From Roseimicrobium gellanilyticum (GTDB lineage: Bacteria; Verrucomicrobiota; Verrucomicrobiia; Verrucomicrobiales; Verrucomicrobiaceae), in assembly GCF_003315205.1 (NCBI RefSeq), contig NZ_QNRR01000004.1, forward strand, positions 186,001 to 250,000: 64,000 nt of DNA, read 5' to 3'. Below, one piece after another: positions 1 to 64,000 of this stretch. The position numbers and the translations under genes are program-made. The notes under the pieces are model-generated. The model searched no databases, had not been told where the DNA came from, and worked only from the letters and a program-made list of their open reading frames with translations. Each line of letters starts with the position of its first letter. Within the stretch, counting starts at the first letter, position 1.

Positions 1-1
1 A

Positions 2-1216
2 TCCCGTGTGGGTGGCGAGGGCAGCCGCTTCTTTGTGCCCGTCTTCAGCGACATCACTGCGCGAAGGCTCGCGGAGCAGACGCTACAGGAGTCCAAGGAG
101 GCAGCGGAGGCGGCGAATGCAGCGAAGGATCGCTTCCTCGCGGTGCTGAGCCATGAGCTGCGCACGCCTCTTACTCCGGTGCTGATGACGGCGGCGGCGC
201 GTGAGCTGGATCCGGAGATTCCCTCCGGGCTGCGTGAGGACATGGCCATGATCCGCAGGAATGTGGAGCTGGAAACCAAGCTCATCGATGACCTGCTGGA
301 TCTCAGCCGCATCACCAGCGGGAAGCTGGCGCTGAGGATGGAGGCGGTGGACCTGAATACCGTGGTGCGCCATGTGTGCGGCATCTGCCGGCCGCAGATT
401 CTGGAGAAGGAGGTGCTCCTGCGCATGGAGCTCGATCCGAATGCGGGGCTGGTGCGGGTGGACCCGGCGCGCCTCCAGCAGATACTCTGGAATATCGTGA
501 AGAATGCCGCGAAGTTTACGCCCGATGGCGGGTGGATTCATGTGCGCACCCAGAGGGTCTCCAACGAGCGCACATGTGTGCGCGTCGCGGACAGTGGCAT
601 CGGCATCGCGCCGGACGTCTTGCCGCGCATCTTCGACGCGTTTGAGCAGGGGGATGAACAGATTACGAGGCAATTCGGTGGCCTGGGCCTGGGTCTCGCC
701 ATCTCCAAAGCGCTCGCGGAGCTGCATGGCGGCTCTATCACGGCCAGCAGTTCGGGAGAGGGGAGCGGCAGCACTTTCACCATGGAGCTGCCCGTGGCGC
801 GTGAGGAGCAGACCTTGAAATCCACGCCGCTATCCCCCCGGCCTGAGCAGAGTCCGCAACAGGTGCGGGTGCTGCTGGTGGAGGATCATCCGGACACGGC
901 CAGGGTCCTGGCGGTTTTGCTGCGTCGCGCAGGGTACAACGTGGACACAGCCGTCAGTGTGGCATCCGCACTGGAGCTGGGGGACGCCAACACATACGAT
1001 CTGCTGGTGAGTGACCTCGGACTGCCGGACGGCTCCGGTTATGAACTCATGAGACGCATGCGGGAGACCCGTCCCATGAAGGGCATCGCAATGAGTGGGT
1101 TTGGCATGGACCGCGACGTGCAGAAGAGCCTGCAGGCGGGCTTCAGTGAGCACGTAGTGAAGCCAGTGGACATTGGTCAACTGCAGGCCGCGATGCGTCG
1201 TGCCATGGACCGGTAA
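2..1216 (+). CDS. Hybrid sensor histidine kinase with receiver domain, 5' end outside window
   Basis: The frame is open to the left edge, so the N-terminus is missing; 404 residues are visible. Numbering from the GTG at 8, it starts in the tail of a PAS/PAC-like sensor region (SDITARRLAEQ). The HisKA dimerisation helix follows with the phospho-acceptor His49 in SHELRTPL. The HATPase domain has an N-box (NIVKNAAKF), a G1 box (DSGIGIAP) and a G2 box (GGLGLGL). From about residue 284 there is a receiver domain with the acidic pair in VEDHPD, phospho-acceptor Asp336 in LLVSDLGLPDGSG and the conserved Lys in VKP. It should autophosphorylate and pass phosphate to its own receiver. No separate response regulator follows, so the output partner is unknown. 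Confidence 0.93.
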   Translation, partial: SRVGGEGSRFFVPVFSDITARRLAEQTLQESKEAAEAANAAKDRFLAVLSHELRTPLTPVLMTAAARELDPEIPSGLREDMAMIRRNVELETKLIDDLLDLSRITSGKLALRMEAVDLNTVVRHVCGICRPQILEKEVLLRMELDPNAGLVRVDPARLQQILWNIVKNAAKFTPDGGWIHVRTQRVSNERTCVRVADSGIGIAPDVLPRIFDAFEQGDEQITRQFGGLGLGLAISKALAELHGGSITASSSGEGSGSTFTMELPVAREEQTLKSTPLSPRPEQSPQQVRVLLVEDHPDTARVLAVLLRRAGYNVDTAVSVASALELGDANTYDLLVSDLGLPDGSGYELMRRMRETRPMKGIAMSGFGMDRDVQKSLQAGFSEHVVKPVDIGQLQAAMRRAMDR

Positions 1217-1624
1217 CAGATGGTATGATGTGGTGTGATGGGTTGTGGGTTCGGTGCGCATGAGAGATGAAAGGCTGTGCGAGGGGCGTGGATTCGGCAT
1301 GCTGCCCAGGACTGAACGCGCAGCCTGAAGAAATGCCGGCTCCGTGCCACGACTGTGCCCCACTCGTCGCCGGAAGCTTGGCACCGTTGGAATGCCCAGG
1401 GCCCATGTGCCACGCATCTGGCTACATGCATGATGCTCAACGCAATGCGATGACATGCGAAATGTACGGTGATTAGGTGGAGATAAATATCTCCATGTGG
1501 AAGACGCTTTTGTGTCCTCCTTTGAGTGGTGGAAACCGCACTTTTTTGGAACCGCATTTGGTCGGGACGCGAATATACTTATGGCAACCTGCACTACCCA
1601 TCGGGTCGACAACGAACCGCCCTC
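1217..1624. other. Intergenic region, about 400 bp, no supported gene
   Basis: I find no convincing coding sequence between the kinase stop and the next ATG at 1625. The one clear signal is a perfect dyad at 1478-1495, listed separately. A GTG at 1526 is in frame with the following hydrolase and would add 33 residues. Those residues do not resemble an alpha/beta-hydrolase N-terminus. Confidence 0.5.
1478..1495. promoter_or_regulatory. Perfect 18-bp dyad, possible operator
   Basis: TGGAGATA-AA-TATCTCCA is a perfect inverted repeat with 8-bp arms. It is AT-richer than its surroundings and sits 130 bp upstream of the hydrolase ATG. The symmetry fits a homodimeric repressor site, but no regulator in the window can be assigned to it. 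Confidence 0.4.
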
Positions 1625-2461
1625 ATGCGCATCAATCACATACGAAGAGGCAGAGGCAAACCGCTGCTGCTCATCCATGGGATGGGCGGAAGCTGGAGAT
1701 CCTGGGCGCCGATTCTGAAGATGCTCGCCGCAGAGCGCGAAGTGATTGCAATGGATCTTCCGGGATTTGGAAAGTCCGAGCCCGTAGCAGGCGAGGTCAC
1801 CGTGACTTCGCTCGCGAATGCCACTGCCGCTTTCATTGAAGCCCAGGACCTGGAAGGCGTGGATGTCGTGGGCAGTTCCATCGGTGCGAATGTGGCGCTG
1901 GAACTGGCAAGACGGGGCGGGCTGGTGGGTGCGGTGATTGCGCTGGCCCCGGCTGGATTTGGCCGCGACCGCCAGCGGAAGGTGTATCAGCACGTGATGG
2001 GCATGTCGAATGGCCTGATCCGGCTGCTGCGCAAGGCCATGCCGTTTCTGGCTTCCAAGGTGATTTCGCGAAGCCTCCTCTTCCGGCATCTCTCTGTGCG
2101 ACCCTCGCAGTTGCAGCCCTCGCTGGTTCTGGACGAGGCGCGCAGCATGACCGCATCGGCATCCTTTGATGAGGCGCTGAAGCATCTCTCCCGGGATGAC
2201 ATCCAGCACGGGGTGCCGCCCCATGTGTTCAAGCATCCGCTGGTCCTCGCCTGGGGACGGCAGGACCGTCTGTGCCCCGTGAGTCAGGCGGAGCTGGCCC
2301 TGCTTTACTTCCCGGATGCCCGTCTGCACTTCTTTGACAAATGCGGCCACCATCCCCACTGGGACGCGCCGCGCGAGGTGGCGAAGCTGACCCTGACCAC
2401 CACCCGTACCCGCAGTCTGGTACCCCTGGCAGCGATTGCGGCAGAGCGGGGCGGCATGTGA
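1625..2461 (+). CDS. Alpha/beta-fold hydrolase
   Basis: A 278-residue single-domain hydrolase. The oxyanion-loop motif HGMGGSW starts near residue 19. The nucleophile is Ser85 in GSSIG, the catalytic acid is probably the Asp of GRQDRLCP, and the His lies in CGHHPHWDAP near the C-terminus, so the triad looks complete. The fold resembles the haloalkane dehalogenase, epoxide hydrolase and meta-cleavage hydrolase superfamily; the substrate cannot be deduced. ATG 1625 was chosen because it opens directly into the first core strand. A longer GTG start at 1526 is possible. No signal peptide, so probably cytoplasmic. Confidence 0.85.
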   Translation: MRINHIRRGRGKPLLLIHGMGGSWRSWAPILKMLAAEREVIAMDLPGFGKSEPVAGEVTVTSLANATAAFIEAQDLEGVDVVGSSIGANVALELARRGGLVGAVIALAPAGFGRDRQRKVYQHVMGMSNGLIRLLRKAMPFLASKVISRSLLFRHLSVRPSQLQPSLVLDEARSMTASASFDEALKHLSRDDIQHGVPPHVFKHPLVLAWGRQDRLCPVSQAELALLYFPDARLHFFDKCGHHPHWDAPREVAKLTLTTTRTRSLVPLAAIAAERGGM

Positions 2462-2505
2462 GGAACTGCCGGCAATATTGCCGCTGGAAGCGCGTTGCTT
2501 GAAGC

Positions 2506-3438
2506 ATGCCCATGCCCACGCAAGAGTTTCGTATTTCCACCCCTTTGCATCGCCGTGCCTTCCTCCGCCACGGAACTCTCTGCCTGGCAGGATTGGGAGG
2601 GGCGCTTTTCGCCAAAGATGAGAGTGGAACTGCCAAGCCTGCACCCGCAGTACGCGTGGGCATCGTCACAGATTTGCACTACGCGGACAAGGAGTCGACG
2701 AAGACGCGGTTCTACCGCGAGACGCCCCGCAAGCTGGAAGAGGTGGTGCAGCGTTTCAATGCGGAGAAACCCGACTTCGTCGTGGAGCTGGGGGATCTCA
2801 TCGATCAGGCTGCGACCGTGGAGCAGGAGATTGCGTGGCTGGATGAAATCGAGAAGGTCTTCGCCAAGGTCACGTCACCACGTCACTACGTGTTGGGGAA
2901 CCACTGCGTGGCCACACTAACGAAGGCGGAGTTCATCGCGCATACGGGGGCATCCAAAACATCCCACTATTCCTTTGATCACGGCGGGGTGCATTTCGTC
3001 ATCCTTGATGCCTGCTACCGTTCCGATGGTGAGCCCTACGGACGGTCCAATGCCGAGTGGACAGATGCGAACATCCCTGCTGCGGAGCTTGCCTGGTTGC
3101 GTGAAGATTTGAAGAAGCACACGTCTCCCGTGGTGGTCTTCGCACATCAGCGTTTGGACGAGGCGGACAAGCACAGCGTGAAGAATGCTGCCGAGGTGCG
3201 CGCGGTGCTGGAGGCCTCCGGACATGTGAGCGCGGTCCTGCAAGGACACTCGCACAAGAACGCCTATCAGCAGGTGAATGGCATCCATTACGTCACCCTT
3301 GCCGCACTGATTGAAGGCAGTGGCGAGGAGAACAACAGCTATGGGATGCTGGAAGTGATGAGCAACGGTGCCTTGCGCATCAAGGGCTATCGCAAGATGC
3401 AGGCGCGTGAGCTGGAGGGAGTGAAGCGGAAGGCATAG
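2506..3438 (+). CDS. Secreted metallophosphoesterase
   Basis: 310 residues of the calcineurin-like phosphoesterase family. The N-terminus carries HRRAFLRHG followed by a hydrophobic stretch, which fits a Tat signal with a twin arginine. The dimetal site is almost complete: Asp56/His58 in TDLHYA, GDLID, GNHC (usually GNHD/E), the His of FAHQR and the GHSH pair. It probably hydrolyses phosphate esters outside the cytoplasm. The gene converges with the downstream one with only 14 bp between stops. A second in-frame ATG lies at 2512. Confidence 0.88.
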   Translation: MPMPTQEFRISTPLHRRAFLRHGTLCLAGLGGALFAKDESGTAKPAPAVRVGIVTDLHYADKESTKTRFYRETPRKLEEVVQRFNAEKPDFVVELGDLIDQAATVEQEIAWLDEIEKVFAKVTSPRHYVLGNHCVATLTKAEFIAHTGASKTSHYSFDHGGVHFVILDACYRSDGEPYGRSNAEWTDANIPAAELAWLREDLKKHTSPVVVFAHQRLDEADKHSVKNAAEVRAVLEASGHVSAVLQGHSHKNAYQQVNGIHYVTLAALIEGSGEENNSYGMLEVMSNGALRIKGYRKMQARELEGVKRKA

Positions 3439-3452
3439 GCTTGCCGGCAGAC

Positions 3453-4907
3453 TCACGGAGCATGCACCTGGGAGGCTGCTCCCCCATAGGGGCCGGGCTT
3501 CTTCTCCAGGCGTATTTTTGAAATGTCCGGCACCTGCACATAGGATCTGGCCTCCGCAAATTCTTGAGGCAGGGATACGAACTCAATTTTCCCAATGCTG
3601 AAGTGCGTCTCGGCGCGCCGCTGCCGCCAGGGGGAGAGCATGGCCACGGCCACGACCTCCTCCGCTGTAAGGGGTTGCTGCTGGAGTTGCCGGGGCTGGA
3701 GTGTGCCGCTGCCGTAGGCGCACACGAAATCCGCGAAGGGAATCACCATCTCCGTCCATTCGCCCTTCTTCACGGCACGGCGCGCGTGGTAGAGGCCCCA
3801 TGAGACATCGCGCGTGCGGGAAGGTGAGAGGCAGTAGTCAAAGGGTTTGAATTCACCCGGCGCAATAGCTTCGGTTGCTGAAGTGGCAGCCGTGGTCTTG
3901 TCCCATGGGAACTCGGCACGCTCGCCCACAAGCGCGAAGATATCCGCGACGAGAAGATCCAGAGCACTCTCATGCTCCATCTTCAGCGTGATGCGCAGGG
4001 CATTTGCCCCTTTGGGGGCGCGGGCTTTCACTCCGAAGTAGGACATCTCTTCCGTACCACGTTGTCGCGCGGTCCAGAGCGTGCGTGGGTCAGTGCCGGC
4101 ACCGAGGATGACAGGCTTTCTCACGGCCTTGTTGCCCGGTTCATGAGACAGCGCAAACTCGCGATCATCCGTGGCAAAGGTGAAGCGGGTTGCTGGATCG
4201 ACCTCGCCCAGGGGGCGGATGTCACCATGGGAGAATGTGGCAAACGGCCTGCCGTGGCCGCGGGTGACGAGCTCGATGTCATCCACCAGCAACTCTCCCT
4301 GCGAAGAGGCACCGATTTGCAATCTCATCGTCTCCTGAATCCAGCGCGTGTAGTAGATCACCGGGCTCTGCTGGCTGAAGATGGGCCTCCGGTAATTGCG
4401 TTGCAGATCGTGGATGAGCGAAATCTCAATGGTGCGCCAGTCGCCGGGAGTGATGCTGATGGGCTTGGTGTACACATCACTCGTGGCAAAGTAGGCGGTG
4501 GGGCTCCCGGCATTGATTTGGAACTGGCCGGAGAGGACCTTTACCCGCAGGCGGATAGCTTCGGTCTCCGGTGGCAGGTATTCCAGACCCAGCATCCACA
4601 GGGGGTAGAAGTCCATGCCGTCTGGGAGGGGTTGCTTCAGGGTGACTTTCAGCGTCTGCCCCTTGCTGCCCGCGTCAGACACGAGCTTGAGTTCAGAGTA
4701 CGCGGCGGCATTCTTCTTCTGCTCCGGAGTCCAGCGCCAGAAGGTGATGGGGACCATGTCGCGGGCGGCTGCCGCATCGAAGTTCTCCAATGGTTGGACC
4801 ACTCGTGGCTCCTGCGCCATCGCGTTGCCTGTCAGGAAGGCAGAGAGACAGAGGCAAAGCCAGACGCTGGCGGGCCCTTTCTGGTGGGTGACTGGAACGA
4901 GTTTCAC
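3453..4907 (-). CDS. Secreted protein of unknown function with carbohydrate-binding-like beta domains
   Basis: 484 residues starting at a GTG; an in-frame stop lies upstream with no ATG between. The N-terminus is a signal peptide with cleavage likely after NAMA. The mature part is beta-rich with two similar halves. Each contains phrases such as GELLVDDIELV and ALRITLKMEHES that recall galactose-binding or carbohydrate-binding modules. No catalytic motif is visible. It may be a polysaccharide-binding envelope or extracellular protein, but this is inference from texture alone. Confidence 0.75.
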   Translation of the reverse strand: MKLVPVTHQKGPASVWLCLCLSAFLTGNAMAQEPRVVQPLENFDAAAARDMVPITFWRWTPEQKKNAAAYSELKLVSDAGSKGQTLKVTLKQPLPDGMDFYPLWMLGLEYLPPETEAIRLRVKVLSGQFQINAGSPTAYFATSDVYTKPISITPGDWRTIEISLIHDLQRNYRRPIFSQQSPVIYYTRWIQETMRLQIGASSQGELLVDDIELVTRGHGRPFATFSHGDIRPLGEVDPATRFTFATDDREFALSHEPGNKAVRKPVILGAGTDPRTLWTARQRGTEEMSYFGVKARAPKGANALRITLKMEHESALDLLVADIFALVGERAEFPWDKTTAATSATEAIAPGEFKPFDYCLSPSRTRDVSWGLYHARRAVKKGEWTEMVIPFADFVCAYGSGTLQPRQLQQQPLTAEEVVAVAMLSPWRQRRAETHFSIGKIEFVSLPQEFAEARSYVQVPDISKIRLEKKPGPYGGAASQVHAP

Positions 4908-5053
4908 AGCATTGGCATACGGGATTCATCAATGCCTCGTGCAAAAAATGCTGGGGAGTGAAATCGAATGTCGCGCGGTCCTTTGGCACGAGTGCAAAGA
5001 GGGCTATCTTTGTGGAAAAGGTCGGCGCCGGCCTTCGTTTAGCACTTCCTTCC

Positions 5054-6079
5054 ATGAAGCGACGTCCCATTTTGCACCATGCCATTTTCATCACAGCCCT
5101 GGCTTGTCTGTCCTGCCTGCTGCCAAACTCCGTGCTTTCACAGGATGCAGCGGCGCTCAAGAAGGCGGATCCAGCTTCCAAGGTCTCAGGAACGGGCTCG
5201 GGCAAGACGGTGCGATTGCTGACGATTGGAAACAGCTTCTCTGCAAACGCCACCCGGTATCTGGGGGACCTCGTGCAGGCGGGCGGCCACACCTTGGTCC
5301 ACCGTTTCCTGGTGATTGGTGGGGCGTCCATGCAGGTGCACTGGGACAAGGCGATGCTGCACGAGAAGAATCCGCAGGATGCGAAGGGGCTCTATACTTT
5401 CAAGCAGGGTCTGCCAGCCGCGATTGCCTCAAACAAATGGGACTACGTGACCATCCAGCAGGCCAGCATCAAGAGTCATGACCTTTCCACCTACCAGCCA
5501 TACGCCAATCAACTGCGCGACTATGTGAAGAAGCATGCGCCGCAGTCCACCCTGCTGGTGCATGAGACCTGGGCGTATCGCAAGGATGACCCGCGCTTCT
5601 CTGTGAAGGCACCCAAACCCGGTGAACCCCGCACCCAGAAGGAAATGTACGAGATGCTGCAGAACGCGTACCGCACCATCGCGAAGGAACTCGGCGCCTC
5701 CATCATACCCTCCGGTGATGCCCTGTACCTCGCGGACACGGATGCGAAGTGGGGCTTCACCGGTGTGGATGCGGCGTTCGATCCCAAGAAGGCCAAGAAC
5801 CCGGCGCTCCCGGCCCAGACACACTCCCTGCACGTGGGGTGGAGTTGGAGGAAGGGAAAGGACGGCAAGACTACCCTGGGCATGGATGGCCACCATGCAA
5901 ACATGGCCGGGGAGTACCTGGGAGCTTGCGTGTTCTACGAAGTACTCTTTGGCGAGAGTGCGGTGGGCAATAGTTTTGTGCCCAAGGGATTGGATGCGGA
6001 GTATGCGAAGTTCCTCCAGGAGACGGCGCACAAGGCGGTGAGTGCTGAGAAGGAGCGGGTGAAGTCGCGAGCGGAGTGA
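5054..6079 (+). CDS. Secreted DUF4886-like SGNH hydrolase-fold protein
   Basis: 341 residues. The ATG at 5054 opens a signal peptide (MKRRPILHHAIFIT..., cleavage near LSQDA). The block RLLTIGNSFSANATRYL has the GNS nucleophile signature with Ser61. Further SGNH-like blocks are WDYVTIQQAS and the late GHHANMAGEYL, where the His could complete the catalytic pair. DUF4886 proteins are common in PVC and Bacteroidetes genomes and are thought to be esterases, though none can be assigned here. Divergent from the preceding secreted protein. Confidence 0.82.
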   Translation: MKRRPILHHAIFITALACLSCLLPNSVLSQDAAALKKADPASKVSGTGSGKTVRLLTIGNSFSANATRYLGDLVQAGGHTLVHRFLVIGGASMQVHWDKAMLHEKNPQDAKGLYTFKQGLPAAIASNKWDYVTIQQASIKSHDLSTYQPYANQLRDYVKKHAPQSTLLVHETWAYRKDDPRFSVKAPKPGEPRTQKEMYEMLQNAYRTIAKELGASIIPSGDALYLADTDAKWGFTGVDAAFDPKKAKNPALPAQTHSLHVGWSWRKGKDGKTTLGMDGHHANMAGEYLGACVFYEVLFGESAVGNSFVPKGLDAEYAKFLQETAHKAVSAEKERVKSRAE

Positions 6080-6083
6080 GGAC

Positions 6084-6238
6084 GGTGGTCCGCACTCCTG
6101 GTGGTCCGCCCACTCCGTGTGCGGTCAGGGGGGCTGTTCTCGATTTCCCGCAAGCTTTCGGGTGGTGCGAAGTGCTTGGGTGTGTTGACTTCTTCCATGC
6201 TTTTGAGCCTGCACCCGCGCACGGAGTGCGCGGACCAC
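6084..6238. repeat. Palindromic repeat family A, copies 1 and 2
   Basis: Two copies, at about 6099-6128 and 6214-6238, plus a partial copy at 6084-6098. The consensus is an imperfect palindrome in which CCGCACA pairs with TGTGCGG around a CGGAG-type centre. They lie between convergent genes and could form transcription-limiting hairpins. Other copies are at 6648, 6752 and 10456. Confidence 0.7.
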
Positions 6239-6239
6239 A

Positions 6240-6629
6240 TCAAATCACCGCCCATACAATCAGCACGCAGACGATCGCCATCACGGAGAGTCCGCTCAGG
6301 AAGACGATGTCTGCAGCGCGCTCCACGCGATGCATGCGGTTCTTCTTGCGTGTCCGGAGTGCCCAGTAGGAGAGGAAGCAGGAGAGCAGAAAAATGAGGG
6401 CATCCACCGCGAGCAGGTCATCGGCGATGGTATTCACGCCCTCGGCACGGATGACGACGCGTACGATGCTGATGACCGTGATGCACACCCCCACCATGGC
6501 GGCGGAGACGGAGAAGATGTGAATGGCGATGTCCTCCTCCAGATGCGTCTTCGAAGGGGAGGAGCGAGGCGGGGTTGGTGGATCCGTATCCATGATGGCG
6601 GTGACAAGCTCGGGGGAGGTGGTGTTCAT
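6240..6629 (-). CDS. Small integral membrane protein
   Basis: 129 residues from ATG 6629. Three strong hydrophobic segments are visible: IFSVSAAMVGVCITVISIVRV, a central LAVDALIFLLSCFLSYWAL, and the C-terminal IVFLSGLSVMAIVCVLIVWAVI (residue blocks listed in order). A basic loop (RTRKKNRMHRVERA) lies between the last two. I do not recognise a named family. It is flanked on both sides by family A repeats and so is probably transcribed alone. A longer upstream start would translate one repeat and is unlikely. Confidence 0.7.
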   Translation of the reverse strand: MNTTSPELVTAIMDTDPPTPPRSSPSKTHLEEDIAIHIFSVSAAMVGVCITVISIVRVVIRAEGVNTIADDLLAVDALIFLLSCFLSYWALRTRKKNRMHRVERAADIVFLSGLSVMAIVCVLIVWAVI

Positions 6630-6647
6630 TCGAGGCGGTTTGCCCTG

Positions 6648-6674
6648 GGTGGTCCGCACACTCCGTTGTGCGGG
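6648..6674. repeat. Palindromic repeat family A, copy 3
   Basis: GGTCCGCACACTCCGTTGTG followed by CGG; an inverted copy of the consensus just upstream of the small membrane protein gene. Confidence 0.7.
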
Positions 6675-6751
6675 TGAGGTGAAAACATCCACCAGCACAC
6701 TACCGCGTTGGCATCTACCGAAGGCAAGAAACTCAAGGGGCCGCTCCAGCC

Positions 6752-6777
6752 TGACCGCACAACGGAGTGTGCGGACC
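6752..6777. repeat. Palindromic repeat family A, copy 4
   Basis: The sequence TGACCGCACAACGGAGTGTG is followed by CGGACC. It is in opposite orientation to copy 3, about 75 bp away, so the two can also pair with each other. It lies just past the stop of the thioredoxin-like gene and could serve as a terminator stem. Confidence 0.7.
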
Positions 6778-6786
6778 TCCCTTTCC

Positions 6787-7377
6787 TCACTTCATCCCAC
6801 TGATCTTGCAGCCCATCGCCTCGGTCTTCGCATGGGCCACGGGCTTGCCTTCTTGAATGGCGTCGAGGGCATCGCGCAGATCCTTGGTCGTGGCCTGACG
6901 CTGTCGCTTGGTGGGGCCGAGATAGAGGTCATTCACGCGGCCCTGGTAGACGGTGGTCTTGCCATCGGGGGCGAGGACAGCGACTTCGGGCGTGATCTTT
7001 GCCTGGACGAGTTTGGCCAGTTTTTGTTCCTTATCGAGCAGCACGGTGGCTTTGATCTCGTTCATTTCGGTGTGTTGCAGGACGTCGGTGAGTTTCACGT
7101 CTGGATCCGCATGCACGAAGTAGAAGGCGAACTTGCCGCTGTAGTCTGCCACGATGCGGTTTAGCTCAGGGACGAAGTTGTTCGACGTGGGGCAGTAGGG
7201 AGAGACAAAGCAGAGCACAGCAGCCTTCTTCTCCGCAGGCACTACGAGAGGCGTGTGTTCTTTGCCATCGGCTCCCGGGAACAGCAGCGCATCTGGAGCC
7301 TGTGCGGATGCGGCCAGAGGAAGATGAGCGAAGACCAAGGCGAGAAACAGAGAGGTCGTGCGGGCAAGGCTTGGCAT
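6787..7377 (-). CDS. Secreted thioredoxin-fold (redoxin-like) protein
   Basis: 196 residues from ATG 7377, which opens a signal peptide (SLFLALVFAHLPLAASA). The thioredoxin-fold core has the block LCFVSPYCPTSNNFVPELNRI, giving a single Cys where thioredoxins have CxxC, followed by Thr-Ser. The C-terminus ends EAMGCKISGMK, a Cys-containing tail also seen in redoxin-like proteins of planctomycetes. It may act in periplasmic thiol chemistry or heme-protein maturation; the lack of a CxxC argues against a classical disulfide reductase. Confidence 0.8.
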   Translation of the reverse strand: MPSLARTTSLFLALVFAHLPLAASAQAPDALLFPGADGKEHTPLVVPAEKKAAVLCFVSPYCPTSNNFVPELNRIVADYSGKFAFYFVHADPDVKLTDVLQHTEMNEIKATVLLDKEQKLAKLVQAKITPEVAVLAPDGKTTVYQGRVNDLYLGPTKRQRQATTKDLRDALDAIQEGKPVAHAKTEAMGCKISGMK

Positions 7378-7440
7378 GGGAGGTGGATGGAAGATTGGAG
7401 GGTGAAAGAGTGGGTGGGGAAGGGAACTGCGCAAGTGGCG

Positions 7441-8721
7441 TCAGGTTTGCACGGGCTTTTGCAAGGAGACCGCAGGGACGGTGGTGGGAATGGAGGGCAG
7501 TGTCACGCGACAGGCCACAAGGCCGAGGAGGATGACGAGCGGTGTGAGGATGTAGAGAGCGGGTGCGTAGGAGCCGTATTTCTCATGGCACGTGGCGAAG
7601 AGCAGCGGTCCCACGGCAGAGGCCAGCACGGTGAGCATCTGTGCGGCACCTTGAATGCGGCCGAGCTGTGCCCGACCAAAGGCCTGGCTCCAAATGGCGA
7701 AGAAGATCACCGTGATGAATCCCGCGGCGAGTCCCAAGACACCCGCGAGCAACCAGAGCTGGGTGAGGGTACGGATGAAAGGCAGGCCCACCAGACCGAG
7801 CGCGTAGAGGAACATGGCCACCCCCAGCAGCACCGCCATGGGCCGACGCAGGGTGAGCCATCCACACAGCCCCTGACCCAGCAAAGTGAAGAGCGTCATG
7901 ATGGGCAGGAAGAGGTGATAGGTTTCCCGGTTGAATCCCGCCTCTGCCAGCACGGCTTCATTGAAGAGACCCAATCCTGATGCCGCGAGATTGAAGAGTG
8001 CAGTCGCACCCGCGAATACCCAAAACACCGGAGTCGCGAGCGCCTGTCCCAAGCTCAACCCCGTGACGGACTCCCGGGCTTCACCCGATGCGTTGCAAGC
8101 ATCCGCTGGGGCCTTCTTGATCGTCGGCTCGCGAAGCAGGAGCAACGTCAGTGGTGCCACCACCACCGCAAGGCTCAAGGCGATGGAGCTCCACGCGCTC
8201 CTCCAGCCATGCTCGCGGACTGCCCAGCCGACCGCCACGAAGCCGAGGGAGAAAAACACGATGATCAGCACCGAGTACACGCCCATGGCCATCCCCACGC
8301 GTGTGCCCGCACCCTTTCCCACGGTGGTGATGCTGGCGACAGAGAGTGCGCTTTGTCCAAACGCACGCGTGAGCAGCACCCACGTGAAAAGCACCATGAC
8401 GCTGCCCAAGTGACCGCTCATGCGCCAGACGACGAGCGCCAGGGCGAGTACGATGAGGGCTGACGTCCAGCGCAGTCCCACTCGATCGATGACCCAGCCC
8501 GCCGGCAGACACACGGCCGCGCCGAGCAGGGTGGCCCAGAGATTGATATTCGCGTATGTGATGCGGTCGAGCTGCAGGTCCGCAAGCATGGGCTCCGTGA
8601 TGAGTCCAAGTCCCTGTGTGCGCCCCGGGAGTGTCGCCAGCATGAGCAGGGCTGCGAGGATCACATTTCCCCAAAGGATGCGGCTGGAATACGAGTGGCT
8701 GGGGGGAGGGGGCTCGGACAT
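7441..8721 (-). CDS. MFS transporter
   Basis: 426 residues with about twelve hydrophobic segments. The loop after TM2 reads GWVIDRVGLRWTSAL, the usual MFS signature position (D-R-x-G-R-R type). A charged central loop (LREPTIKKAPADACNASGEA) divides the two halves. It is a proton- or sodium-coupled permease of the inner membrane; the substrate is not evident. The stop lies 63 bp upstream of the thioredoxin-like gene on the same strand, so the two could be cotranscribed. Confidence 0.85.
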   Translation of the reverse strand: MSEPPPPSHSYSSRILWGNVILAALLMLATLPGRTQGLGLITEPMLADLQLDRITYANINLWATLLGAAVCLPAGWVIDRVGLRWTSALIVLALALVVWRMSGHLGSVMVLFTWVLLTRAFGQSALSVASITTVGKGAGTRVGMAMGVYSVLIIVFFSLGFVAVGWAVREHGWRSAWSSIALSLAVVVAPLTLLLLREPTIKKAPADACNASGEARESVTGLSLGQALATPVFWVFAGATALFNLAASGLGLFNEAVLAEAGFNRETYHLFLPIMTLFTLLGQGLCGWLTLRRPMAVLLGVAMFLYALGLVGLPFIRTLTQLWLLAGVLGLAAGFITVIFFAIWSQAFGRAQLGRIQGAAQMLTVLASAVGPLLFATCHEKYGSYAPALYILTPLVILLGLVACRVTLPSIPTTVPAVSLQKPVQT

Positions 8722-8863
8722 GGAGGTTGGAAATGCTACGTCGTCCGAGCGGGGAATGGGACAATAAAATATGCGCGGCCAGGCATATGAGGAGGGCTGG
8801 TTGCCTTATCGAACCCCAAGGGATCACACACCGAGCTGAGCGGTCGATTTCCCCAGATGCATT

Positions 8864-8893
8864 TTGTGCATCCAATACAAGGTGATGTAAAAT
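8864..8893 (+). promoter_or_regulatory. Candidate sigma-70-like promoter
   Basis: TTGTGC and TAAAAT are separated by 18 bp in an AT-rich island. A GATGCA/TGCATC hairpin (8856-8872) overlaps the -35 element and could be an operator. It would drive the coiled-coil membrane protein that follows. Confidence 0.4.
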
Positions 8894-8985
8894 GCTTGCA
8901 AAAATTCTGGTTTGGCTGCTGAATGGCAAAACATTCGGAGTCTCCCCCGTGCCGGATCAAACCAGGATTCTCAACTTCTAGAGCC

Positions 8986-9975
8986 ATGGCTATTCCGGCA
9001 GATCTACAACTCAAGGCCCAGAAGGCGGCGGTGACGGCAAAGCTGCTGAAGGATGCAGCGGCCAAAGGCTTGGAGGCGGCTGAGAAAGTGAAGGCTGCTG
9101 AGGCCGCCGAGAGAAAGGCGGGCGGTCTTGAGGAAGCCGCCCAAAAATCAAGGGAGACTGCCAGCAAGGCCGCGCCCAAGGATACGGCTCTGGACAAGCA
9201 GGCAGACAAAGATGCCACTGCTGCAGAGCAGGCCAGAACGGAAGCCAGTCAACTGCGCAGGGAGGCTGAAGAGGCGCAGTTGGAAACGGAGGCCCTGTAC
9301 AAGGCCGCCCAACCTGAGTCATTCAAGTCGAAGCTTCTCTCCGGCTTTAACTTGGGGGTGGGGATCCTAATTTTCGTGGGAGCCATCGTGACTGTCATGA
9401 TCCTGTCCGTCGCCAATGATGATTCTGCCTTGCTCACGAAGCTGGCGGAAACCGACGCAGCTCGTGGATTGGTGACCTTCCTCATCACCGCCTCCGCGGT
9501 GGGCATTGCTTTCATGCTTATTTACCATGCGTTCTCAGAGGTCTCGAATGCCGAGAACTTCCGGATGGCGCGGGAGATCTTCATGTCCCTTGTCGGCATT
9601 TTGGGAACCATTGTGGGCTTCTATTTCGGGGCAGCGGACAAAGCGGTACCTGCTGGTGCTCAGAATCCCGGAGTGACGTTGCCTGGGGCAGCTGGACAAG
9701 GTGCAGTCAGTGAGGTGCCGCAAATTGCCGACATCGTCAGGAATGGAGACACCTGGAAAACGAACCTCAAGGGAGGAACTCCTCCCTACAAATGGGCATT
9801 GACCGCCGACGCTTCTACCGGCATTGCATCTCAAGGGAAAGAAGGGCAGCCCGAAGGAGAACTCACCATCACGGTGCCCGGTGCCAAGGCTGCTGGTGCG
9901 GTTACTTTGACCGTCGAAGACAGCAAAAAGAAACAGGGCTCCAAAATCGTCCAGGTCGAGAAGGCCGGACCGTGA
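8986..9975 (+). CDS. Coiled-coil membrane protein with C-terminal Ig-like domain
   Basis: 329 residues from ATG 8986. Residues 1-105 are an Ala/Lys/Glu-rich helix, probably coiled coil. Three hydrophobic segments follow (VGILIFVGAIVTVMILSV, LVTFLITASAVGIAFMLIYHA and a third ending GTIVGFYFGAADK). The C-terminal 100 residues are beta-rich (GGTPPYKWALTAD, ELTITVPG, VTLTVEDSKK), like a cadherin or putative-Ig domain. The arrangement suggests a cytoplasmic coiled coil joined through the membrane to an external Ig-like domain. I cannot name the family. ATG 8923 would add 21 residues. A hairpin covers its stop codon. Confidence 0.72.
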   Translation: MAIPADLQLKAQKAAVTAKLLKDAAAKGLEAAEKVKAAEAAERKAGGLEEAAQKSRETASKAAPKDTALDKQADKDATAAEQARTEASQLRREAEEAQLETEALYKAAQPESFKSKLLSGFNLGVGILIFVGAIVTVMILSVANDDSALLTKLAETDAARGLVTFLITASAVGIAFMLIYHAFSEVSNAENFRMAREIFMSLVGILGTIVGFYFGAADKAVPAGAQNPGVTLPGAAGQGAVSEVPQIADIVRNGDTWKTNLKGGTPPYKWALTADASTGIASQGKEGQPEGELTITVPGAKAAGAVTLTVEDSKKKQGSKIVQVEKAGP

Positions 9976-10011
9976 ATCCCTGAAGCGAATTTGAGCGCCT
10001 TCAGGGATTCA
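9973..10011 (+). terminator. Strong hairpin at the stop codon
   Basis: TGAATCCCTGAAG pairs perfectly with CTTCAGGGATTCA (13 bp, 13-nt loop). The TGA stop codon is the first three bases of the stem. No T-run follows, so it may stabilise or pause rather than terminate classically. Confidence 0.6.
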
Positions 10012-10033
10012 GCCATCGTATCCTTCCGATGCG

Positions 10034-10378
10034 ATGAGCCGCCCGCCCACCGACTTTGAGATCCGAGTGTACGATCTCATTTCCACCATCCCAAAGGGGA
10101 AGGTGAGCACGTACGCACTCGTGGCCCGGGCGCTGGACTGTGGCTCGAATCAGGCCGTGGGGCAGGCGCTGAGGCGTAATCCCTTCGCTCCGCGCGTGCC
10201 GTGTCATCGGGTGGTGAGCGCTGCCCTCACGCTTGGCGGATTCAATGGCCATCGTGATGGCGATGAACTCGCGCGGAAGCGCCGCATGCTGGAGGAGGAG
10301 GGCGTGCGGTTCGACGCTCAGGGCCGGGTACATCCGGCGTGTATCCACGTCTTCCAGGAGTGGTGGCCCGCACCGTGA
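10034..10378 (+). CDS. MGMT-fold alkyltransferase domain protein
   Basis: 114 residues corresponding only to the C-terminal DNA-binding/active-site domain of O6-alkylguanine-DNA alkyltransferase. The winged-helix part contains GKVSTYALVARA, then the active-site motif VPCHRVV with Cys57, then GGFNG. Alkyltransferase-like (Atl) proteins of this size usually have Trp at the Cys position. Here the acceptor Cys is retained, so direct alkyl transfer remains possible. No N-terminal ribonuclease-like domain is encoded upstream. Confidence 0.85.
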   Translation: MSRPPTDFEIRVYDLISTIPKGKVSTYALVARALDCGSNQAVGQALRRNPFAPRVPCHRVVSAALTLGGFNGHRDGDELARKRRMLEEEGVRFDAQGRVHPACIHVFQEWWPAP

Positions 10379-10455
10379 CCATTGCGGGTCAAGGTGACAT
10401 AACGGTGGGCACGTGGCCCGCTGGAGAACTTGGTGCCTCAAGGGACGTGCAGGCG

Positions 10456-10484
10456 TGACCGCACAGCGGAGTGTGCGGACCACC
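10456..10484. repeat. Palindromic repeat family A, copy 5
   Basis: TGACCGCACAGCGGAGTGTG followed by CGGACCACC. It lies immediately against the NrdR stop codon and between convergent genes, so it may act as a bidirectional terminator stem. Confidence 0.7.
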
Positions 10485-10985
10485 TTAGCTCAGCTTCTTG
10501 AAGAGCTCCGGCTGCTTCGCCGCATCCCGGGGTACGCGTGTTCCGAGAGAATTCACCTCGCTGATGAAGTCTGTCACGTCCTGGAACTCGCGGTAAATGC
10601 TCGCGTAGCGCACATAGGCCACGTGGTCGATCTTCTCGAGATACTGCATGACCTTCGCACCGATGGTGCGGCTCGGTACCTCGCGCTGTCCTGCGGATTC
10701 CACCTCGGTGAGGATGGCATCTGCCGCTGTCTCCAAGGTGTCCACGCTGACCGGGCGCTTGCCGCAGGCCTTCTTCATGCTGTCGATCAGTTTCTCGCGG
10801 CTCCAGGGCTCACGCTTCTGGTCGCGCTTCACGACGGTGAGGTCCTCGTACTCCACCTGCTCATAGGTGGTGAAGCGATGCCCGCAGGTCAGGCATTCGC
10901 GACGGCGGCGAATCGACGCGCCATCCTTCGCCTCACGCGAGTCGATGACCTTGTCTTCGGGAGTACCACACTTCGGACAGCGCAT
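10485..10985 (-). CDS. nrdR: Transcriptional repressor NrdR
   Basis: 166 residues, the normal NrdR length being about 150-160. The N-terminal zinc ribbon has Cys3/Cys6 and Cys31/Cys34 (MRCPKC...CLTCGHRFTTYE). The central ATP-cone spans about residues 48-138. NrdR senses ATP/dATP and represses ribonucleotide reductase genes through NrdR boxes. The start was set at ATG 10985 because the zinc ribbon begins there. No nrd gene lies in the window, so its targets are elsewhere. Confidence 0.96.
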   Translation of the reverse strand: MRCPKCGTPEDKVIDSREAKDGASIRRRRECLTCGHRFTTYEQVEYEDLTVVKRDQKREPWSREKLIDSMKKACGKRPVSVDTLETAADAILTEVESAGQREVPSRTIGAKVMQYLEKIDHVAYVRYASIYREFQDVTDFISEVNSLGTRVPRDAAKQPELFKKLS

Positions 10986-11059
10986 AAGAGCACGGGCACA
11001 TGAATACGGTTTTAAGTGTGTCCAGTCTGACACACTCCGCAAATGTTTCGTGAGAATCT

Positions 11060-12037
11060 TCAAGAATGTGCGAGTCCACCCGCCAGGCGTGCCGAAAACT
11101 GCGTAAAAAGCGTGTCCAATTCCTGCCGTCGTGCGAGTTGATCGATCCAAGTTGCCGGGATTTGCTCCAAACCGAAGTGCAATCCAGCCAGCGTGCCGGT
11201 GACACACGCGGTGGTGTCCGTGTCATCGCCGAGATTCACTGCGCTCGACACAGTATTGGAGAAATCTTTCCCACGCAACAGACACCAGACAGCGGCCTCG
11301 ATGGTGTGAATGCAGTAGCCGCTGCTGTGGATATCGCGAACTTCCAGTCTGGGCAGTACCGAGGGCGAGAGCCTCTGGAGGTGCGGCCAGTTCATTTCGA
11401 AATCCTCGTGAAACTTGTACTCCTCCTCCGCCTGATGCCATGCCTGCTCGAGCGCTGCAGCGGGGGTGGCTCCCTCCAGCAGAGCCCAGACCAGGAGGCT
11501 GTAGTAGCCACACACCATCTGCGTGCGTGAGTGTCCGTGGGTGATACGGGAGACACGGTGCACCAGCGGCAGAGCCTGCTCCACACCGGCATCCCGCACC
11601 CAGAGGGATACGGGCAGCATGCGCATGAGGGAGCCGTTCCCATTGTCATATTCTTGCCGGCCACCGCAGAGCTCGGGTTTGCGGCCCTCTGAGAATCTCG
11701 CCAGCGCCTGCCGGGTGGCGATGCCGATATCAAAGACTTGACCGTGCGCTGTCCAAAGCCCCTCTACCAGCCAGCGGTGGAAGCGTTCCGCCATGTCCCG
11801 GGTATCCACTTCTTCGCAGGTCAGGAGAGACTCGATGGTGCAGAGAGTGAGGGAGGTGTCATCTGACCAGGTGCCGGGGGGCTGATCGTGGGTGCCGTAG
11901 CCCTGCATGCCGGTCACTGGACTGGTGGCGAGTTCTGCCCTGCCGCGGAATTCCACGGGCACGCCCAGCGCATCTCCGACCGCCGCACCCCAAAGAGAGG
12001 CCATGATTTGGCTTTTCAAACGGCCATCTCTTCCCAT
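11060..12037 (-). CDS. ADP-ribosylglycohydrolase family protein
   Basis: 325 residues from ATG 12037. The dimagnesium-site blocks of the ARH/DraG family are all present: GDALGVPVEFRGR, WSDDTSLTLCTIESL, GNGSLMRMLPV and NLGDDTDTTACVTGTLAG. It should cleave ADP-ribose from a protein or other acceptor in the cytoplasm. No partner ADP-ribosyltransferase is nearby, unlike dinitrogenase-linked DraG loci. Alternative starts are ATG 12040 and ATG 12004. It lies 74 bp upstream of nrdR on the same strand and is divergent from the aldolase gene. Confidence 0.92.
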   Translation of the reverse strand: MGRDGRLKSQIMASLWGAAVGDALGVPVEFRGRAELATSPVTGMQGYGTHDQPPGTWSDDTSLTLCTIESLLTCEEVDTRDMAERFHRWLVEGLWTAHGQVFDIGIATRQALARFSEGRKPELCGGRQEYDNGNGSLMRMLPVSLWVRDAGVEQALPLVHRVSRITHGHSRTQMVCGYYSLLVWALLEGATPAAALEQAWHQAEEEYKFHEDFEMNWPHLQRLSPSVLPRLEVRDIHSSGYCIHTIEAAVWCLLRGKDFSNTVSSAVNLGDDTDTTACVTGTLAGLHFGLEQIPATWIDQLARRQELDTLFTQFSARLAGGLAHS

Positions 12038-12049
12038 CATCCGCCTATG

Positions 12050-13072
12050 ATGGCTCCAGGTTGCCAGTTTGCCAGTGACAACACCGCAGGAATTTGCCCC
12101 GAGGCATGGGAAGCGCTCCAAGAAGCGAATCTCGGCCATCAGCCCAGCTATGGGGATGACCACTACACCCGGGAGGCGTGTGATTCCTTTCGCGAAGTCT
12201 TCGAGACGGACTGCGATGTGTACTTCGTATTCACCGGAACTGCAGCGAATTCACTCGCGCTCGCCTCGCTGTGCCACAGTTACCACAGCGTGATTGCCCA
12301 CAGCGTCTCCCACGTGGAGACGGATGAGTGCGGCGCGCCGGAGTTCTTTTCGAATGGCTCGAAGCTTCTGCTCGCCAAAGGTGAACATGCGAAGTGCGAC
12401 CCGGCAGATGTCGCCAGGCTCATTCGCAGTCGCAATGATCTGCACTTCCCCAAGCCGCGTGCGCTGAGCGTGAGTCAGAGCACCGAGTTTGGCACGGTAT
12501 ATCGTCCGGAGGAATTGAAGGAGCTTTGGGGGGTGTGCCGCAGCCATGGTGTCTCCATGCACATGGATGGCGCGCGCTTTGCCAATGCCATGGCCTCGCT
12601 AGGCTGCTCCCCTGCGGAGGCGACCTGGCGTTCCGGGGTGGATGTGCTGTGCTTTGGCGGAACGAAGAACGGGATGGCCATGACGGAGGCCGTGGTCTTC
12701 TTCGACAAGGAACTGAGCAAGGAGTTTGCCTGGCGATGCAAGCAGGCCGGACAACTCGCGAGCAAGATGCGCTTCATTTCCGCGCAGTGGCGCCGTTTGC
12801 TCCAGGACGGCGTCTGGCTCCGCTACGCTTCACTGGCAAATGCTCACGCGCAGGCGCTGGCGGCAGGTCTGCGGGAAATCGAAGGCGCGGAGATCCTGCA
12901 TGCGGTGGAAGCAAACGCAGTCTTCGCCAAGCTCTCGCCAGACGTGGACAAGCGACTCAAGGCCGCCGGATGGAAGTACTACAGTTTCATTGGCGGTGGC
13001 GCGCGGTTCATGTGCTCGTGGAAGACAACGGAGGAAGAAGTGCAGGCGCTGCTGGGAGCGGCGCGGGGATGA
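12050..13072 (+). CDS. Low-specificity L-threonine aldolase family enzyme
   Basis: 340 residues of the PLP-dependent beta-eliminating lyase/threonine aldolase family. It begins with the typical FASDNTAGICPEAWEAL block. MHMDGARFANA carries the cofactor-binding Asp, and the PLP Lys is Lys206 in CFGGTKNGMA. It is expected to cleave L-(allo)-threonine to glycine and acetaldehyde, or related beta-hydroxy amino acids. The ATG at 12050 (or the adjacent 12047) lies only about 10 bp from the divergent ARH start, so its promoter must overlap that gene's 5' coding region. Confidence 0.92.
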   Translation: MAPGCQFASDNTAGICPEAWEALQEANLGHQPSYGDDHYTREACDSFREVFETDCDVYFVFTGTAANSLALASLCHSYHSVIAHSVSHVETDECGAPEFFSNGSKLLLAKGEHAKCDPADVARLIRSRNDLHFPKPRALSVSQSTEFGTVYRPEELKELWGVCRSHGVSMHMDGARFANAMASLGCSPAEATWRSGVDVLCFGGTKNGMAMTEAVVFFDKELSKEFAWRCKQAGQLASKMRFISAQWRRLLQDGVWLRYASLANAHAQALAAGLREIEGAEILHAVEANAVFAKLSPDVDKRLKAAGWKYYSFIGGGARFMCSWKTTEEEVQALLGAARG

Positions 13073-13086
13073 GCACGCGAGCTGCG

Positions 13087-13178
13087 AATGCAAAATGAGA
13101 AGTGAAAAATGAAAAGTGTGAAGTGGGGCAGGCCTCAGACACTTTGCATTTCTCACCTTTCATTTCTCATGTTGCATT
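13087..13178. repeat. Repeat family D, copy 1
   Basis: An AAATGAGAAGTGAAAAATG-like left half faces a TGCATTTCTCACCTTTCATT-like right half about 40 bp later. The whole unit could fold back. A second copy flanks the small zinc-ribbon gene on its other side (13564-13645). Confidence 0.65.
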
Positions 13179-13333
13179 GGTGCTTGGGTGATCCGTCTGA
13201 CGCTGTCCTCAATGATGATTTGAGGACAGATTTACTTCCCACGTGTGCATGGGCAGGAGAAATTTCTGCGTGCATTGATATGCGCATCGAGAAACGCCAC
13301 GACGGCATCAGCAAACTCACACATTCTCAAGCT

Positions 13334-13555
13334 ATGGACCACAAGTGCCTGCGCTGCGGCGGCAGCAATTTCCAACCCGGAGCGATTCAATCCACCGGAA
13401 GCATTTTCTTTGTGCCGGACAACACGCGGTTCCTCAGTTCGCTTTCCAGTGATGTCTCGTTGAAGACACGGATCTGCATGGACTGCGGAACGCTGGACTT
13501 CACCGGCGATACGAAGAAGGTCGCGGCACTCGTGGGTGCGGACAAGGCTGCGTGA
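13334..13555 (+). CDS. Small zinc-ribbon protein
   Basis: 73 residues from ATG 13334. Two CxxC knuckles, CLRCGG at the N-terminus and CMDCGTLDF about 45 residues later, form a probable zinc ribbon. Similar short proteins are annotated only as zinc-ribbon or hypothetical. Its function is unknown; a nucleic-acid or protein-binding role is usual for such ribbons. The gene is bracketed by the two family D repeats. Confidence 0.7.
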   Translation: MDHKCLRCGGSNFQPGAIQSTGSIFFVPDNTRFLSSLSSDVSLKTRICMDCGTLDFTGDTKKVAALVGADKAA

Positions 13556-13563
13556 GACGAAGA

Positions 13564-13645
13564 AAATGCAAAATGAGAAGTGAAAAGTGGGACGGGTCTC
13601 AGGTACGTTGCATTTTTCACCTTTCATTTCTCATGTTGCCTTGAG
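13564..13645. repeat. Repeat family D, copy 2
   Basis: Same order of elements as 13087-13178, with AAAATGAGAAGTGAAAAGTG then a TTGCATTTTTCACCTTTCAT half. The two copies are direct repeats of each other. Confidence 0.65.
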
Positions 13646-13676
13646 GCCGAAAAGGTGACATCGCGGTGGCAGCCGT

Positions 13677-14681
13677 TTATCTGCCGCCTGCCTGGCCGCG
13701 TACATCATACTGGGTGTATCCTGTGATGTCCTTGAAGGCGGCAAGGTAGGGCGCGCGTTCACGCACCGTGTTCGAGCGGGGCAGGGGACGGGCGACGATG
13801 ATGCCGGAGTGGTAGCGGAAGTCGTTCAGGTAGCCAGAGAGGGATTTATCCAGCGTGACCTTCTTGTGATTCTTGGAGGCGTGGAGGAAATGCAGCACGC
13901 CATCCGGAGTGCGGTATGCGAGGCCCACGTGCGAGCAGTGACCACCTGTCTGGTTCGTCACGATGCCGATGATGTCACCGCTCTGGATGTTCTTCTCAAT
14001 CGCCTTCACCTTGTCTTTCGGGATGTAGCGGAAGGGCAGGGAACTTTCGCGCTGCTCGATCACGCCCATCTCGCGGAGGTAGGAGGGATTGTTCTTCAGG
14101 TAGCGGTAGCCCTTCCAGAGCACCGTCATTTCCTGGCACTTGCGCCCGGTCATGGCGACTGTCGGGCCCACATCGCGAGTGACGCGGGCCACATTGCCAC
14201 GCGCTTCATTGTCATACCACCACTCGGCGAGGTAGTGAATGCGGTCGAGGTAGTGCCCGGTGCATACGCCACCGCGATAGCGGGTCCACTCAATCTCCGC
14301 CAGCAAATCACTGGGCGTGTAGGTGGCCTTGGGCACTTCAATCATGCGGGCCATGCCGAGTGCGATCTCAAAGAAGGTCCAGCAGTCGAGCCCGTTGAAG
14401 TTTGCGGAAGCCGACTCGACATGGTTGTCGATCTCCAGCGTGAAGCCCACATAGGGAATGCCACGCATGGCCATGCCGAACTTCGCCACGCGCTCACCCA
14501 TGGGCAGCGCACGCCAGTTTTCCTTCACCGCCTTCGCGACGATGGCATCGAAGGTGACCTTCCCCTTGAAGGTGACGCTCTGCGGGAGGTGTTCCTTGGC
14601 TGAAGCGGGAACGACGCTGGCGCTGGTGAAGGCGAGGCCGCAGAGCAATGCAGCGGCGAGGGGGAAGTGACGGCGAAGCAT
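13677..14681 (-). CDS. Secreted DUF1460 cell-wall amidase-like protein
   Basis: 334 residues from ATG 14681, which opens a signal peptide ending near ASAKE. DUF1460 proteins have an NlpC/P60-related papain-like fold and cleave amide bonds in peptidoglycan fragments. The predicted nucleophile is Cys100 in FNGLDCWTFFE. The catalytic His is in GGHCSHVGLAYR, preceded by QSGDIIGIVTN. It probably acts in the periplasm on muropeptides. It is on the same strand as the GH5 gene upstream, separated by 200 bp in which I see no gene. Confidence 0.88.
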   Translation of the reverse strand: MLRRHFPLAAALLCGLAFTSASVVPASAKEHLPQSVTFKGKVTFDAIVAKAVKENWRALPMGERVAKFGMAMRGIPYVGFTLEIDNHVESASANFNGLDCWTFFEIALGMARMIEVPKATYTPSDLLAEIEWTRYRGGVCTGHYLDRIHYLAEWWYDNEARGNVARVTRDVGPTVAMTGRKCQEMTVLWKGYRYLKNNPSYLREMGVIEQRESSLPFRYIPKDKVKAIEKNIQSGDIIGIVTNQTGGHCSHVGLAYRTPDGVLHFLHASKNHKKVTLDKSLSGYLNDFRYHSGIIVARPLPRSNTVRERAPYLAAFKDITGYTQYDVRGQAGGR

Positions 14682-14881
14682 GTGGGAAGACCGTTGGTTA
14701 TCGAAGCATCGAGGTGCGCGTCGGCAGTCGGCACCTGGGGATGTAAAACGCGGTCCAGATGTGACAGGCAAAGGTCGTGCCACGTTCAGATAAACGGTGC
14801 TGCAATCCGCGCTCATCCCGCCGTGCGAAGTGCAACGGCCTCTCTCACGACGGGAGCACGAAGCTGTACTGTTGCCTCGCC

Positions 14882-17098
14882 TCACCGCATCTTCTTCAGC
14901 TCGAACTGCTCACCCGCCAGCGCGCGCTTCACGAAGGCGCCCCAGAAGGGCGTGGGCGTGTAGTCCCAGCCAGTGATCATCACCGGAGATGCTGAGGGGT
15001 GGAAGGAGAAAGCGGTCCAGTGCAGGCGATGCTTCTGGATGAGGCCGAGCATGTCAGGCACCCAAGTATAGGGATCTTCGTGAGCGCTGTCCGGCAGGAA
15101 GTCCATCTTCTTGATGTCCGCGCCTACTTCACCCACCAGGATGGGGTACTTGTCTGCGATCACGAGCACCTTCTCCTGCCAGTCGCGCTTCCACGGATAG
15201 ATGTGCGTGGCGTAGATGAGGCCATTGCCGCCGCGCTCATCGATGGTGAAACCCTTCGCGATGCCGGAGAGATCATAGGACCAGTCCAGTCCTCCTACGA
15301 CCACGATGTTCTTTGCGCCAGTATCGCGCACGGCATTCACCAGCGCCTGCATGCCGATGGCCTGGAAGCCTTGTGCGGACTTCGCCTTTTCCTCGGGAGA
15401 GAGGAAGGAGTCTTCGTCCGCCGGTTTCTTCTTCTCCGCGACGAATCCGCCATCGCGCCACACTTCCCAGGTGGTGCCGTGGGGTTCATTGAAAAGATCA
15501 AAGATCACGGCGGGATGGTCCTTGTAACGCACGGCGGCATCTTTCCAGAAGACGGCGTGTTGCGCTGCCGGCGCGCGGAAGCGATGCAGATCCAGCATGA
15601 CGTAGGCACCGCGATTTGCCGTGAGGGTGATCACCTGATCCACGAGCTCGCGGTATTCCTTGCCACCATCCTTCTGGCCGGAGGTTTCGCCGAACCAGTA
15701 GTCCTCTTTCACGGGCAGGCGGATGATGTTCGCCTTCCAATCATCGATGGCCACCAGGGTGGACTTCAGCACGTGGTCACCCTTCACGAGGAACTCAAGA
15801 CTCACGACGTTCAACCCCTGCAGCCAGATGGGCTTGCCATCTTTGGTGAGCACTTGATTGCCCTGCACGTGCAACTCCTGGGGCCACTTGTCCTTCTTGG
15901 GTTCCTCGGGATCCACCTGCGCGAGGCGAGCTTCTTCTGCGGCCTTCGCAGCGGCAGCGAGCAGCGGCTCGGGCTCGGTGGGCTTCAGCACGAGATCATC
16001 CAGATCCAGCGTGCCTGCCTTCACCTGGAAGAGGGCAGGCATGATATCGAGCGAGAGAGCGCCCTCGGGCACGAGGAACTTGGCGGTGCGTGGCATCCAT
16101 GCGCCCTTGGTGTCGCTGCGTGAGTTGGGAGCGGGTGCACCCTTCAGCTTCTTCCCGGTGCCGTCCTTGAAGTCCATCATGAAGCGCGCGTCGAACCATG
16201 GTTCCTTGCCCGGCTTCAGTCCGGTGATGCGCTGCTTCCAGGTGAACTCAAGGGCCTTCACCCCATCGGGGATATCCACGGTGCGGAAGAGCATGACCGT
16301 CTCCCCGGGCTTCGTGCTGGTGAGACGCATGAAGCGGGTGCCGTCTTCATTGGTCTCCCAACTCAGGCCGGTCTTTGGTTTACCCCACACCTCAGGCGCT
16401 TTGCCGGACTTGTCTGCTTTTTCAAAGTTGCCGTTCGCAAGGAGATTGCCCTCGCTCTCCAGAAGCTTCGCGGCTCTCGCGCGACGATCCGCGATGGCTT
16501 TGGCCTTCTTCTCTTCAGCAGCCGCTTTTGCTGCCAGCAGTGGCGCGGGGTCGGTGGGTTTCAGAGAAATGTCATCCAGATCAAACGTGCCCTGCTTCAC
16601 CTGAAAGAGTGCGGGCATGATCTCGATGGTGTTCGTGCCTTCGGGTACGAGGAAGGAAGTCTTCCGCTCCACCCAGCCGTCTGTGTTCTTGCCGGTGTAG
16701 GCTGGCTGCGGTGCGGGGGTGAGTTTCTTTCCCTCGGCATCCTTGCACTCCAGCATGATGCGCGCGTCGAACCATGGTGAGCCTCCCTTTACCAGTCCGG
16801 TCACGCGTTGCTTCCAGGTGAGTTCCACGGCGTTTGCGTCCTTGGGCGCTGGGATGGGCCGGTAGGTCACGACCATGGCACCGGGTTTGGGTGAGGTCAG
16901 GCGCAGGAAGTGATTGCCACTTTCTTCCTTCTCCCAGGTGATGCCATCCTTGCCTCGTTCCCACTGGTCTGGCCATGCATCGGTGTTGGCGTCCGTTTCG
17001 AAGTCACCGTTGGCGAGCAGTGCGTCGGTTGCGAAAATCGGAGAGGCAAGGCACACCAGGGTGGCAAACGCGGTGAAGACGAAACGAAGGTGCGGCAT
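14882..17098 (-). CDS. Secreted GH5-type glycoside hydrolase with two duplicated N-terminal modules
   Basis: 738 residues. A signal peptide (1-24) is followed by two closely related beta-sandwich modules (about 26-181 and 217-373). They share phrases such as LTWKQRxTGL, PWFDAR and IMPALFQVKxGTxDLDD. Ala/Lys/Glu-rich linkers follow each (185-215, 378-404). The catalytic (beta/alpha)8 domain runs from about 408 to the end. The acid/base is Glu538 in FNEPHG and the nucleophile Glu657 in LVGEVGAD. It is expected to be an endo-beta-glucanase or mannanase acting on extracellular polysaccharide. The duplicated modules resemble carbohydrate-binding modules. ATG 17098 was preferred over a start 15 codons upstream because it opens the signal peptide. 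Confidence 0.9.
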   Translation of the reverse strand: MPHLRFVFTAFATLVCLASPIFATDALLANGDFETDANTDAWPDQWERGKDGITWEKEESGNHFLRLTSPKPGAMVVTYRPIPAPKDANAVELTWKQRVTGLVKGGSPWFDARIMLECKDAEGKKLTPAPQPAYTGKNTDGWVERKTSFLVPEGTNTIEIMPALFQVKQGTFDLDDISLKPTDPAPLLAAKAAAEEKKAKAIADRRARAAKLLESEGNLLANGNFEKADKSGKAPEVWGKPKTGLSWETNEDGTRFMRLTSTKPGETVMLFRTVDIPDGVKALEFTWKQRITGLKPGKEPWFDARFMMDFKDGTGKKLKGAPAPNSRSDTKGAWMPRTAKFLVPEGALSLDIMPALFQVKAGTLDLDDLVLKPTEPEPLLAAAAKAAEEARLAQVDPEEPKKDKWPQELHVQGNQVLTKDGKPIWLQGLNVVSLEFLVKGDHVLKSTLVAIDDWKANIIRLPVKEDYWFGETSGQKDGGKEYRELVDQVITLTANRGAYVMLDLHRFRAPAAQHAVFWKDAAVRYKDHPAVIFDLFNEPHGTTWEVWRDGGFVAEKKKPADEDSFLSPEEKAKSAQGFQAIGMQALVNAVRDTGAKNIVVVGGLDWSYDLSGIAKGFTIDERGGNGLIYATHIYPWKRDWQEKVLVIADKYPILVGEVGADIKKMDFLPDSAHEDPYTWVPDMLGLIQKHRLHWTAFSFHPSASPVMITGWDYTPTPFWGAFVKRALAGEQFELKKMR

Positions 17099-17215
17099 GA
17101 GGGAATGGAAGGGCAGGGAGTGAAGAGAACGATGACCTGGCACCGTCTCTTAGAGAGGTTGTGTTCAGCCGTGCGTGGAAGCACATGAGCCAATCTTTAA
17201 TCCCGCACAATCCGG

Positions 17216-17695
17216 TCAGGACGCGAGCAGCGCCTGCAAATCCAGCGGGCGCGAGTACATGTCGAGCGTGCCGTCATTCTTGCGTGGCCACTCGGACTCG
17301 GGACGGTCGCGGTAGAGTTCCACGCCGTTGTCATCTGGATCGCGCAGGTAGAGCGCTTCGCTCACACCATGGTCAGAGGCTCCATCGAGCGGGATACCAG
17401 CCGCCAGCACACGTCGCAAGGCATCTGCCAGCGAAGCCCGGTCAGGATAGAGAATCGCGGTGTGATACAACCCCGTAGCGCCAGGAGGCGGAGGAGAGCC
17501 GCCGAGAGATTCCCACGTGTTCAGCCCGATGTGGTGGTGATAGCCACCCGCCGAGAGAAAGGCCGCCTGCTTTCCATAACGCTGGGTGATCTCAAACCCC
17601 AGCACACCGTGATAGAACGCCATGGCACGCTCGAGATCGGCGACCTTCAGATGGATATGGCCGATGCGGGTTTGGGGATGAATGGAAGTGGGCAT
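17216..17695 (-). CDS. VOC-family dioxygenase/glyoxalase-like protein
   Basis: 159 residues of the vicinal oxygen chelate fold with two beta-alpha-beta-beta-beta units (about 8-75 and 80-140). Candidate metal ligands are the His in GHIHLKV, the His in LYHTAIL and the Glu in DNGVELYRD. The ending DPDDNGVELYRDRPESEWP resembles catechol-2,3-dioxygenase (CatE-like) proteins. The substrate is unproven. It lies 15 bp downstream of the FAD oxidoreductase and is probably cotranscribed with it. Confidence 0.85.
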   Translation of the reverse strand: MPTSIHPQTRIGHIHLKVADLERAMAFYHGVLGFEITQRYGKQAAFLSAGGYHHHIGLNTWESLGGSPPPPGATGLYHTAILYPDRASLADALRRVLAAGIPLDGASDHGVSEALYLRDPDDNGVELYRDRPESEWPRKNDGTLDMYSRPLDLQALLAS

Positions 17696-17710
17696 GATGG
17701 AGAAGCGCTC

Positions 17711-19060
17711 TTACTTCTCCATACGAATCTGACCTGCCAGTGAGGCGTTCTTTGGCACCATGCTGGCATCCAGTCCCATGACGTTGCACGCCTCGGCCGC
17801 GACGCGGATGGAGTTGTTGCAGCTTCGCTCGTCAGGATACACATGCGGCATGGAGGCCAGGTAAAAGCTGCCCAGCGGCGAGCGGCAATGAGGGACTCGT
17901 TGGGAAAAATTCAGGTCGCACACCACCGCTGCGGTATTGGTGCGGAAGATGTAGGTGTTGCGAATGCTGTCGCGGGAGAACTTGGGATAGATGCGCTGCA
18001 TGGGTGCGAGCATCTGCTCCAGCACCTCCGCCTGTGAGGCCGTAGCCAGGGGATCATCCGATGCATAGTATCGGGACAGATAGGCGATGTGGGAGCTTCC
18101 ATACTCGGTGGGTGGGACCAGATTGGTGTGCTCCACCACACCCCCGAAGGGGAAGCCGGGATCGGCGATATTGAGCCAGTAGGTGGCGCTCAGTGGGACT
18201 GAAGTCTCCAGGATGGTGCACACGGCGCCGAAATACTTGATGGCAGCCAACTCGTCCGCATAGCCATCCGAATGAGGACGCACGAGAGTGGAAAGCGCAG
18301 GCGTGGGAATCGTGGCGAGGGTGGCATCTGCCAGGTGTGTGCCTGCCGCAGTTTCCACTCCGGTGATGTGTTCCCTGTTGCCCAGAAGCTTTTGGACAGG
18401 TGCATTGACGACGAGTTCCACGCCGGCCTCTTTCAGCTTCGTGAGAAGCGCATCGAGCAGCACCTTCAGGCTGCCGCGGATGTAGCCCAGCTTTTCGTCT
18501 CCTTTTTTACGAGAGTTCATGCGCTGCCTGAGCCGTCCGACCATCCACGCGGTGGGAACTTGAGCTGCATAGGGGCCGAACTTGATATCCAGCAGGGGAG
18601 ACCAGATGGCCTCGGTCGCTGCTTTCCCTGCGTACTTGTGAAACCACGAGAGGGCGGACTCGGATTCATGGTGCCGCCAGTTCGCCAGTTTGCCAAGGTA
18701 GGCGCTGGTGGCGGCGAAGCGGACTTTGTCCGGAAGCGCCAGGGGAGGGAATGCCAGCAGATCCCGGACAGAGTTGAAGGGATGAATGTCGCCATCCCTG
18801 AAGACTCCCATGGTCGCATCAAGAAACTCCAGCTTGTCACCGATACCCAGGTCTTCCACCAGCCATCGCAACTCGGCATCGTGAGTGAAGAAGTGGTGGT
18901 AGTAGCATTCCAGCCTGTTCCCTCCAATGGGGAAGGTCCTGAGGAGTCCCCCCATCTCTGGCGAAGCCTCCAGCACGGTGACCTTCGTCCCAGACTTCGC
19001 TGCCACATATGCTGAGGCGAGGCCGGTGATCCCGCCACCAATGATCGCCAGTGTTTTCAT
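17711..19060 (-). CDS. FAD-dependent amine-oxidase/protoporphyrinogen-oxidase-like oxidoreductase
   Basis: 449 residues. The N-terminal Rossmann motif is IIGGGITGLASAYVAAKSG, then EASPEMGGLLRTF. The distinctive ECYYHHFFTHDAELRWLVEDLG block follows. The superfamily contains HemY, phytoene desaturases and UDP-galactopyranose mutase-like enzymes. The His-rich block matches a subgroup often found near membrane glycosyltransferases in sugar or lipid-linked sugar pathways. The neighbouring GT39-like gene 93 bp upstream supports a joint role, but the reaction is not known. Confidence 0.85.
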   Translation of the reverse strand: MKTLAIIGGGITGLASAYVAAKSGTKVTVLEASPEMGGLLRTFPIGGNRLECYYHHFFTHDAELRWLVEDLGIGDKLEFLDATMGVFRDGDIHPFNSVRDLLAFPPLALPDKVRFAATSAYLGKLANWRHHESESALSWFHKYAGKAATEAIWSPLLDIKFGPYAAQVPTAWMVGRLRQRMNSRKKGDEKLGYIRGSLKVLLDALLTKLKEAGVELVVNAPVQKLLGNREHITGVETAAGTHLADATLATIPTPALSTLVRPHSDGYADELAAIKYFGAVCTILETSVPLSATYWLNIADPGFPFGGVVEHTNLVPPTEYGSSHIAYLSRYYASDDPLATASQAEVLEQMLAPMQRIYPKFSRDSIRNTYIFRTNTAAVVCDLNFSQRVPHCRSPLGSFYLASMPHVYPDERSCNNSIRVAAEACNVMGLDASMVPKNASLAGQIRMEK

Positions 19061-19153
19061 CCGGCGTGATGACAGAGCATTCCTCCGGTGATGCCATGAC
19101 CGCAGGTGGGATGCGCCATTGGCATCCCAATCGACAGCCCCATCAGGACATGT

Positions 19154-20797
19154 TCACAGGCCAGAGTCATTGAGAAGATAGATTCGGTAGGGTGCTTGAG
19201 ATCCATCCGCCGGAAAGTTCTCCACCAACCGGTAGTTGGACCTGATGAACTCATCAAGTTCGGGAAATGACTCGATGCGCTCGGTGCCTGACCAGTCCCA
19301 GAGCAGGGCGAGTGGGGTCACTGCGTCTACGATGACTGCAGGGCGCGACTTCTTCAGATCGGCAAGGTAGCTTCGGCGGAATCGTTCACGGAGCGGATGC
19401 GGATCAATCAGATAGTGTGAGATGGCATGCCGTGAGGCTGGGGTCAGTCCGGCATGCACGTAGACTTGAGGCGCCCATCCCCAGATGCCCAGGGAAGTGG
19501 CGTGAGGAGCCAGGATTTGCAGCCGGCGTGCCAACTGGTAACCGGGCACACGCTCAACACTGGAGCGCCAGTGTGCGAGCCAACCCGGGGCGCTCGATCT
19601 GATGGCTGCGAAGGGCATGGCGATGACGGTGAGTGCAAACCATGCATATCCAGCAGGGAACGAGTTGGGGGACGTGCTCTCGGCATCGTGCTCGCTCCAC
19701 ATGGATAGCAGCATGGTGGAAACAAGAATAACCGGAAGGAACAGAAGGAAATGATAGTGGGGAAAGTTGAACGGAGGTTTCGTGACGGCGTAAACTCCCG
19801 CAGCCAGATACAGGACCATGCATGCGAGCATGGCCATGTGCCCGCGTGTCTGCTGCCGCCAGCCCGGGCATCCATGACACCCCCATGCCCCTGCGAACAC
19901 AACCATTCCTGCCATCAACAGGGAAATAATGGAAAGCCGGGACGCATCCGTCCAGAGATGCAGAACGCGGGAGAATTGGGTTCCTGCGGTATGGGCATTC
20001 GCATAAGCCAGGTTTCGCGCGATGTACGAGTTCCAAAAGTCATCCCATGTCCCCTGCAATGCGATGAGCGACCCGAGGAAAAGGGTGACGGTACAGAAGG
20101 CGCCCGCGATGACGGAAGCGCGGAGCAGAGTGGTGCCAGATGTCTGTCCATCAGGACGCAGCCAGCAGATCATGCCCATGAGCCCGATGACCAAGGCAAG
20201 GCTGAGCGGTGCAGCTTGCAGCTTTGCCCAAGGGGCCGCGCCTGCCAGCAGGGCAGCCAGGGGCCAGGCCCAGTGGCGTACCTGCAGGAAGTTCACTCCC
20301 AGTGCGATCATCCAGACGGCTGCGGTTAGCAGGACGAGTGGGATCATCTCTGACGTGAAGTGAGTCATGGAAGGACTCTGGCCAAGCATGACGAACGTGC
20401 ATGCCGCCAGTCCTCCCAGCGCAGCCACACGAGCATGGCAGAGCACGCGAAGCGTCAGCCAGGTGATGAGCACTGCTGTGCCTGTTGCCACCGCCGCGAG
20501 CGCGTGTACGAGCCCATAACTTGGAGCACCAAAGACCCATCGCATGAGGTAGAATGCCCAGGAGTTCAAAGGACCGCTGGTGGTGGTGTCTACCGAGCGC
20601 CACGGCATGAGATCGTGTTCATAGCGCATCGCCTGGGCCATCATCAGGCTTTCGTCCACGTCCAGCTCACCTTGATGGCAAATGGATGGAAGCCGGGACA
20701 AACCTATCAGGATCACTACCAGCCATGGAAACAAGCAGGGTCGACCCAGGGCATCCAAAAAACGGGAGACGATGCTTCTCATACGGGCCATCCGCAT
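19154..20797 (-). CDS. GT39/ArnT-like membrane glycosyltransferase
   Basis: 547 residues with about ten or more hydrophobic segments and a soluble C-terminal tail. The first outer loop after TM1 has the acidic motif GELDVDESLMMAQAMRYEHD, the expected site of the catalytic acid in GT-C enzymes that use polyprenyl-phosphate sugars. TTTSGPLNSW follows, a typical loop for this group. It probably transfers a sugar from a lipid-phosphate donor to an envelope glycan, lipid or protein. ATGs at 20797, 20791 and 20782 are all possible. An upstream TTG at 20896 is less likely. Confidence 0.85.
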   Translation of the reverse strand: MRMARMRSIVSRFLDALGRPCLFPWLVVILIGLSRLPSICHQGELDVDESLMMAQAMRYEHDLMPWRSVDTTTSGPLNSWAFYLMRWVFGAPSYGLVHALAAVATGTAVLITWLTLRVLCHARVAALGGLAACTFVMLGQSPSMTHFTSEMIPLVLLTAAVWMIALGVNFLQVRHWAWPLAALLAGAAPWAKLQAAPLSLALVIGLMGMICWLRPDGQTSGTTLLRASVIAGAFCTVTLFLGSLIALQGTWDDFWNSYIARNLAYANAHTAGTQFSRVLHLWTDASRLSIISLLMAGMVVFAGAWGCHGCPGWRQQTRGHMAMLACMVLYLAAGVYAVTKPPFNFPHYHFLLFLPVILVSTMLLSMWSEHDAESTSPNSFPAGYAWFALTVIAMPFAAIRSSAPGWLAHWRSSVERVPGYQLARRLQILAPHATSLGIWGWAPQVYVHAGLTPASRHAISHYLIDPHPLRERFRRSYLADLKKSRPAVIVDAVTPLALLWDWSGTERIESFPELDEFIRSNYRLVENFPADGSQAPYRIYLLNDSGL

Positions 20798-20920
20798 GGG
20801 CAGAGTGTCAACAGACGGGGAGAAGAGAAACCATGCATGGTTCGCGTAACACTGACGGATTCGTCCGAGAATCACGGTGGGTTTCGTCTCCGTCAATGTT
20901 CAATTCACACCGTGCCGGCA

Positions 20921-20963
20921 ACAAAAAAGTCCCCTTCACCAAACATGTGGCGAAGGGGACTTT
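20921..20963 (-). terminator. Rho-independent terminator of the DoxX gene
   Basis: AAAGTCCCCTTC (20926-20937) pairs perfectly with GAAGGGGACTTT (20952-20963), a 12-bp stem. On the minus strand it is followed by a run of six or more Ts. It lies 35 bp past the DoxX stop and ahead of the glycosyltransferase gene. Confidence 0.88.
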
Positions 20964-20998
20964 GGGGAACTGGCTGCAGTTCGCTGACGTGGATTTCT

Positions 20999-21418
20999 TT
21001 ACTTGAGCTTTGCATCCACCGAGTAGCGTCCAGCGCCGGAGATGAGAAGGGCGACAAAACCGGCGAGGTAGATGAAGGCGAGTTCGCCGGAGCCGGTGGC
21101 AGACTTCGGGTCAAATGAGCCCTGATGCGCCATAAAGAAGGCCACGGCCATAGTCACGGCGAGGAAGCTGGCAGCCCAGCGTGTGCCGAGGCCGATGACG
21201 AGCAGGATTGCGAAGGCCGACTCCGCCAGGACGGCAGCGGCACCCAGAGGGGTGGGGAAGCCCATCTTCTCATTGAACATCTGTACGGTGCCGCCGAAGT
21301 TCTTCAGCTTGGCGAGTCCATGCAAGGCAAACATGGAGAGACCAAGCCAGGCGCGCAGGACGAGAAGTCCAAGGTCGGTGGAGAAGGGAACGAAGTCGAG
21401 TTTGATGAGTTTGTTCAT
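20999..21418 (-). CDS. DoxX family membrane protein
   Basis: 139 residues, four hydrophobic helices, typical DoxX length. The first helix is LGLLVLRAWLGLSMFALHGLAKL, and the third lies in LGTRWAASFLAVTMAVAFFM. DoxX proteins sit in the inner membrane and are linked to redox and thiol stress in some bacteria. It is downstream of the pirin gene on the same strand and ends in a clear terminator, so the pair may be one operon controlled by the divergent LysR protein. Confidence 0.9.
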   Translation of the reverse strand: MNKLIKLDFVPFSTDLGLLVLRAWLGLSMFALHGLAKLKNFGGTVQMFNEKMGFPTPLGAAAVLAESAFAILLVIGLGTRWAASFLAVTMAVAFFMAHQGSFDPKSATGSGELAFIYLAGFVALLISGAGRYSVDAKLK

Positions 21419-21432
21419 GATGATGTGGAACT

Positions 21433-21608
21433 GGGATTTGAGATTTGAAATTTCAGAGGGGAACTGAGTTTGAGATGACGTGCAGGGTGTCTTGGAGGTG
21501 ATTGGGGTTGGTTTTCTGAATCGTTGGCGAAAGTTCTCCGCGTGGATTCGAGACTGGGGTTTGGTTTTTGTGGGGATCTGAAATCTGAGATTTCAAATCT
21601 CAAATCCC
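21433..21608. repeat. 176-bp element bounded by 25-bp inverted repeats
   Basis: The left arm at 21433-21457 begins GGGATTTGAGATTTGAAATT. It is matched at 24 of 25 positions by the reverse complement of the right arm at 21584-21608. The element fills the gap between the pirin and DoxX genes. No open frame of note lies inside. Confidence 0.7.
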
Positions 21609-21617
21609 CGCAGGGGG

Positions 21618-22322
21618 TCAGGCGAGGTCGAAGAGGAGCGCTTCGCTGTCTTCGTTCGCGGTGATGGTGACCGTGCCGGCGTCGGTGGTGCTGGCGGCGT
21701 CACCGGCGGTAAGAGCGGTGTCGCCATTCAGTGAGACGTTGCCGCGAGCGAGCTGCAGCCAGGCACCGCGACCAGAGGCGAGATCGTGCGTGACCTTTTC
21801 GCCCTTGGTGAGCTTCAGACGGTAGATGTTCGCATCCTGGTGGATCACGGCGGAGTCCTCACGGCCATCGGGCGAGATCACGAGGACCTTGCTCTCGTTG
21901 GCATGTTCGGCCTTCGGGTGCCATTCGGTATAGCCGGGCTCGAGGTTGCGCTTGTCCGGGAAGAGCCACACTTGCAGCATGTGAGTCTTGTCCGTCTTGG
22001 ACGGGTTGAACTCGCTGTGCGTCACGCCGCTGCCGGCGCTCATGAGCTGGATCTGACCGGGCTTTAGCTCGCGGCTGTTGCCCATGCTGTCCTTGTGCGC
22101 CAGGGCGCCCTCCAGCACGTAGCTGAAGATCTCCATGTCGCGGTGCGGGTGCATGGGGAAGCCACCGCCGGCGGCGATGTGGTCCTCATTGATGACACGC
22201 AGCGTGCGGAAGTGCATGTGCTTCGGGTCATGGTATTCCGCAAAGCTGAAGCTGAAGCGGGAGTCGAGCCAGCCGTGGTCAGCGTGGCCGCGCTCGTTGG
22301 ATTTGCGAAGGGTGAATTTCAT
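21618..22322 (-). CDS. Pirin family protein (YhhW-like bicupin)
   Basis: 234 residues with two cupin folds. The first holds the metal ligands in FPMHPHRDMEIFSYVLEG and the later HSEFNPS. The N-terminus (LDSRFSFSFAEYHDP) is the standard pirin signature. YhhW-type members show quercetin 2,3-dioxygenase activity in vitro. The gene is divergent from a LysR gene across 119 bp that carries a LysR-type box, and heads a possible operon with doxX. Confidence 0.93.
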   Translation of the reverse strand: MKFTLRKSNERGHADHGWLDSRFSFSFAEYHDPKHMHFRTLRVINEDHIAAGGGFPMHPHRDMEIFSYVLEGALAHKDSMGNSRELKPGQIQLMSAGSGVTHSEFNPSKTDKTHMLQVWLFPDKRNLEPGYTEWHPKAEHANESKVLVISPDGREDSAVIHQDANIYRLKLTKGEKVTHDLASGRGAWLQLARGNVSLNGDTALTAGDAASTTDAGTVTITANEDSEALLFDLA

Positions 22323-22392
22323 GGGGTGAAACTTGTGGTTGGATTACGAGATGAGGTTCGGCCCTGGCGCAAAAGTCTCCAATGCAACTTTC

Positions 22393-22410
22393 CTTGCGAG
22401 TCCATGCAAG
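22393..22410. promoter_or_regulatory. Candidate LysR box
   Basis: CTTGC-N8-GCAAG is a perfect interrupted dyad with a T-N11-A core. It sits in the pirin/LysR divergent intergenic region, 32 bp before the regulator's ATG, a standard position for autoregulated LysR pairs. Confidence 0.55.
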
Positions 22411-22441
22411 AAGTGCATAGGTGCCACATACCCAGCCCTTC

Positions 22442-23410
22442 ATGGAACTGCGCCACCTTCGCTCCTTCCTCGTGGTCGCGGAAACGCTCAATGTGAGCCG
22501 TGCCGCGGAGAGGTTGCATCTCTCCCAGCCTGCGCTGAGCCGGCAGATGCAGGACCTGGAACAATCCCTGGGCGTGTCCCTGTTTGTCCGGGAGAAAGGT
22601 CGCGTGTCACTGAACGATGCAGGCCGTGCATTGGTGGAGCATGCGAGGGAGCTGCTGGCGCGTTCGGACAATATCACGAGCCACGTGCAGGCCATCTCAC
22701 GGGGTGAGTGCGCCACGGTGGAGGTGGGTTATGCGCCGTCTCTCGCTGCGGAGTTGCTCCCACTCGTGCTGGAGCGTCTGGGTCGCACGCATCCCAGCCT
22801 GAACCTGCGCATGCATGACCTTTCCTCCGATGAGATGAATGCGGGGCTCAAGGAGGGGACTCTGCACATCGCCTACACCGTGGGTGCAGGAGTGCTGCAG
22901 GAGTCCGGATTGATCAAGGAAACGCTGGTGACCTATCCCATCTGCGTGGCCATGAGCCGGAATCATCCGTGGGCGCGTAGGAAAAAAATCGAACTGGCCG
23001 ACCTGCCGCAGGCGATGCTCCTGGGGTATGCGCGGCATGCATACCCGGAGTATCCGAAGTTTGTGGAGGGGCTGCTCGCGACCGCCGGGGTGAAGCTGGG
23101 GCGCATGGAGGAGTTCGACAGCGCCTCCAGCCTGCTGCTGCGGTTGGAGTCTGGGGTGGGCGTGGCACTCGTGCCCTGGTCTTTTGCGTGCAACACGACG
23201 GACCGAGTCGTCTATTTGCCGGTGAGTCCCGAGGTGCCGCCGCTGGACCTGGTCATGTGCTGGCGCCGTGGTCAGGACTGGCCGGGCCTGCGCACCGTGC
23301 GTGAAGTGAGCGCGGCGTGTGGGCTGGAGATTCGGCAGCGGAGAGCGCTTTGGCCGAATGGGCCGATGGGCCCGGCGCCCGCGAAGAAGAAGCGGGTGGT
23401 GAGCAGGTAG
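22442..23410 (+). CDS. LysR family transcriptional regulator
   Basis: 322 residues from ATG 22442. The N-terminal winged helix-turn-helix is ELRHLRSFLVVAETLNVSRAAERLHLSQPALSRQ (given as one block of the family signature, about residues 2-35). The co-inducer-binding domain starts near residue 90 (VEVGYAPSLAAELLP). The closest familiar relatives are the CynR/BenM-type group. The C-terminal 20 residues are Pro/Lys-rich. It probably controls the divergent pirin-doxX pair. Confidence 0.92.
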   Translation: MELRHLRSFLVVAETLNVSRAAERLHLSQPALSRQMQDLEQSLGVSLFVREKGRVSLNDAGRALVEHARELLARSDNITSHVQAISRGECATVEVGYAPSLAAELLPLVLERLGRTHPSLNLRMHDLSSDEMNAGLKEGTLHIAYTVGAGVLQESGLIKETLVTYPICVAMSRNHPWARRKKIELADLPQAMLLGYARHAYPEYPKFVEGLLATAGVKLGRMEEFDSASSLLLRLESGVGVALVPWSFACNTTDRVVYLPVSPEVPPLDLVMCWRRGQDWPGLRTVREVSAACGLEIRQRRALWPNGPMGPAPAKKKRVVSR

Positions 23411-23452
23411 GTCGTTTGAATCGAAGTAGGTTCGGGGAAGGTATGTGAAAAA

Positions 23453-23677
23453 ACGCTTTGCGTCGTGGAGTGCGGCGGCAAGCGCTAAGGCGCGACACCG
23501 CTTTGAGCGGAGGGATAAGGTCTTCCCAAACCTTCCAACTGTTCCAACGACTTGTGCCCGCATAAGACCTGGGCGATTGGTCAACGCCTGGCGGGATTCG
23601 AAATCATGTGCTTCGTTCAAAGCGGTGTCGCGGCCTCAAGGGAGGCCTTTGCCACCGCACTCCACGACGCAAAGCGC
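23453..23677. repeat. 225-bp inverted-repeat element (family E)
   Basis: The left arm (23453-23509) contains GCTTTGCGTCGTGGAGTGCG and GCGACACCGCTTTG. The right arm (23616-23677) carries the same two blocks in reverse complement. Arms of about 55-60 bp match with a variable middle. The element occupies most of the 340-bp gap between the LysR and dienelactone hydrolase genes; I see no gene in that gap. Confidence 0.72.
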
Positions 23678-23749
23678 TCAGGAAACGTTTTCCAGAAGTT
23701 TGGCCATGAACGAGGCCGCAAGATGATGCGGCTTCGGCTTCCAGACATC

Positions 23750-24511
23750 CTACACCGCCACATCCCCCTCGCTCAGCTTCCTGCGGAAAAGAGCGAGTGT
23801 TAGGTTCATGGTAAGCATGGCGAGCTCGGGATCGTAGCGAGGACCTTCGTCGCGAATGAAGGCGTGCTGACCGTTGAATTCATGCCAGGTGTACTTCACG
23901 CCTTCGGAGTCGAGCGTTGCCTGGATGGTGCGACGGCCTTCCAGCGGGATGTGCGGATCCTGTTGGCCCCAGATCATCAGCAGCTCTGCTTTTGTGTGTT
24001 TGATACTTTCCAGCGAGTCGTCGTTGCTGCCCTTGCCGAGGCTCTTCTTGTGAATGTCCGTGGCGTAGAGGCACACGGCGGCGCTCACATCGGTGTTCTT
24101 CGCGGCGGCGCGGAAGCTGAGATGGCCACCCAGGCAAATGCCCATGACACCCAGCTTGCCTGTGCAGGCAGGGTGGGACTTCAGGAAGTCCAGCGCAGCG
24201 CGAGCGTCCGCATCATAGCTGGCGAGTTCCTTCGCGAACTTGTACTCATTCCCCTTGTCCGCACCCTCTTGATCGTAGGCCAGCACCGTGCCGGCGGGGA
24301 GGAACTCGTGATACACTTCCGGTACGGCTACCACGAAGCCATGGCCAGCCAGGAAGGCGGCGGTGCGGCGGATGGGCCCGGTAAGCTGGAAGATCTCCGA
24401 GTAGAGCACGATACCGGGATACTTTCCCGCGGCCACGGGACGGAAAACCTCAATACGCATGGGGCCGTAGGGCGTGGGCAGGTCGTGGAATTCGCCGGAG
24501 GAAAGAATCAT
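23750..24511 (-). CDS. Dienelactone hydrolase family protein
   Basis: 253 residues from ATG 24511. The nucleophile is Cys126 in GICLGGH, as in true dienelactone hydrolases. The acid is in IWGQQDPHIP and the His in FNGQHAFIRDEGPRYDP. Members open dienelactones in aromatic catabolism or act on other small esters. No aromatic ring-cleavage gene lies nearby except the distant VOC protein. Divergent from the solute-binding lipoprotein with 83 bp between the chosen starts. Confidence 0.9.
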   Translation of the reverse strand: MILSSGEFHDLPTPYGPMRIEVFRPVAAGKYPGIVLYSEIFQLTGPIRRTAAFLAGHGFVVAVPEVYHEFLPAGTVLAYDQEGADKGNEYKFAKELASYDADARAALDFLKSHPACTGKLGVMGICLGGHLSFRAAAKNTDVSAAVCLYATDIHKKSLGKGSNDDSLESIKHTKAELLMIWGQQDPHIPLEGRRTIQATLDSEGVKYTWHEFNGQHAFIRDEGPRYDPELAMLTMNLTLALFRRKLSEGDVAV

Positions 24512-24594
24512 GCCGCATGATGGAAATGCCAGGCAGGGTGTCAACTCACAGCGAAACGCGATTGCGAAGTTGCGCCAATGCCGCACCATGGCGC

Positions 24595-25374
24595 ATGAAT
24601 CGGTTCTGCGTGCTGTGCTTGTTGGTGCTGGCGGGATTCCTGGCCGGCTGCTCAGAGAAAAAGCTCGTCATCGCGATGGATGCCACCTATCCACCGTTCG
24701 AGTACACGAACGAAACGGGCGAGTTTGCCGGTGTGAGTGTGGATCTGGGCAAGGCCATCGGTGAACATCTGGGACGTCCGGTGGAATTCCGTAACATCAA
24801 TTTTGACGGGCTCATCGCCGCGTTGAAAAGCGGCAGCGTGGATCTCATCATCTCCTCGGTGACCGCCAATGAGGAGCGGCGCAAGTCGGTGGATTTCAGC
24901 GACCCCTATGTGAAGACCGGGCTCGCCATGTTGCTTTGGAAAGATTCACCCGTCCAGAAGGTCGAAGACTTGAATGATGCTGGAAGAAAAGTGGTGGTAC
25001 GTCTGGGAACCACTGGGGAACAGTATGTGCGGCAGTACTTGCCGAAGGCCCAGGTCATCGCTCTCGACGGAGACACCGCCTGTGTGATGGAAGTTGTCAA
25101 AGGCAGCGTGGACGCGTGGATCTACGATCAGCTTTCGCTGATGAACTACCATGCACGCCATCCTGAGACCACGAAGGTGCTGCTCAAGCCTCTGCGTGAG
25201 GAAGTGTGGGCCGTGGCCCTGAGGCAGGGTGACACCGAATTGAAGACCAAGGTCAATGAGTGCATCACGAAATTGCGAAAGGATGGCTCCTTCAGCAAGT
25301 TTGGTGAGAAGCACCTCGCGAAGGAAAAGAAGATGATGGAGGAGCAGGGAATTCCCTTTGTGTTTGACCTTTGA
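24595..25374 (+). CDS. Amino-acid-type ABC transporter solute-binding lipoprotein
   Basis: 259 residues. The signal peptide ends in the lipobox LAGC with Cys19, so it is membrane-anchored. The mature part is a family 3 solute-binding protein: KLVIAMDATYPPFEYTNETG, FDGLIAALKSGSVDLIISSV and VDFSDPYVKTGLAML are the usual blocks. It should bind a polar amino acid or similar ligand. No permease or ATPase gene is beside it, so it either works with a transporter encoded elsewhere or has a sensing role. No gene is seen in the 245 bp that follow. Confidence 0.92.
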   Translation: MNRFCVLCLLVLAGFLAGCSEKKLVIAMDATYPPFEYTNETGEFAGVSVDLGKAIGEHLGRPVEFRNINFDGLIAALKSGSVDLIISSVTANEERRKSVDFSDPYVKTGLAMLLWKDSPVQKVEDLNDAGRKVVVRLGTTGEQYVRQYLPKAQVIALDGDTACVMEVVKGSVDAWIYDQLSLMNYHARHPETTKVLLKPLREEVWAVALRQGDTELKTKVNECITKLRKDGSFSKFGEKHLAKEKKMMEEQGIPFVFDL

Positions 25375-25619
25375 TCAAGGCAGGAAACGCTTCCCGTTTG
25401 TGGGTGAACACAGACACGCAGGATCCTGTTTCTCCCGGAAGAGTGTCGCTCAAAAATGCCGTGAAATCTCCCTGCTGCCCTGCAATGGAGGCGGTCTGAA
25501 GGGGTGCCTCCCGGATGTGTTTTTTTGTTAAAAATCAGCCATCACAGACCGAAGCGCTACAAAGAAACTTCTGGCCCAATCTTGACGGCGCGGGGCTTGG
25601 AGGCTGAAGTGGCGGCTCT

Positions 25620-26930
25620 ATGAGCGAAGCGTTTCCTGACATTCCGAAGATCCCGTTTGAGGGACCGAAGTCCAAGAATCCCCTGGCCTTCAAACATTAC
25701 AATGCGGACGAAGTGGTCGCTGGAAAGACCATGCGCGATCACATGCGTTTCGGCGTGGCCTACTGGCACGCGATGCGCAACACCCTCTCGGACCCGTTTG
25801 GGGCCGGCACCTCCCAGAAGCCGTGGGATGATGGCACGGACAGCATCGAGAATGCGAAGAAGCGCGCGCATGTGTGCTTCGAGTTCATGGATAAGCTCGG
25901 CATCGACTACTACTGCTTCCATGACCGCGATGTGGCTCCCGAGGGCAAGACCCTTGCCGAGAGCAACAAGAGCCTCGACGCCGTGGCGGACACGCTGGAG
26001 GAACTGCAGAAGGCCACCGGCAAGAAGCTCCTCTGGGGCACCGCCTGTCTCTTCGCGCATCCCCGTTACAACCAGGGCGCAGCCACCAGTCCGAATGCGA
26101 ATGTCTACGCCTACGCCGGTGCACAGGTGAAGAAGGCGCTGGAAGTCACGCATCGCCTCGGTGGTGAGGGCTACACCTTCTGGGGTGGTCGCGAAGGCTA
26201 CGCCACGCTGTGGAATACCAACATCAAGCGTGAGATGGATCACCTCGCCGCCTTCATGCACATGGCGGTGGACTACAAGAAGAAGATTGGCTTTGCCGGT
26301 CCCTTCTACATCGAGCCCAAGCCGCGTGAACCTTCCACGCACCAGTATGACAGCGACAGCGCCGCGTGCCTGAACTTCCTTCGCGAGTACGGTCTGCTGG
26401 AGCACTTCAAGCTGAACATCGAGACGAACCACGCCACGCTCGCCGGCCACACCATGCGCCATGAGCTGGAAGTTGCCCTCGCCGCCGGAGCGCTCGGGTC
26501 CATTGATGCGAACACGGGTGACGAACTCATCGGCTGGGACACGGATCAGTTCCCCACGGACATCTACCTCACCACGCAGATCATGCTGGTACTGCTGAAG
26601 ATGGGTGGCTTCACCACGGGCGGTCTGAACTTTGATGCGAAGTGCCGTCGCGAAAGCTTCGAGCCGGTGGATCTCTTCCACGCGCACATCGGAGGCATGG
26701 ATGCCTTCGCGCGCGGCCTGAAGATTGCTGCTGCCATCATTGAAGACGGTCGTCTCGACAACTTTGTGAAGCAGCGCTACAGCACCTTCGACAGTGGCAT
26801 TGGCGCCAAGGTGGAGCAGGGTGGCTGCACCCTCGAAGACCTCGAAGCCTACACGCTGAAAAACGGCGAACCCGTCATCGGCAGTGGCCGCCAGGAAATG
26901 CTGGAGAATCTGGTGAACGAGTTCATTTGA
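25620..26930 (+). CDS. xylA: Xylose isomerase
   Basis: 436 residues, the usual length of the E. coli-type (class II) enzymes. The catalytic pair His101 and Asp104 in [13 protein letters not shown] falls at the same positions as in the E. coli enzyme. Metal ligands occur in [28 protein letters not shown] and [17 protein letters not shown]. It interconverts D-xylose and D-xylulose (and D-glucose and D-fructose). No xylB or transporter is adjacent. A GGAGG lies about 20 bp upstream, farther than usual. It is monocistronic, with a strong terminator behind it. Confidence 0.97.
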
Positions 26931-26966
26931 TTTTCAAGACAACCACTCAGGACGAAGCTCCCAACA

Positions 26967-27001
26967 AGAAGCCATCGCGGTATGCGATGGCTTCTTTGTT
27001 T
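26967..27001 (+). terminator. Rho-independent terminator of xylA
   Basis: AGAAGCCATCGC and GCGATGGCTTCT form a perfect 12-bp stem with a 5-nt loop, followed by TTGTTTGT. It lies 36 bp after the stop. Confidence 0.9.
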
Positions 27002-27060
27002 GTGCGGACTTTGAATGGAGTCCGCTTTGACAGCGGGTAGGGTCCGGCCTTCACTTTTCC

Positions 27061-27798
27061 ATGTCGATCGTCCAGCGCATTCAGGAGCATCTGGCCAACC
27101 CTCCATCCACTGAGGATGGTGAATCGTGGGACACGAAACCGTCACCGCCCTTCAGCGCGGATGAGATTGCCGCGATGGAGCGCAAACTTGGCCATTCGCT
27201 GCCAGCGGAGACGAGGGCATTGCTGGAATACTGCAGTGGTTTTGATGGGGGCACGCTCGAGTGTTTCGACTTCTGGGGACGGGATGAGACGTTTGCATAC
27301 CCGAAGAGTCTCAGGGAGCGCTTCCGGTGTATCGCCGTTGATGGGGCGGGCAATTTCTGGTTCTATTGGAAGGGAGCTGGGTCCGGCGATTTGGGACCTG
27401 TCTTCTATTATCAGCATGAGGGACCCATGTATTTTTATCAATGCGACAGCCTGGTGCAGTTCGTGGACGAGTGGCTGCGCGAGATGACGCCGCCGTATAA
27501 GAGTCTCATCAATGATGTGTATGAATTCCGCATCAGGCCGATCAAAGAACTCAACAACGATCTGCTCACGCGGGAAGCCGCCATGGCGGGCGGCGACGAG
27601 GTACTGCGCGCGTTTGCGGAACCGCTCGAGCAGGACGTGATGATCTATGATTTTCGAAGTGCGAAACCGGGTGATGGCGTTGACCTGCGCTACCTGGATT
27701 TCATTGCGGCGCACCCGAAGTGGCCCATCCTTGCCGGGCGCGGCAGGTCCACATTTTTGCGGAAGTTGAAAAGGTTCTTCTTCGGCAGAGCGCAGTAG
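27061..27798 (+). CDS. SMI1/KNR4 family protein
   Basis: 245 residues. The SMI1/KNR4 fold covers about residues 25-150, with PFSADEIAAMERKLGHSLPAETRALLEYCSGFDGG at its N-terminus (one block) and a conserved acidic centre. Such proteins are frequent immunity proteins in contact-dependent and polymorphic-toxin systems, but also occur as housekeeping scaffolds. No toxin gene is next to it. The C-terminal about 80 residues are not conserved in any family I know. It converges with the YbjN gene, 13 bp between stops. Confidence 0.85.
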   Translation: MSIVQRIQEHLANPPSTEDGESWDTKPSPPFSADEIAAMERKLGHSLPAETRALLEYCSGFDGGTLECFDFWGRDETFAYPKSLRERFRCIAVDGAGNFWFYWKGAGSGDLGPVFYYQHEGPMYFYQCDSLVQFVDEWLREMTPPYKSLINDVYEFRIRPIKELNNDLLTREAAMAGGDEVLRAFAEPLEQDVMIYDFRSAKPGDGVDLRYLDFIAAHPKWPILAGRGRSTFLRKLKRFFFGRAQ

Positions 27799-27811
27799 GT
27801 CGCCTCAAGGA

Positions 27812-28339
27812 CTACGCGTCGGCGGGCTTCGCTTCCTCTTCTCCCTCTTCCACAGGGTCGCCGGGAGGCAGCAGTTCCTCGCGCTTCAGCAGTTGCTGGA
27901 GATCCAGCAGGGGAAGCATGGCCTTCGTGGTGCGGCAGAGTTCGCCAAGGTAGGGAGTCATGCGGTCCATCTCCACCACGGCGTTATGCACGAGGTTGGT
28001 GATGAGTTCTTCATCGTGACGATGCTTCGGGAAGACATTCGCCTGACGGAACATGACCTGATTCGTGTCCCAATCCATTTCAAAGGCGCCGATGTTCAGC
28101 TCCTTGTTCACGCGCATGCAGAGCTCCGCAGTCCGCACGCGATGGGTGTCCGGTACCTTCACGGAGGCATTTGCCACCACGGCGAGGATTTGCATCTCGC
28201 CAAAGGACTGCACGTGCAGCGGCACCCGGGTATGGTAGGCCTCGAAACTGGCCTCCACGACTTCCATGCCGGGAATCTCGCGGTAGGCCCACCCCTTGCT
28301 CTTGAAGGCATTGAGGACAGCGACGTGCAGCGCGGACAT
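27812..28339 (-). CDS. YbjN domain protein
   Basis: 175 residues from ATG 28339. The alpha/beta YbjN fold resembles type III secretion chaperones. Typical phrases are GWAYREIPGMEVVEASFEAYHTRVPL, MQILAVVANASVKVPDTHRVR and NKELNIGAFEMDWDTNQVMFR (residue blocks in order). It ends in a Glu-rich acidic tail. YbjN proteins modulate stress, motility or surface functions in enterobacteria; the role here is unknown. The longer open frame upstream runs into tRNA-Pro and is not real. Confidence 0.85.
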   Translation of the reverse strand: MSALHVAVLNAFKSKGWAYREIPGMEVVEASFEAYHTRVPLHVQSFGEMQILAVVANASVKVPDTHRVRTAELCMRVNKELNIGAFEMDWDTNQVMFRQANVFPKHRHDEELITNLVHNAVVEMDRMTPYLGELCRTTKAMLPLLDLQQLLKREELLPPGDPVEEGEEEAKPADA

Positions 28340-28367
28340 GAAAAACTGACGACTCGGGGGCAAAAAA

Positions 28368-28444
28368 TGGTCGGGACGAGAGGATTCGAACCTCCGGCCT
28401 CGTGGTCCCAAACCACGCGCTCTACCAGGCTAAGCTACGTCCCG
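28368..28444 (-). tRNA. tRNA-Pro (anticodon UGG)
   Basis: A 77-nt cloverleaf on the minus strand with the 3' CCA encoded. The acceptor stem CGGGACG/CGTCCCG is perfect. The D arm is GCTTAGCCTGGTAGAGC. The anticodon stem CGTGG/CCACG encloses the loop TTTGGGA, giving UGG. The T arm is GGAGG-TTCGAAT-CCTCT. It lies 28 bp upstream of the YbjN gene on the same strand. Confidence 0.97.
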
Positions 28445-28697
28445 TAACTGAAAAACTGACTGATGGGCGCGTAACTTGGCCGGGATAGCGCTTTGCGCAA
28501 GTGATTCGTGCAGGCTTGATGCGCGCCAGTGTTCATAGTGTCAATTCACCCCGGGGTAGTTCACGCACAGACCCTTGCGGGGGGCAGGAAAAACTCGCTC
28601 AACTTCTTGCGCCCGCGCCCGTGGCTTCGGATCATGCGTATCCCATCCCCGGCCAGTGCCTGTCATGGCTGTGCCGAGCTCCGCCCATCACGCCTCA

Positions 28698-29933
28698 ATG
28701 TCGTCTTTTCCAGCCCCCCAAAAATCCCCAGTTCCCACGGGCCTTTCGGAACGCCTTCTTCTCCTCCTGCTCGCCACGGTGCAGTTCACCCACATCATGG
28801 ACTTCATGGTGATGATGCCGCTGGGGCCGCAGTTGATGCGCATCTTCCAGATTGAGCCGCACCAGTTCAGCCTGCTGGTCGCGTCCTACACCTTCAGCGC
28901 GGCCATGGCGGGATTGATTGGAGCGTTCTGGGTGGATCGGTTTGATCGGAAGCAGGCGCTGCTTTTCTGCTACGCAGGCTTCATCCTGGGCACGCTGGCT
29001 TGTGCGCTGGCACCCACCTACCACACCCTGCTGGCCGCGCGCGTGATCAGCGGCGCCTTCGGCGGTGTATCAGGAGCTATTGTGCTTACGGTGGTGGGGG
29101 ATGTGGTGCCGCTGGAGCGTCGTGCCGGGGCCATGGGCATCGTGATGGCGTCCTTCGCCTTTGCCGCAGTGGCGGGCGTGCCGGTGGGATTGTGGCTCGC
29201 CGCCATCTGGAGCTGGCATGCGCCTTTCATCATCATTGTGGTGGTGGGATGTATCCTGTGGGTCACGTGTCTGATGATTTTCCCCAGCCTGCGCGGACAC
29301 CTCACCGAGGGCGGGCACGTGCGGGGGCAGGCGCTGGCGGGGCTGCGTGAGCTGGTGACGAATGGAAACACGGTCACCGCCATGTTTTTCATGACGCTGC
29401 TGGTGTTGGGCCACTTCATGATCATTCCCTTCCTGAGTCCCAGCCTCGTGTCGAATGTGGGGCTGCAGGAGCATGAGCTTTCCTGGGTGTACCTCGTGGG
29501 CGGGTTCGCAAGCCTGTGCACATCACCGGTGGTCGGTCGCATGGCGGACAAGCATGGCCGCCTGCGCATGTTCGTCGTGACCATCGCAGGGGCGCTGGCG
29601 CCGATTTATTTCATCACCAATCAAGGCGCTACTCCGCTGTTCTGGGTGCTGGTGCTCGCGGCGCTGTTTTTCATCTTTGCCGGTGGGAGATTCGTTCCCG
29701 GGCAGGCGATCATCACCTCTGCCGTACCGGCCCGCTTGCGCGGCACCTTCATGAGTCTGAATAGCAGTGTGCGCGACATGGCTGCTGGACTGGCTTCGTT
29801 ACTTGGCGGACACATCGTGGCACGCGATGCCATCACTGGAAAAATCCTGCACTTCCCCACGCTGGGGTGGATCGCCATTGGCGCGAGCCTGCTGAGCATC
29901 TTCGTCGCCTCCCGGGTGAAGCCGGTGTCGTAA
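28698..29933 (+). CDS. MFS transporter, DHA1-like
   Basis: 411 residues with about twelve hydrophobic helices. Signature blocks are FMVMMPLGPQLMRIFQIEPHQFSLLVASYTFSAA in TM1-2, AFWVDRFDRKQALL in the first cytoplasmic loop (D-R-x-x-R-K), RVISGAFGGVSGAIV and VGRMADKHGRLRM at the second-half loop. The group includes drug:H+ antiporters and arabinose-efflux-type (AraJ-like) permeases. An in-frame ATG at 28665 would add 11 residues. Confidence 0.87.
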   Translation: MSSFPAPQKSPVPTGLSERLLLLLLATVQFTHIMDFMVMMPLGPQLMRIFQIEPHQFSLLVASYTFSAAMAGLIGAFWVDRFDRKQALLFCYAGFILGTLACALAPTYHTLLAARVISGAFGGVSGAIVLTVVGDVVPLERRAGAMGIVMASFAFAAVAGVPVGLWLAAIWSWHAPFIIIVVVGCILWVTCLMIFPSLRGHLTEGGHVRGQALAGLRELVTNGNTVTAMFFMTLLVLGHFMIIPFLSPSLVSNVGLQEHELSWVYLVGGFASLCTSPVVGRMADKHGRLRMFVVTIAGALAPIYFITNQGATPLFWVLVLAALFFIFAGGRFVPGQAIITSAVPARLRGTFMSLNSSVRDMAAGLASLLGGHIVARDAITGKILHFPTLGWIAIGASLLSIFVASRVKPVS

Positions 29934-29952
29934 GAAGCGCAGAGGCGCATGG

Positions 29953-29996
29953 CCATCCCCGCATCCGGCCGCGGTCAAAGGCCGGCGGAGATGGGG
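29953..29996. terminator. GC-rich hairpin between convergent genes
   Basis: CCATCCCCGCATCCGGCC and GGCCGGCGGAGATGGGG form a long imperfect stem with a 9-nt loop in the 82-bp gap between the MFS and metX stops. No T-run is present, so termination is only suggested. Confidence 0.4.
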
Positions 29997-30015
29997 CGGG
30001 GTCGGCCATGAATGA

Positions 30016-31224
30016 TTACAAGCCGAGGTTGTCCTCTTCCCACGCGGCATCGGTCGTCACGCCGCGCTTCAGGGTGTAGGCGAGGTGGGGCGTGTAGAGG
30101 GCAGGCTCCAGCAGGAAGGAGTCATGTCCTTTTTCCGAGTGCACGGTGATGTGCATGTTCGACACGCCTGCCTGCTCCAGCCAGCGCACGAGCTCCGCCT
30201 GCTCTTCTGGGTAGAAGCAGAAGTCGGAATCAATGCTGAAGACCAGCCAGTGATGGCCCGCCTGCCGGCTGATGGCAAAGAGTTCGCCGTGATTTTCCAC
30301 ATTCGCGTCGCGCAGCGGTTCGTAGCGCAGCCACATGTCGCAGATGCGCACATACGTGTTGGCATCGAAACGCTTCACGAACTTCTTCCCCTGGTGGAGC
30401 ATGTAGCTCTCCACATTGTGGCCCACTTTGTACCAGGAGAGCTGGTCGCCGGCCTGTACCACGTCACCACGCGCGCGGCGTTCAATCGCATCCAGGTGCA
30501 CAAAGGTCTTGTGCGAGATCATGCGGGCGAGGGCCATGCCGTACTCCGGCTCGGGGCCTCCGTAGTAGTTGCCACCTTTGAAGTGCGGGTCATTCTCAAT
30601 CGCCATCACCTGCTCGAAGACACCCAGACGCGAGAGCACCGTGGTGCGCATGCCGCTGGCGATGGAAACAATCAGACGCACCCGTTCGGGGAAGAGGGAG
30701 GCGAAGTTCAGCGTCATCAATCCGCCCACCGAAGGTCCTATCACTGCATGCAGCTTGTCGATGCCGAGCAGGTCGAGCAGCCTTGCCTGGGAGCGTACCA
30801 CATCGGCGGTGCTCACTTGGGGGAACTTGGATGCATAGGGCTTGCCCGTCTTCGCGTCGAGCGAGGCTGGCCCTGTGCTGCCGTAGCATCCGCCGACGAA
30901 GTTCGCACAGATGATGAAGAACTTGTCCGTATCCAGCGCCTTGCCGGGGCCAATGAAGAGCTCCCACCAGCCGCGATGGCAATCGTCCGTCCAGCGGCCA
31001 TTCGTATTTGGCACGGTGGAGCAGTAGCCAGCGGCGTGCTGGCTGCCGGAGAGCGCGTGAAAGAGGAGGATGGCGTTGGTCTTGTCCGCGTTCAGCGAGC
31101 CGTAGGTCTCGTACGCGAGCGTGAGGTCATCCATTTCCATGCCGCAGGTGAAGCGAAACGGATTTTCTGGAGTGGCCACACGCGCGAACTGCGCCTGCGT
31201 CGTATTGCTGGGAGGGGCGGACAT
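30016..31224 (-). CDS. metX: Homoserine O-acetyltransferase (MetX family)
   Basis: 402 residues of the alpha/beta-hydrolase-fold acyltransferases. It shows the family's AYETYGSLNADKTNAILLFHALSGSQHAAG region and WWELFIGPGKALDT. The nucleophile is Ser165 in GPSVGGLMTLNFA (GGSMGG in most members), with Asp in FSIDSDFCFYPEEQ and His in SEKGHDSFLLEP. It should make O-acetyl-L-homoserine for methionine synthesis; some members use succinyl-CoA or act on serine. No metY or metW is adjacent. ATG 31239 is an alternative start. Confidence 0.92.
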   Translation of the reverse strand: MSAPPSNTTQAQFARVATPENPFRFTCGMEMDDLTLAYETYGSLNADKTNAILLFHALSGSQHAAGYCSTVPNTNGRWTDDCHRGWWELFIGPGKALDTDKFFIICANFVGGCYGSTGPASLDAKTGKPYASKFPQVSTADVVRSQARLLDLLGIDKLHAVIGPSVGGLMTLNFASLFPERVRLIVSIASGMRTTVLSRLGVFEQVMAIENDPHFKGGNYYGGPEPEYGMALARMISHKTFVHLDAIERRARGDVVQAGDQLSWYKVGHNVESYMLHQGKKFVKRFDANTYVRICDMWLRYEPLRDANVENHGELFAISRQAGHHWLVFSIDSDFCFYPEEQAELVRWLEQAGVSNMHITVHSEKGHDSFLLEPALYTPHLAYTLKRGVTTDAAWEEDNLGL

Positions 31225-31374
31225 GGGGATGGGAAACATGGCCGCGATGCCGTTGCGGGCAAGCGGAATGCTGTCCGTTGCTGGCCCTCAGTCACGTAGG
31301 TGCTTCTTCATGCATAGACAAAAGTCAGCATCGCGGTACATTTAAGGCCCCTATTCACCACCTGCACCGCAGCC

Positions 31375-32319
31375 ATGGTCGCCATGCAATCCCCTGATGC
31401 ATCCGAGGACCCGGTCCTGACCGAGGGCTCGGTGCTGCCGGTGAGTTGGTCAGAGGACCTGCTCCGCAGCCTGGACTGGAAACGTCTGCTGGAGGTCATC
31501 CGCGCCCTGGCCGTGTACTCCGGCTATGAGCCCGGTGCCACGGCGGTGGAGCCTACGGCGGCAGCCCAATTTTTCATCGAAGACCCCAAGGCCCGTCAGA
31601 AGGGGAAGGCTCTGGTGCGGCTGGCCCCCTGGAGCCGCTGGATGGCCACGGTGGATTGCGTGACCGGTTTTGTGGAGGTCCTGGCGGCGAATGGCCACAT
31701 CCCCGGCATCTACATCGCCCCCGCTGGCGCCACCCCTGGTGCCCAAACAGCGGCCCGCAGCCGGGGCATTCAGCTCCTGGACGCCCGCCTGCTTGCGGCC
31801 CGGCTGAATGAGCTGCCGCAGGAGTACAGCGAGTATTTTCATGACCGCACCATGTCGGGCGTGGCCACGGTGCCCACCTGTCCGATCTGCTTGCGTCCGA
31901 TGACCAGCGCGGAGGAGCCGGACCCCGGTACTGTGAACATCGATGACCTGCCGGACCTGCGCTATGCGACCCACGATATCGTTGGGGAGCCCATCCATGC
32001 CCGGCGCATTGAGGTGCTCCAGAGCGGGGAGGTGCACTTCCTGCGCGAGGTGCGCGCCCGGGATGTGGTGGTGAATGGCGTGGTGAAGGGTGACTTTGTC
32101 TGTGACCGCTCTTTGCTGCTGAATCCCGGAGGTGTCTTATATGGGAGTGTGGCCGCGCGGTCGGTGCTCGTGCGCCCCGGCGGCGAGCTCAATGGCGAGA
32201 CCCGCATCCTGCAGGGACCTCTGGAGCCCATTGCGAAACTCGCGCGTGCCTGGGCCTGGCGTTGTGAGCATGTGCCCGCCCAGCCGGGGTGTGAGAAGGT
32301 GGTGTTTCACCCGCATTGA
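31375..32319 (+). CDS. Restriction-endonuclease-like (Mrr-type) domain fused to a bactofilin domain
   Basis: 314 residues, two parts. Residues about 30-150 read like the Mrr/PD-(D/E)xK fold: RLLEVIRALAVYSGY at the start, GHIPGIYIAPAGATPGAQTAARSRGIQLLDARLLAARL at the end (one block). The QxK strand is degraded (LVRLAPWSRWM), so catalysis is doubtful. A CPIC pair follows near residue 170. Residues about 205-285 are a bactofilin repeat (VVNGVVKGDFVCDRSLLLN, GVLYGSVAARSVLV, GELNGE). Bactofilins polymerise into membrane-associated filaments. The N-terminal domain may bind DNA or protein, giving a filament-linked adaptor. ATG 31384 is an alternative start. Confidence 0.78.
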   Translation: MVAMQSPDASEDPVLTEGSVLPVSWSEDLLRSLDWKRLLEVIRALAVYSGYEPGATAVEPTAAAQFFIEDPKARQKGKALVRLAPWSRWMATVDCVTGFVEVLAANGHIPGIYIAPAGATPGAQTAARSRGIQLLDARLLAARLNELPQEYSEYFHDRTMSGVATVPTCPICLRPMTSAEEPDPGTVNIDDLPDLRYATHDIVGEPIHARRIEVLQSGEVHFLREVRARDVVVNGVVKGDFVCDRSLLLNPGGVLYGSVAARSVLVRPGGELNGETRILQGPLEPIAKLARAWAWRCEHVPAQPGCEKVVFHPH

Positions 32320-32353
32320 GGGGAAGGGGAGGGCAGTGGGAATTCTGCGTTGC

Positions 32354-32406
32354 TGTCGGGTCTGAAGACCCAACGCCCGCTGTCAGGCCGGAAGGCCTAA
32401 CCTCCG
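32354..32406. repeat. Palindromic repeat family B, double hairpin
   Basis: Two adjoining hairpins: GGGTCTGAAGACCC and CAGGCCGGAAGGCCTAACCT, joined by AACGCCCGCTGT. The same pair occurs at 45936-45988, 59591-59647 and, with variants, 60612-60662. Confidence 0.75.
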
Positions 32407-32550
32407 CGGCCTCTTCACTCCGTTGTTGCCTGGCTATTTCGCGATGAAGCTTGCCGACTTTCTGAAGCGACGGCTGCGCGTCTCTGCCTCCCCTGCATCG
32501 AGGTTTCACCACGCTCACGCACATGCACCACCCCGACAGCAATGTCTTCC

Positions 32551-32593
32551 TTCTCTGCGTCCTTTGTGCCTCTGCCCCTTTGCGGTTAATCCG
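32551..32593. repeat. Dispersed repeat family F, copy 1
   Basis: Ends CCTTTGCGGTTAATCCGAGT and is preceded by TCTGCGTCCTTTGTGCCTCT. Related copies are at 46005-46060 (inverted) and 60519-60560. Confidence 0.65.
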
Positions 32594-32660
32594 AGTCGTC
32601 CTTGTGGCGCAATAAGCGAGCGGGGGGCTTTTGACGTGGCATGTGCCTCGGTGAAACGCG

Positions 32661-33662
32661 CTACCACGTCTGTTCCTTTGGCCAAGCGAGAAACACAGAG
32701 AGGCGTGGGGCGATTTCAGTCACGTCGAAAGGAGGGCTTTCCATGAAGCACTCGTACACAGGAGGGTCCTCGTGTCCGGGGCGCAGCCAGTATTCGAATG
32801 AGTCCGCGCTACCGAAGCAAAGCATGGTTTCTCCGGTGGCGGGATGTGTGCGCAGGGCTTTCTCGTTGGGTGGATGCAGTGCGAGGATAGAGTAGATCTC
32901 GTCTTCGTTCTCGAGACCCTTGGGATGGAGCGTCCAGCTATCCTTCCGCCACTCACTGCCGGGCTGCATCATGGCTTTGAAGGCGGCAGGCAGAGTGCAG
33001 CCGAGTTGCTGCTCCAGTGAGGCGAAGTCGACCGCCTCCCACTCGCGCCTTTCTTCCTCTGCTGCGGCTTGGGCAGCAGCGATGTCTTCTGTTTCAGTAG
33101 ACGCTCCTGTTCTTCGCAAGGCCTGCCATGCCAGAAATGCGCCCACGACGGCAAGGCCAAGGCTCAGCAACAGAGCGCCCAAATTTGGAACGAGGTCCTT
33201 GAAATCGGGATTCGCTATCATTCCCCTGCCGACGAAATACATTCCCGCCACTCCAAAACCCAGGAACAAGGCAGCAAACACCAGCAGCCAGAAGCCGATG
33301 AAGAGGCGCCAGAAGATATTGGCCATTCCTTTTTTCTTCCGCCAGTTGAGATAGCTCACGACTTCGAGGCCGTAGAGCACTCCCAGAGCCGGTCCGATGA
33401 GTACCGCAAAAATCATCGCGGGCCATGCGATGACACCCCAGGCCATCCCGTCATCGCTGCCTTTGCCAGAGGAAGCTCTGGCATAGAGGTAGAAAAATCC
33501 CACACACGCGAACCACACCAGGGCCGAGATACCGCATCCCCGCATGGATCTCCGTCCGGCATCGTGTCCATTGTGGGCCACGAGGATGGCGACGTCATCT
33601 TGCGGGCCGGCATCGATGCGTTCGGCGTTCTCGTCTTTTGGCGATGGGTCGTATGAGGCCAT
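32661..33662 (-). CDS. Membrane protein with C-terminal SMI1/KNR4-like domain
   Basis: 333 residues. An N-terminal cytoplasmic stretch is followed by four hydrophobic segments between about 45 and 190 (ALVWFACVGFFYLYA, VIAWPAMIFAVLIGPALGVL, LFIGFWLLVFAALFLGFGVA, LGALLLSLGLAVVGAFLAW). A Glu/Ala-rich linker follows, then about 110 residues resembling SMI1/KNR4 (FASLEQQLGCTLPAAFKAMM, then the acidic core). The architecture fits a membrane-anchored immunity or scaffold protein; no toxin gene is adjacent. Together with 27061-27798 this is the second such domain in 6 kb. Confidence 0.72.
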   Translation of the reverse strand: MASYDPSPKDENAERIDAGPQDDVAILVAHNGHDAGRRSMRGCGISALVWFACVGFFYLYARASSGKGSDDGMAWGVIAWPAMIFAVLIGPALGVLYGLEVVSYLNWRKKKGMANIFWRLFIGFWLLVFAALFLGFGVAGMYFVGRGMIANPDFKDLVPNLGALLLSLGLAVVGAFLAWQALRRTGASTETEDIAAAQAAAEEERREWEAVDFASLEQQLGCTLPAAFKAMMQPGSEWRKDSWTLHPKGLENEDEIYSILALHPPNEKALRTHPATGETMLCFGSADSFEYWLRPGHEDPPVYECFMESPPFDVTEIAPRLSVFLAWPKEQTW

Positions 33663-33776
33663 GCTTGCGCCAATCTACAGCAAGCGGAGTGCTCTGGCGG
33701 AGATTGTTGGAAGACGTCAGAGAATGGCCGCAAGAGAACGCTGGGAATACAAAGGCATCGAGCTGCGCCCTTTGTG

Positions 33777-33983
33777 CGACTAGAGCGGGTTAAGTTACAG
33801 TGTAGCCAATTTCGTCTTGGGGCGCGCCACCCCAACCGCGACCAGCGGTCGCGGCCACAGCTGCGGCCTGAACCATCCGCCACGGCAGTAAGTCTTGGTA
33901 CCACTGTGGCTGCGACCGCTGGTCGCGGTGCGGCAAGTCACCCCTGATCCAAGGCCACGACTTGGTTTAAACCGCCCTAGTCG
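33777..33983. repeat. MITE-like element with nested palindromes (family C)
   Basis: The ends are near-inverted repeats: CGACTAGAGCGGGTTAA at 33777-33793 against TTAAACCGCCCTAGTCG at 33967-33983, 15 of 17 matching. Inside are two facing copies of the GCGACCAGCGGTCGC-type palindrome with CCACAG flanks (33829-33862 and 33904-33930). It is about 207 bp with no coding capacity. I see no target-site duplication. The rest of the 33663-34055 gap is featureless. Confidence 0.72.
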
Positions 33984-34055
33984 GAAACTTTCCTCCAGCG
34001 TTGTTCCAAGCGGGGGTGAAGTTCCCTTTGCGGCTTCGCTTCGCTGCGTTTCAGC

Positions 34056-35300
34056 TCACGCAGTGTGTGCTGCCGCAGTGTCTTCGCTCTTGCTGCCTTC
34101 AGTCTTGCCATTGCCTTTGCCGAGGAAACTTCCCACCACCGCCCCGAGGACGGCACAGCCGAGGCTGGTGAGGATGGCGGGGGTGACGAAGGCGATGGTC
34201 TTCTGCCACTGGGCGGCCTCGAAGCTGTTCCACGTGTCCATGTTGTTGATGAGCTTCAGCAGGTAGTTGCCGAGTCCCTGGAACACATTCACGGCGCCGC
34301 CCTGGGTGAAGTCGGTGCGCACGCTTTCGGGTTGCACCCAAAAGCTCAAGGCGATGCCGGCCACACCACCAGCAACTGCGAGATGGCGCGCGCGGAGCTT
34401 CGGCAGCCAGTTCACCACGCAGGCGATGAGGAAGGGGATGTTCACCAGGAAGATGAAGCAGAGCATTTCGTTGTTCAGGAACGCCACGCCGCCCATGAGG
34501 CGATCGATGGAGCGGTGCATGACGATGAGGGACACGCCGATGAGAAAGCCAAGCAGGCGGTTCCCGATGGCGAAGATGCAGAAGAACTCCAGGAAGAGGC
34601 CGCTGCCAAAGAAGAGTGTGGCCAGCGTGGGATTATCCAGCATCCAGATGGCCTCGGGTGGATTCCCCGCGAAGGCAGGATCCAGCTCATTCAGGTAGCT
34701 CTGGCGCTGTGTCTTCAGCATGTCCATGGCCACGTATTTCGAGTTGGAGAGCCACATGCCGTTGCTCTTGTCCAGCTTCGTGAAGACGGAGATGAAGTAC
34801 ATGCCGGTGAGGATCACCTGGGACTGAACCAGCATCCATGCACTCAGACGCTCGCTCGGTGGAGTGATGGCCAGCTTGTGCCGGACGCTGTACCAGATCA
34901 CGCAGAAGGCCTGGATGATGAGCGTGCATGTAACGATCTGATTGCCGTGATGATTGAACCCTTGGGACGCATACAGCGTGAAGGGCAGCAGGTGCATGAT
35001 GGCGAGCACGGGTGTCACCACCACAAGCGCATAGCCGCTCACGTACACGGCGAGCAGCGCGATGAAGATGCCCTTGTAGAGAGCCCATGTTTCCGGATTG
35101 GCGAGCCAGGTGAGGTAGGGACCCTCACCGAACCAGTGCAGGATGGTGAGCAATCCCTTCGGATGCGGTTCGCCTGTATAGGTGACCTGCGAGCGGATGG
35201 TGAAGATGAGGAAGGCGGCAAAGAGCAGCCGCAGCAGGAAGCCCTCCACAGGGGAGACCTTGGGGAGCTGATGGAAACCGGAGAAAAGCTTGCGCCACAT
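34056..35300 (-). CDS. HTTM-like polytopic membrane protein
   Basis: 414 residues from ATG 35300 with about nine or ten hydrophobic segments. The block GFNHHGNQIVTCTLIIQAFCVIW and the later FTKLDKSNGMWLSNSKYVAMDM (residue blocks) match the HTTM family. That family covers vitamin-K-dependent-carboxylase-like membrane proteins of bacteria. Most bacterial members have no known substrate. It lies 45 bp downstream of the small partner gene, probably one operon. The C-terminal tail is Lys/Ser/Ala-rich. Confidence 0.75.
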   Translation of the reverse strand: MWRKLFSGFHQLPKVSPVEGFLLRLLFAAFLIFTIRSQVTYTGEPHPKGLLTILHWFGEGPYLTWLANPETWALYKGIFIALLAVYVSGYALVVVTPVLAIMHLLPFTLYASQGFNHHGNQIVTCTLIIQAFCVIWYSVRHKLAITPPSERLSAWMLVQSQVILTGMYFISVFTKLDKSNGMWLSNSKYVAMDMLKTQRQSYLNELDPAFAGNPPEAIWMLDNPTLATLFFGSGLFLEFFCIFAIGNRLLGFLIGVSLIVMHRSIDRLMGGVAFLNNEMLCFIFLVNIPFLIACVVNWLPKLRARHLAVAGGVAGIALSFWVQPESVRTDFTQGGAVNVFQGLGNYLLKLINNMDTWNSFEAAQWQKTIAFVTPAILTSLGCAVLGAVVGSFLGKGNGKTEGSKSEDTAAAHTA

Positions 35301-35345
35301 GGAGCGGGAGAGGGACAAGGAGTAAGGGGCAGGGGACAAGGAGGG

Positions 35346-35852
35346 CTACTCCTGGCCGATGAGGGTGGGTGTTTCGACGACCTCGCGGTTCTCGTAGGTG
35401 AGGTAGTTTTTCACAAGCCGGAGCTTCGCGGGCAGGGCCGCGGTCTGGCCTTTTTGCTTCGCCTCGTCACGCAGGTAGGCGAACATTTCCATGGCGATGG
35501 TCTGCTGGTGCTCGGGCTTCAGGTCCACTGCCTTCACATCCAGTTCCTTGGCGAGTTTTTCTGACTTCGTCCGGTAGATTTTGCCGATTTTCGGGCAGGT
35601 CACGCCGGTGAGAGTTTGAATCGCCACCGGCTTGCCCTCGCCGTCCGTAACCATATAGTATGGGCGTTCCGGGCTCGGATTGGAATACATGGGATAGTTG
35701 GAGATGGGATAGTTCTCCTCCAACTGCAGTGAAACCAGTGTGTAGATGGCCAGGGTCGTGAGCGGACTGATTTTGATGAACTTCCAAATGAGAGGCCAAA
35801 GATTTGTCCCGTCCTTAGACGGGGGGGTAAGGGGTAGGGATTCTGCGCTCAT
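35346..35852 (-). CDS. Single-pass membrane protein paired with the HTTM protein
   Basis: 168 residues from ATG 35852. One hydrophobic segment (SPLTTLAIYTLVSLQL, about 48-63) is followed by an external or periplasmic domain beginning ENYPISNYPMYSNPSPERPYYMV. The aromatic, Pro-rich motif YPISNYPMYSNP is striking and probably conserved. I know no function. Its position directly upstream of the HTTM gene suggests a complex or a substrate-presenting partner. Confidence 0.68.
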   Translation of the reverse strand: MSAESLPLTPPSKDGTNLWPLIWKFIKISPLTTLAIYTLVSLQLEENYPISNYPMYSNPSPERPYYMVTDGEGKPVAIQTLTGVTCPKIGKIYRTKSEKLAKELDVKAVDLKPEHQQTIAMEMFAYLRDEAKQKGQTAALPAKLRLVKNYLTYENREVVETPTLIGQE

Positions 35853-35934
35853 CACGGTCACAAAGACTGGGTTTGCTACCAGCTTAAAAAGAGTACCACA
35901 AGGCACAGATTGCGGAAGAAACAGCGTATTTTGA

Positions 35935-35963
35935 TTGTCCTAACCTTTTCACTTTGTTAAAAT
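35935..35963 (+). promoter_or_regulatory. Candidate promoter of the secreted toroid protein gene
   Basis: TTGTCC and TAAAAT are separated by 17 bp in an AT-rich stretch rare in this window, 26 bp before the chosen ATG at 35990. Confidence 0.4.
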
Positions 35964-35989
35964 ATTTACAATTCATGCAGGAATCCTTC

Positions 35990-38101
35990 ATGAAGGGCAT
36001 CACCAAACTCCTGACTTTCAAGCTGTCGCCAGTGCGACACGGGGTGATGCTCGCCAGTTGTTTGGCGGTTGGCCTCAGTGGGAGCTTGAGGGGGGAAGCT
36101 CAGGAACTCGTCATTCCCGCCTCGGCATCGGTGGCTGCTACCGCGCCGTCTGCGGCGTCGGCCCAAGCTCCAGCGCCGGATTCCCCGGCTGCGATTGCCC
36201 CCGCCACCGCGGCTGCGGCACCGAGCCCGGCGGCTGCTCCTTCTCCCGCTCTCGTGCAGACGCCCGCGACCAAGCCTGCTCAAGCGCAGGATGAAGAATT
36301 TGTCCTGCAATCCGCCACTCTCGTCATGGGACCCAAGGCCGAGCCCCGCCGTGTGCGCCAGCCAGTGCATGAGTACTTTACCGTCTTCGATCCACAGGCA
36401 GGCGGCAGGCAGAGCATTGAGCAGAAGGTGAACCCTTTCGTGGCCTACACCAACTTGGGCACGGACTTCGGCTTCATCGGAACCGGTCAGGAAGGCATCG
36501 GGTATGAAACGGGCATGGTGAGCATCACCATGCCACCGGACAAGTGGGGTGGCATGTGGCACAGCCTCGCGGGCCTCGGCAGTGATCTGGACTACGTGCT
36601 GGACTTCCGCGCCTGCTATCCGCCGTACATCGCGGCGAGGTATCAACCCAAGGTGGTGGGCCTGGAACTGCGTGCCAAGGGGAAGGGGACCTTCAAGGTG
36701 GAGATCAAAGGCGCCGACCAGAAGACACTGTGGGAGAAAGTGTTCGTCGTGGACTCGCCGGACATGCGCACCTTTGTGGAGGCGCTGAATGCCGAGGAGA
36801 TTGGCCATGCGAAATTCTTGAACTGGGTGGCTGAGGGGGGCGCGGACGGCCTGCTGGACTCCGTGGCGTTCATTCTGGAGACACCGGCGATTCCCTTCGA
36901 TGAATACGTCTTCCTCGCGAGCTATGCGAAGCTGGCCCGCTGCTTCAGCATGCGCACCGCCTATGTGAAGGACCGCGCGCACATCCGCGATGGCTACTTC
37001 GACAATGTGCCGGCGTGCGGCCTCTTTGCCCTGGGTACGGCGCTCGCTGCGAAGCGCGGCATGGTGAGTGACCGCTTTGCCGAGGATCTGGCGGAGCGTA
37101 TCGAGGATAATATCTCCCATCTCGACACGGCACGCGGTCTGCTGCCGCACTTTGTGAAGCGGCACCAGGATGGACGCTACGGCATTCTGCCTGGCACAGA
37201 GTACAGCACGGTGGACACGGCCATCTACTACCACAGCATGCTGCTGGCGGCAGAGATCCTGGGCCACACGGAACTGAAGGCGCGGATCACGGCGGCGGTC
37301 CGCTCCATAGGACTGGATGACATCATGCTGGATTCCGAGGGGTATGTGCGCCATGGCGTGCGCGAGGACAAGGTGACACCACTGCGCGCTGTGTGGCGCG
37401 ACTGGGGTGGTGAGACCGCGCTGGTGCTGGCCATGGGCGCCATGAATGCGAAGCCGCCGCCCTTCCGCATGGCCTCCAGTGGCCGGGTGTATGATGGCAC
37501 CGGTTTCATTGCGGAGATCCAGAGCCTTTTCTATCCGGACTTCGATGATCCCACGCCGGACTCGCTGACGAAGCAGAACTGGCCTGCCGCACGCAAGACA
37601 CTGCTGCAGCGGCAGAAGGAGTATTTCCCCAAGAACTGGCCGGACAGCGAGGCTGCGCATCGGGGCTTTTACGGCCTCTCTGCCGGTGAGGCGCGCCGCG
37701 GCATGGGCTATCTGGTCGCGGGTGTGGAGCTGACCGGCATGTCCGTGATACATCCGCACTACGTGCTCATGTCCGCCTCCAGCGCGGAGAATTCGGCCGA
37801 GGTGTATGATGTGCTGCGTCGCATGGAGGAGTCCCACCTCTTTCCCCCGTGGGGTATGGTGGAGCACTTCACGAAGGATGTGGATGAATACCTGCCCATG
37901 CTCGGTGCGCTGAATGCGAGCTTCGAGTGTATCAGCTCCTATCATCTCATGATGCGCAGTCGTGGCACCAAGGATGAGCTTTATGATGCCTGCCTGCGCA
38001 ATGCGGACCTGCGGAAGGGTGCGAGCATCTTCTACCCCTCATCCTCAGGAGTCACTTCCTTCGCCGAGAGCAACCTGGGCAGTCCATCAGGCGAGCCGTA
38101 G
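35990..38101 (+). CDS. Secreted helical-toroid (glucoamylase/GH144-like) protein
   Basis: 703 residues. ATG 35990 has AGGA 7 nt upstream and opens a signal peptide ending near GEAQE. An Ala/Pro/Ser linker (about 40-100) follows. A beta-rich region comes next (about 110-285). From about 300 is an alpha-helical domain with DTARGLLPHFVKRHQDGRYG, ILPGTEYSTVDTAIYYHSML, GLSAGEARRGMGYLVAG and PPWGMVEHFTKDV. These are spaced like the (alpha/alpha)6 barrel of GH144/DUF3131-type glucan hydrolases. Probably periplasmic or extracellular polysaccharide processing. Its last 70 bp overlap a convergent Trm112-like gene. Confidence 0.78.
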   Translation: MKGITKLLTFKLSPVRHGVMLASCLAVGLSGSLRGEAQELVIPASASVAATAPSAASAQAPAPDSPAAIAPATAAAAPSPAAAPSPALVQTPATKPAQAQDEEFVLQSATLVMGPKAEPRRVRQPVHEYFTVFDPQAGGRQSIEQKVNPFVAYTNLGTDFGFIGTGQEGIGYETGMVSITMPPDKWGGMWHSLAGLGSDLDYVLDFRACYPPYIAARYQPKVVGLELRAKGKGTFKVEIKGADQKTLWEKVFVVDSPDMRTFVEALNAEEIGHAKFLNWVAEGGADGLLDSVAFILETPAIPFDEYVFLASYAKLARCFSMRTAYVKDRAHIRDGYFDNVPACGLFALGTALAAKRGMVSDRFAEDLAERIEDNISHLDTARGLLPHFVKRHQDGRYGILPGTEYSTVDTAIYYHSMLLAAEILGHTELKARITAAVRSIGLDDIMLDSEGYVRHGVREDKVTPLRAVWRDWGGETALVLAMGAMNAKPPPFRMASSGRVYDGTGFIAEIQSLFYPDFDDPTPDSLTKQNWPAARKTLLQRQKEYFPKNWPDSEAAHRGFYGLSAGEARRGMGYLVAGVELTGMSVIHPHYVLMSASSAENSAEVYDVLRRMEESHLFPPWGMVEHFTKDVDEYLPMLGALNASFECISSYHLMMRSRGTKDELYDACLRNADLRKGASIFYPSSSGVTSFAESNLGSPSGEP

Positions 38102-38244
38102 ATGTGCGTGCCATCTTGCGAGACGAGCGCATCCTCGCTTTCCGGGATGCCATGCGCCTTCTTCTCCTCCGCCGTGGCCGCACGCAGCGGCTGCTTCGTG
38201 GCAGGGCAACGGAGCAGGGCGAGGACTTCAGGCGGCGTGGGCAT
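38032..38244 (-). CDS. Trm112 family protein
   Basis: 70 residues starting MPTPPEVLALLRCPATKQPL and ending near DGLPRLLSAKEVTPEDEG. The start EVLALLRCPATKQPLR and the later IYGSPDGLPRLL are the bacterial Trm112 (YcaR-like) signature; in most, two CxxC-like pairs bind zinc, here only one Cys is clear. Trm112 proteins activate methyltransferases or act as small chaperones. The 3' end overlaps the convergent toroid-protein gene by 70 bp, and both frames look authentic. Confidence 0.8.
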   Translation of the reverse strand: MPTPPEVLALLRCPATKQPLRAATAEEKKAHGIPESEDALVSQDGTHIYGSPDGLPRLLSAKEVTPEDEG

Positions 38245-38309
38245 GGGTGCGGAGGATGGGGGAACAAGGTGTAACGCAAAGCAGCGAACCAGCAAGAGAA
38301 CTGATGGAG

Positions 38310-38366
38310 GGTAGGCCGGAAGGCCTGACCTCCGATGGGTTCCTCTGCTGCTTGGCTGCTTTGCGT
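38310..38366. repeat. Repeat family B hairpin and adjoining GCTGCTTTGCG motif
   Basis: GTAGGCCGGAAGGCCTGACC forms a short hairpin. TCTGCTGCTTGGCTGCTTTG at 38342 resembles motifs near 46176-46198 (inverted) and 60440-60480, 60664-60705. Confidence 0.6.
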
Positions 38367-38431
38367 TAAAAACCTCGCCCTGAGCCTTCATTCCATGATC
38401 CCCTTTTGCATCCGCGCGACGGTCCGATACA

Positions 38432-40321
38432 ATGGGCCCAATGGAAATTGCCGCCCAGTACCGTGCGCTGAAGAAGGAAGGCCGTCTGCAGGAGGCGCTG
38501 CTGCTGGCTCGGCGGGAGATGGCCTCGCTGGAGCCAAATGCGATTTCACAGCTTGGGAAGATGCTGCAGAGGGATCTGTGCACGGGGAGGCAGGACTCGG
38601 CTGAGATTGCGACGGGTGCCTCCACGGTAAAGCCCTTGCGAGTCTTCGTCGCAGGGCAGTGCACCACCACGTATCTGCTGCCCATGCTCGTGGCATGGGC
38701 GTGGGCGGATGGCATGCATGTGCAGGTGAGTGATGCGGAGTACGATCAGGTGGTACAGTCGCTCATGGCTCTGAAGGTGGAGGATGCGCCCGATGTCATT
38801 GTGGTGCTCCCGTGGAACCAGCGGTTGCTTGCGCATGATTCGCGCAGTTCGGCGCAGCGCATTGAGGACGAGGTGGCGTTTCTCCAGCAGTGCTGGGCGC
38901 AGGTGGCGCGGCTGAAGTGCAAACTCGTGCAGGTGTCCTATGACTGGATGGGCGTGGGTGCGCTGGGGTATGGCCTCTCCTCACGGCATGATCACGAGGG
39001 GGATGTGTCCCTCATCCAGCGCGTGAATGCCTCCCTGCGTGCAGCCCTGCCGGCGGGCACGTATCTGGTGGACCTGAAGCATATCAGCTCCTGGCATGGG
39101 AAGTCACGCTTCTACGACGAGCGGAACTATCACTGGCTGAAGCAGCCTTTCTCACCGGAAGGGCTCTCCGTGATGGCACGGCATATCGCAGCAGGCATCC
39201 GCGTGCTCACCGCCGGGCGCAAGAAGGTGCTCGTGCTCGATCTCGATAACACCCTGTGGGGCGGCGTGGTGGGTGAACTGGGCGCGCATGGCGTTGCGAC
39301 CGCCGCAGGCTCGACCGAGGGCGAGGCGTTCCTCGCGTTTCAAAAACATGTGAAGCAGCTCCGGAAGTCCGGCGTGCTGCTCGCGGTGTGCTCGAAGAAT
39401 AACGACGCGGATGCGCGCGAGCCTTTTGAGAAGAATCCGCACATCGTACTGCGCATGGAGGACTTTGCGGCCTTCCACGCTTCCTGGGATACGAAGCCGG
39501 AGCGCCTGCGCCAGATCGCACTCGAGCTGAACCTGGGGCTGGATAGCTTCGTCTTCTTCGATGACAATCCGGTGGAGCGCGCGCATGTGCGTGCGGAACT
39601 GCCGGAGGTGCTGGTGCCTGAAGTGCCTGCGGATCCCTCTCTGTATGTGCGTGTGCTGCAGGAGACGCTCGCGTTTGAAGCGGTGGGACTCACGAGCGCG
39701 GATGCAGAGCGCGCGGCGCAGTACACAGCAGAGAACTCGCGGAAGCAGTCTCTGGGCGTCGCGGCCTCGCCGGAGGAGTATCTCGCTTCCTTGGAAATGG
39801 GCGCAGAGATCCTACCCATCAGTGCGGAGAACATCGATCGTGTGGTGGACCTCATCACGAAGACGAACCAGTTCAACCTCACCACGCGCAGGCATTCGCG
39901 CGCGAAGGTGGAGGAGATGGCGGGCACGCCGGGTGCGGTGTGCTTTGCCGTGCAACTGGCCGACAGATTCGGCGATTACGGCATCATCTCCGTGGTGCTC
40001 TCTGTGCCGGATGAAGACTCTACCGCAGGAGAAGCGCTACGCCTTGATACCTGGCTCATGAGCTGCCGCGCCATGGGTCGCACCGTGGAGCACCTGGTGA
40101 TGAATCACCTCGTGGAGCGTGCCACTGCGGCCGGATATGTGCAGCTGCTGGGCGAGTACCTGCCCACGCCGAAGAATACGCCAGTAAAGGCGCTGCTCCC
40201 GGGCTTCGGATTCCACACGGATGCGGCGGCGGGTCGTGGAGAAAGCTGGCACTCTTTGAGCTTGACTACGGCCCCGGTCCAGAGCACGCAAGTCCGTCTC
40301 CTGATCACGGAGAACGCCTGA
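38432..40321 (+). CDS. FkbH-like HAD-superfamily acyl-activating protein
   Basis: 629 residues, a long-form FkbH protein. The N-terminal region (about 68-255) is SGNH-like with VFVAGQCTTTYL where relatives have a Ser. The HAD domain carries the DxD pair Asp270/Asp272 in LVLDLDNTLWGG, VCSKNNDADA and FFDDNPVERAHVRAELPEV. The C-terminal part (about 455-600) is GNAT-like. FkbH enzymes move glyceryl or related C3 units from 1,3-bisphosphoglycerate onto acyl carrier proteins. No ACP gene is adjacent. With MBOAT and SGNH genes after it, a role in making or delivering acyl groups for glycan O-acylation is likely. ATG 38441 is an alternative start. Confidence 0.88.
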   Translation: MGPMEIAAQYRALKKEGRLQEALLLARREMASLEPNAISQLGKMLQRDLCTGRQDSAEIATGASTVKPLRVFVAGQCTTTYLLPMLVAWAWADGMHVQVSDAEYDQVVQSLMALKVEDAPDVIVVLPWNQRLLAHDSRSSAQRIEDEVAFLQQCWAQVARLKCKLVQVSYDWMGVGALGYGLSSRHDHEGDVSLIQRVNASLRAALPAGTYLVDLKHISSWHGKSRFYDERNYHWLKQPFSPEGLSVMARHIAAGIRVLTAGRKKVLVLDLDNTLWGGVVGELGAHGVATAAGSTEGEAFLAFQKHVKQLRKSGVLLAVCSKNNDADAREPFEKNPHIVLRMEDFAAFHASWDTKPERLRQIALELNLGLDSFVFFDDNPVERAHVRAELPEVLVPEVPADPSLYVRVLQETLAFEAVGLTSADAERAAQYTAENSRKQSLGVAASPEEYLASLEMGAEILPISAENIDRVVDLITKTNQFNLTTRRHSRAKVEEMAGTPGAVCFAVQLADRFGDYGIISVVLSVPDEDSTAGEALRLDTWLMSCRAMGRTVEHLVMNHLVERATAAGYVQLLGEYLPTPKNTPVKALLPGFGFHTDAAAGRGESWHSLSLTTAPVQSTQVRLLITENA

Positions 40322-40518
40322 CGCAACCTTTTGCTCATGACGCCAGTCATCACCACACTCGCACCCCCGTGAAGACGCGGGCGCCGCAGAAAGACCGCGG
40401 TGCCCGGCTCCATGATAGGTACAGCCTGCCCTGAAGAAGGGGCCGGCTGGTGTGAGTCATCCCCGCCATGCCGGGGAGTTAGTGAGTGTGAATGTGCCTT
40501 CGCTGACCGTGCTGCGTC

Positions 40519-41982
40519 ATGCTGTTCAATTCGTTCGACTACGTTCTCTTTTTCCCGCTCGTCTTCGCCTTGTACTGGGCGGTGCCGTTTCGCGCGCAGC
40601 AGGCGCTGCTGCTGGTGGCGAGCTATCTCTTCTATGGATGGTGGGGCTTCTTTGAGCCCAAGCTGAGCGGTTGGGAGAAGGTGCTGCCTCTGGTGCTGCT
40701 CGCAGTCTCCACCATCTTCACGCATGTGTGTGCGAAGGCGGTGTATGCGCTGCCGGAGGAGTCGAGGCGGAGACGCATCTGGTTCTGGATAGGTGTGGCG
40801 GCGAATATCGGGATGCTCGGCTACTTCAAATACCGCGGCTTCTTCCTGGAGAATGTGAATGCGCTGGGTGCGCAGTTTGGGTGGACCACCACGCCTGTGG
40901 TCATGCAATTCATCCTACCCGCGGGTATCAGCTTCTACACGTTTCAAGGTCTCTCGTATCTGATCGATGTCGATGGCGGCTCGCAGAAGCCAGCGGAGAA
41001 GGTGTGGGACTTCGCGCTCTTCCACGCGTTCTTCCCGCAGCTCGTGGCAGGCCCGATTGAACGCAGCCGCAATCTGCTGCCGCAGCTCACGGCACCGCGT
41101 ACGCTCACGCCCGAGCAGCTCTGGAGCGGGCTGCAGCTCATCATCATTGGCTATGTGAAGAAGGTGGCGATTGCCGATGCCATCGCGCCGATGACGCGTG
41201 AGGCCTTTTCGAATCCGGCCTCACAGACAGGTGTGGGGCTCATGCTGGCGCTGTATCTCTTTGCCCTGCAGATCTACGGCGATTTCTCCGGGTATAGTGA
41301 CATTGCCCGCGGCTGTGCACGCCTGCTCGGAGTGAATCTCATGGTGAACTTCCGCCAGCCATACTTCGCGCGGAACATCACCGAGTTCTGGGAGCGCTGG
41401 CACATCTCGCTCTCCACGTGGCTGAGGGACTATGTCTTCGTACCGCTATGCCGCCAGTTCCGCGGGAAGAAATGGCTCAACTTCAATCTCTTCCTCACCA
41501 TGCTCATCTCCGGCATCTGGCATGGGGCCTCGTGGAACTTCGTCATGTGGGGTGTGGTGCTGGGCCTCATGCTCGTGGCGCATAAGCTGTGGTCCGGGCC
41601 GAAGGCGAGCAAGCATCCACATCGCCCGAAGAATGCGCGTGAGTGGCTGGTGCAGGTCAGCGGCATGGTGCTCACCTTCCACTGCGTGTGCCTCACGCTC
41701 ATCTTCGTGAAGACGGCGTCACTCGCGCATGCGTGGGCATTCATCACCGGAATTTTCAGAGGCGGTGCCATCGCACCGGACATCATGGCGCTGTGGTATG
41801 TGGTCTTCTATGGGCTCGTAGTCCTCTTCCTCGACTTCCCCTGCTGGTGGCGGGATCGCGAGCTGCCTGTGGCGGACACGGCTTCACCGTGGAGACGTGG
41901 CGTGACCTATGGTGGACTGCTGTTGCTGCTGGCTTTCCTTGGCGAGATGGAAGGGGTGTCGTTTGTGTATTTCCAGTTTTGA
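40519..41982 (+). CDS. MBOAT family O-acyltransferase (AlgI/DltB-like)
   Basis: 487 residues with about ten hydrophobic segments. The catalytic His is His335 in SGIWHGASWNFV, and a second conserved His is His295 in FWERWHISLSTWLRDYVFVPL. The N-terminus LFNSFDYVLFFPLVFALYW is the usual start of this group. AlgI-type proteins carry acyl groups across the inner membrane for O-acylation of exopolysaccharide or cell-wall glycans. It is 197 bp downstream of the FkbH-like gene and 325 bp upstream of an SGNH-like gene, the normal order for such loci. Confidence 0.93.
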   Translation: MLFNSFDYVLFFPLVFALYWAVPFRAQQALLLVASYLFYGWWGFFEPKLSGWEKVLPLVLLAVSTIFTHVCAKAVYALPEESRRRRIWFWIGVAANIGMLGYFKYRGFFLENVNALGAQFGWTTTPVVMQFILPAGISFYTFQGLSYLIDVDGGSQKPAEKVWDFALFHAFFPQLVAGPIERSRNLLPQLTAPRTLTPEQLWSGLQLIIIGYVKKVAIADAIAPMTREAFSNPASQTGVGLMLALYLFALQIYGDFSGYSDIARGCARLLGVNLMVNFRQPYFARNITEFWERWHISLSTWLRDYVFVPLCRQFRGKKWLNFNLFLTMLISGIWHGASWNFVMWGVVLGLMLVAHKLWSGPKASKHPHRPKNAREWLVQVSGMVLTFHCVCLTLIFVKTASLAHAWAFITGIFRGGAIAPDIMALWYVVFYGLVVLFLDFPCWWRDRELPVADTASPWRRGVTYGGLLLLLAFLGEMEGVSFVYFQF

Positions 41983-42307
41983 GGACGCCTGCTTCACTTT
42001 CATGGTCACCTTTGCTCAGCCGAATGCAGTCTAGTCTCCACACAGCACGACGCTCCCACAAAAACGATGCGGTAGGGATGCGCTCCTGCGCGTCCGTAGA
42101 TGGCGGGCGGAGGCGGTGCGCATCTATGGCGTTGCAGGGTGTTTTGCATCGCAGCACTCCTCCTCCGCCCACATTATTGAGGGACGCGCAGGAGCGCATT
42201 TCTACCGTCCATTTTTTAGAGAATGGTGAGCGCCGCAGATGCGCGAAATTACGGCGCTTCCTTTCTGAACACGGGCTTCTTTTTATTCGCATTGGATCCA
42301 ACTGCTG
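41983..42307. other. Intergenic region of about 325 bp with an inverted-repeat element
   Basis: The inverted repeat at 42071-42206 occupies the middle. No gene is visible. If the MBOAT and SGNH genes are cotranscribed, the message would contain a large hairpin here. Confidence 0.55.
42071..42206. repeat. 136-bp element with 25-bp inverted ends
   Basis: The left arm GGTAGGGATGCGCTCCTGCG plus CGTCC matches the reverse complement of the right arm at 42182-42206 with two mismatches. An inner pair (GGCGGGCGGAGG against CCTCCTCCGCCC) extends the hairpin. Confidence 0.7.
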
Positions 42308-43384
42308 ATGACTCCTGATACATCATCTTCCACGACCCCAATTCCCTTCCGCATCCACCGCTGGTTCGGCAAATCTGCGTGGATCACACTCGCAGTCTTC
42401 ATCCTGGGACGACTCGCGCTGGAGCCCCTTCGCGCACTCCCCATGTATGACATCCGGGGCATGGATGCGTATGGAGCGGTGGAGAATTTCCAACTCCGCA
42501 AGCAGGACACGCCGGTGAAGATTGGCTTCTTTGGCACGAGCCAGAGTGTGTGGGGGGTGATCTCAGATGAAGCCGCACGCATGTGGGGCGTGCCTGAGAG
42601 GGAGGTGCGGAATCTCTCCATCGAAGGTGGCACGCCGTTTGGTATGTGGTCCTTAATCCGGCGCAATGAGGAACTGCTCTCCGGGCTGCGCGTGGCCATT
42701 GTGGAGGTGAATCCCTTTGTCTTGCGCCAGAGCCTGGATGCGGACCAGCGCGTGCGGGCGAATCTGGCCCAGCATGCCACGCTCTATGAACGCATCCAAG
42801 TGCGCCCGCGCAGTGAACGCATGGGCCACCTGGTGGAGTGGCTGCTCCCGGTGCGCTCGGTGCGGCGCTCGCTCTACACGGCGACGTTGAATGTCATCGA
42901 TCCGGCGCCGGGGAATCCCATTTATCCCTGGCCGGAGAAACGGGTCACTCCCATGGCGGACTGGAAGGCGGAGAACGCGATGGCGCACACGGAAAAAGGG
43001 CGCAAGCTCATCGCCCCCGAGCTCGCGGCGAAGCGGGTGCTGGGACATTGGAAGCTCTCTGCCTTGCAGGATCATGCCTTCCGCAAAAGCCTGGAGTGGT
43101 TCCACGCGCATGGCGTGAAGGTGATCTTCCACGAGCTACCGGTGCACCCGGAGGTGTACGCGGCGATGCATGACGACCCGGACTTCCGAAGCGGAAATGC
43201 GGCCTTCCTCCGCTATGTGGACTCCTTGAAGCCCGCTCCCGTCGCGTGCATCCTCACGCCGAATCCTGCCATGTGCCGCCTCGCTGCGGAACACATGGCC
43301 GACCGCACGCACTGCAATGAACTCGGCGCGCGCATCTATTCACGCTACCTCGCGGAAAAGCTGAAGTGGGATGTGGTGGAGTAG
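42308..43384 (+). CDS. Membrane-anchored SGNH-like protein, AlgJ/AlgX-type partner of the MBOAT protein
   Basis: 358 residues with one N-terminal transmembrane helix (SAWITLAVFILGRLAL, about 24-39). The external domain begins with IGFFGTSQSVWGVISDEAARMWG, a G-x-S nucleophile block of the SGNH type. RTHCNELGARIYSRYL near the C-terminus could hold the catalytic His, preceded by an Asp. Proteins like this receive the acyl group from the MBOAT partner and place it on a glycan, or deacylate it. Convergent with the next gene, 6 bp between stops. Confidence 0.78.
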   Translation: MTPDTSSSTTPIPFRIHRWFGKSAWITLAVFILGRLALEPLRALPMYDIRGMDAYGAVENFQLRKQDTPVKIGFFGTSQSVWGVISDEAARMWGVPEREVRNLSIEGGTPFGMWSLIRRNEELLSGLRVAIVEVNPFVLRQSLDADQRVRANLAQHATLYERIQVRPRSERMGHLVEWLLPVRSVRRSLYTATLNVIDPAPGNPIYPWPEKRVTPMADWKAENAMAHTEKGRKLIAPELAAKRVLGHWKLSALQDHAFRKSLEWFHAHGVKVIFHELPVHPEVYAAMHDDPDFRSGNAAFLRYVDSLKPAPVACILTPNPAMCRLAAEHMADRTHCNELGARIYSRYLAEKLKWDVVE

Positions 43385-43390
43385 CGACCG

Positions 43391-43849
43391 TCACCTCAAG
43401 GCGAGCGATCTCATCAGGGGGTAGTCGATGACCCCGGTGACGGGAAGTCCATACCGCACCTGGTAGCGACGAATGGCGCTGCGGCTTTGCGGACCGATGA
43501 TTCCATCGATATTGCCGTAGTAGTAGCCTCTTCGTGCCAATGCAATCTGCACGTCGGAGGCCAGCGTGGGCCGGTTGTAGTAGGAGTAGCTGACGGCGGG
43601 CCGGTAGTACGGGCGGTAACCGTATCCATAACCATAGCCGTACGGCTCATAGTATGCAGGTCGATAGTAGGCCGGACGGAAGAGCGGGTACGACCAGAAC
43701 AGCCCCGGGCTGAAGCCAATGGCCCAGCTTGATCCGCCGTGGTAATGTCCGCCACCGTAGCAGCCGCCGCGATGACCGGCCTGAAGTGGGGAATAACTTG
43801 TGATCAGAGCCAGCGCTACTCCGACCGATAGTGAAAGGATTCGTTTCAT
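43391..43849 (-). CDS. Secreted peptidoglycan-binding-domain protein with Tyr/Gly/Pro-rich region
   Basis: 152 residues. ATG 43849 is preceded by GGGAGG at good spacing, one of the few clear Shine-Dalgarno sites here. A signal peptide (1-25) is followed by a His/Gly-rich part and a low-complexity Tyr region (RPAYYRPAYYEPYGYGYGYG). A C-terminal PG_binding_1 domain (about 95-152) has LASDVQIALARRGYYYGNIDG, IIGPQSRSAIRRYQ and LPVTGVIDYPLM. It probably binds peptidoglycan in the periplasm. Similar short proteins occur widely and their function is unknown. Confidence 0.85.
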   Translation of the reverse strand: MKRILSLSVGVALALITSYSPLQAGHRGGCYGGGHYHGGSSWAIGFSPGLFWSYPLFRPAYYRPAYYEPYGYGYGYGYRPYYRPAVSYSYYNRPTLASDVQIALARRGYYYGNIDGIIGPQSRSAIRRYQVRYGLPVTGVIDYPLMRSLALR

Positions 43850-44103
43850 GGCATCCTCCCTTGTCCTTGAAGTCAGGTGTTTTTTGACCCGCTTAAGCAG
43901 GTCCTGTTCAAGGGAAGGTCGGGGCGTTGCGGCGGTGCGCAAGCCCTTTTTCCCAGCTCCGAGCATGGCGCTCAGGCACAGGAAATTGGCGGGTGCGTGA
44001 GGTATGCATGGGTTCGTGTGTCGCTTCGCGACTGAGCTTCTCAGGTTTAGCCGGCACCGTCACTTGTGCCTTCGCCCCTGTTGCCTGGCGCTTTCATCGT
44101 TCT

Positions 44104-44790
44104 TCACTTACCCACGTTCGCCTTCAGCACGAGGGCGGAGCTGTCGGGGAGGAACTCGACGGCGCCGACGTGCTTCAGCACTTCGGCCACGTCCGTGTTG
44201 TTCTTGGAGACAGCGAGCCAGGGGATGGTTTGCAACTGGCCGATGAAGCCGGGGCTCACGGTCTTGCCGGGGACTTCCACGGTATCGAGATACACATCGA
44301 AGTTTCCGCCATCCACTCTTGGCAGGAAGCTGGCACTCCCTACGAGGAAGCGATCTGGGGCCTTGCTGAGGGGGAGGTTGTTCATCTGCCATCGGATGTT
44401 CGCCAGAAGGCGGCCAGCCTTGCCATCCATCGCCGTGAAATGCACCACGTTGCGATAGTCGTAGTCGCCAATCTTCTTTTCCCCGGCGAGCGCGATCACT
44501 TGATTCAGGTCTTCGAGCGAGAGCGTGAGGGTGGCGGGCTTGTCTTTCTTCGCCTCTTCGCTGAAGGCATCGATCTTCTTCTGCAACGCCTCGCGTGTGG
44601 CATCGGTGAGCACGCTGGCCGCCAGGGAGGGGGCATCATGCACGGTGAAGGAGGCAATTTCCTTGTCCTGCTTGTACCCGCTGTAGAGCATCCATCCCAC
44701 AATGCCACCGAACGTGAGCGCGGCGATGATCATGATGGCGCATCCGTAAAAGGGATTCGAGCCGCTGACGGGTTCTTTGACGACGGACAT
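44104..44790 (-). CDS. Membrane-anchored protein of unknown function
   Basis: 228 residues from ATG 44790. One transmembrane helix (AIMIIAALTFGGIVGWML, about 18-35) precedes an external domain that alternates helix and strand. No motif that I recognise. The mature part includes LTLSLEDLNQVIALAGEKKIGDYDY, a phrase suggesting a lipid- or ligand-binding barrel, but this is speculative. Two heptanucleotide arrays lie just upstream of the gene. Confidence 0.65.
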   Translation of the reverse strand: MSVVKEPVSGSNPFYGCAIMIIAALTFGGIVGWMLYSGYKQDKEIASFTVHDAPSLAASVLTDATREALQKKIDAFSEEAKKDKPATLTLSLEDLNQVIALAGEKKIGDYDYRNVVHFTAMDGKAGRLLANIRWQMNNLPLSKAPDRFLVGSASFLPRVDGGNFDVYLDTVEVPGKTVSPGFIGQLQTIPWLAVSKNNTDVAEVLKHVGAVEFLPDSSALVLKANVGK

Positions 44791-44850
44791 GGGGAGGCGT
44801 GGGGAGGGGCAGTTCTGATCCGCTGTGATGGGGTGCAGGTCAAGGGGAAT

Positions 44851-44899
44851 GGTCATTGGTCAGTAGTCAGTAGTCAGTAGTCAGTAGTCAGTAGTCAGT
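44851..44899. repeat. Heptanucleotide tandem array 1
   Basis: Seven near-perfect 7-bp units, GGTCATT, GGTCAGT and five AGTCAGT. The units are related by reverse complement to the array at 44947-45044, and TTGGTCA occurs within both. Confidence 0.9.
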
Positions 44900-44946
44900 A
44901 GCTCTCGAAGAATGCAGTTGGTCATTGGCTGCACCTCGCGGGTGCC

Positions 44947-45044
44947 GACCAATGACCAATGACCAATGACCAGTGACCAGTGACCAGTGACCAGTGACCA
45001 GTGACCAGTGACCAGTGACTGATGACCAGTGACTGATGACTAAT
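44947..45044. repeat. Heptanucleotide tandem array 2
   Basis: Fourteen 7-bp units: three GACCAAT, seven GACCAGT, then GACTGAT, GACCAGT, GACTGAT and GACTAAT. Its reverse complement contains TTGGTC- and CTGGTC-type units like array 1. The two arrays face each other across 47 bp, 9 bp past the stop of the dehydrogenase gene. Confidence 0.9.
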
Positions 45045-45053
45045 GACAATCCC

Positions 45054-45818
45054 TTATGCAGCAAACCCACCATCCGCGAGCAAACTCGCACCCGTGATGT
45101 AGCTGGCTTCCGGGCTCGCGAGGAAGGCAACGAAGTTCGCAATCTCCTCTGTATGTCCATAACGCTGGAGGGCCAGGAGAGGGATGAGCGTTTTGGCGAA
45201 ATCCGTGTCCGCAGGATTCATGTCCGTGTCGATTGGGCCGGGCTGCACATTGTTCACCGTGATGCCACGAGCACCGAGGTCACGGGCTGCGCCTTTGGTG
45301 AAGCCTTCGAGGGCAGACTTGCTCATCGCGTAGACGGAGCCACCGAGGAAAGGCATGCGGTCGCTGTTCGTGCTGCCGATGTGGATGATGCGGCCATGGT
45401 CCCGCATGTGGCGCGCGGCTTCTTGCGTGGCGATGAAAACGCCGCGCACATTGACGCCGATGACCTTTTCGAAGTCGGCCATCGCAAACTCCGTGATGGG
45501 TGCCATGGCAGCGACGCCAGCGTTGTTGACGAGGATGTCGAGGCGGCCAAACGCACCAACGGTCTTCGCGACGGAGAGGCGCACGGCTTCTTCATTCGCG
45601 GCATCGGCCTGGATGGCGATGGCTTTGCCACCTGCCGCTTCGATGTCCTTCACCACGGCATCTGCCTTGTCTGGTGAGGAGGTGTAGGTGATGGCAACGC
45701 TCGCACCATCAGCCGCGAGGCGTTTCGCAATCGCCGCGCCGATGCTGCGGGAGCCGCCAGTGACAAGAGCGACCTTGCCGGTGAGTTTCTTGGTAGTGAT
45801 ATTCGTGTTCGTGCTCAT
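45054..45818 (-). CDS. Short-chain dehydrogenase/reductase, FabG-like
   Basis: 254 residues from ATG 45818. The NADP-binding motif is TGGSRSIGAAIAKRLAADG, followed by VNNAGVAA, the catalytic Ser in IIHIGSTNSDRM and Tyr/Lys in YAMSKSALEGFTKG. The ending FLASPEASYITGASLLADGG is typical of SDRs. Substrate unknown. It belongs to a cluster of three SDR genes on this strand but is separated from the next one by repeats and a terminator. Confidence 0.92.
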   Translation of the reverse strand: MSTNTNITTKKLTGKVALVTGGSRSIGAAIAKRLAADGASVAITYTSSPDKADAVVKDIEAAGGKAIAIQADAANEEAVRLSVAKTVGAFGRLDILVNNAGVAAMAPITEFAMADFEKVIGVNVRGVFIATQEAARHMRDHGRIIHIGSTNSDRMPFLGGSVYAMSKSALEGFTKGAARDLGARGITVNNVQPGPIDTDMNPADTDFAKTLIPLLALQRYGHTEEIANFVAFLASPEASYITGASLLADGGFAA

Positions 45819-45935
45819 GATGTTCTTTCTTGTTTCTCCTGTCTTGGCATTGAAACAGAGGTAACCGCGAAGCTGGAATCGGCCCAATACCATGATCCTT
45901 GGGCAGCCATGCTTTTCAGGTATGGCTCATAAAAG

Positions 45936-46060
45936 GGAGGTTAGGCCTCCCGGCCTGACAGCGGGCGTTGGGCCTCTGGCCTGACGGGAGAAAATGATGC
46001 TACAGGGACGACTCGCGTTAACCGCAAAGATGCAGAGGAGCAAAGGACGCAAAGGTGGGA
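45936..46060. repeat. Repeat families B and F in tandem
   Basis: Family B: GGAGGTTAGGCCTCCCGGCC, then GCGGGCGTTGGGCC. Family F in inverted orientation: GACTCGCGTTAACCGCAAAG then CAAAGGACGCAAAGG, mirroring 32551-32593. Confidence 0.7.
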
Positions 46061-46205
46061 GAAGGTGTGGCTGGCGAGGCTGTGGATGTAACTAACCTTG
46101 GTGAATCCTCCGATGCAGAGGAGGCAAAGATGCGCAGGGCACGTGATGGGTGGGATCGCGTCGGCGAGTTTCCAGCGCAAAGCAACCAAGCAGCAAATGA
46201 TCAGA

Positions 46206-46234
46206 CAAAAAATGGAGGCATGAATGCCCCCATT
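46206..46234 (-). terminator. Rho-independent terminator of the SDR operon
   Basis: On the minus strand AATGGGGGCA-TTCA-TGCCTCCATT forms a 10-bp stem with one mismatch, and it is followed by TTTTTTG. It lies 46 bp past the stop of the SDR gene at 46280. Confidence 0.75.
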
Positions 46235-46279
46235 CCTTGAGATGAGCGATGAATGGTGAACTCTCAGGTTCTCCTCTTT

Positions 46280-47041
46280 TCACAAGAACATCCCGCCCGA
46301 CGCCTCAAGCCGCTGCGCGTTTACCCAGCGCCCTTCTTCGGAGCAGAGGAAGCTCACCACGCCGCCGATGTCATCCGGCACGCCGACGCGACCGAGGGCG
46401 GTGTTTGCACTGAGGATGTCGCGCATGCCGGGGTGGGAAAGCGCTTCCTTCGTGAAGTCCGTCTCAATGGCACCGGGAGCCACGGCGTTCACGTTGATGC
46501 GGCGCTTGCCGAGTTCCTTCGCGAGGTAGCGAGTGAGCACTTCAATCGCGCCCTTCATGGAGGCATAGGCGGCATAGCCGGGGATGCTGAAGCGGGCGAG
46601 ACCAGTGGAGGTATTCACAATGCGTCCGCCATCCGCAATCAAGGGAAGCAGGCGCTGGGTGAGGAAGAAGACGCCCTTGAAGTGCACGTTCATGAGGCTG
46701 TCGAATTGGTCCTCCGTGGTCTCGGCGAAGGGTGCGGCGATGTCGATGCCGGCGTTGTTCACCAGAAAGTCGAAGGTGTCACGCTGCCAGTTGGATTGCA
46801 GCGTTTCCTTCAGCGTGGTGGCGAAGGCTTCAAACGTCTTCGTCAGCGAGGTGTCGATCTGCAATGCCACGGCCTTGCGGCCGAGCGAGGTGATTTCCGC
46901 CACGACGGCGTCGCCTTCCTCCTTGCCCTTGCGGTAGGTGACGATGACGTCTGCTCCGGAGCGGGCGAGCTGCAGGGCGATATTCCTGCCCAGGCCACGG
47001 CTGCTTCCGGTGACGAGGGCGATTTTGTTCTCGTGTTTCAT
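46280..47041 (-). CDS. Short-chain dehydrogenase/reductase
   Basis: 253 residues. The cofactor motif is TGSSRGLGRNIALQLARSG, then VNNAGIDI, the Ser in RIVNTSTGLARFS, and YAAYASMKGAIEVLTRYLA with the Tyr-x3-Lys pair. It ends FLCSEEGRWVNAQRLEASGG, a standard SDR tail. It is 59 bp downstream of the third SDR gene and probably shares its promoter. The natural substrate is not evident. Confidence 0.92.
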   Translation of the reverse strand: MKHENKIALVTGSSRGLGRNIALQLARSGADVIVTYRKGKEEGDAVVAEITSLGRKAVALQIDTSLTKTFEAFATTLKETLQSNWQRDTFDFLVNNAGIDIAAPFAETTEDQFDSLMNVHFKGVFFLTQRLLPLIADGGRIVNTSTGLARFSIPGYAAYASMKGAIEVLTRYLAKELGKRRINVNAVAPGAIETDFTKEALSHPGMRDILSANTALGRVGVPDDIGGVVSFLCSEEGRWVNAQRLEASGGMFL

Positions 47042-47100
47042 GAGCGTATCAGAACTGGATTTGAGATGACGATGAAAAGGAATCGAATGGAGAGGCGCGG

Positions 47101-47841
47101 TTACTGATTGCCAGCGGTGGGACGCACGATGATTTCATTCACGTCCACATCGGCGGGCTGCTCGATGGCATAGGCCATGGCGCGGGCGATGGAGTCGGGC
47201 GTGAGAGCGACCTTGCGGAAGTCATCAATCGCTTCGCGTGTGGCCGGGTCGGAGATGGTGTGGGCGAGTTCCGACTCCACCACGCCGGGGGAGATGACGG
47301 TGACACGCACATCCTTGTTCTCCAGCCGGAGGCCTTCGGAGATGGCGAGCACGGCGAACTTCGTGCCGCAGTACACCGCACAGGTGGGCCACACCTGGTG
47401 CCCACCGATGGAGGATACATTGATGATCTGGCCGGACTTGTGCTCACGCATGTGGGGCAGCACGGAGGCGATGCCGTGGAGCACGCCGCGGATGTTCACG
47501 TCGATCATCTGGTTCCACTCGCTGATCTTCAGCTCATGCATGGGGGAGAGGGGCATGACGCCGGCGTTGTTGATGAGGACGTCGATGCGGCCAAAGGTCT
47601 CGAGCGCATAGTCCGCGAAGGATTGCACGCTGGCGAGGTCGGCCACGTCGAGAGCCTTGTACTCGGCGGTGCCACCTGCTTCGCGAATCTCGGCGACCAG
47701 CTTCTCCAGGCGGTCGGTGCGGCGTGCACCGAGGAGCAGCTTCCCACCCCGGGCGGCGAGATGGCGGGCGGTGGCTTCACCGATGCCACTGCTGGCGCCA
47801 GTGATGAGGATGACTTTGTTTTCAATGGAGATGGTGTTCAT
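47101..47841 (-). CDS. Short-chain dehydrogenase/reductase
   Basis: 246 residues from ATG 47841. The motif is TGASSGIGEATARHLAARG, with INNAGVMPLSP, the Ser in IINVSSIGGHQ and Tyr/Lys in YCGTKFAVLAISEGLR. It ends VDVNEIIVRPTAGNQ, the form of many oxidoreductases of the YdfG/YdaD type. First gene of the two-gene SDR operon and divergent from an AraC-type regulator. Confidence 0.92.
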   Translation of the reverse strand: MNTISIENKVILITGASSGIGEATARHLAARGGKLLLGARRTDRLEKLVAEIREAGGTAEYKALDVADLASVQSFADYALETFGRIDVLINNAGVMPLSPMHELKISEWNQMIDVNIRGVLHGIASVLPHMREHKSGQIINVSSIGGHQVWPTCAVYCGTKFAVLAISEGLRLENKDVRVTVISPGVVESELAHTISDPATREAIDDFRKVALTPDSIARAMAYAIEQPADVDVNEIIVRPTAGNQ

Positions 47842-48015
47842 AAGAGATGGGGCTTTCAGCGGTGAAGGGTGAATTCCCTTCCGAACCGACGCTGACACCT
47901 GTAGCTCCACTGGCGAAAAAGCGCCATACACAGACCTCCAGAAGACTTGCCTGATTCTCCGGGAATGGGGAAAAGGGTTGTGGGGAAGGTGGGTGTGGTG
48001 TTGCCTAATCCTGGA

Positions 48016-48957
48016 ATGAAACAAAAGAGTCAACCTCGCCTCTCCCGTCCCGCGCCGCCCCCGCCGCCAGCGTATCCCCGCATGGTTTCCTTGCTCTCGG
48101 AACTGGCGCAGGGAGAGGGCTTCTGTGCGTCACGGCTGCCGGGAGTGCGGTTCATGCGCGCCCCACGGCATGTGCCTCGCAGTCCCATCGCGTATGAGCC
48201 GGGCATCTTCATCGTGTGCCAGGGGAGGAAGATGGGTTACTTGGGGGGACGCACCTTTGTTTATGATGCGAACCACTATCTTGTATTATCCGTGCCGTTG
48301 CCTTTCGAGTGCGAGACGGAAGGAAGCGAGGAGGAACCCCTGCTGGGCATTTCTATCAGTGTGACACCAGCGATGGTGACGGAGTTGCTCATGCAGATGG
48401 GCACCGCGCAGCCATTGAACGGTCCGCGTCCGCAGGCGATTGAGAGCACGGCGGTGGATGAGGGACTGGCGAGCGCCACGATGCGCCTGCTGGAGGCGCT
48501 GACGAGTGTGGAGGAGGCTCGCATCCTGGGGCCGCAGATTGTGCGTGAGATCACGTATCGTGTGCTGCAGGGGAAACTGGGGCACAACCTGCGCGCGCTC
48601 TCCGCGCCGCACAGCCACTTTGGGCAAATCAGTCGTGTGCTGCAGCGCATGCATACGGAGTATGCGGAGACCTATGAAGTGGAGGAGCTTGCTCGCGAGG
48701 CTGGGATGAGTGTCTCCACCTTCCACGCACACTTCAAGGCGGTGACCTCCTCCTCGCCGCTGCAATATGTGAAGAATGTGAAGCTGCACAAGGCTCGCAT
48801 GCTCATGGTGCACGAAGGCGCGAGCGCTGGCGCGGCTGCCGCGGAGGTGGGGTATGAGAGCGTCTCGCAGTTCAGCCGTGAGTTTAAGCGGCTCTTCGGC
48901 GCGGGCCCTGCGGCCGAGGCAAAGCAGTGGCGCGGGACGCTGATGCGGTTTGCGTGA
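48016..48957 (+). CDS. AraC family transcriptional regulator
   Basis: 313 residues from ATG 48016. The N-terminal cupin-like effector domain of the AraC_N type spans about 20-190 (FIVCQGRKMGYLGGRTFVYDANHYLVLSVPLPFE as one block, ISVTPAMVTELL). The C-terminal pair of helix-turn-helix motifs lies at about 210-310 (VEELAREAGMSVSTFHAHFK, AAAEVGYESVSQFSREFKRLFG). It probably controls the divergent SDR operon; this group often regulates SDR or aldo-keto reductase genes. TTG/ATG codons up to 23 residues upstream are also possible. Confidence 0.92.
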   Translation: MKQKSQPRLSRPAPPPPPAYPRMVSLLSELAQGEGFCASRLPGVRFMRAPRHVPRSPIAYEPGIFIVCQGRKMGYLGGRTFVYDANHYLVLSVPLPFECETEGSEEEPLLGISISVTPAMVTELLMQMGTAQPLNGPRPQAIESTAVDEGLASATMRLLEALTSVEEARILGPQIVREITYRVLQGKLGHNLRALSAPHSHFGQISRVLQRMHTEYAETYEVEELAREAGMSVSTFHAHFKAVTSSSPLQYVKNVKLHKARMLMVHEGASAGAAAAEVGYESVSQFSREFKRLFGAGPAAEAKQWRGTLMRFA

Positions 48958-49064
48958 GGGGCGAGATGCTTGAGGTGGGGAGGTCGCCGAAGGGAGCGCG
49001 GCCTTTTGGGTGGGCTTCGTGTGTCTGTGTTGAATCCCAACCCGCCTTCGCTAGCATGGCTGCG

Positions 49065-50012
49065 ATGGAACTGCGGCATCTGAGATACTTCCAGGCGGTG
49101 GCAGAGGCGCTGAACTTCACGAAGGCGGCGGCGCAACTCCGCGTAGCGCAGCCTGCGCTGAGCCGCCAGGTGCAGGATCTGGAGGATGAAATCGGCGTGG
49201 ACCTGCTCGTGCGCAGTCCGCGTGGGGTAGCGCTGACGGCCGAGGGAAAGCTCTTCCTGGCCGAAGTGAAAGATCTTCTCACTCGTGCGGACGAAGCCGT
49301 GGAAAAGGTGCGTGCGCTCGCCCGTGGCGAGTACGGCGAGCTGCATGTGGGGTATGCGCCCACACCCACGAGTGAAATCCTGCCGCGTGCGCTCGCTTCA
49401 TTTCAAGAGGCTGCGCCGCGCGTTCATGTGGTGCTTCATGACCTGGCCGGAGATGAAATGTACGCCGGTCTCCGCGAAGGTGCACTGCATCTGGCCATCA
49501 CCGCACAGTCTGCTTGGGATGCACCCATCACTGGCGTGGCGTATGAAGAGCTGCGGCAGTATCCCTTCTGTGTGGCTCTGGCTCCTGGGCATCGCTTCGC
49601 GAAGCTGAAGGCCGTGTCCCTGGCAGAAGTGGCCTCAGAGCCCCTCGTGGCTCTGCGCAAGCGCGACTACTCCGAGTATCATGTGATCCTGGATAGGATA
49701 TTCGCGCCGTCCAAACTCCGCCTGCGCATTGCCGCGGAGGTCGATGGAGCGAATACCCTCATCACCGGCGTGGAATCGGGCAGGGGAGTGGCGGTGGTCA
49801 CTGAACTCTTCCGGGGCATCACAGGCGACCGCCTGCTCTATCGTCCCATCACGGGCTGCCCCATCGCGCAGAGCGTGGGAATAGCGACTGCTGCGCAAGG
49901 GGACATCACACCTGCGGGTGAGAAGTTTCGCGAAGTGCTGCGGGATGTCGCGAAAGGACTGGGCACCGCGAGTGGCAGGAAGGGAACTGCCTCGGTGAGG
50001 GGGAAGAGATAG
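49065..50012 (+). CDS. LysR family transcriptional regulator
   Basis: 315 residues from ATG 49065 (ATG 49056 would add three). The winged helix starts ELRHLRYFQAVAEALNFTKA, with LRVAQPALSRQVQDLE. The effector domain begins near residue 90 (GELHVGYAPTPTSEILPRAL). It is very like the LysR at 22442 in layout. The target is not clear; it lies 107 bp after the AraC gene on the same strand. Convergent with the beta-helix gene, 31 bp between stops. Confidence 0.9.
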   Translation: MELRHLRYFQAVAEALNFTKAAAQLRVAQPALSRQVQDLEDEIGVDLLVRSPRGVALTAEGKLFLAEVKDLLTRADEAVEKVRALARGEYGELHVGYAPTPTSEILPRALASFQEAAPRVHVVLHDLAGDEMYAGLREGALHLAITAQSAWDAPITGVAYEELRQYPFCVALAPGHRFAKLKAVSLAEVASEPLVALRKRDYSEYHVILDRIFAPSKLRLRIAAEVDGANTLITGVESGRGVAVVTELFRGITGDRLLYRPITGCPIAQSVGIATAAQGDITPAGEKFREVLRDVAKGLGTASGRKGTASVRGKR

Positions 50013-50043
50013 TCGTCGGAGCTGTACGCCGACAGCGATCACC

Positions 50044-51303
50044 CTACTCCATCACATTGTCCTTCACCACGCTCGCCTTGGCATCGTCGAGCGCAATCCA
50101 CTTGCTGTCCTTTGGCAATTTCCTGCCGCAATCCGTCGCCACGTTGCTGCTCACGACCAGGCCCCGGCATGGCGAGATGCTCCATATGGCGGCGGTGGAG
50201 AGTCCTGAGAAGGTGTTTCCCGTGATGCTGCAAAACTCCGCGCCTTCCAGCAAAACGCCGGTGCCCTCATCAATGCTCATGGGTGTCTTGCCTTCTGCGG
50301 GACGCTTGTCCTTGCCACCACCGATGTAGGTGTTGCAGAAATTGTTCGCAGAGATCGTGTTGCGGCCGGAATCCTTGCTCACTCGCACGGAGAACTTGTG
50401 GGCAATGGTGAAGGTGTTGGCGCTTACCCCGCAGCCGTGTGCGTCGCGCAGGTCAATGCCCCCCTCCAGATGGTGGGCGATGACATTTGCACTCAGCGTG
50501 ATGCCGTAGCAGTCGCGGTCAAGAATGAGCGCGGTGCCATTGCATTCCTCAATCATGTTCCCACTCACCACGGAGCCGTAGGTGTTCTCAATGATCACGC
50601 CATGACGCAGGTGGTCATCAATGTTGTTGCCATTCATGCACAGGTTGAAGGAATCCACACAGCGCAGGGCGTCTTGATTCTCCTCGAAGTGATTCGCGTT
50701 CACGACGATGTCATGGCAGTCAAAGATATTGATGCCGTTGGTCTTGTTGTACGTGAAGATGCAGTCCGCCACACGTGCATCCTCGAAGCATTGCAGCAGG
50801 CTCAATCCATTACCACCGTGGTGGTCCACGGACATGCCTTCCAGGTAGATCTCCTGGACCTTTTCCGCCACGATCCCGTCGCCGCTCTTCTCCTGGCCCA
50901 TGATGCGGAAGTCGGCGAGTTGCACGCGCCAGAGCACGGCTTTCTTATCCGTGTCCAGATTTGCCGGCCGGATGATGAGGGCAGGTTCACCCTTGTCGTT
51001 CTTGTTGATGATGCACGTCGCTGCGCCTGCGCCCACGATGCGTGTCTCCGAGGTCTTCACGCGCAGCGGCTGGGTGATCTCAAAGTTCCCCGGTGGTAGC
51101 AGCACCACGCCACCTCCGTCCGGCACCGCATCGAATGCCTCCTGTAGCGTGGCATGTTTCGCTGCATGCACGACCACCGCGCCGGGCTTGGGAGGCAGCA
51201 CTCCGGCGGAGGGCGGTGCAGTCAGCGGTGCCTGGCCGGAGGTGATGTTTGGATATGCCAGAGTGACAAGTGCGGCAGCGAGGCAGGTTTGGAAATGGCG
51301 CAT
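50044..51303 (-). CDS. Secreted right-handed parallel beta-helix protein
   Basis: 419 residues from ATG 51303. A signal peptide ends near SGQAP. The body from about residue 50 starts with the pectate-lyase-like entry (ATLQEAFDAVPDGGGVVLLPPGNFEI). Repeating turns with conserved Asn follow (ANHFEENQDAL, GNNIDDHL, GNMIEECNG, ANVIAHHLEGG, ANTFTIAHK, GNTFSGLS), spaced about 22 residues, the rung length of NosD/PbH1 repeats. Likely to bind or cleave polysaccharide outside the cytoplasm; I see no recognisable catalytic site. Confidence 0.85.
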   Translation of the reverse strand: MRHFQTCLAAALVTLAYPNITSGQAPLTAPPSAGVLPPKPGAVVVHAAKHATLQEAFDAVPDGGGVVLLPPGNFEITQPLRVKTSETRIVGAGAATCIINKNDKGEPALIIRPANLDTDKKAVLWRVQLADFRIMGQEKSGDGIVAEKVQEIYLEGMSVDHHGGNGLSLLQCFEDARVADCIFTYNKTNGINIFDCHDIVVNANHFEENQDALRCVDSFNLCMNGNNIDDHLRHGVIIENTYGSVVSGNMIEECNGTALILDRDCYGITLSANVIAHHLEGGIDLRDAHGCGVSANTFTIAHKFSVRVSKDSGRNTISANNFCNTYIGGGKDKRPAEGKTPMSIDEGTGVLLEGAEFCSITGNTFSGLSTAAIWSISPCRGLVVSSNVATDCGRKLPKDSKWIALDDAKASVVKDNVME

Positions 51304-51391
51304 CACATCGAAACGCTCCTGCGCGATGCCTCTTGCCCGGGCGTTCCTTTAGCAGGAGGAACGGACACAAACATACACGTCAGCGGTGGGG

Positions 51392-51937
51392 TCACTTCGG
51401 CCTGGCGATGTTCTGCATCACGGTGCCGTCGAGCAGCACGATGATTTGCAAGTATCCGGCGGCACCTTTGTAGTCTTTGGAGCTGTAGACCCCGTCGCGG
51501 GTGTTGAAGTTGAACCCATAGTAGAACCCCACGGGATTTCCCTTGGTGTCCTGCTGCTGCTTGCGCTCCGCTCTGGTGAGAATCCAGCGAGGGTCTTCCG
51601 CGGTGTACCCTTCCTTCAGGATGCGAATGGCCTCCTTTTCTGCCAGCGCCATGGCTTGGGCGAGAGACACCTTGCCTTTCGGTTCAGAAACGAATGTGTG
51701 ATCCGGTGCCACCTTGTATTGCAGGTAGCCGCCGGATGCTGCGATCGCATCGTTGGGCACTTCGCACTCGTATCGCACGCCATCCACTTCACTCACGAAG
51801 GTGTTCGCGTGCAGCATAGGACCACTGGAGTGCAAGAAAGCCGCGAGTGCGGCTGCCACGACGAGATGCATCCCACGCCAGGTGTGTGGGCGAGGAGAGA
51901 CCCGCGAACATGAAGTGCGGGAATGAGATGTGAGCAT
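51392..51937 (-). CDS. Secreted protein of unknown function
   Basis: 181 residues from ATG 51937; ATG 51871 would give 159 residues and a more ordinary signal peptide. A hydrophobic N-region (LVVAAALAAFLHSSGPML) is followed by VDGVRYECEVPNDAIAASGG. A Lys/Glu-rich helix comes next. The end is a compact beta part (GVYSSKDYKGAAGYLQIIVLLDGTVMQ). No family recognised. It is 88 bp upstream of the beta-helix gene on the same strand. Confidence 0.6.
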   Translation of the reverse strand: MLTSHSRTSCSRVSPRPHTWRGMHLVVAAALAAFLHSSGPMLHANTFVSEVDGVRYECEVPNDAIAASGGYLQYKVAPDHTFVSEPKGKVSLAQAMALAEKEAIRILKEGYTAEDPRWILTRAERKQQQDTKGNPVGFYYGFNFNTRDGVYSSKDYKGAAGYLQIIVLLDGTVMQNIARPK

Positions 51938-52022
51938 GGCCGGAAGCATGCCACTAGGACGCTGCCAGCCGGAAGAATATTCCGTGGTACCGAAGAAAAA
52001 TCACCGCGCTGAGCGGGAGATT

Positions 52023-52793
52023 TTACCGGCTCCTGCGGTCCGGCTTCCTGTCATTGCCGGCATTCGTGGTCGCCTTGGTGTCCGAGTCCTTGATGCTCTT
52101 GAAGACCTTCTGGGCATACGCGTTCCGTTGTTCCTCCGTCATGTCCGGCTTCTGCTCGAAGCGTGCGCGCACGACTTCCTTGAACTTGTCCCGCGCCTTG
52201 TCAGACAGCGAGGCATACATTTCGCGACCGTTCTCACCGAGGTAGGAGGAAGTACGAATCTTCCCACTGGGGGTCATGTGATTGCTGTCACCTCCACGGT
52301 TGTGGGCCACCATGGGCATCTGGCCGGAGGGCAGGTCTGTGCGGGCCATGTTCGCTGTGGGCACGCCTTTCTTGGCAGCGCCTGGGGTGATCTGTTCGTT
52401 GCCATAGGCCAGCCGGATTTCCTCGGGGCCAATCATCATGGTCACATGCGCCGTCTTCAGATCGGTGCTGGGGGCCACGTCCTTCAGAGTCCATCCACTC
52501 GCATTGGGCTGGTCTGAGACTACAAAGCTCTGGCGTGTATCGCGATTGTACACGGTGGCAACTGGCTTGCCTTCCACATAAGCCACGCCCGTGAGCTGGA
52601 GGGAGTCTTCCAGGTTCAGATTCCGGGTGAACGGGGAGTGCATCAGCAGTTCCGCCGTATCCTGCTCGCTGATGGGCTGAGGCAGGTCATTGTCCACTGG
52701 CATGGGTGAGGCTGGTGCCTGGGCAACGGCCGTGGTGGTGGCTGCGGCGAGTACAGTGACGGCGATGAGGAAGTTGTGAAACGCGGAGTGCAT
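52023..52793 (-). CDS. Secreted or membrane-anchored protein with GspC-HR-like region
   Basis: 256 residues from ATG 52793. A hydrophobic signal or anchor (LIAVTVLAAATTTAVAQA) is followed by SEQDTAELLMHSPFTRNLN and LQLTGVAYVEGKPVATVYNRD, then QSFVVSDQPNASGWTLKDVAP. This order (residue or pilus-linked core, then an xxGVAxxxGKxxAxVxN strand) resembles the homology region of type II secretion GspC proteins. The basic, Ser/Lys-rich C-terminus (about 190-256) is probably disordered. No other secretion gene is adjacent, so the likeness is only suggestive. Confidence 0.55.
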   Translation of the reverse strand: MHSAFHNFLIAVTVLAAATTTAVAQAPASPMPVDNDLPQPISEQDTAELLMHSPFTRNLNLEDSLQLTGVAYVEGKPVATVYNRDTRQSFVVSDQPNASGWTLKDVAPSTDLKTAHVTMMIGPEEIRLAYGNEQITPGAAKKGVPTANMARTDLPSGQMPMVAHNRGGDSNHMTPSGKIRTSSYLGENGREMYASLSDKARDKFKEVVRARFEQKPDMTEEQRNAYAQKVFKSIKDSDTKATTNAGNDRKPDRRSR

Positions 52794-52900
52794 CTTCAGG
52801 TGAAGTCTGACTGCCCTCACCAACGATCACGATCGCGCCATCTATCAAAATTGATCTGGAGTGGTCGCGCCGCGTTCCCTGACGGCGAAAAAGACTCCGC

Positions 52901-54418
52901 TCACTTGGGACTGTGAAGGTCCACTTTGAGGGTTGGCTCATCCTTGACTACCACGTCGCGCATCCCACTGCGGGGCTCCCCGTCGATCTCGTAGACTCCC
53001 GGTCCCACCCGGATGCGATACCTTCCCTCTCCATCCGTACCGGTCCAGCGGACCAGGCTTTCTTCTTTCTCAGCGTACAGGGCTTGCTCGGGGTCGGCTG
53101 GCGGCTCAATGGATGAGCCCTTTTGCACCACCACCACCGTGGCTTCGGTCACCGGGGTGTGCCCTGGCCCCTGCGTCACCATACCGTGGATGAATGTGCC
53201 CTTGCAGAGTGAAAGTGTGATCTCCTCCGGTGCGGCGCCATCCTTCAAGAAGAGGCCAGTGATGCTCCTGGCTGCCCAATCATCGTCCAGGACGGCGATG
53301 ATGTAGCTCTGCTCCGGATACAGGATGAACTGGAAGGTGCCGTCGGACGCGCTGCGGGTTTTCTCCCGGCAGTAGTGATTGGTCGCACCCTTGCCCTCTG
53401 CTTGTATCAAGATGCCCGGAGCAGGCGTGCCATCCGGCTTCACCACCTTCCCTCGCAACGTTACTGTGCGCAGCAGCCGCGTCTTCAGGATTGGGGTATC
53501 CGTCTTTTCCACCTCTCCGAAGGTGAGATGCGGATCCCTGGGCTGGTGGTAGGCATTCGAGTCCACCAGCAGGAATGAGGTGTTTCCTACGCTGTCGACG
53601 GGTAGCCAATCAAATGTGGCGATGCCCGAGTCATCGGTGGTGCGTGGCATGCCCAGGCCCGGGGTGGCGCCGCTGATGTTGATTTCATGCTGCTTGCCGA
53701 AGATCTTGAGTGTCCATGGGGTGAAGGTCATGCCCGGAAGCGGTTTTCCAGAGGCATCTTCCGCGCGAATATGCACCCGCCGCGCACCGTTCAGGCGCAT
53801 GGTGACTTCGGCGGGCAGGGACTCACTCTCCTTGTATTTGTTCCCCGGGAGGAAGTTCTCAATGTAGTCGAAGCCTTCGCCCGCTTTCAGAGCCAGCACA
53901 TATCGTATCTTCGCATCCGCGGGAATACGTAGCACGGCCTTCCCTTCGCTGGTGGTCTTTCCGGTGGAGACAAAGTCATACTGGTGCTCCACACCCACGA
54001 AGGCATCCTTGATGGCAGCGTCCCGGGCCCCCTTCACGTGAACCGTCAGCGTGTGCATGGGCTTCAGTACGATGCGGCACTCCCGTAGGTTAGGCTCCAC
54101 GGTGTGATTGTAGATGCGATCGTAGCCGGATCTTGTGCCTTCGGGTTCGGTCGCGCTCAGCACGAGATGATTGAAGTCCGGCTGCGCGGGTAGGAAGACA
54201 AATTTCCCAGCTTCATCCGTGACCACTGCAGGCGCCTCTCCATCCAGATCCTGCACCCGGACCCGGGCCACCGGTTTGCCTTGCTCGTCTACCACGGTAC
54301 CGGTGACTTGCACGCGGGACGCATCAGGGGCCGGCTGGGCAGTGGCCGTGGATGGGAGTGTGGCAAGCAGGACCAGTGCGAGTCCAAACGACGCCACCAG
54401 AGGGAATGGGGACTTCAT
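52901..54418 (-). CDS. Secreted protein with repeated carboxypeptidase-regulatory-like (Ig-like) domains
   Basis: 505 residues. A signal peptide (1-26) precedes several beta-sandwich domains of the CarboxypepD_reg type. Signatures include VTGTVVDEQGKPVARVRV, TDEAGKFVFLPAQPDFNHLVL, GKPLPGMTF, LRGKVVKPDGTPAPGILIQAEG and HGMVTQGPGHTPVTEATVVV. These occur in surface and transport-associated proteins. The gene may encode a surface or periplasmic adhesin-like or binding protein; no enzymatic motif is visible. Confidence 0.82.
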   Translation of the reverse strand: MKSPFPLVASFGLALVLLATLPSTATAQPAPDASRVQVTGTVVDEQGKPVARVRVQDLDGEAPAVVTDEAGKFVFLPAQPDFNHLVLSATEPEGTRSGYDRIYNHTVEPNLRECRIVLKPMHTLTVHVKGARDAAIKDAFVGVEHQYDFVSTGKTTSEGKAVLRIPADAKIRYVLALKAGEGFDYIENFLPGNKYKESESLPAEVTMRLNGARRVHIRAEDASGKPLPGMTFTPWTLKIFGKQHEINISGATPGLGMPRTTDDSGIATFDWLPVDSVGNTSFLLVDSNAYHQPRDPHLTFGEVEKTDTPILKTRLLRTVTLRGKVVKPDGTPAPGILIQAEGKGATNHYCREKTRSASDGTFQFILYPEQSYIIAVLDDDWAARSITGLFLKDGAAPEEITLSLCKGTFIHGMVTQGPGHTPVTEATVVVVQKGSSIEPPADPEQALYAEKEESLVRWTGTDGEGRYRIRVGPGVYEIDGEPRSGMRDVVVKDEPTLKVDLHSPK

Positions 54419-54508
54419 GACGGATGAACCAAAGGAAGGCATATCGAAATTCTTTCCGCGAAGGCATCAGTAAACCGCCTCCGGATGCTAGCGGGTGGCA
54501 TGCGGTCG

Positions 54509-54907
54509 TCAAGAATCGCGTGGCGCAGTGGACTGGTGTTTACGCCTAAGGCGTGCCTCCCAGATCAGGCACCATCCCGTGGGTATGACCGTGATCACTG
54601 CAAATACCGACAGCATGGATGCGCTGATGGCAATGACCCTGCTCCAAAGCGTCATGTATTCGAGGGAGGCGGGATCGAATGGAATATCCAGGGGTGCGTG
54701 CTCTGCGATCTCAAAGCACATCATGACCAGGGTGAACATCAGGGCTGCCAGTCCGAGTCTTGAACTTCCGCGAAGCACTCCAGGCAATTCGTTGCGGTCC
54801 ATGTCTGTCCTGTACCGTGTAAAGAGAGCGATGATGAGGCCGCCATAGGCTCCAAGGGTGGCAAGCGTCCAGAGAGGGAAGTAGACAATATATGCTACGA
54901 GAGCCAT
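54509..54907 (-). CDS. Small membrane protein
   Basis: 132 residues with hydrophobic segments at about 3-30, 50-70 and 87-115. A charged C-terminus (RLRRKHQSTAPRDS) is likely cytoplasmic. It is 12 bp downstream of the next membrane protein gene on the same strand, so the two form a probable operon. Neither belongs to a family I recognise. Confidence 0.62.
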   Translation of the reverse strand: MALVAYIVYFPLWTLATLGAYGGLIIALFTRYRTDMDRNELPGVLRGSSRLGLAALMFTLVMMCFEIAEHAPLDIPFDPASLEYMTLWSRVIAISASMLSVFAVITVIPTGWCLIWEARLRRKHQSTAPRDS

Positions 54908-54919
54908 TCGCAGGGCAAC

Positions 54920-55426
54920 TCAGTTCCAACTTGAGCCTGGTTCCGACGCTGTTGCCGATGTATTTCCAACCGGAAGCGGTTCGCGGTGAAGCTGGCTCAT
55001 CCACAGCCAGCTCACGCCCAGCGGCACGATGGCTGCTGCTGCAAAAGGTCCGGCCAGGGCGACATACTCGCCCAGATCCCTGCCAATCTCCGCGATCTGC
55101 TGGTAGTCCCAGGTGGTGCGACTCGTGACGAAGCGGTAGAGATTGTACCCTAGGTAGGGAGCCACGCACACCAGGGCCACCAGACCCTGCCGATACGCCG
55201 TGCGCAGCATCCGTGGCACGCGCCTCCTCTTCGCATAGGGGCGAATGCGAGCGCGCCGGGAGAAGCGGGTCTGTACCGCCAGCGCCAGAGCGCCGTACGA
55301 CAGAAGGGTGGAGGTCAGCCACACCGAGGCAAACACGAGCAGGCCGACAAACAATAGCGTGCTGTCCTGGTCGAACGACGCACGCGCGGCGAGTATCACA
55401 CCAGAACTCAGTGGAATGGATGGCAT
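54920..55426 (-). CDS. Small membrane protein
   Basis: 168 residues. Hydrophobic helices at about 23-50, 82-100 and 120-143 are separated by a strongly basic loop (RFSRRARIRPYAKRRRVPRM). Function unknown. First gene of the putative pair with 54509-54907. Confidence 0.62.
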   Translation of the reverse strand: MPSIPLSSGVILAARASFDQDSTLLFVGLLVFASVWLTSTLLSYGALALAVQTRFSRRARIRPYAKRRRVPRMLRTAYRQGLVALVCVAPYLGYNLYRFVTSRTTWDYQQIAEIGRDLGEYVALAGPFAAAAIVPLGVSWLWMSQLHREPLPVGNTSATASEPGSSWN

Positions 55427-55869
55427 GTTGCGCCATCCTCCGCCGAACTCTTCATTGTGCTATCAAATTCTGATGCAGAATGAAGGAGGTCAGAGCCTCA
55501 TGTTGGCTGGCAGTGCGCCTTCGTCGCTGCCAGCGAAAAGGGTAAGAACATGTTTCTGCCATTCAGCCACCTCCCCATCATTCTGCGCGCTTATGCTCCG
55601 TCCACCATTTGCAAGGTGAGCGCCGTCCACGCATCTCCTGCCAGACAGTGCTGTAGGTGAGGTCAACCCATCCGCGACCACCGGTCGCAGCCACACGCTC
55701 GGGCTGAGGCTGACGATCACAAAGTGCCTGCGAGGAAGTGTAGCACGCTTGGGGAAGCGCTCCTGCGGTGGCTGCACGCGCCTCGCAACGCCGGATCATT
55801 GCCTTAAACTCCTTCATCCCACCGAAACAATTCCCTTCGATTGACCGTAATTGCTAGGTGCCCACCCGC
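55427..55869. other. Intergenic region of about 440 bp containing a family C repeat
   Basis: The only recognisable structure is the GCGACCACCGGTCGCAGCCA motif and its flanks at about 55657-55697, together with the related block up to about 55780. No gene is supported upstream of the cytochrome gene at 55870. Confidence 0.55.
55657..55697. repeat. Palindromic repeat family C
   Basis: GGTCAACCCATCCGCGACCA then CCGGTCGCAGCCACA. It matches 59651-59690 closely, including the GAGGTCAAC lead. The following 80 bp resemble 59731-59790 in reverse complement. Confidence 0.7.
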
Positions 55870-58800
55870 ATGAATATCAAACTCCCTGCTTCCCTCATCG
55901 CCATCTCCTTCACGTCCAGTGGCTTGCTCGTTGCCCAGGATGGAGAGAAGATCACCTATGTGGACCACATCAAGCCGATGCTGGAAAACAAGTGCTTTTC
56001 CTGCCACAACCCGGACAAGAAGAAGGGTGACCTGGACCTCACCTCCTTCGGCGCTATGATGAATGGCGGCGGCGGTGGCGCCGTTGTGGAAGCAGGCAAT
56101 TCGGGCGGCAGCCGCATGGTGACGACCACCAAAAAGTTGGAGGAGCCCTTCATGCCGCCGGAAGGTTCCCCCCTCTCGGCTGCGGACATCGCACTGATGT
56201 CGAAGTGGATCGATGGTGGCCTGCTGGAAACGAAGTCCAGCCTCGCCAAGAAATCCAACAAGCCGAAGATCGACCTCAATGTGGCCGTCGGCGCGGGCAA
56301 GCCGGAAGGTCCCATCGCTCGTCCTGAGCACGTGCTGCTGGAGCCGGTGGTCGTGACCCCTCGCACCACCGCAATCACCGCCATGGCCGCAAGCCCATGG
56401 ACGAACCTTGTGGCCATCGCCGCACCGAAGCAGGTGCTCCTTTATGATACCGAAAGCCAGCAACTCGTCGGCATCTTCCCCTACACGGAAGGGTATGCCC
56501 GCACGCTGAAGTTCAGCAGCAGCGGCGCGCTCCTCGTGATGGGTGGCGGACGCGGTGGGAAGTTTGGCCACGCGGTGGTCTGGGACGTGAAGACCGGCAA
56601 GCGCATCACCGAAGTGGGCAAAGAGATGGACTGCGTGATGTCCGCAGATATCACCGCGGATCACAGCAAGGTGGTCATCGGCACGCCTTCGAAGAAGGTG
56701 AAGGCGTATGACATCAACACAGGCGAGGAACTCTATGTCATCAACAAGCACACGGAGTGGGTGCTTGCCACCGAGTTCAGCCCGGACGGCGTGCTGCTCG
56801 CCAGCGCGGACCGCAACGGCAATGTGAACGTGTGGGAAGCTGCCAACGGGGGTGAGTACTTCGCCCTCGGCCAGCACAAGGCTTCCTGTGTGGATCTCGC
56901 CTGGCGCAGCGATGGCAATATGCTCGCCTCCGCCAGCGAAGACGGCACCATCATCCTCTGGGAGATGAATGAAGGGAAGCAGGTGAAGAGCTGGGCAGCC
57001 CATGGAAATGGCGTGCAGAGCGTGGCCTTCACTCCGGACGGCAAGATCCTCACCTCCGGTCGCGATGGTCAGGTGAAGCTCTGGGATGCCAATGGCAACA
57101 AGCTCTCCGAATCCCCCAGCCAGGGAGATGTGGTGACGAAGGTCGTGGCCCTCAGCGACTCGAAGGGCGCCGTGTCCGCCAACTGGCGGGGTGAACTCAA
57201 GATCCTGAACTTGGAAAATAAGTTCGCAGAAAAGGGTACGCTCTCCAGCAACCCTTCGCCGATTGCCCAGCGCATCGTTGAAACGGAGAAACGCGTGGCG
57301 GAACTCACCGCGCAGGTTCCCGCCGTGGAAGCTGAGGCGAAGGCCGCCCAGGATGCCGTGGCCGCGAAGGAAAAGCAGCTCGCAGATCAGAAGAAGCAAT
57401 TTGCCGATACCGAAGCGAACCGCAAAGCCATTGAGGAAACCCTCAAGGGCTATCCCGCGAAGCTTGCGGAGCTCGACAAGCAACTCAACGACGCCAAGGC
57501 CAAGCGGCAGGCACAGGTGGATGCCATCAAGAAGCATGAGCAGACCACGGCGCAGGTGAAGGAGAAGGAAGGTGCACTCGCCAAGGTGGAAGCTGAGCTG
57601 AAGGCGCTGGAAGGTGAAGCTGCGAAATTCACGAAGCCCGAGGAAGCTCCCCAGAAGGCTGAAGCCGAAAAGAAGGTCGGCGAGAAGAAGACCGTGGTGG
57701 ACGCCCAGCGCGCTGCCCTGGCTCCTCTGAAGCAAGCCATCGCCACGGCGCCGAAGCCCGTCGCGGAGTTCGACAAGGCCATCAAGGATGTGCAGGATCT
57801 CATCGCGAAGACCAACACCGAGAAGGCGAACAAGCCGAAGGAACTTGAGAACGCGAAGAAGGCTGTCGAAGCCTGGCCGAAGAACATCGCCGAAACCGAG
57901 AAGCAACTCGGGGAAGTGCGCAACGGCGTGGCCCCTGCTCAGAAGAAGGTGGAGGATCACAAGGCCCTCATCGCCACCCTGCAGAAGCAGCCCACCCTGC
58001 TGCGTGCCGCGCAGTTCAACCTCGGACTGCTCGCGGAGAAGGACAAGCTGGCCCAACTCGAAGCAGAGGTCACCGGTTACCAGGATGCCGTGAAGGACTC
58101 GGAGGAAACGAAGACCAGTTCAGCTGCGACGATTGAGTCGAGCAAGAAGGCCATTGCCGAAGCCACCGCAGCGATCCCCGGACTGGAAGCCGCTCTCGCG
58201 AAGGTGCAGGGCGAACTGCCCGGTGTGGAGAAGATCATCGACCCCACGAAGGCGCAGGAAGGTACGCTCGCAGCCGAGGAGGCGAAGCACAAGACCGCCC
58301 TCACCTCGAAGGAAGCGGAGCTCAAGGGCTTCGAGCAGGAGAAAGCCGCTCGCGTGGCTGCCGCACAGAAGGCTGTGGAGGACATCTCCAAGCAGATCGA
58401 TGCGCTGAACAAGCAGCTCAATGACGTGAATGGCAAGGTCGCCGGTCCGCAGAAGCAGTCGGATGAAAAGAAGACTGTCTTCGCCAAGGCAGAAGGTGAA
58501 CTGAAGACCGCACAGGAACAGCACGCCGCTGCCACCAAGGCCTCCCAAGCGAAGGCTGCGGAGCAGAAGACGAAGGACGCTGCGCTCGCCGCTGCCCACG
58601 CCGCCACTGAGACTGCGCAGAAGGCTGTGCCGCCGGCCTCCAAGGCCCGTCAGGAAGCTGACGCCGCACTCGTGGCGAAGAAGGGTGAGCTCGCGCAGAA
58701 GGAGAAGGACCTTGCCGCTGTCACTGCAACGAACAATGCGGACCAGGTTGCTTCTGCTCAAAAGCAGGTGAATGACCTCAAGGGGGCTGTGGCCGCTGCC

Positions 58801-59475
58801 GAGAAGAAGGCCGGTGAATCCGCTGCTGCTGTGGCTGCGCTCGAGCAGGCCGTGAAGGTGAAGCAGAATGACGAAGCTGCCGCCAAGGCCGCGCTGGAAA
58901 CTGCGCGCAAGGCTGCGTCCGATGCCGAGAAGGCGATTGCTGCCGCGACCAATGCCGTGAAGGAGAAGGAAACCCGCATGCGTGCCACGCGGGGTGACTT
59001 TGAGAACGCGGAGAAGATTGCCGCACCTCTTCGCAACCAGCGCGACAACCTCGCTGCGCAGATTGAGAAGCAGAAGGTCGCCCGTGCTGAGAAGCAGGCT
59101 GACCCTGGCAATGCCGAGAAGGACTTCGCCGCCAAGGCCCAGCCGGTGCAGGCTGAGATCGCGAAGATCAAAGGCGCCCTGGAACCCGTGGAGAAGCAGC
59201 TCGCCGAAGTCCGCGCGAAGCTCGCTGCCGATATGAAGATCGTGGAAGCCAAGCGCGCCGATGTGGGCAAGGCCATGGCCGACGTGGCCGCGCAGAAGAA
59301 GCGCGTCACGGACAGCCAGGCGGCCATTGAAAAGTCTACCAAGGCCATTGCCGATGGTGAGAAGACCATCGCCGAATCCAAGGCTGCTCTTGCCAAACTC
59401 GAGCCCCAGCTTCCTCCGCTCCGTGACAAGGTGAAGAGCCTCACGGATCAGTATCTGGCGATGCTGCCGAAGTGA
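55870..59475 (+). CDS. Cytochrome c (planctomycete-type)/WD40/long coiled-coil fusion protein
   Basis: 1201 residues. Signal peptide, then a PSCyt1-type cytochrome c domain. The heme motif is CFSCH (Cys42, Cys45, His46), and the distal Met is likely in the MPPEGSPL block. About residues 150-470 form WD40-type blades (TEFSPDGVLLASADRNGNVNVWEAANG, LAWRSDGNMLASASEDGTIILWEMNEG, VAFTPDGKILTSGRDGQVKLWD as separate blocks). The remaining about 730 residues are an Ala/Lys/Glu/Gln-rich heptad-pattern coiled coil. Covalent heme plus a beta-propeller and a rod is a hallmark of PVC-group surface or periplasmic proteins. Possible electron transfer linked to scaffolding; partners unknown. Confidence 0.9.
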   Translation: MNIKLPASLIAISFTSSGLLVAQDGEKITYVDHIKPMLENKCFSCHNPDKKKGDLDLTSFGAMMNGGGGGAVVEAGNSGGSRMVTTTKKLEEPFMPPEGSPLSAADIALMSKWIDGGLLETKSSLAKKSNKPKIDLNVAVGAGKPEGPIARPEHVLLEPVVVTPRTTAITAMAASPWTNLVAIAAPKQVLLYDTESQQLVGIFPYTEGYARTLKFSSSGALLVMGGGRGGKFGHAVVWDVKTGKRITEVGKEMDCVMSADITADHSKVVIGTPSKKVKAYDINTGEELYVINKHTEWVLATEFSPDGVLLASADRNGNVNVWEAANGGEYFALGQHKASCVDLAWRSDGNMLASASEDGTIILWEMNEGKQVKSWAAHGNGVQSVAFTPDGKILTSGRDGQVKLWDANGNKLSESPSQGDVVTKVVALSDSKGAVSANWRGELKILNLENKFAEKGTLSSNPSPIAQRIVETEKRVAELTAQVPAVEAEAKAAQDAVAAKEKQLADQKKQFADTEANRKAIEETLKGYPAKLAELDKQLNDAKAKRQAQVDAIKKHEQTTAQVKEKEGALAKVEAELKALEGEAAKFTKPEEAPQKAEAEKKVGEKKTVVDAQRAALAPLKQAIATAPKPVAEFDKAIKDVQDLIAKTNTEKANKPKELENAKKAVEAWPKNIAETEKQLGEVRNGVAPAQKKVEDHKALIATLQKQPTLLRAAQFNLGLLAEKDKLAQLEAEVTGYQDAVKDSEETKTSSAATIESSKKAIAEATAAIPGLEAALAKVQGELPGVEKIIDPTKAQEGTLAAEEAKHKTALTSKEAELKGFEQEKAARVAAAQKAVEDISKQIDALNKQLNDVNGKVAGPQKQSDEKKTVFAKAEGELKTAQEQHAAATKASQAKAAEQKTKDAALAAAHAATETAQKAVPPASKARQEADAALVAKKGELAQKEKDLAAVTATNNADQVASAQKQVNDLKGAVAAAEKKAGESAAAVAALEQAVKVKQNDEAAAKAALETARKAASDAEKAIAAATNAVKEKETRMRATRGDFENAEKIAAPLRNQRDNLAAQIEKQKVARAEKQADPGNAEKDFAAKAQPVQAEIAKIKGALEPVEKQLAEVRAKLAADMKIVEAKRADVGKAMADVAAQKKRVTDSQAAIEKSTKAIADGEKTIAESKAALAKLEPQLPPLRDKVKSLTDQYLAMLPK

Positions 59476-59527
59476 TCAATGGTCGCTCGCCGCGTGCGAG
59501 TAGAGTTCCAGAAATCTTGAATTGAAC

Positions 59528-59564
59528 AACAGGCGGCACGTGTGGGTGCCGCCTGTTTTGTTTT
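59528..59564 (+). terminator. Rho-independent terminator of the cytochrome/WD40 gene
   Basis: AACAGGCGGCA and TGCCGCCTGTT form a perfect 11-bp stem with an 8-nt loop, followed by TTGTTTT. It lies 53 bp after the stop. Confidence 0.9.
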
Positions 59565-59590
59565 CGTCGGAAAGCAGCAAAGAAATTTTA

Positions 59591-59790
59591 CGGAGGTTAG
59601 GCCTTCGGGCCTGACAGTGGGCGTTGGGTCTTCTGACCCGACAGCAGCAGGGGAGGTCAACTCCTCCGCGGCCACCGGTCGCAGCCACAGCATGCGCCCT
59701 TCCTCCCAAGGATGCCTGCATGTCCTCGCAGGCACTTTGCGCCAGCCAGCCTCAGTCTGTGGCTGCGACCGCTGGTCGCGGTTGGGGCGC
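59591..59790. repeat. Repeat families B and C side by side
   Basis: Family B double hairpin (59591-59647: GGAGGTTAGGCCTTCGGGCC, GGGTCTTCTGACCC) is followed by a family C pair. GCGGCCACCGGTCGCAGCCA at 59668 faces TGTGGCTGCGACCGCTGGTC at about 59758. These fill the 346-bp gap after the terminator; no gene is seen. Confidence 0.72.
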
Positions 59791-59821
59791 ACACCTCTCC
59801 CTCATCCCTCCCGCGCCACCC

Positions 59822-60243
59822 TCAATCTCCCCACACCTCATCCACGATCTGCTCGCCCTCGATGACGAAATCCACCTGCATGTCGCCCCAGTGTTTGTCT
59901 CCGCTCCACGTCACTTCGAAATGTTGCTCGCTCGCCCATTCTTCGATGCTGATGATGTAGCTCAAGTCCCGGAGCATCCTTTCGCGATCTTCACCGGGCT
60001 TGAAGTCCCCGAAATACTCCTCAATGCGCCGCCGCATTTCTCCTTCGAGTTCGCGATGACGGCAAGGCAGTGGTCGAGCTCTTGAAGGGTGGGCACGGAG
60101 AAACGTGTGCCATTCGAGAAAAACGATTCCCCCGCGTATTCAATCTCCCACATCTCCTCAGCGACATCGTGCTTGATGTCCAGTCCCTGCACCAACACGT
60201 GCAGCTCACGTCACTGTTCCGGCTTTTTGGAGAAGAGTCCCAT
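59822..60243 (-). pseudogene. Decayed small gene of about 140 codons
   Basis: Starting from the ATG at 60243 the frame reads MGLFSKKPEQ, then an in-frame TGA (60211-60213), then RELHVLVQGLDIKHDVAEEM. Near 60030 it must shift by one base to continue as MRRRIEEYFGDFKPGEDRER and finish as EGEQIVDEVWGD. Joined, the pieces make a coherent acidic protein with EYAGESFFSNGTRFSVPTLQ in the middle. One stop and one apparent 1-nt deletion indicate a pseudogene. I do not know the family. Confidence 0.65.
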
Positions 60244-60312
60244 GGTCGAATAATGAAGGCAGACATGCTCGCGACGCCAGTGCAAAAATGTTGGAGGGGC
60301 CGAGCAATCAAA

Positions 60313-60424
60313 AAGGAGAGTGGCCTTTCCAGGCCGCAGGGTCGCACGCCCCTGACAGACAGGTCATGGTAATCGTGAATCAAGAGTGACAGCCACCATG
60401 CGGCCTGGAAAGGCCGCTCTCCTT
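60313..60424. repeat. 112-bp element with 26-bp inverted ends
   Basis: AAGGAGAGTGGCCTTTCCAG plus GCCGCA (60313-60338) is matched in reverse complement by 60399-60424 with one mismatch. The stem itself contains the smaller palindrome GGCCTTTCCAGGCC. Confidence 0.75.
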
Positions 60425-60439
60425 TCTCTGCTGATAACT

Positions 60440-60705
60440 CACCACCTTTGCTGCTCTGCTGCTTTCGCTGCTTTGCGACAAAAGCCCATCCACGCACGAT
60501 GTGGGTCACATCGCACCCACCTGTGCATCTCTGCCTCTTTGCGGTTAACCCTCGAATGACTCCAGTGCGTGTGCCACGCCGAGCGTGAGGTGCAAGCCAC
60601 GAGTCACTTGCTGGTCAGGCCGGAGGCCTAACATCCACTGTCAGGCGGGACGCCTAACCTCCTGCTGCAATTCTTCGCTGCTCTGCTGCTTTGCGTTTCC
60701 CCTTC
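60440..60705. repeat. Cluster of families F and B and the GCTGCTTTGCG motif
   Basis: TGCTCTGCTGCTTTCGCTGC (60445), CTCTGCCTCTTTGCGGTTAA (60529), GTCAGGCCGGAGGCCTAACA (60613) and GCTGCTCTGCTGCTTTGCG (60669). Same units as at 32354, 32551, 38310 and 45936. Confidence 0.65.
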
Positions 60706-60735
60706 CAGAAGCGCACCGCACGGGATCACGCTCAG

Positions 60736-61179
60736 CTATACCTCCCACACTTCCCCAAGAATCCTTTCCTGGATCGCGTGCATCTTCTTCCGCTCTTCCT
60801 CCTCGCGATCATCCCAGCCGGCGAGATGCAGGAGGCCGTGAATCACATACAATGCCGTCTCCTTCTCCCAAGGCTGGCCATGCTCCGAGCCCTGGCGTTT
60901 GGCGGTGTCGAGAGAGATAAGGACCTCGCCGTGGTGGAAGGTGATCACGTCCGTTGGCGTGGGGTCGTTCATGAAGTCGCCATGCACGGTGGCGATGGCG
61001 GCATCATTCACGAAGGAGAACTCCACTTCTTCCAGGTGCAGCAGCGGCGCGTCGGGTGAGGTGGCCTCAGCGAGCACCTTGGGCAGGGCGCGTTTTGCCA
61101 CACGACGCCACAGTGGCATGGGCGCGCCCTTGGCATCTGGATGGTGATTGTAGAGTCGTAGCGTGGGCTTGGCGGCCAT
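60736..61179 (-). CDS. ybeY: Endoribonuclease YbeY family protein with altered metal site
   Basis: 147 residues from ATG 61179, close to the normal length. The domain has SFVNDAAIATVHGDFMNDPT and TDVITFHHGEV, then the metal block HGLLHLAGWDDREEEERKKM. The family motif is HGxLHLxGxDH; here the third His (position 124) is Asp. His114 and His118 are intact. YbeY matures 16S rRNA and takes part in ribosome quality control. Thirty-one bp separate it from the DUF1648 gene, so the pair is probably cotranscribed. Confidence 0.9.
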   Translation of the reverse strand: MAAKPTLRLYNHHPDAKGAPMPLWRRVAKRALPKVLAEATSPDAPLLHLEEVEFSFVNDAAIATVHGDFMNDPTPTDVITFHHGEVLISLDTAKRQGSEHGQPWEKETALYVIHGLLHLAGWDDREEEERKKMHAIQERILGEVWEV

Positions 61180-61210
61180 GGGTGGTGTGAGGAGTTGGGA
61201 CCCTATCACT

Positions 61211-61729
61211 TCACGCGGTCGGTGGCCTGTAAAAGTGCAGCACCGTCGCAATGACAAAGATCACCGTCGAACCCATCATGATGGCCACGACAAGCATCAC
61301 CGGACCGGACTCAAGTGTTGCTGGCGTGAGGGCATTGGCGCGCAGGATGAGTTCGTACAGGACTCCCATGCCAAGCGTGATACCACAGCCCAGCCAGAGC
61401 GCCGCGCGGGTCATCCAGGCCATGGTCATGGGACGACGCTCTTCCGCCAGCCAGTATTCACGATAGGGCAGGTTTACAAACCGTGCGGGCACTTTCCGGA
61501 CGATCAGGAAGGCGCCGACGATGAGCATGGGAAGTCCGATGCCCGCAGCCGTCATGGACCACAGGTGCTCATGGCGGTCCATCCACGCATCCGCGGTCCC
61601 ATTCGTTTTGAAATGCGTGGCCACACGTTCCGGCAGCCGGTCGCCGCTAAGCCACACATAGGCCAGGAAAACCACAAGAGAGAGAATGAAGCAGGTGCCA
61701 GGGAGGGTGATACTTTCTTTCTTCATCAT
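61211..61729 (-). CDS. DUF1648-like membrane protein
   Basis: 172 residues from ATG 61729 (ATG 61726 also fits). The DUF1648 signature PERVATHFKTNGTADAWMDR follows the first transmembrane helix (FILSLVVFLAYVWLSG). Three further hydrophobic helices come after (WSMTAAGIGLPMLIVGAFLIV, ALWLGCGITLGMGVLYELIL, VMLVVAIMMGSTVIFVIATV). DUF1648 proteins include SdpI-type immunity and morphogenesis factors, but only this one domain is present here. Upstream of ybeY. Confidence 0.82.
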   Translation of the reverse strand: MMKKESITLPGTCFILSLVVFLAYVWLSGDRLPERVATHFKTNGTADAWMDRHEHLWSMTAAGIGLPMLIVGAFLIVRKVPARFVNLPYREYWLAEERRPMTMAWMTRAALWLGCGITLGMGVLYELILRANALTPATLESGPVMLVVAIMMGSTVIFVIATVLHFYRPPTA

Positions 61730-61811
61730 CGGAAGAAAGGTGACACACGATGACGGGGTTTTCCATCGGTTTGGCATCACCGATATCTCCTCGTCGTGAG
61801 GTCTTTGTTCC

Positions 61812-62903
61812 CTACTTCAGCGTCTCCTTGATCACGCCTTTCAGCAGGCGACCCATGGTGGAGAAGTAGCTGTTGGCAATGTCCGACGTCAGGAATGCGA
61901 GGTAGACGTCATTGGAAGGCAGGGGACTGTTCGAGGCGAAATACACCGGGCGGTCGACACCACGGTACTTGGACTTGTGGAAGGAAAGGCCCTTGAAGTT
62001 GTAGATTTCGTTGCCGTAGCGCTCGCTGATGGCGAAGAACATCTTCGTCGCCCAGTCATCGTTGTAGATGCCGTAGTCCAGCTTGACGAAGGGGCACATG
62101 AGCAGGTTCAACAACTCGATGCCTTCCGGCTTGAAGACATCCATGGCCGTCATGTGGATCGCAGTGGCGAGGCGGCCGTAGCGCTGCTCATCGCATCGCA
62201 CCGTATTCGCCGAGTAGCCGAAGGGCTTGCCATCGCGATACATGGGGTCGTAGAACACATACCCCACGGCCACGCCATCCTTGTCGAAGGCGACAAACTT
62301 GCGCACGCCATGCTCCTGCTCATACACCGGGCGGCGGGCATACACCCAGATCTCGCGATCGTTCACCTTCTTGCCACCAATCCAGCGGGCGGAGAGTTCG
62401 TTGAGCTGTTCCTTCGGCACGGTGGTGATGTCCACCTCGCGAATGGTGATGCCCTCGCGCTTCGCCTCGTTGCGCGCGCGCTTGATCATGTCCAGCTCCT
62501 TCCAGTTTCCCTTCGTGTTGTAGGACTGGACATCGAGCACGGGTTCATAGCCCACCGTGTTCGCCTTGAAGCCGAGCTGACGCAGGATGCGTGCGCACTC
62601 CTCGGAGATCACCGCGAAGACCGCGCTGGGATTCTCCTTCATGAAGGCCTCGATCAAAGCCCGCATGTTCCCCGGTGCGCACACCGGGTCGGAGAGGACG
62701 ATGCGCTTCAGGCTCCGTGCAAAGACGGGATGGGTGACGCTGGTAAAGGAGATGTATCCCAGGTCATGGACGAAGTATTCCATGCCCTGCTGCAGGGTCG
62801 CGTAAGCGAGTGCCTCGGTCCCGTGCTTGAGAAAATGCGGAGAAAGGAGCCTCCATTTTTCCTCACGGTCCAAGTTCTTCGCGTCGGCTCCCAGAATCAT
62901 CAT
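61812..62903 (-). CDS. MprF-like (DUF2156) aminoacyltransferase, catalytic domain only
   Basis: 363 residues from ATG 62903. The sequence follows the C-terminal synthase domain of MprF. Blocks are EALAYATLQQGMEYFVHDLG, AVFAVISEECARILRQLGF, DMIKRARNEAKREGITIREVD and LNELSARWIGGKKVNDREIW. Near the end come FKGLSFHKSKYRG and a conserved Asp/Tyr region. The flippase transmembrane half of MprF is absent. MprF synthases transfer Lys or Ala from tRNA to phosphatidylglycerol in the inner leaflet. An alpha/beta hydrolase gene lies 75 bp upstream on the same strand. Confidence 0.82.
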   Translation of the reverse strand: MMILGADAKNLDREEKWRLLSPHFLKHGTEALAYATLQQGMEYFVHDLGYISFTSVTHPVFARSLKRIVLSDPVCAPGNMRALIEAFMKENPSAVFAVISEECARILRQLGFKANTVGYEPVLDVQSYNTKGNWKELDMIKRARNEAKREGITIREVDITTVPKEQLNELSARWIGGKKVNDREIWVYARRPVYEQEHGVRKFVAFDKDGVAVGYVFYDPMYRDGKPFGYSANTVRCDEQRYGRLATAIHMTAMDVFKPEGIELLNLLMCPFVKLDYGIYNDDWATKMFFAISERYGNEIYNFKGLSFHKSKYRGVDRPVYFASNSPLPSNDVYLAFLTSDIANSYFSTMGRLLKGVIKETLK

Positions 62904-62978
62904 CACACCGACAGAGAACACGGGTGTTGGAACTGCGCAAGGGCCGTCTGAAGAATGCGCATCAAACGGCAGGAAACA

Positions 62979-63893
62979 TCAAGCCAGGTGCTTGCGAAGC
63001 CAGTTGGCCGTAAGTTCAAACACACGCTCGCGATTGCGATCGAGGTGCCCCACGTGTCCGTTGCCGGCCACAATTTCGAGGCCTTTCACGCACTTCAGTG
63101 AGTCATGCAGTCGATGGGCGGTGCTGATCGGATCCAGTTCATCATCCTCCCCCCAGATGACCAGGGTAGGAGCTTTGATGCGGTCGACGCGCTTGATGGT
63201 ATTGACGATGAAGGCTTGGGACGCGCCGGGAAGTGGGAAGCCTGCAAAAGCGCGCAATTTGCCGGGGTCTCTCTGCAGCTTTTTGTTGATCTCCGGATCG
63301 GAAGCGAGCTTCAGACCATCCAGCATGGAGATCAGGGAGATGCGCAGGTGCTTGCCGGTGAGGAGGCGCTTCACGCTGCCCAGAGCGGAGAGACTGCGCA
63401 TCAGGACGGAGACCCCAAAGGGCAGGGTATCCATGACGGTAGCGTCGAGCGCCACGAGCGCCTTCAGGCGTGAGTCCACGACTGCTGCTTCCAGAATGGC
63501 GGTGCCACCAGAGGAGAGGCCAAAGGCACCCACCCGATGATTGTCGAGGTCGACCCGTTGTTCGATGAAGTTGATCGCGGCCTTGATGTCGGACACCCAT
63601 TCCTTCATCTGGATGCAATACTCCGGGCCCTCGCTTTCGCCGTGCCCGTGCATATCCAGCATCAGAGTCGCGATGCCCCGGTGAGCCAGGTATTCAGCGA
63701 GCTCAATGTAGTTTTCCTTAAACTCACCCGCACCGTGGCTGACGATCAAGACCGGATGGGGAGACTCCTCCTCCTCAGCTGGAAGCTGGAGGAGGGCCTG
63801 GATCCGTTGTCCCATCGAAAGAAAAGAGACTTTCTCCCTCCGGGTCGTCGTGGTGGGTGTGAGTGCTGCGGTCATCAGGTTTGGGACAAGCAT
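62979..63893 (-). CDS. Alpha/beta hydrolase, possible aminoacyl-lipid or carboxyl-ester hydrolase
   Basis: 304 residues from ATG 63893 (ATG 63875 is a shorter option). The oxyanion motif HGAGEFKENY is followed by DMHGHGESEG. The nucleophile is Ser127 in GLSSGGTAI, the acid is in WGEDDELDPI, and the His is in GNGHVGHLD. No signal peptide. It is likely cotranscribed with the MprF-like gene. In Pseudomonas aeruginosa an alpha/beta hydrolase (PA0919) beside an alanyl-PG synthase (PA0920) removes the aminoacyl group, so this may be an analogous pair. Confidence 0.85.
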   Translation of the reverse strand: MLVPNLMTAALTPTTTTRREKVSFLSMGQRIQALLQLPAEEEESPHPVLIVSHGAGEFKENYIELAEYLAHRGIATLMLDMHGHGESEGPEYCIQMKEWVSDIKAAINFIEQRVDLDNHRVGAFGLSSGGTAILEAAVVDSRLKALVALDATVMDTLPFGVSVLMRSLSALGSVKRLLTGKHLRISLISMLDGLKLASDPEINKKLQRDPGKLRAFAGFPLPGASQAFIVNTIKRVDRIKAPTLVIWGEDDELDPISTAHRLHDSLKCVKGLEIVAGNGHVGHLDRNRERVFELTANWLRKHLA

Positions 63894-64000
63894 TTCGCTG
63901 TCCAAACATCGATTTACGATGTCCTGAATAATTACACAGTTTTTAGAAAACGTCTAGTAATTTCAGTTTTAGTGAAAATAATACGTGTTGGCTAAAGAAG
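63894..64000. other. AT-rich region at the window edge, no gene visible
   Basis: The last 107 bp are markedly richer in A and T than the rest of the window, with runs such as AATAATTACACAG and TTTTAGTGAAAATAATACG. It probably carries the promoter of the hydrolase operon and perhaps of a divergent gene beyond the edge; I cannot pick a single -10/-35 pair with confidence. Confidence 0.35.

Follow-up and report, generated by a model that had tools for sequence, protein, structure and literature searches.

A verrucomicrobial FkbH-MBOAT-SGNH locus as a candidate for Dlt-like envelope acylation with its carrier protein encoded elsewhere in the genome

Background

Three forward-strand genes in the genome of Roseimicrobium gellanilyticum raise the question of what an FkbH-like protein does beside an MBOAT acyltransferase and an SGNH-like protein when no acyl carrier protein (ACP) is encoded with them. 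The genes lie in a stretch of 64,000 nucleotides (contig NZ_QNRR01000004.1, positions 186,001 to 250,000), hereafter the window, to which all coordinates refer. For relatives in the FkbH family, PMC7489565 proposes that an ACP receives glyceryl from 1,3-bisphosphoglycerate. Two acyl supplies are already described for MBOAT-SGNH envelope acylation, namely acyl-CoA and an AMP-ligase with a carrier. Here, we argue that the locus holds three of the four genes of a Dlt-like pathway for envelope acylation, with the fourth, the carrier gene, separated in this genus and with FkbH loading the ACP, presumably with glyceryl, a reading to which we assign a probability of about 0.7. If it is correct, FkbH acting on an ACP, with energy from 1,3-bisphosphoglycerate, would be a third acyl supply for such systems.

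Gene content and conservation of the locus

The FkbH-like gene (38432..40321, + strand; start possibly the ATG at 38441) encodes 629 aa and is the only FkbH match in this genome. It matches TIGR01686 over residues 264-595 (2.6e-87; 293 bits against a curated cut-off of 146.65) and PDB 3slr (1.8e-50), and combines an N-terminal SGNH-like domain, a HAD domain with the sequence DLDNT and a C-terminal GNAT-like domain. Its AlphaFold model (pLDDT 86) likewise matches 3slr and GNAT folds. The second gene (40519..41982, +) encodes a DltB-related MBOAT acyltransferase of 487 aa (PF03062, 2.1e-26; PDB DltB 6bug, 9.2e-42), and the third (42308..43384, +) an SGNH-like protein of 358 aa with an N-terminal hydrophobic helix and a DltD-like predicted fold. 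The boundaries and gene types given in an earlier sequence-only reading were thus borne out by the open reading frames, by TIGR01686 and PF03062, and by an invariant SGNH residue set.

The genes of the window are loosely spaced, and the gaps at the locus measure 197 bp (FkbH-MBOAT) and 325 bp (MBOAT-SGNH), with no terminator-like site in either. The order is interrupted in some relatives: an extra gene (541 aa, RF3-like by eye) separates MBOAT from SGNH in genomes G002, G012 and G018, and ORFs of 242 and 123 aa do so in the genus-mate G001, while the contig stretch of G005 carries solely ACP-FkbH-MBOAT-SGNH followed by an unclassified 666-aa ORF. Conservation of the triplet had been suggested as a check on the sequence-only reading, and FkbH, MBOAT and SGNH genes were found together in all six genomes with this FkbH subfamily; they are a conserved unit. 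Between this genome and G001, dN/dS is 0.09 for FkbH, 0.07 for MBOAT, 0.10 for SGNH and 0.06 for the ACP described below, and all four genes are under purifying selection.

Within the FkbH-like protein, the HAD residues D270 and D272 (D270-L271-D272 codons at 39239..39247, +) are invariant in 28 of 28 and 24 of 24 aligned FkbH sequences, as is Cys545 in the SCR motif of the GNAT-like domain (codon at 40064..40066, +), which we propose as the acyl-thioester site. Another cysteine had attracted attention earlier, as a replacement of the usual SGNH serine in the N-terminal part. Cys77 is indeed present (GQCTTT; codon at 38660..38662, +), but its position is variable in the family, with C in 10, F in 7, S in 6 and R, T, H, Y or W in 6 of the 29 aligned rows. 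We therefore rejected Cys77 as a catalytic novelty; it marks no special chemistry because the position varies, whereas Cys545 is the same in 28/28.

The carrier protein in trans

In four related genomes (G002, G005, G012 and G018), a 78-aa ACP is encoded immediately upstream of FkbH. An intact orthologue is present in R. gellanilyticum on another contig, C12 (71% identity to the G005 copy, E 2.9e-31), and in G001, a one-contig genome, an intact orthologue lies 676 kb from the locus. The C12 ACP is the single member of this subfamily found in the genome. It carries the motif WDSVQH with the attachment Ser36, and the WDSV serine is invariant in four aligned relatives. With 19.6 bits it falls under the PF00550 gathering cut-off of 20.8, and a genome-wide PF00550 search at 0.01 missed it; it was recovered using the ACP of the relatives as query. 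At the locus itself, no ACP-like ORF was seen by eye among the small ORFs of both gaps or in six frames upstream of FkbH, and an ACP hidden at these places was rejected. The earlier statement that the locus lacks an ACP consequently stands for the locus and not for the pathway, since the orthologue sits elsewhere in the genome. A reading confined to one locus can miss a pathway member that has been relocated.

The ACP profile finds its best PDB match in 2lml, described as a 'putative acyl carrier protein' (positions 1-76, E 1.1e-25), which we take to be GmACP3 of Geobacter metallireducens; it shares the WDSxxH motif with the C12 ACP. In passages on GmACP3, no link to FkbH was seen, and the present reading, if true, would give stand-alone WDSxxH carriers of the GmACP3 type a testable function.

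The position of the carrier gene allows another explanation, in which the C12 ACP is not the partner and FkbH loads the housekeeping AcpP or CoA. The C12 gene lies on a different contig with TetR and 2-oxoacid dehydrogenase E2 genes beside it, and the 20 kb examined there gave no other match to the FkbH system. Against this, it is orthologous to the ACP upstream of FkbH in the four relatives, is the only such ACP found in the genome and is under purifying selection, and the E2 gene of G002, G005, G012 and G018 has no ACP within the up to 1.5 kb covered on each side. We regard this explanation as highly improbable. Among 387 genomes from the phylum, 32 have both FkbH and an ACP of this type, where 6.0 would be expected by chance (Fisher p 2e-23, relatedness ignored), and an ACP lies within 1.5 kb of 26/50 free-standing FkbH places vs 0/8 of those in long open frames.

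The acyltransferase and its SGNH partner

At 0.001, the MBOAT profile has a single sequence match in the PDB, namely DltB. The protein also matches the DltB model TIGR04091 (7.7e-57), at 193.2 bits and hence below the equivalog cut-off of 375. His335 in the sequence WHG (codon at 41521..41523, +) is the conserved MBOAT histidine, invariant in 7/7 aligned sequences, with a role as given in excerpts of PMC12148441. The C-terminus ends in FVYFQF (41962..41979, +), an instance of the acyl-shuttle motif FXYXXF, whose function in PatA and DltX is described in the same excerpts (PMC12148441). F482, Y484, F485, Q486 and F487 are invariant in all seven aligned MBOATs, which leaves motif position 2 as the only one that varies, and Tyr484 is our proposed acyl acceptor. 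No separate DltX microprotein was found on the + strand of the window between 37001 and 44500, where the motif occurs in just one small frame, the C-terminus of the MBOAT itself.

In the SGNH protein, S78, G108, N135, D332 and H335 are invariant in 9/9 aligned homologues. It matched no Pfam or NCBIfam family at 0.1, ALGX (PF16822) and PF04914 included, and a PDB profile search gave nothing at E 1. Its model (pLDDT 68) has DltD as top PDB fold match, at E 1.3e-3 and with Z 12.5 across 268 residues. By Z, E. coli thioesterase I ties with it (12.1), and no fold match reached 0.001 or better; PatB is also among the matches (Z 9.5). Chains of AlgJ and AlgX are absent among the 50 fold matches listed, which excludes neither, as SGNH subfamilies are undistinguished by these rows. 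The description of the third protein as AlgJ/X-like found no backing in sequence, with no ALGX match at 0.1, and the top fold match is DltD.

A proposed Dlt-like pathway loaded by FkbH

These components resemble those of the Dlt system (DltA, DltC, DltB, DltX and DltD), which D-alanylates teichoic acid. Both have a carrier, an MBOAT, an SGNH protein and an acyl-Tyr shuttle motif, in addition to the sequence match to DltB and the fold match to DltD. The differences lie in the loader, which here is FkbH (HAD and GNAT-like) whereas Dlt uses the AMP-forming ligase DltA, absent from this locus; in the motif, fused to the MBOAT here and carried by DltX in Dlt; in the sub-threshold score of the MBOAT as a DltB; and in the host, which is verrucomicrobial and not Gram-positive.

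The acyl identity, the acceptor polymer and the chemistry of the pathway are what we infer. FkbH would take the glyceryl group from 1,3-bisphosphoglycerate, dephosphorylate it and hand it, through Cys545, to the thiol of the phosphopantetheine arm that Ser36 carries in the C12 ACP, so that FkbH would do the work of DltA and the ACP that of DltC. By homology, the MBOAT would accept the acyl-ACP at the cytoplasmic face, with His335 aiding transfer to its own Tyr484. Outside the membrane, the DltD-like SGNH protein would then receive the group from this acyl-Tyr on its Ser78 and esterify it onto a hydroxyl of some envelope polymer. The earlier suggestion that an unusual acyl group reaches an external glycan is compatible with these enzyme types, and glyceryl is our best guess.

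PatA/PatB, like AlgI/AlgJ/AlgX and WssHI, also combine an MBOAT bearing a C-terminal FXYXXF with a separate SGNH protein, according to excerpts of PMC12148441. The corresponding features here are the conserved His335 with FVYFQF and an SGNH partner with intact S78, D332 and H335. PatA, however, draws on acetyl-CoA without a carrier protein, whereas FkbH and an ACP accompany the MBOAT-SGNH pair here. By analogy with PatA the MBOAT could use acetyl-CoA; we argue for acyl-ACP as donor because FkbH and the ACP are present. The glycerate-utilisation genes of tetronate and methoxymalonyl polyketide clusters also pair an FkbH-like enzyme with a stand-alone ACP. In the present cassette the partners are instead MBOAT and SGNH proteins, and neither a ketosynthase nor a FabH-like gene was seen.

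Survey of FkbH loci

The survey covered the best 80 of at least 590 named FkbH loci, which share ancestry, and the query was an alignment of ten FkbH sequences, all picked from loci with an MBOAT. An ACP lies within 1.5 kb of FkbH in 68 of these best 80. A motif-bearing MBOAT occurs in 29/80 (28 ending in F.Y..F, one in LMYGNF), and 11 further loci of the 80 have a short MBOAT with a DltX-like microprotein ending in [FVILA].Y..F, with F at the first motif position in only 2/11. Two of these 11 microproteins, those of L208 and L219, surfaced only after the search range was relaxed, and a 141-aa MBOAT fragment (L207) was excluded from the count. FkbH, an MBOAT and the Tyr shuttle motif hence occur together in 40 of the best 80 loci, from many phyla, a count that is no frequency because the query FkbH were chosen from MBOAT loci. 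Among these 40, 37 have an ACP within 1.5 kb; in L177 it is 3.2 kb away beside the MBOAT, in L208 it is 2.3 kb away, and in L185 none was found, lenient scan included. The MBOAT lies on the strand opposite to FkbH in 3/29 motif loci, as do both MBOAT and microprotein in L164. A crude motif-based search for neighbouring SGNH genes recovered only 8/39 and was discarded. When ten proteins beside the MBOATs of named FkbH loci were examined, seven matched ALGX, GDSL or DUF1574 models (3/7 over the cut-off), two matched nothing and one was a nucleotidyltransferase; DUF1574 is presumably SGNH-like.

The same survey shows FkbH without an MBOAT: of the 52 named loci flanked by 4 kb or more in both directions (from the best 80 of at least 590), 23 have none. 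Within the stretches covered in the home family, an MBOAT match accompanied FkbH at only 7/13 loci. Since FkbH-ACP pairs occur without an MBOAT, they have other roles as well, and a pool of glyceryl-ACP could feed something other than envelope acylation. This bears on an explanation by two unrelated functions, in which FkbH makes glyceryl-ACP on the C12 ACP for a polyketide or peptide assembled elsewhere, and the MBOAT and SGNH proteins form a separate pair that uses acetyl-CoA for O-acetylation of a glycan, as PatAB or AlgI/AlgX do. The many FkbH-ACP pairs with no MBOAT nearby fit it, as do carrier domains of this genome in open frames of 1314-2565 aa, expected of PKS/NRPS, and the FXYXXF motif of MBOAT-SGNH pairs that use acetyl-CoA (excerpts of PMC12148441). 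It is nevertheless unlikely in our judgement: an acetyl-CoA pair needs neither FkbH nor an ACP, but the triplet is kept in 6/6 genomes and the larger set recurs in those 40 loci, 37 of them with an ACP close by. In G412, moreover, the same MBOAT and ACP types adjoin an AMP-binding ligase and a weakly DltD-like gene; G412 falls outside the set of 55 genomes in which FkbH was detected at 1e-20, and the 16 kb examined there show no FkbH.

Extending the preferred reading, FkbH as loader of an envelope acylation pathway, beyond this genus, we lean towards the view that FkbH is widely the loader of an unrecognised 'glyceryl-Dlt' class that comprises FkbH, a WDSxxH ACP, an MBOAT and an SGNH protein, and whose shuttle Tyr belongs either to the MBOAT itself or to a DltX-like microprotein. 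Where VOC or MaoC/SDR genes are added, an epimerised or otherwise tailored C3 acyl group would be exported. If this is true, glycerate-type esters are predicted on the surface polymers of many bacteria.

Identity of the acyl group

The unit carried by a Dlt-like route might also be lactyl, another hydroxy-acyl or a tailored C3 group. At many FkbH-ACP loci there is also a gene for a Glyoxalase_4 (VOC) protein or for a MaoC-type hydratase, frequently accompanied by an SDR, so that the range of the FkbH family as a whole may extend past plain glyceryl. Three ORFs of the window that look SDR-like by eye (45054-45893, 46280-47041 and 47101-48033, minus strand) lie at least 1.7 kb past the SGNH gene, and such ORFs are also conserved beyond the G001 cassette. 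They are, however, on the strand opposite to the cassette, the G005 stretch described above has only the four genes and the 666-aa ORF, and VOC, MaoC and SDR queries gave no match around cassettes L033, L035, L039, L040, L043 and L151 (some stretches end soon after SGNH, and the window was not in that scan). A unit other than glyceryl is in our judgement quite unlikely here, and we retain glyceryl as the presumed group.

Within the open-licence literature, we found no paper on FkbH-loaded envelope acylation. Searches there for FkbH with MBOAT returned nonribosomal peptides, judged by titles such as that of PMC13122637; those combining glyceryl, acyl carrier protein, polysaccharide and O-acyltransferase returned nothing, and those combining glyceric acid, O-antigen and acyl carrier protein nothing related. 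If the reading is right, the gene set is one to seek where glycerate esters of polysaccharides are known and the enzymes are not. FkbH acting on 1,3-bisphosphoglycerate should give the D form. For gellan, a glyceryl transferase gene appears in no title among the matches listed (PMC4443731 and PMC9104527 among them), and the polymer bears L-glycerate according to passages of PMC9104527.

Gene content of the locus

The locus is best read as a Dlt-like pathway in which the FkbH protein would act as the loader in place of the ligase DltA; we infer the identity of the acyl group from the FkbH family (PMC7489565). The sequence-only reading had placed FkbH-like, MBOAT and SGNH genes here, and three plus-strand open reading frames match these exactly in position, namely an FkbH-like frame (38432-40321, 629 aa, TIGR01686), an MBOAT frame (40519-41982, 487 aa, PF03062 at 2.1e-26) and an SGNH-like frame (42308-43384, 358 aa). 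Two side features were also present: an imperfect inverted repeat with 26-base arms (92%) between the MBOAT and SGNH genes (42070-42207), which looks like a palindromic repeat element, and, past the SGNH gene, three consecutive minus-strand ORFs judged SDR-like by eye (45054-48033), also conserved past the cassette of the genus-mate G001.

The FkbH protein scores 293 bits against TIGR01686 (cut-off 146.65). Its sole sequence relative in the PDB at E 0.01, 3slr ('uncharacterized protein BF1531'), is also the best fold match of the predicted whole-protein structure (pLDDT 86, E 9.2e-28), followed by many GNAT acetyltransferases. All 28 aligned proteins keep the HAD aspartates and C545, the cysteine of an SCR motif. 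The FkbH-type enzyme OzmB reportedly carries a glyceryl-thioester on the enzyme, and C545 would be the natural candidate for such a site. The cysteine (Cys77) remarked on earlier in place of the usual SGNH serine in the N-terminal part is a feature of the window's subfamily, but the position varies over the 29 FkbH rows in which it is occupied: C in 10, F in 7, S in 6, R in two (one gene from two S. meliloti strains), and T, H, Y and W once each. The FkbH gene of S. meliloti 1021 forms two overlapping frames (L066:7596-9658), that of strain ml46 a single one (L065:7728-9680).

The MBOAT is related to DltB, yet falls under the DltB equivalog cut-off, and DltB was the only match of its profile in the PDB at 0.001. 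It ends in FVYFQF, and the MBOAT histidine and this shuttle motif, position 2 excepted, are invariant in 7/7 aligned homologues. According to PMC12148441, bacterial MBOATs and DltX carry FXYXXF at their C-terminus, PatA acetylates the tyrosine of its own motif, and an acetyl-Tyr peptide serves PatB as donor. Another MBOAT of the same genome (G000:C1:299606-300288) is broken into two adjacent frames.

For the third frame, Pfam and NCBIfam gave no match at 0.1, and S78, G108, N135, D332 and H335, the SGNH set, are invariant in nine homologues. The best fold match of its model (pLDDT 68) was DltD (7dxm, E 1.3e-3), with nothing at 0.001 or better. Against DltD 6o93 the VIA Z was 12.5 over 268 residues, tied with E. 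coli thioesterase I (Z 12.1) but over a longer stretch; PatB reached Z 9.5.

A carrier protein in trans

In a survey of 57 genomes (that of the window, G000, and relatives), FkbH exceeded the cut-off in 18, and the window's own subfamily occurred in six: G000, G001, G002, G005, G012 and G018, with scores of at least 819.8 bits in the five besides G000. The triplet is conserved, with MBOAT and SGNH genes near FkbH in all six; the SGNH gene is doubled in G002, G012 and G018. Four of these genomes have a 78-aa ACP immediately upstream of FkbH, the order in G005 being ACP, FkbH (overlapping by 4 bp), MBOAT and SGNH, while no ACP is found upstream of FkbH in G000 and G001. Queried with the G005 ACP, each of these two genomes yields a single strong match, at G000:C12:23239-23472 (71%, 2.9e-31) and at G001:C1:3194098-3194331 (68%, about 676 kb from FkbH). 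The proposed locus without an ACP is correct as to its genes, coordinates and local absence of a carrier, but the genome does encode the orthologue elsewhere.

The G000 ACP has a TetR gene on one side and the gene of a 2-oxoacid dehydrogenase E2 on the other, and in the four relatives with ACP beside FkbH no ACP was found within up to 1.5 kb on either side of E2. Since 11 of 12 other fetched FkbH loci of the same family keep an ACP within 1.5 kb, the split in this genus is most simply a derived state. Between G000 and G001, dN/dS is 0.06-0.10 for all four genes (ACP, FkbH, MBOAT, SGNH), indicating purifying selection. Dispersed repeats lie upstream of FkbH, at the place of the ACP in relatives (window 38313-38372; L043:3421-6276), with several copies in the G001 locus, and may mark the rearrangement that took the ACP away.

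Distribution across the phylum

Among 387 evenly drawn genomes of the phylum, FkbH (threshold 1e-20) matched in 55 and ACP (1e-4) in 42. Both occurred together in 32 genomes against 6.0 expected, a comparison uncorrected for relatedness; 23 had FkbH without ACP and 10 the reverse. An ACP lay within 1.5 kb of free-standing FkbH at 26 of 50 places, and of FkbH in long frames at 0 of 8.

If FkbH does the job of DltA, an AMP-ligase in its place is expected. This is the arrangement in G412, where an AMP-binding ligase (PF00501, 4.8e-73) is found next to an MBOAT (FIYFQF) and a same-type ACP, with a neighbour weakly matching DltD (PF04914, 19.9 bits vs 22.7) and no FkbH match in the genome at 1e-20. 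L148:4465-8109 carries an MBOAT, an ACP and an AMP-binding ligase, and 3317-4468 a gene with weak resemblance to DltD; this cluster, from the same phylum, is Dlt-like and has FkbH not nearby.

Named FkbH loci in the wider collection

One scan of the genome collection provided 80 named FkbH loci, the best 80 of at least 590, from Stutzerimonas, Paraburkholderia, Sphingomonas mali, Flavobacterium, Prevotella, Treponema, Desulfovibrio, Clostridium and others. Among these best 80, 68 had an ACP within 1.5 kb, 41 an MBOAT match, and 40 an MBOAT with the Tyr shuttle motif, 37 of the 40 with an ACP within 1.5 kb. Against the Dlt-like reading, MBOAT is missing from 23 of the 52 well-flanked loci in this best-80 set and from 6 of 13 home-family loci, and the gene gaps in the window are 197 and 325 bp.

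By C-terminus, the 41 MBOATs comprise 28 with F.Y..F, one with LMYGNF and 12 without the motif; among the 29 that have it, 26 share the strand of FkbH. One motif-free MBOAT is a 141-aa fragment, and the clusters of all 11 others contain a small ORF whose product has a hydrophobic stretch and ends in x.Y..F (nine from the first search, two more after relaxing it). These single-helix, DltX-like microproteins lie at L157:11363-11482, L161:4370-4474, L184:9006-9134, L186:9687-9818, L198:6352-6456, L202:10116-10253, L208:8696-8812, L213:6908-7033, L229:2827-2952, within L219:9992-10219, and on the minus strand of L164. Their FkbH clusters have short MBOATs (11/11), and the pathway seems to exist here in a second architecture. 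Extended to both strands of all 80 loci (2.1 million strand-bases), the scan returned 42 such frames, sorted manually into 29 motif MBOAT C-termini, 11 microproteins and two unexplained.

In a record of S. meliloti pSymB, an MBOAT (ending in FLYQGF), a 'TonB-dependent receptor', an acyl carrier protein and a HAD hydrolase are annotated in a row; the 'receptor' protein has no Pfam match. FkbH-ACP clusters often include a Glyoxalase_4 (VOC) protein or a MaoC hydratase (L065:3801-4268, L137:7928-8326, L213:8281-8703, L131:5051-5926; L136:4372-4788, L161:5684-6845), often with an SDR, and both together in L131 only. Their presence suggests that the acyl groups are tailored or epimerised; the VOC protein is possibly an epimerase, which could convert D-glyceryl to L-glyceryl.
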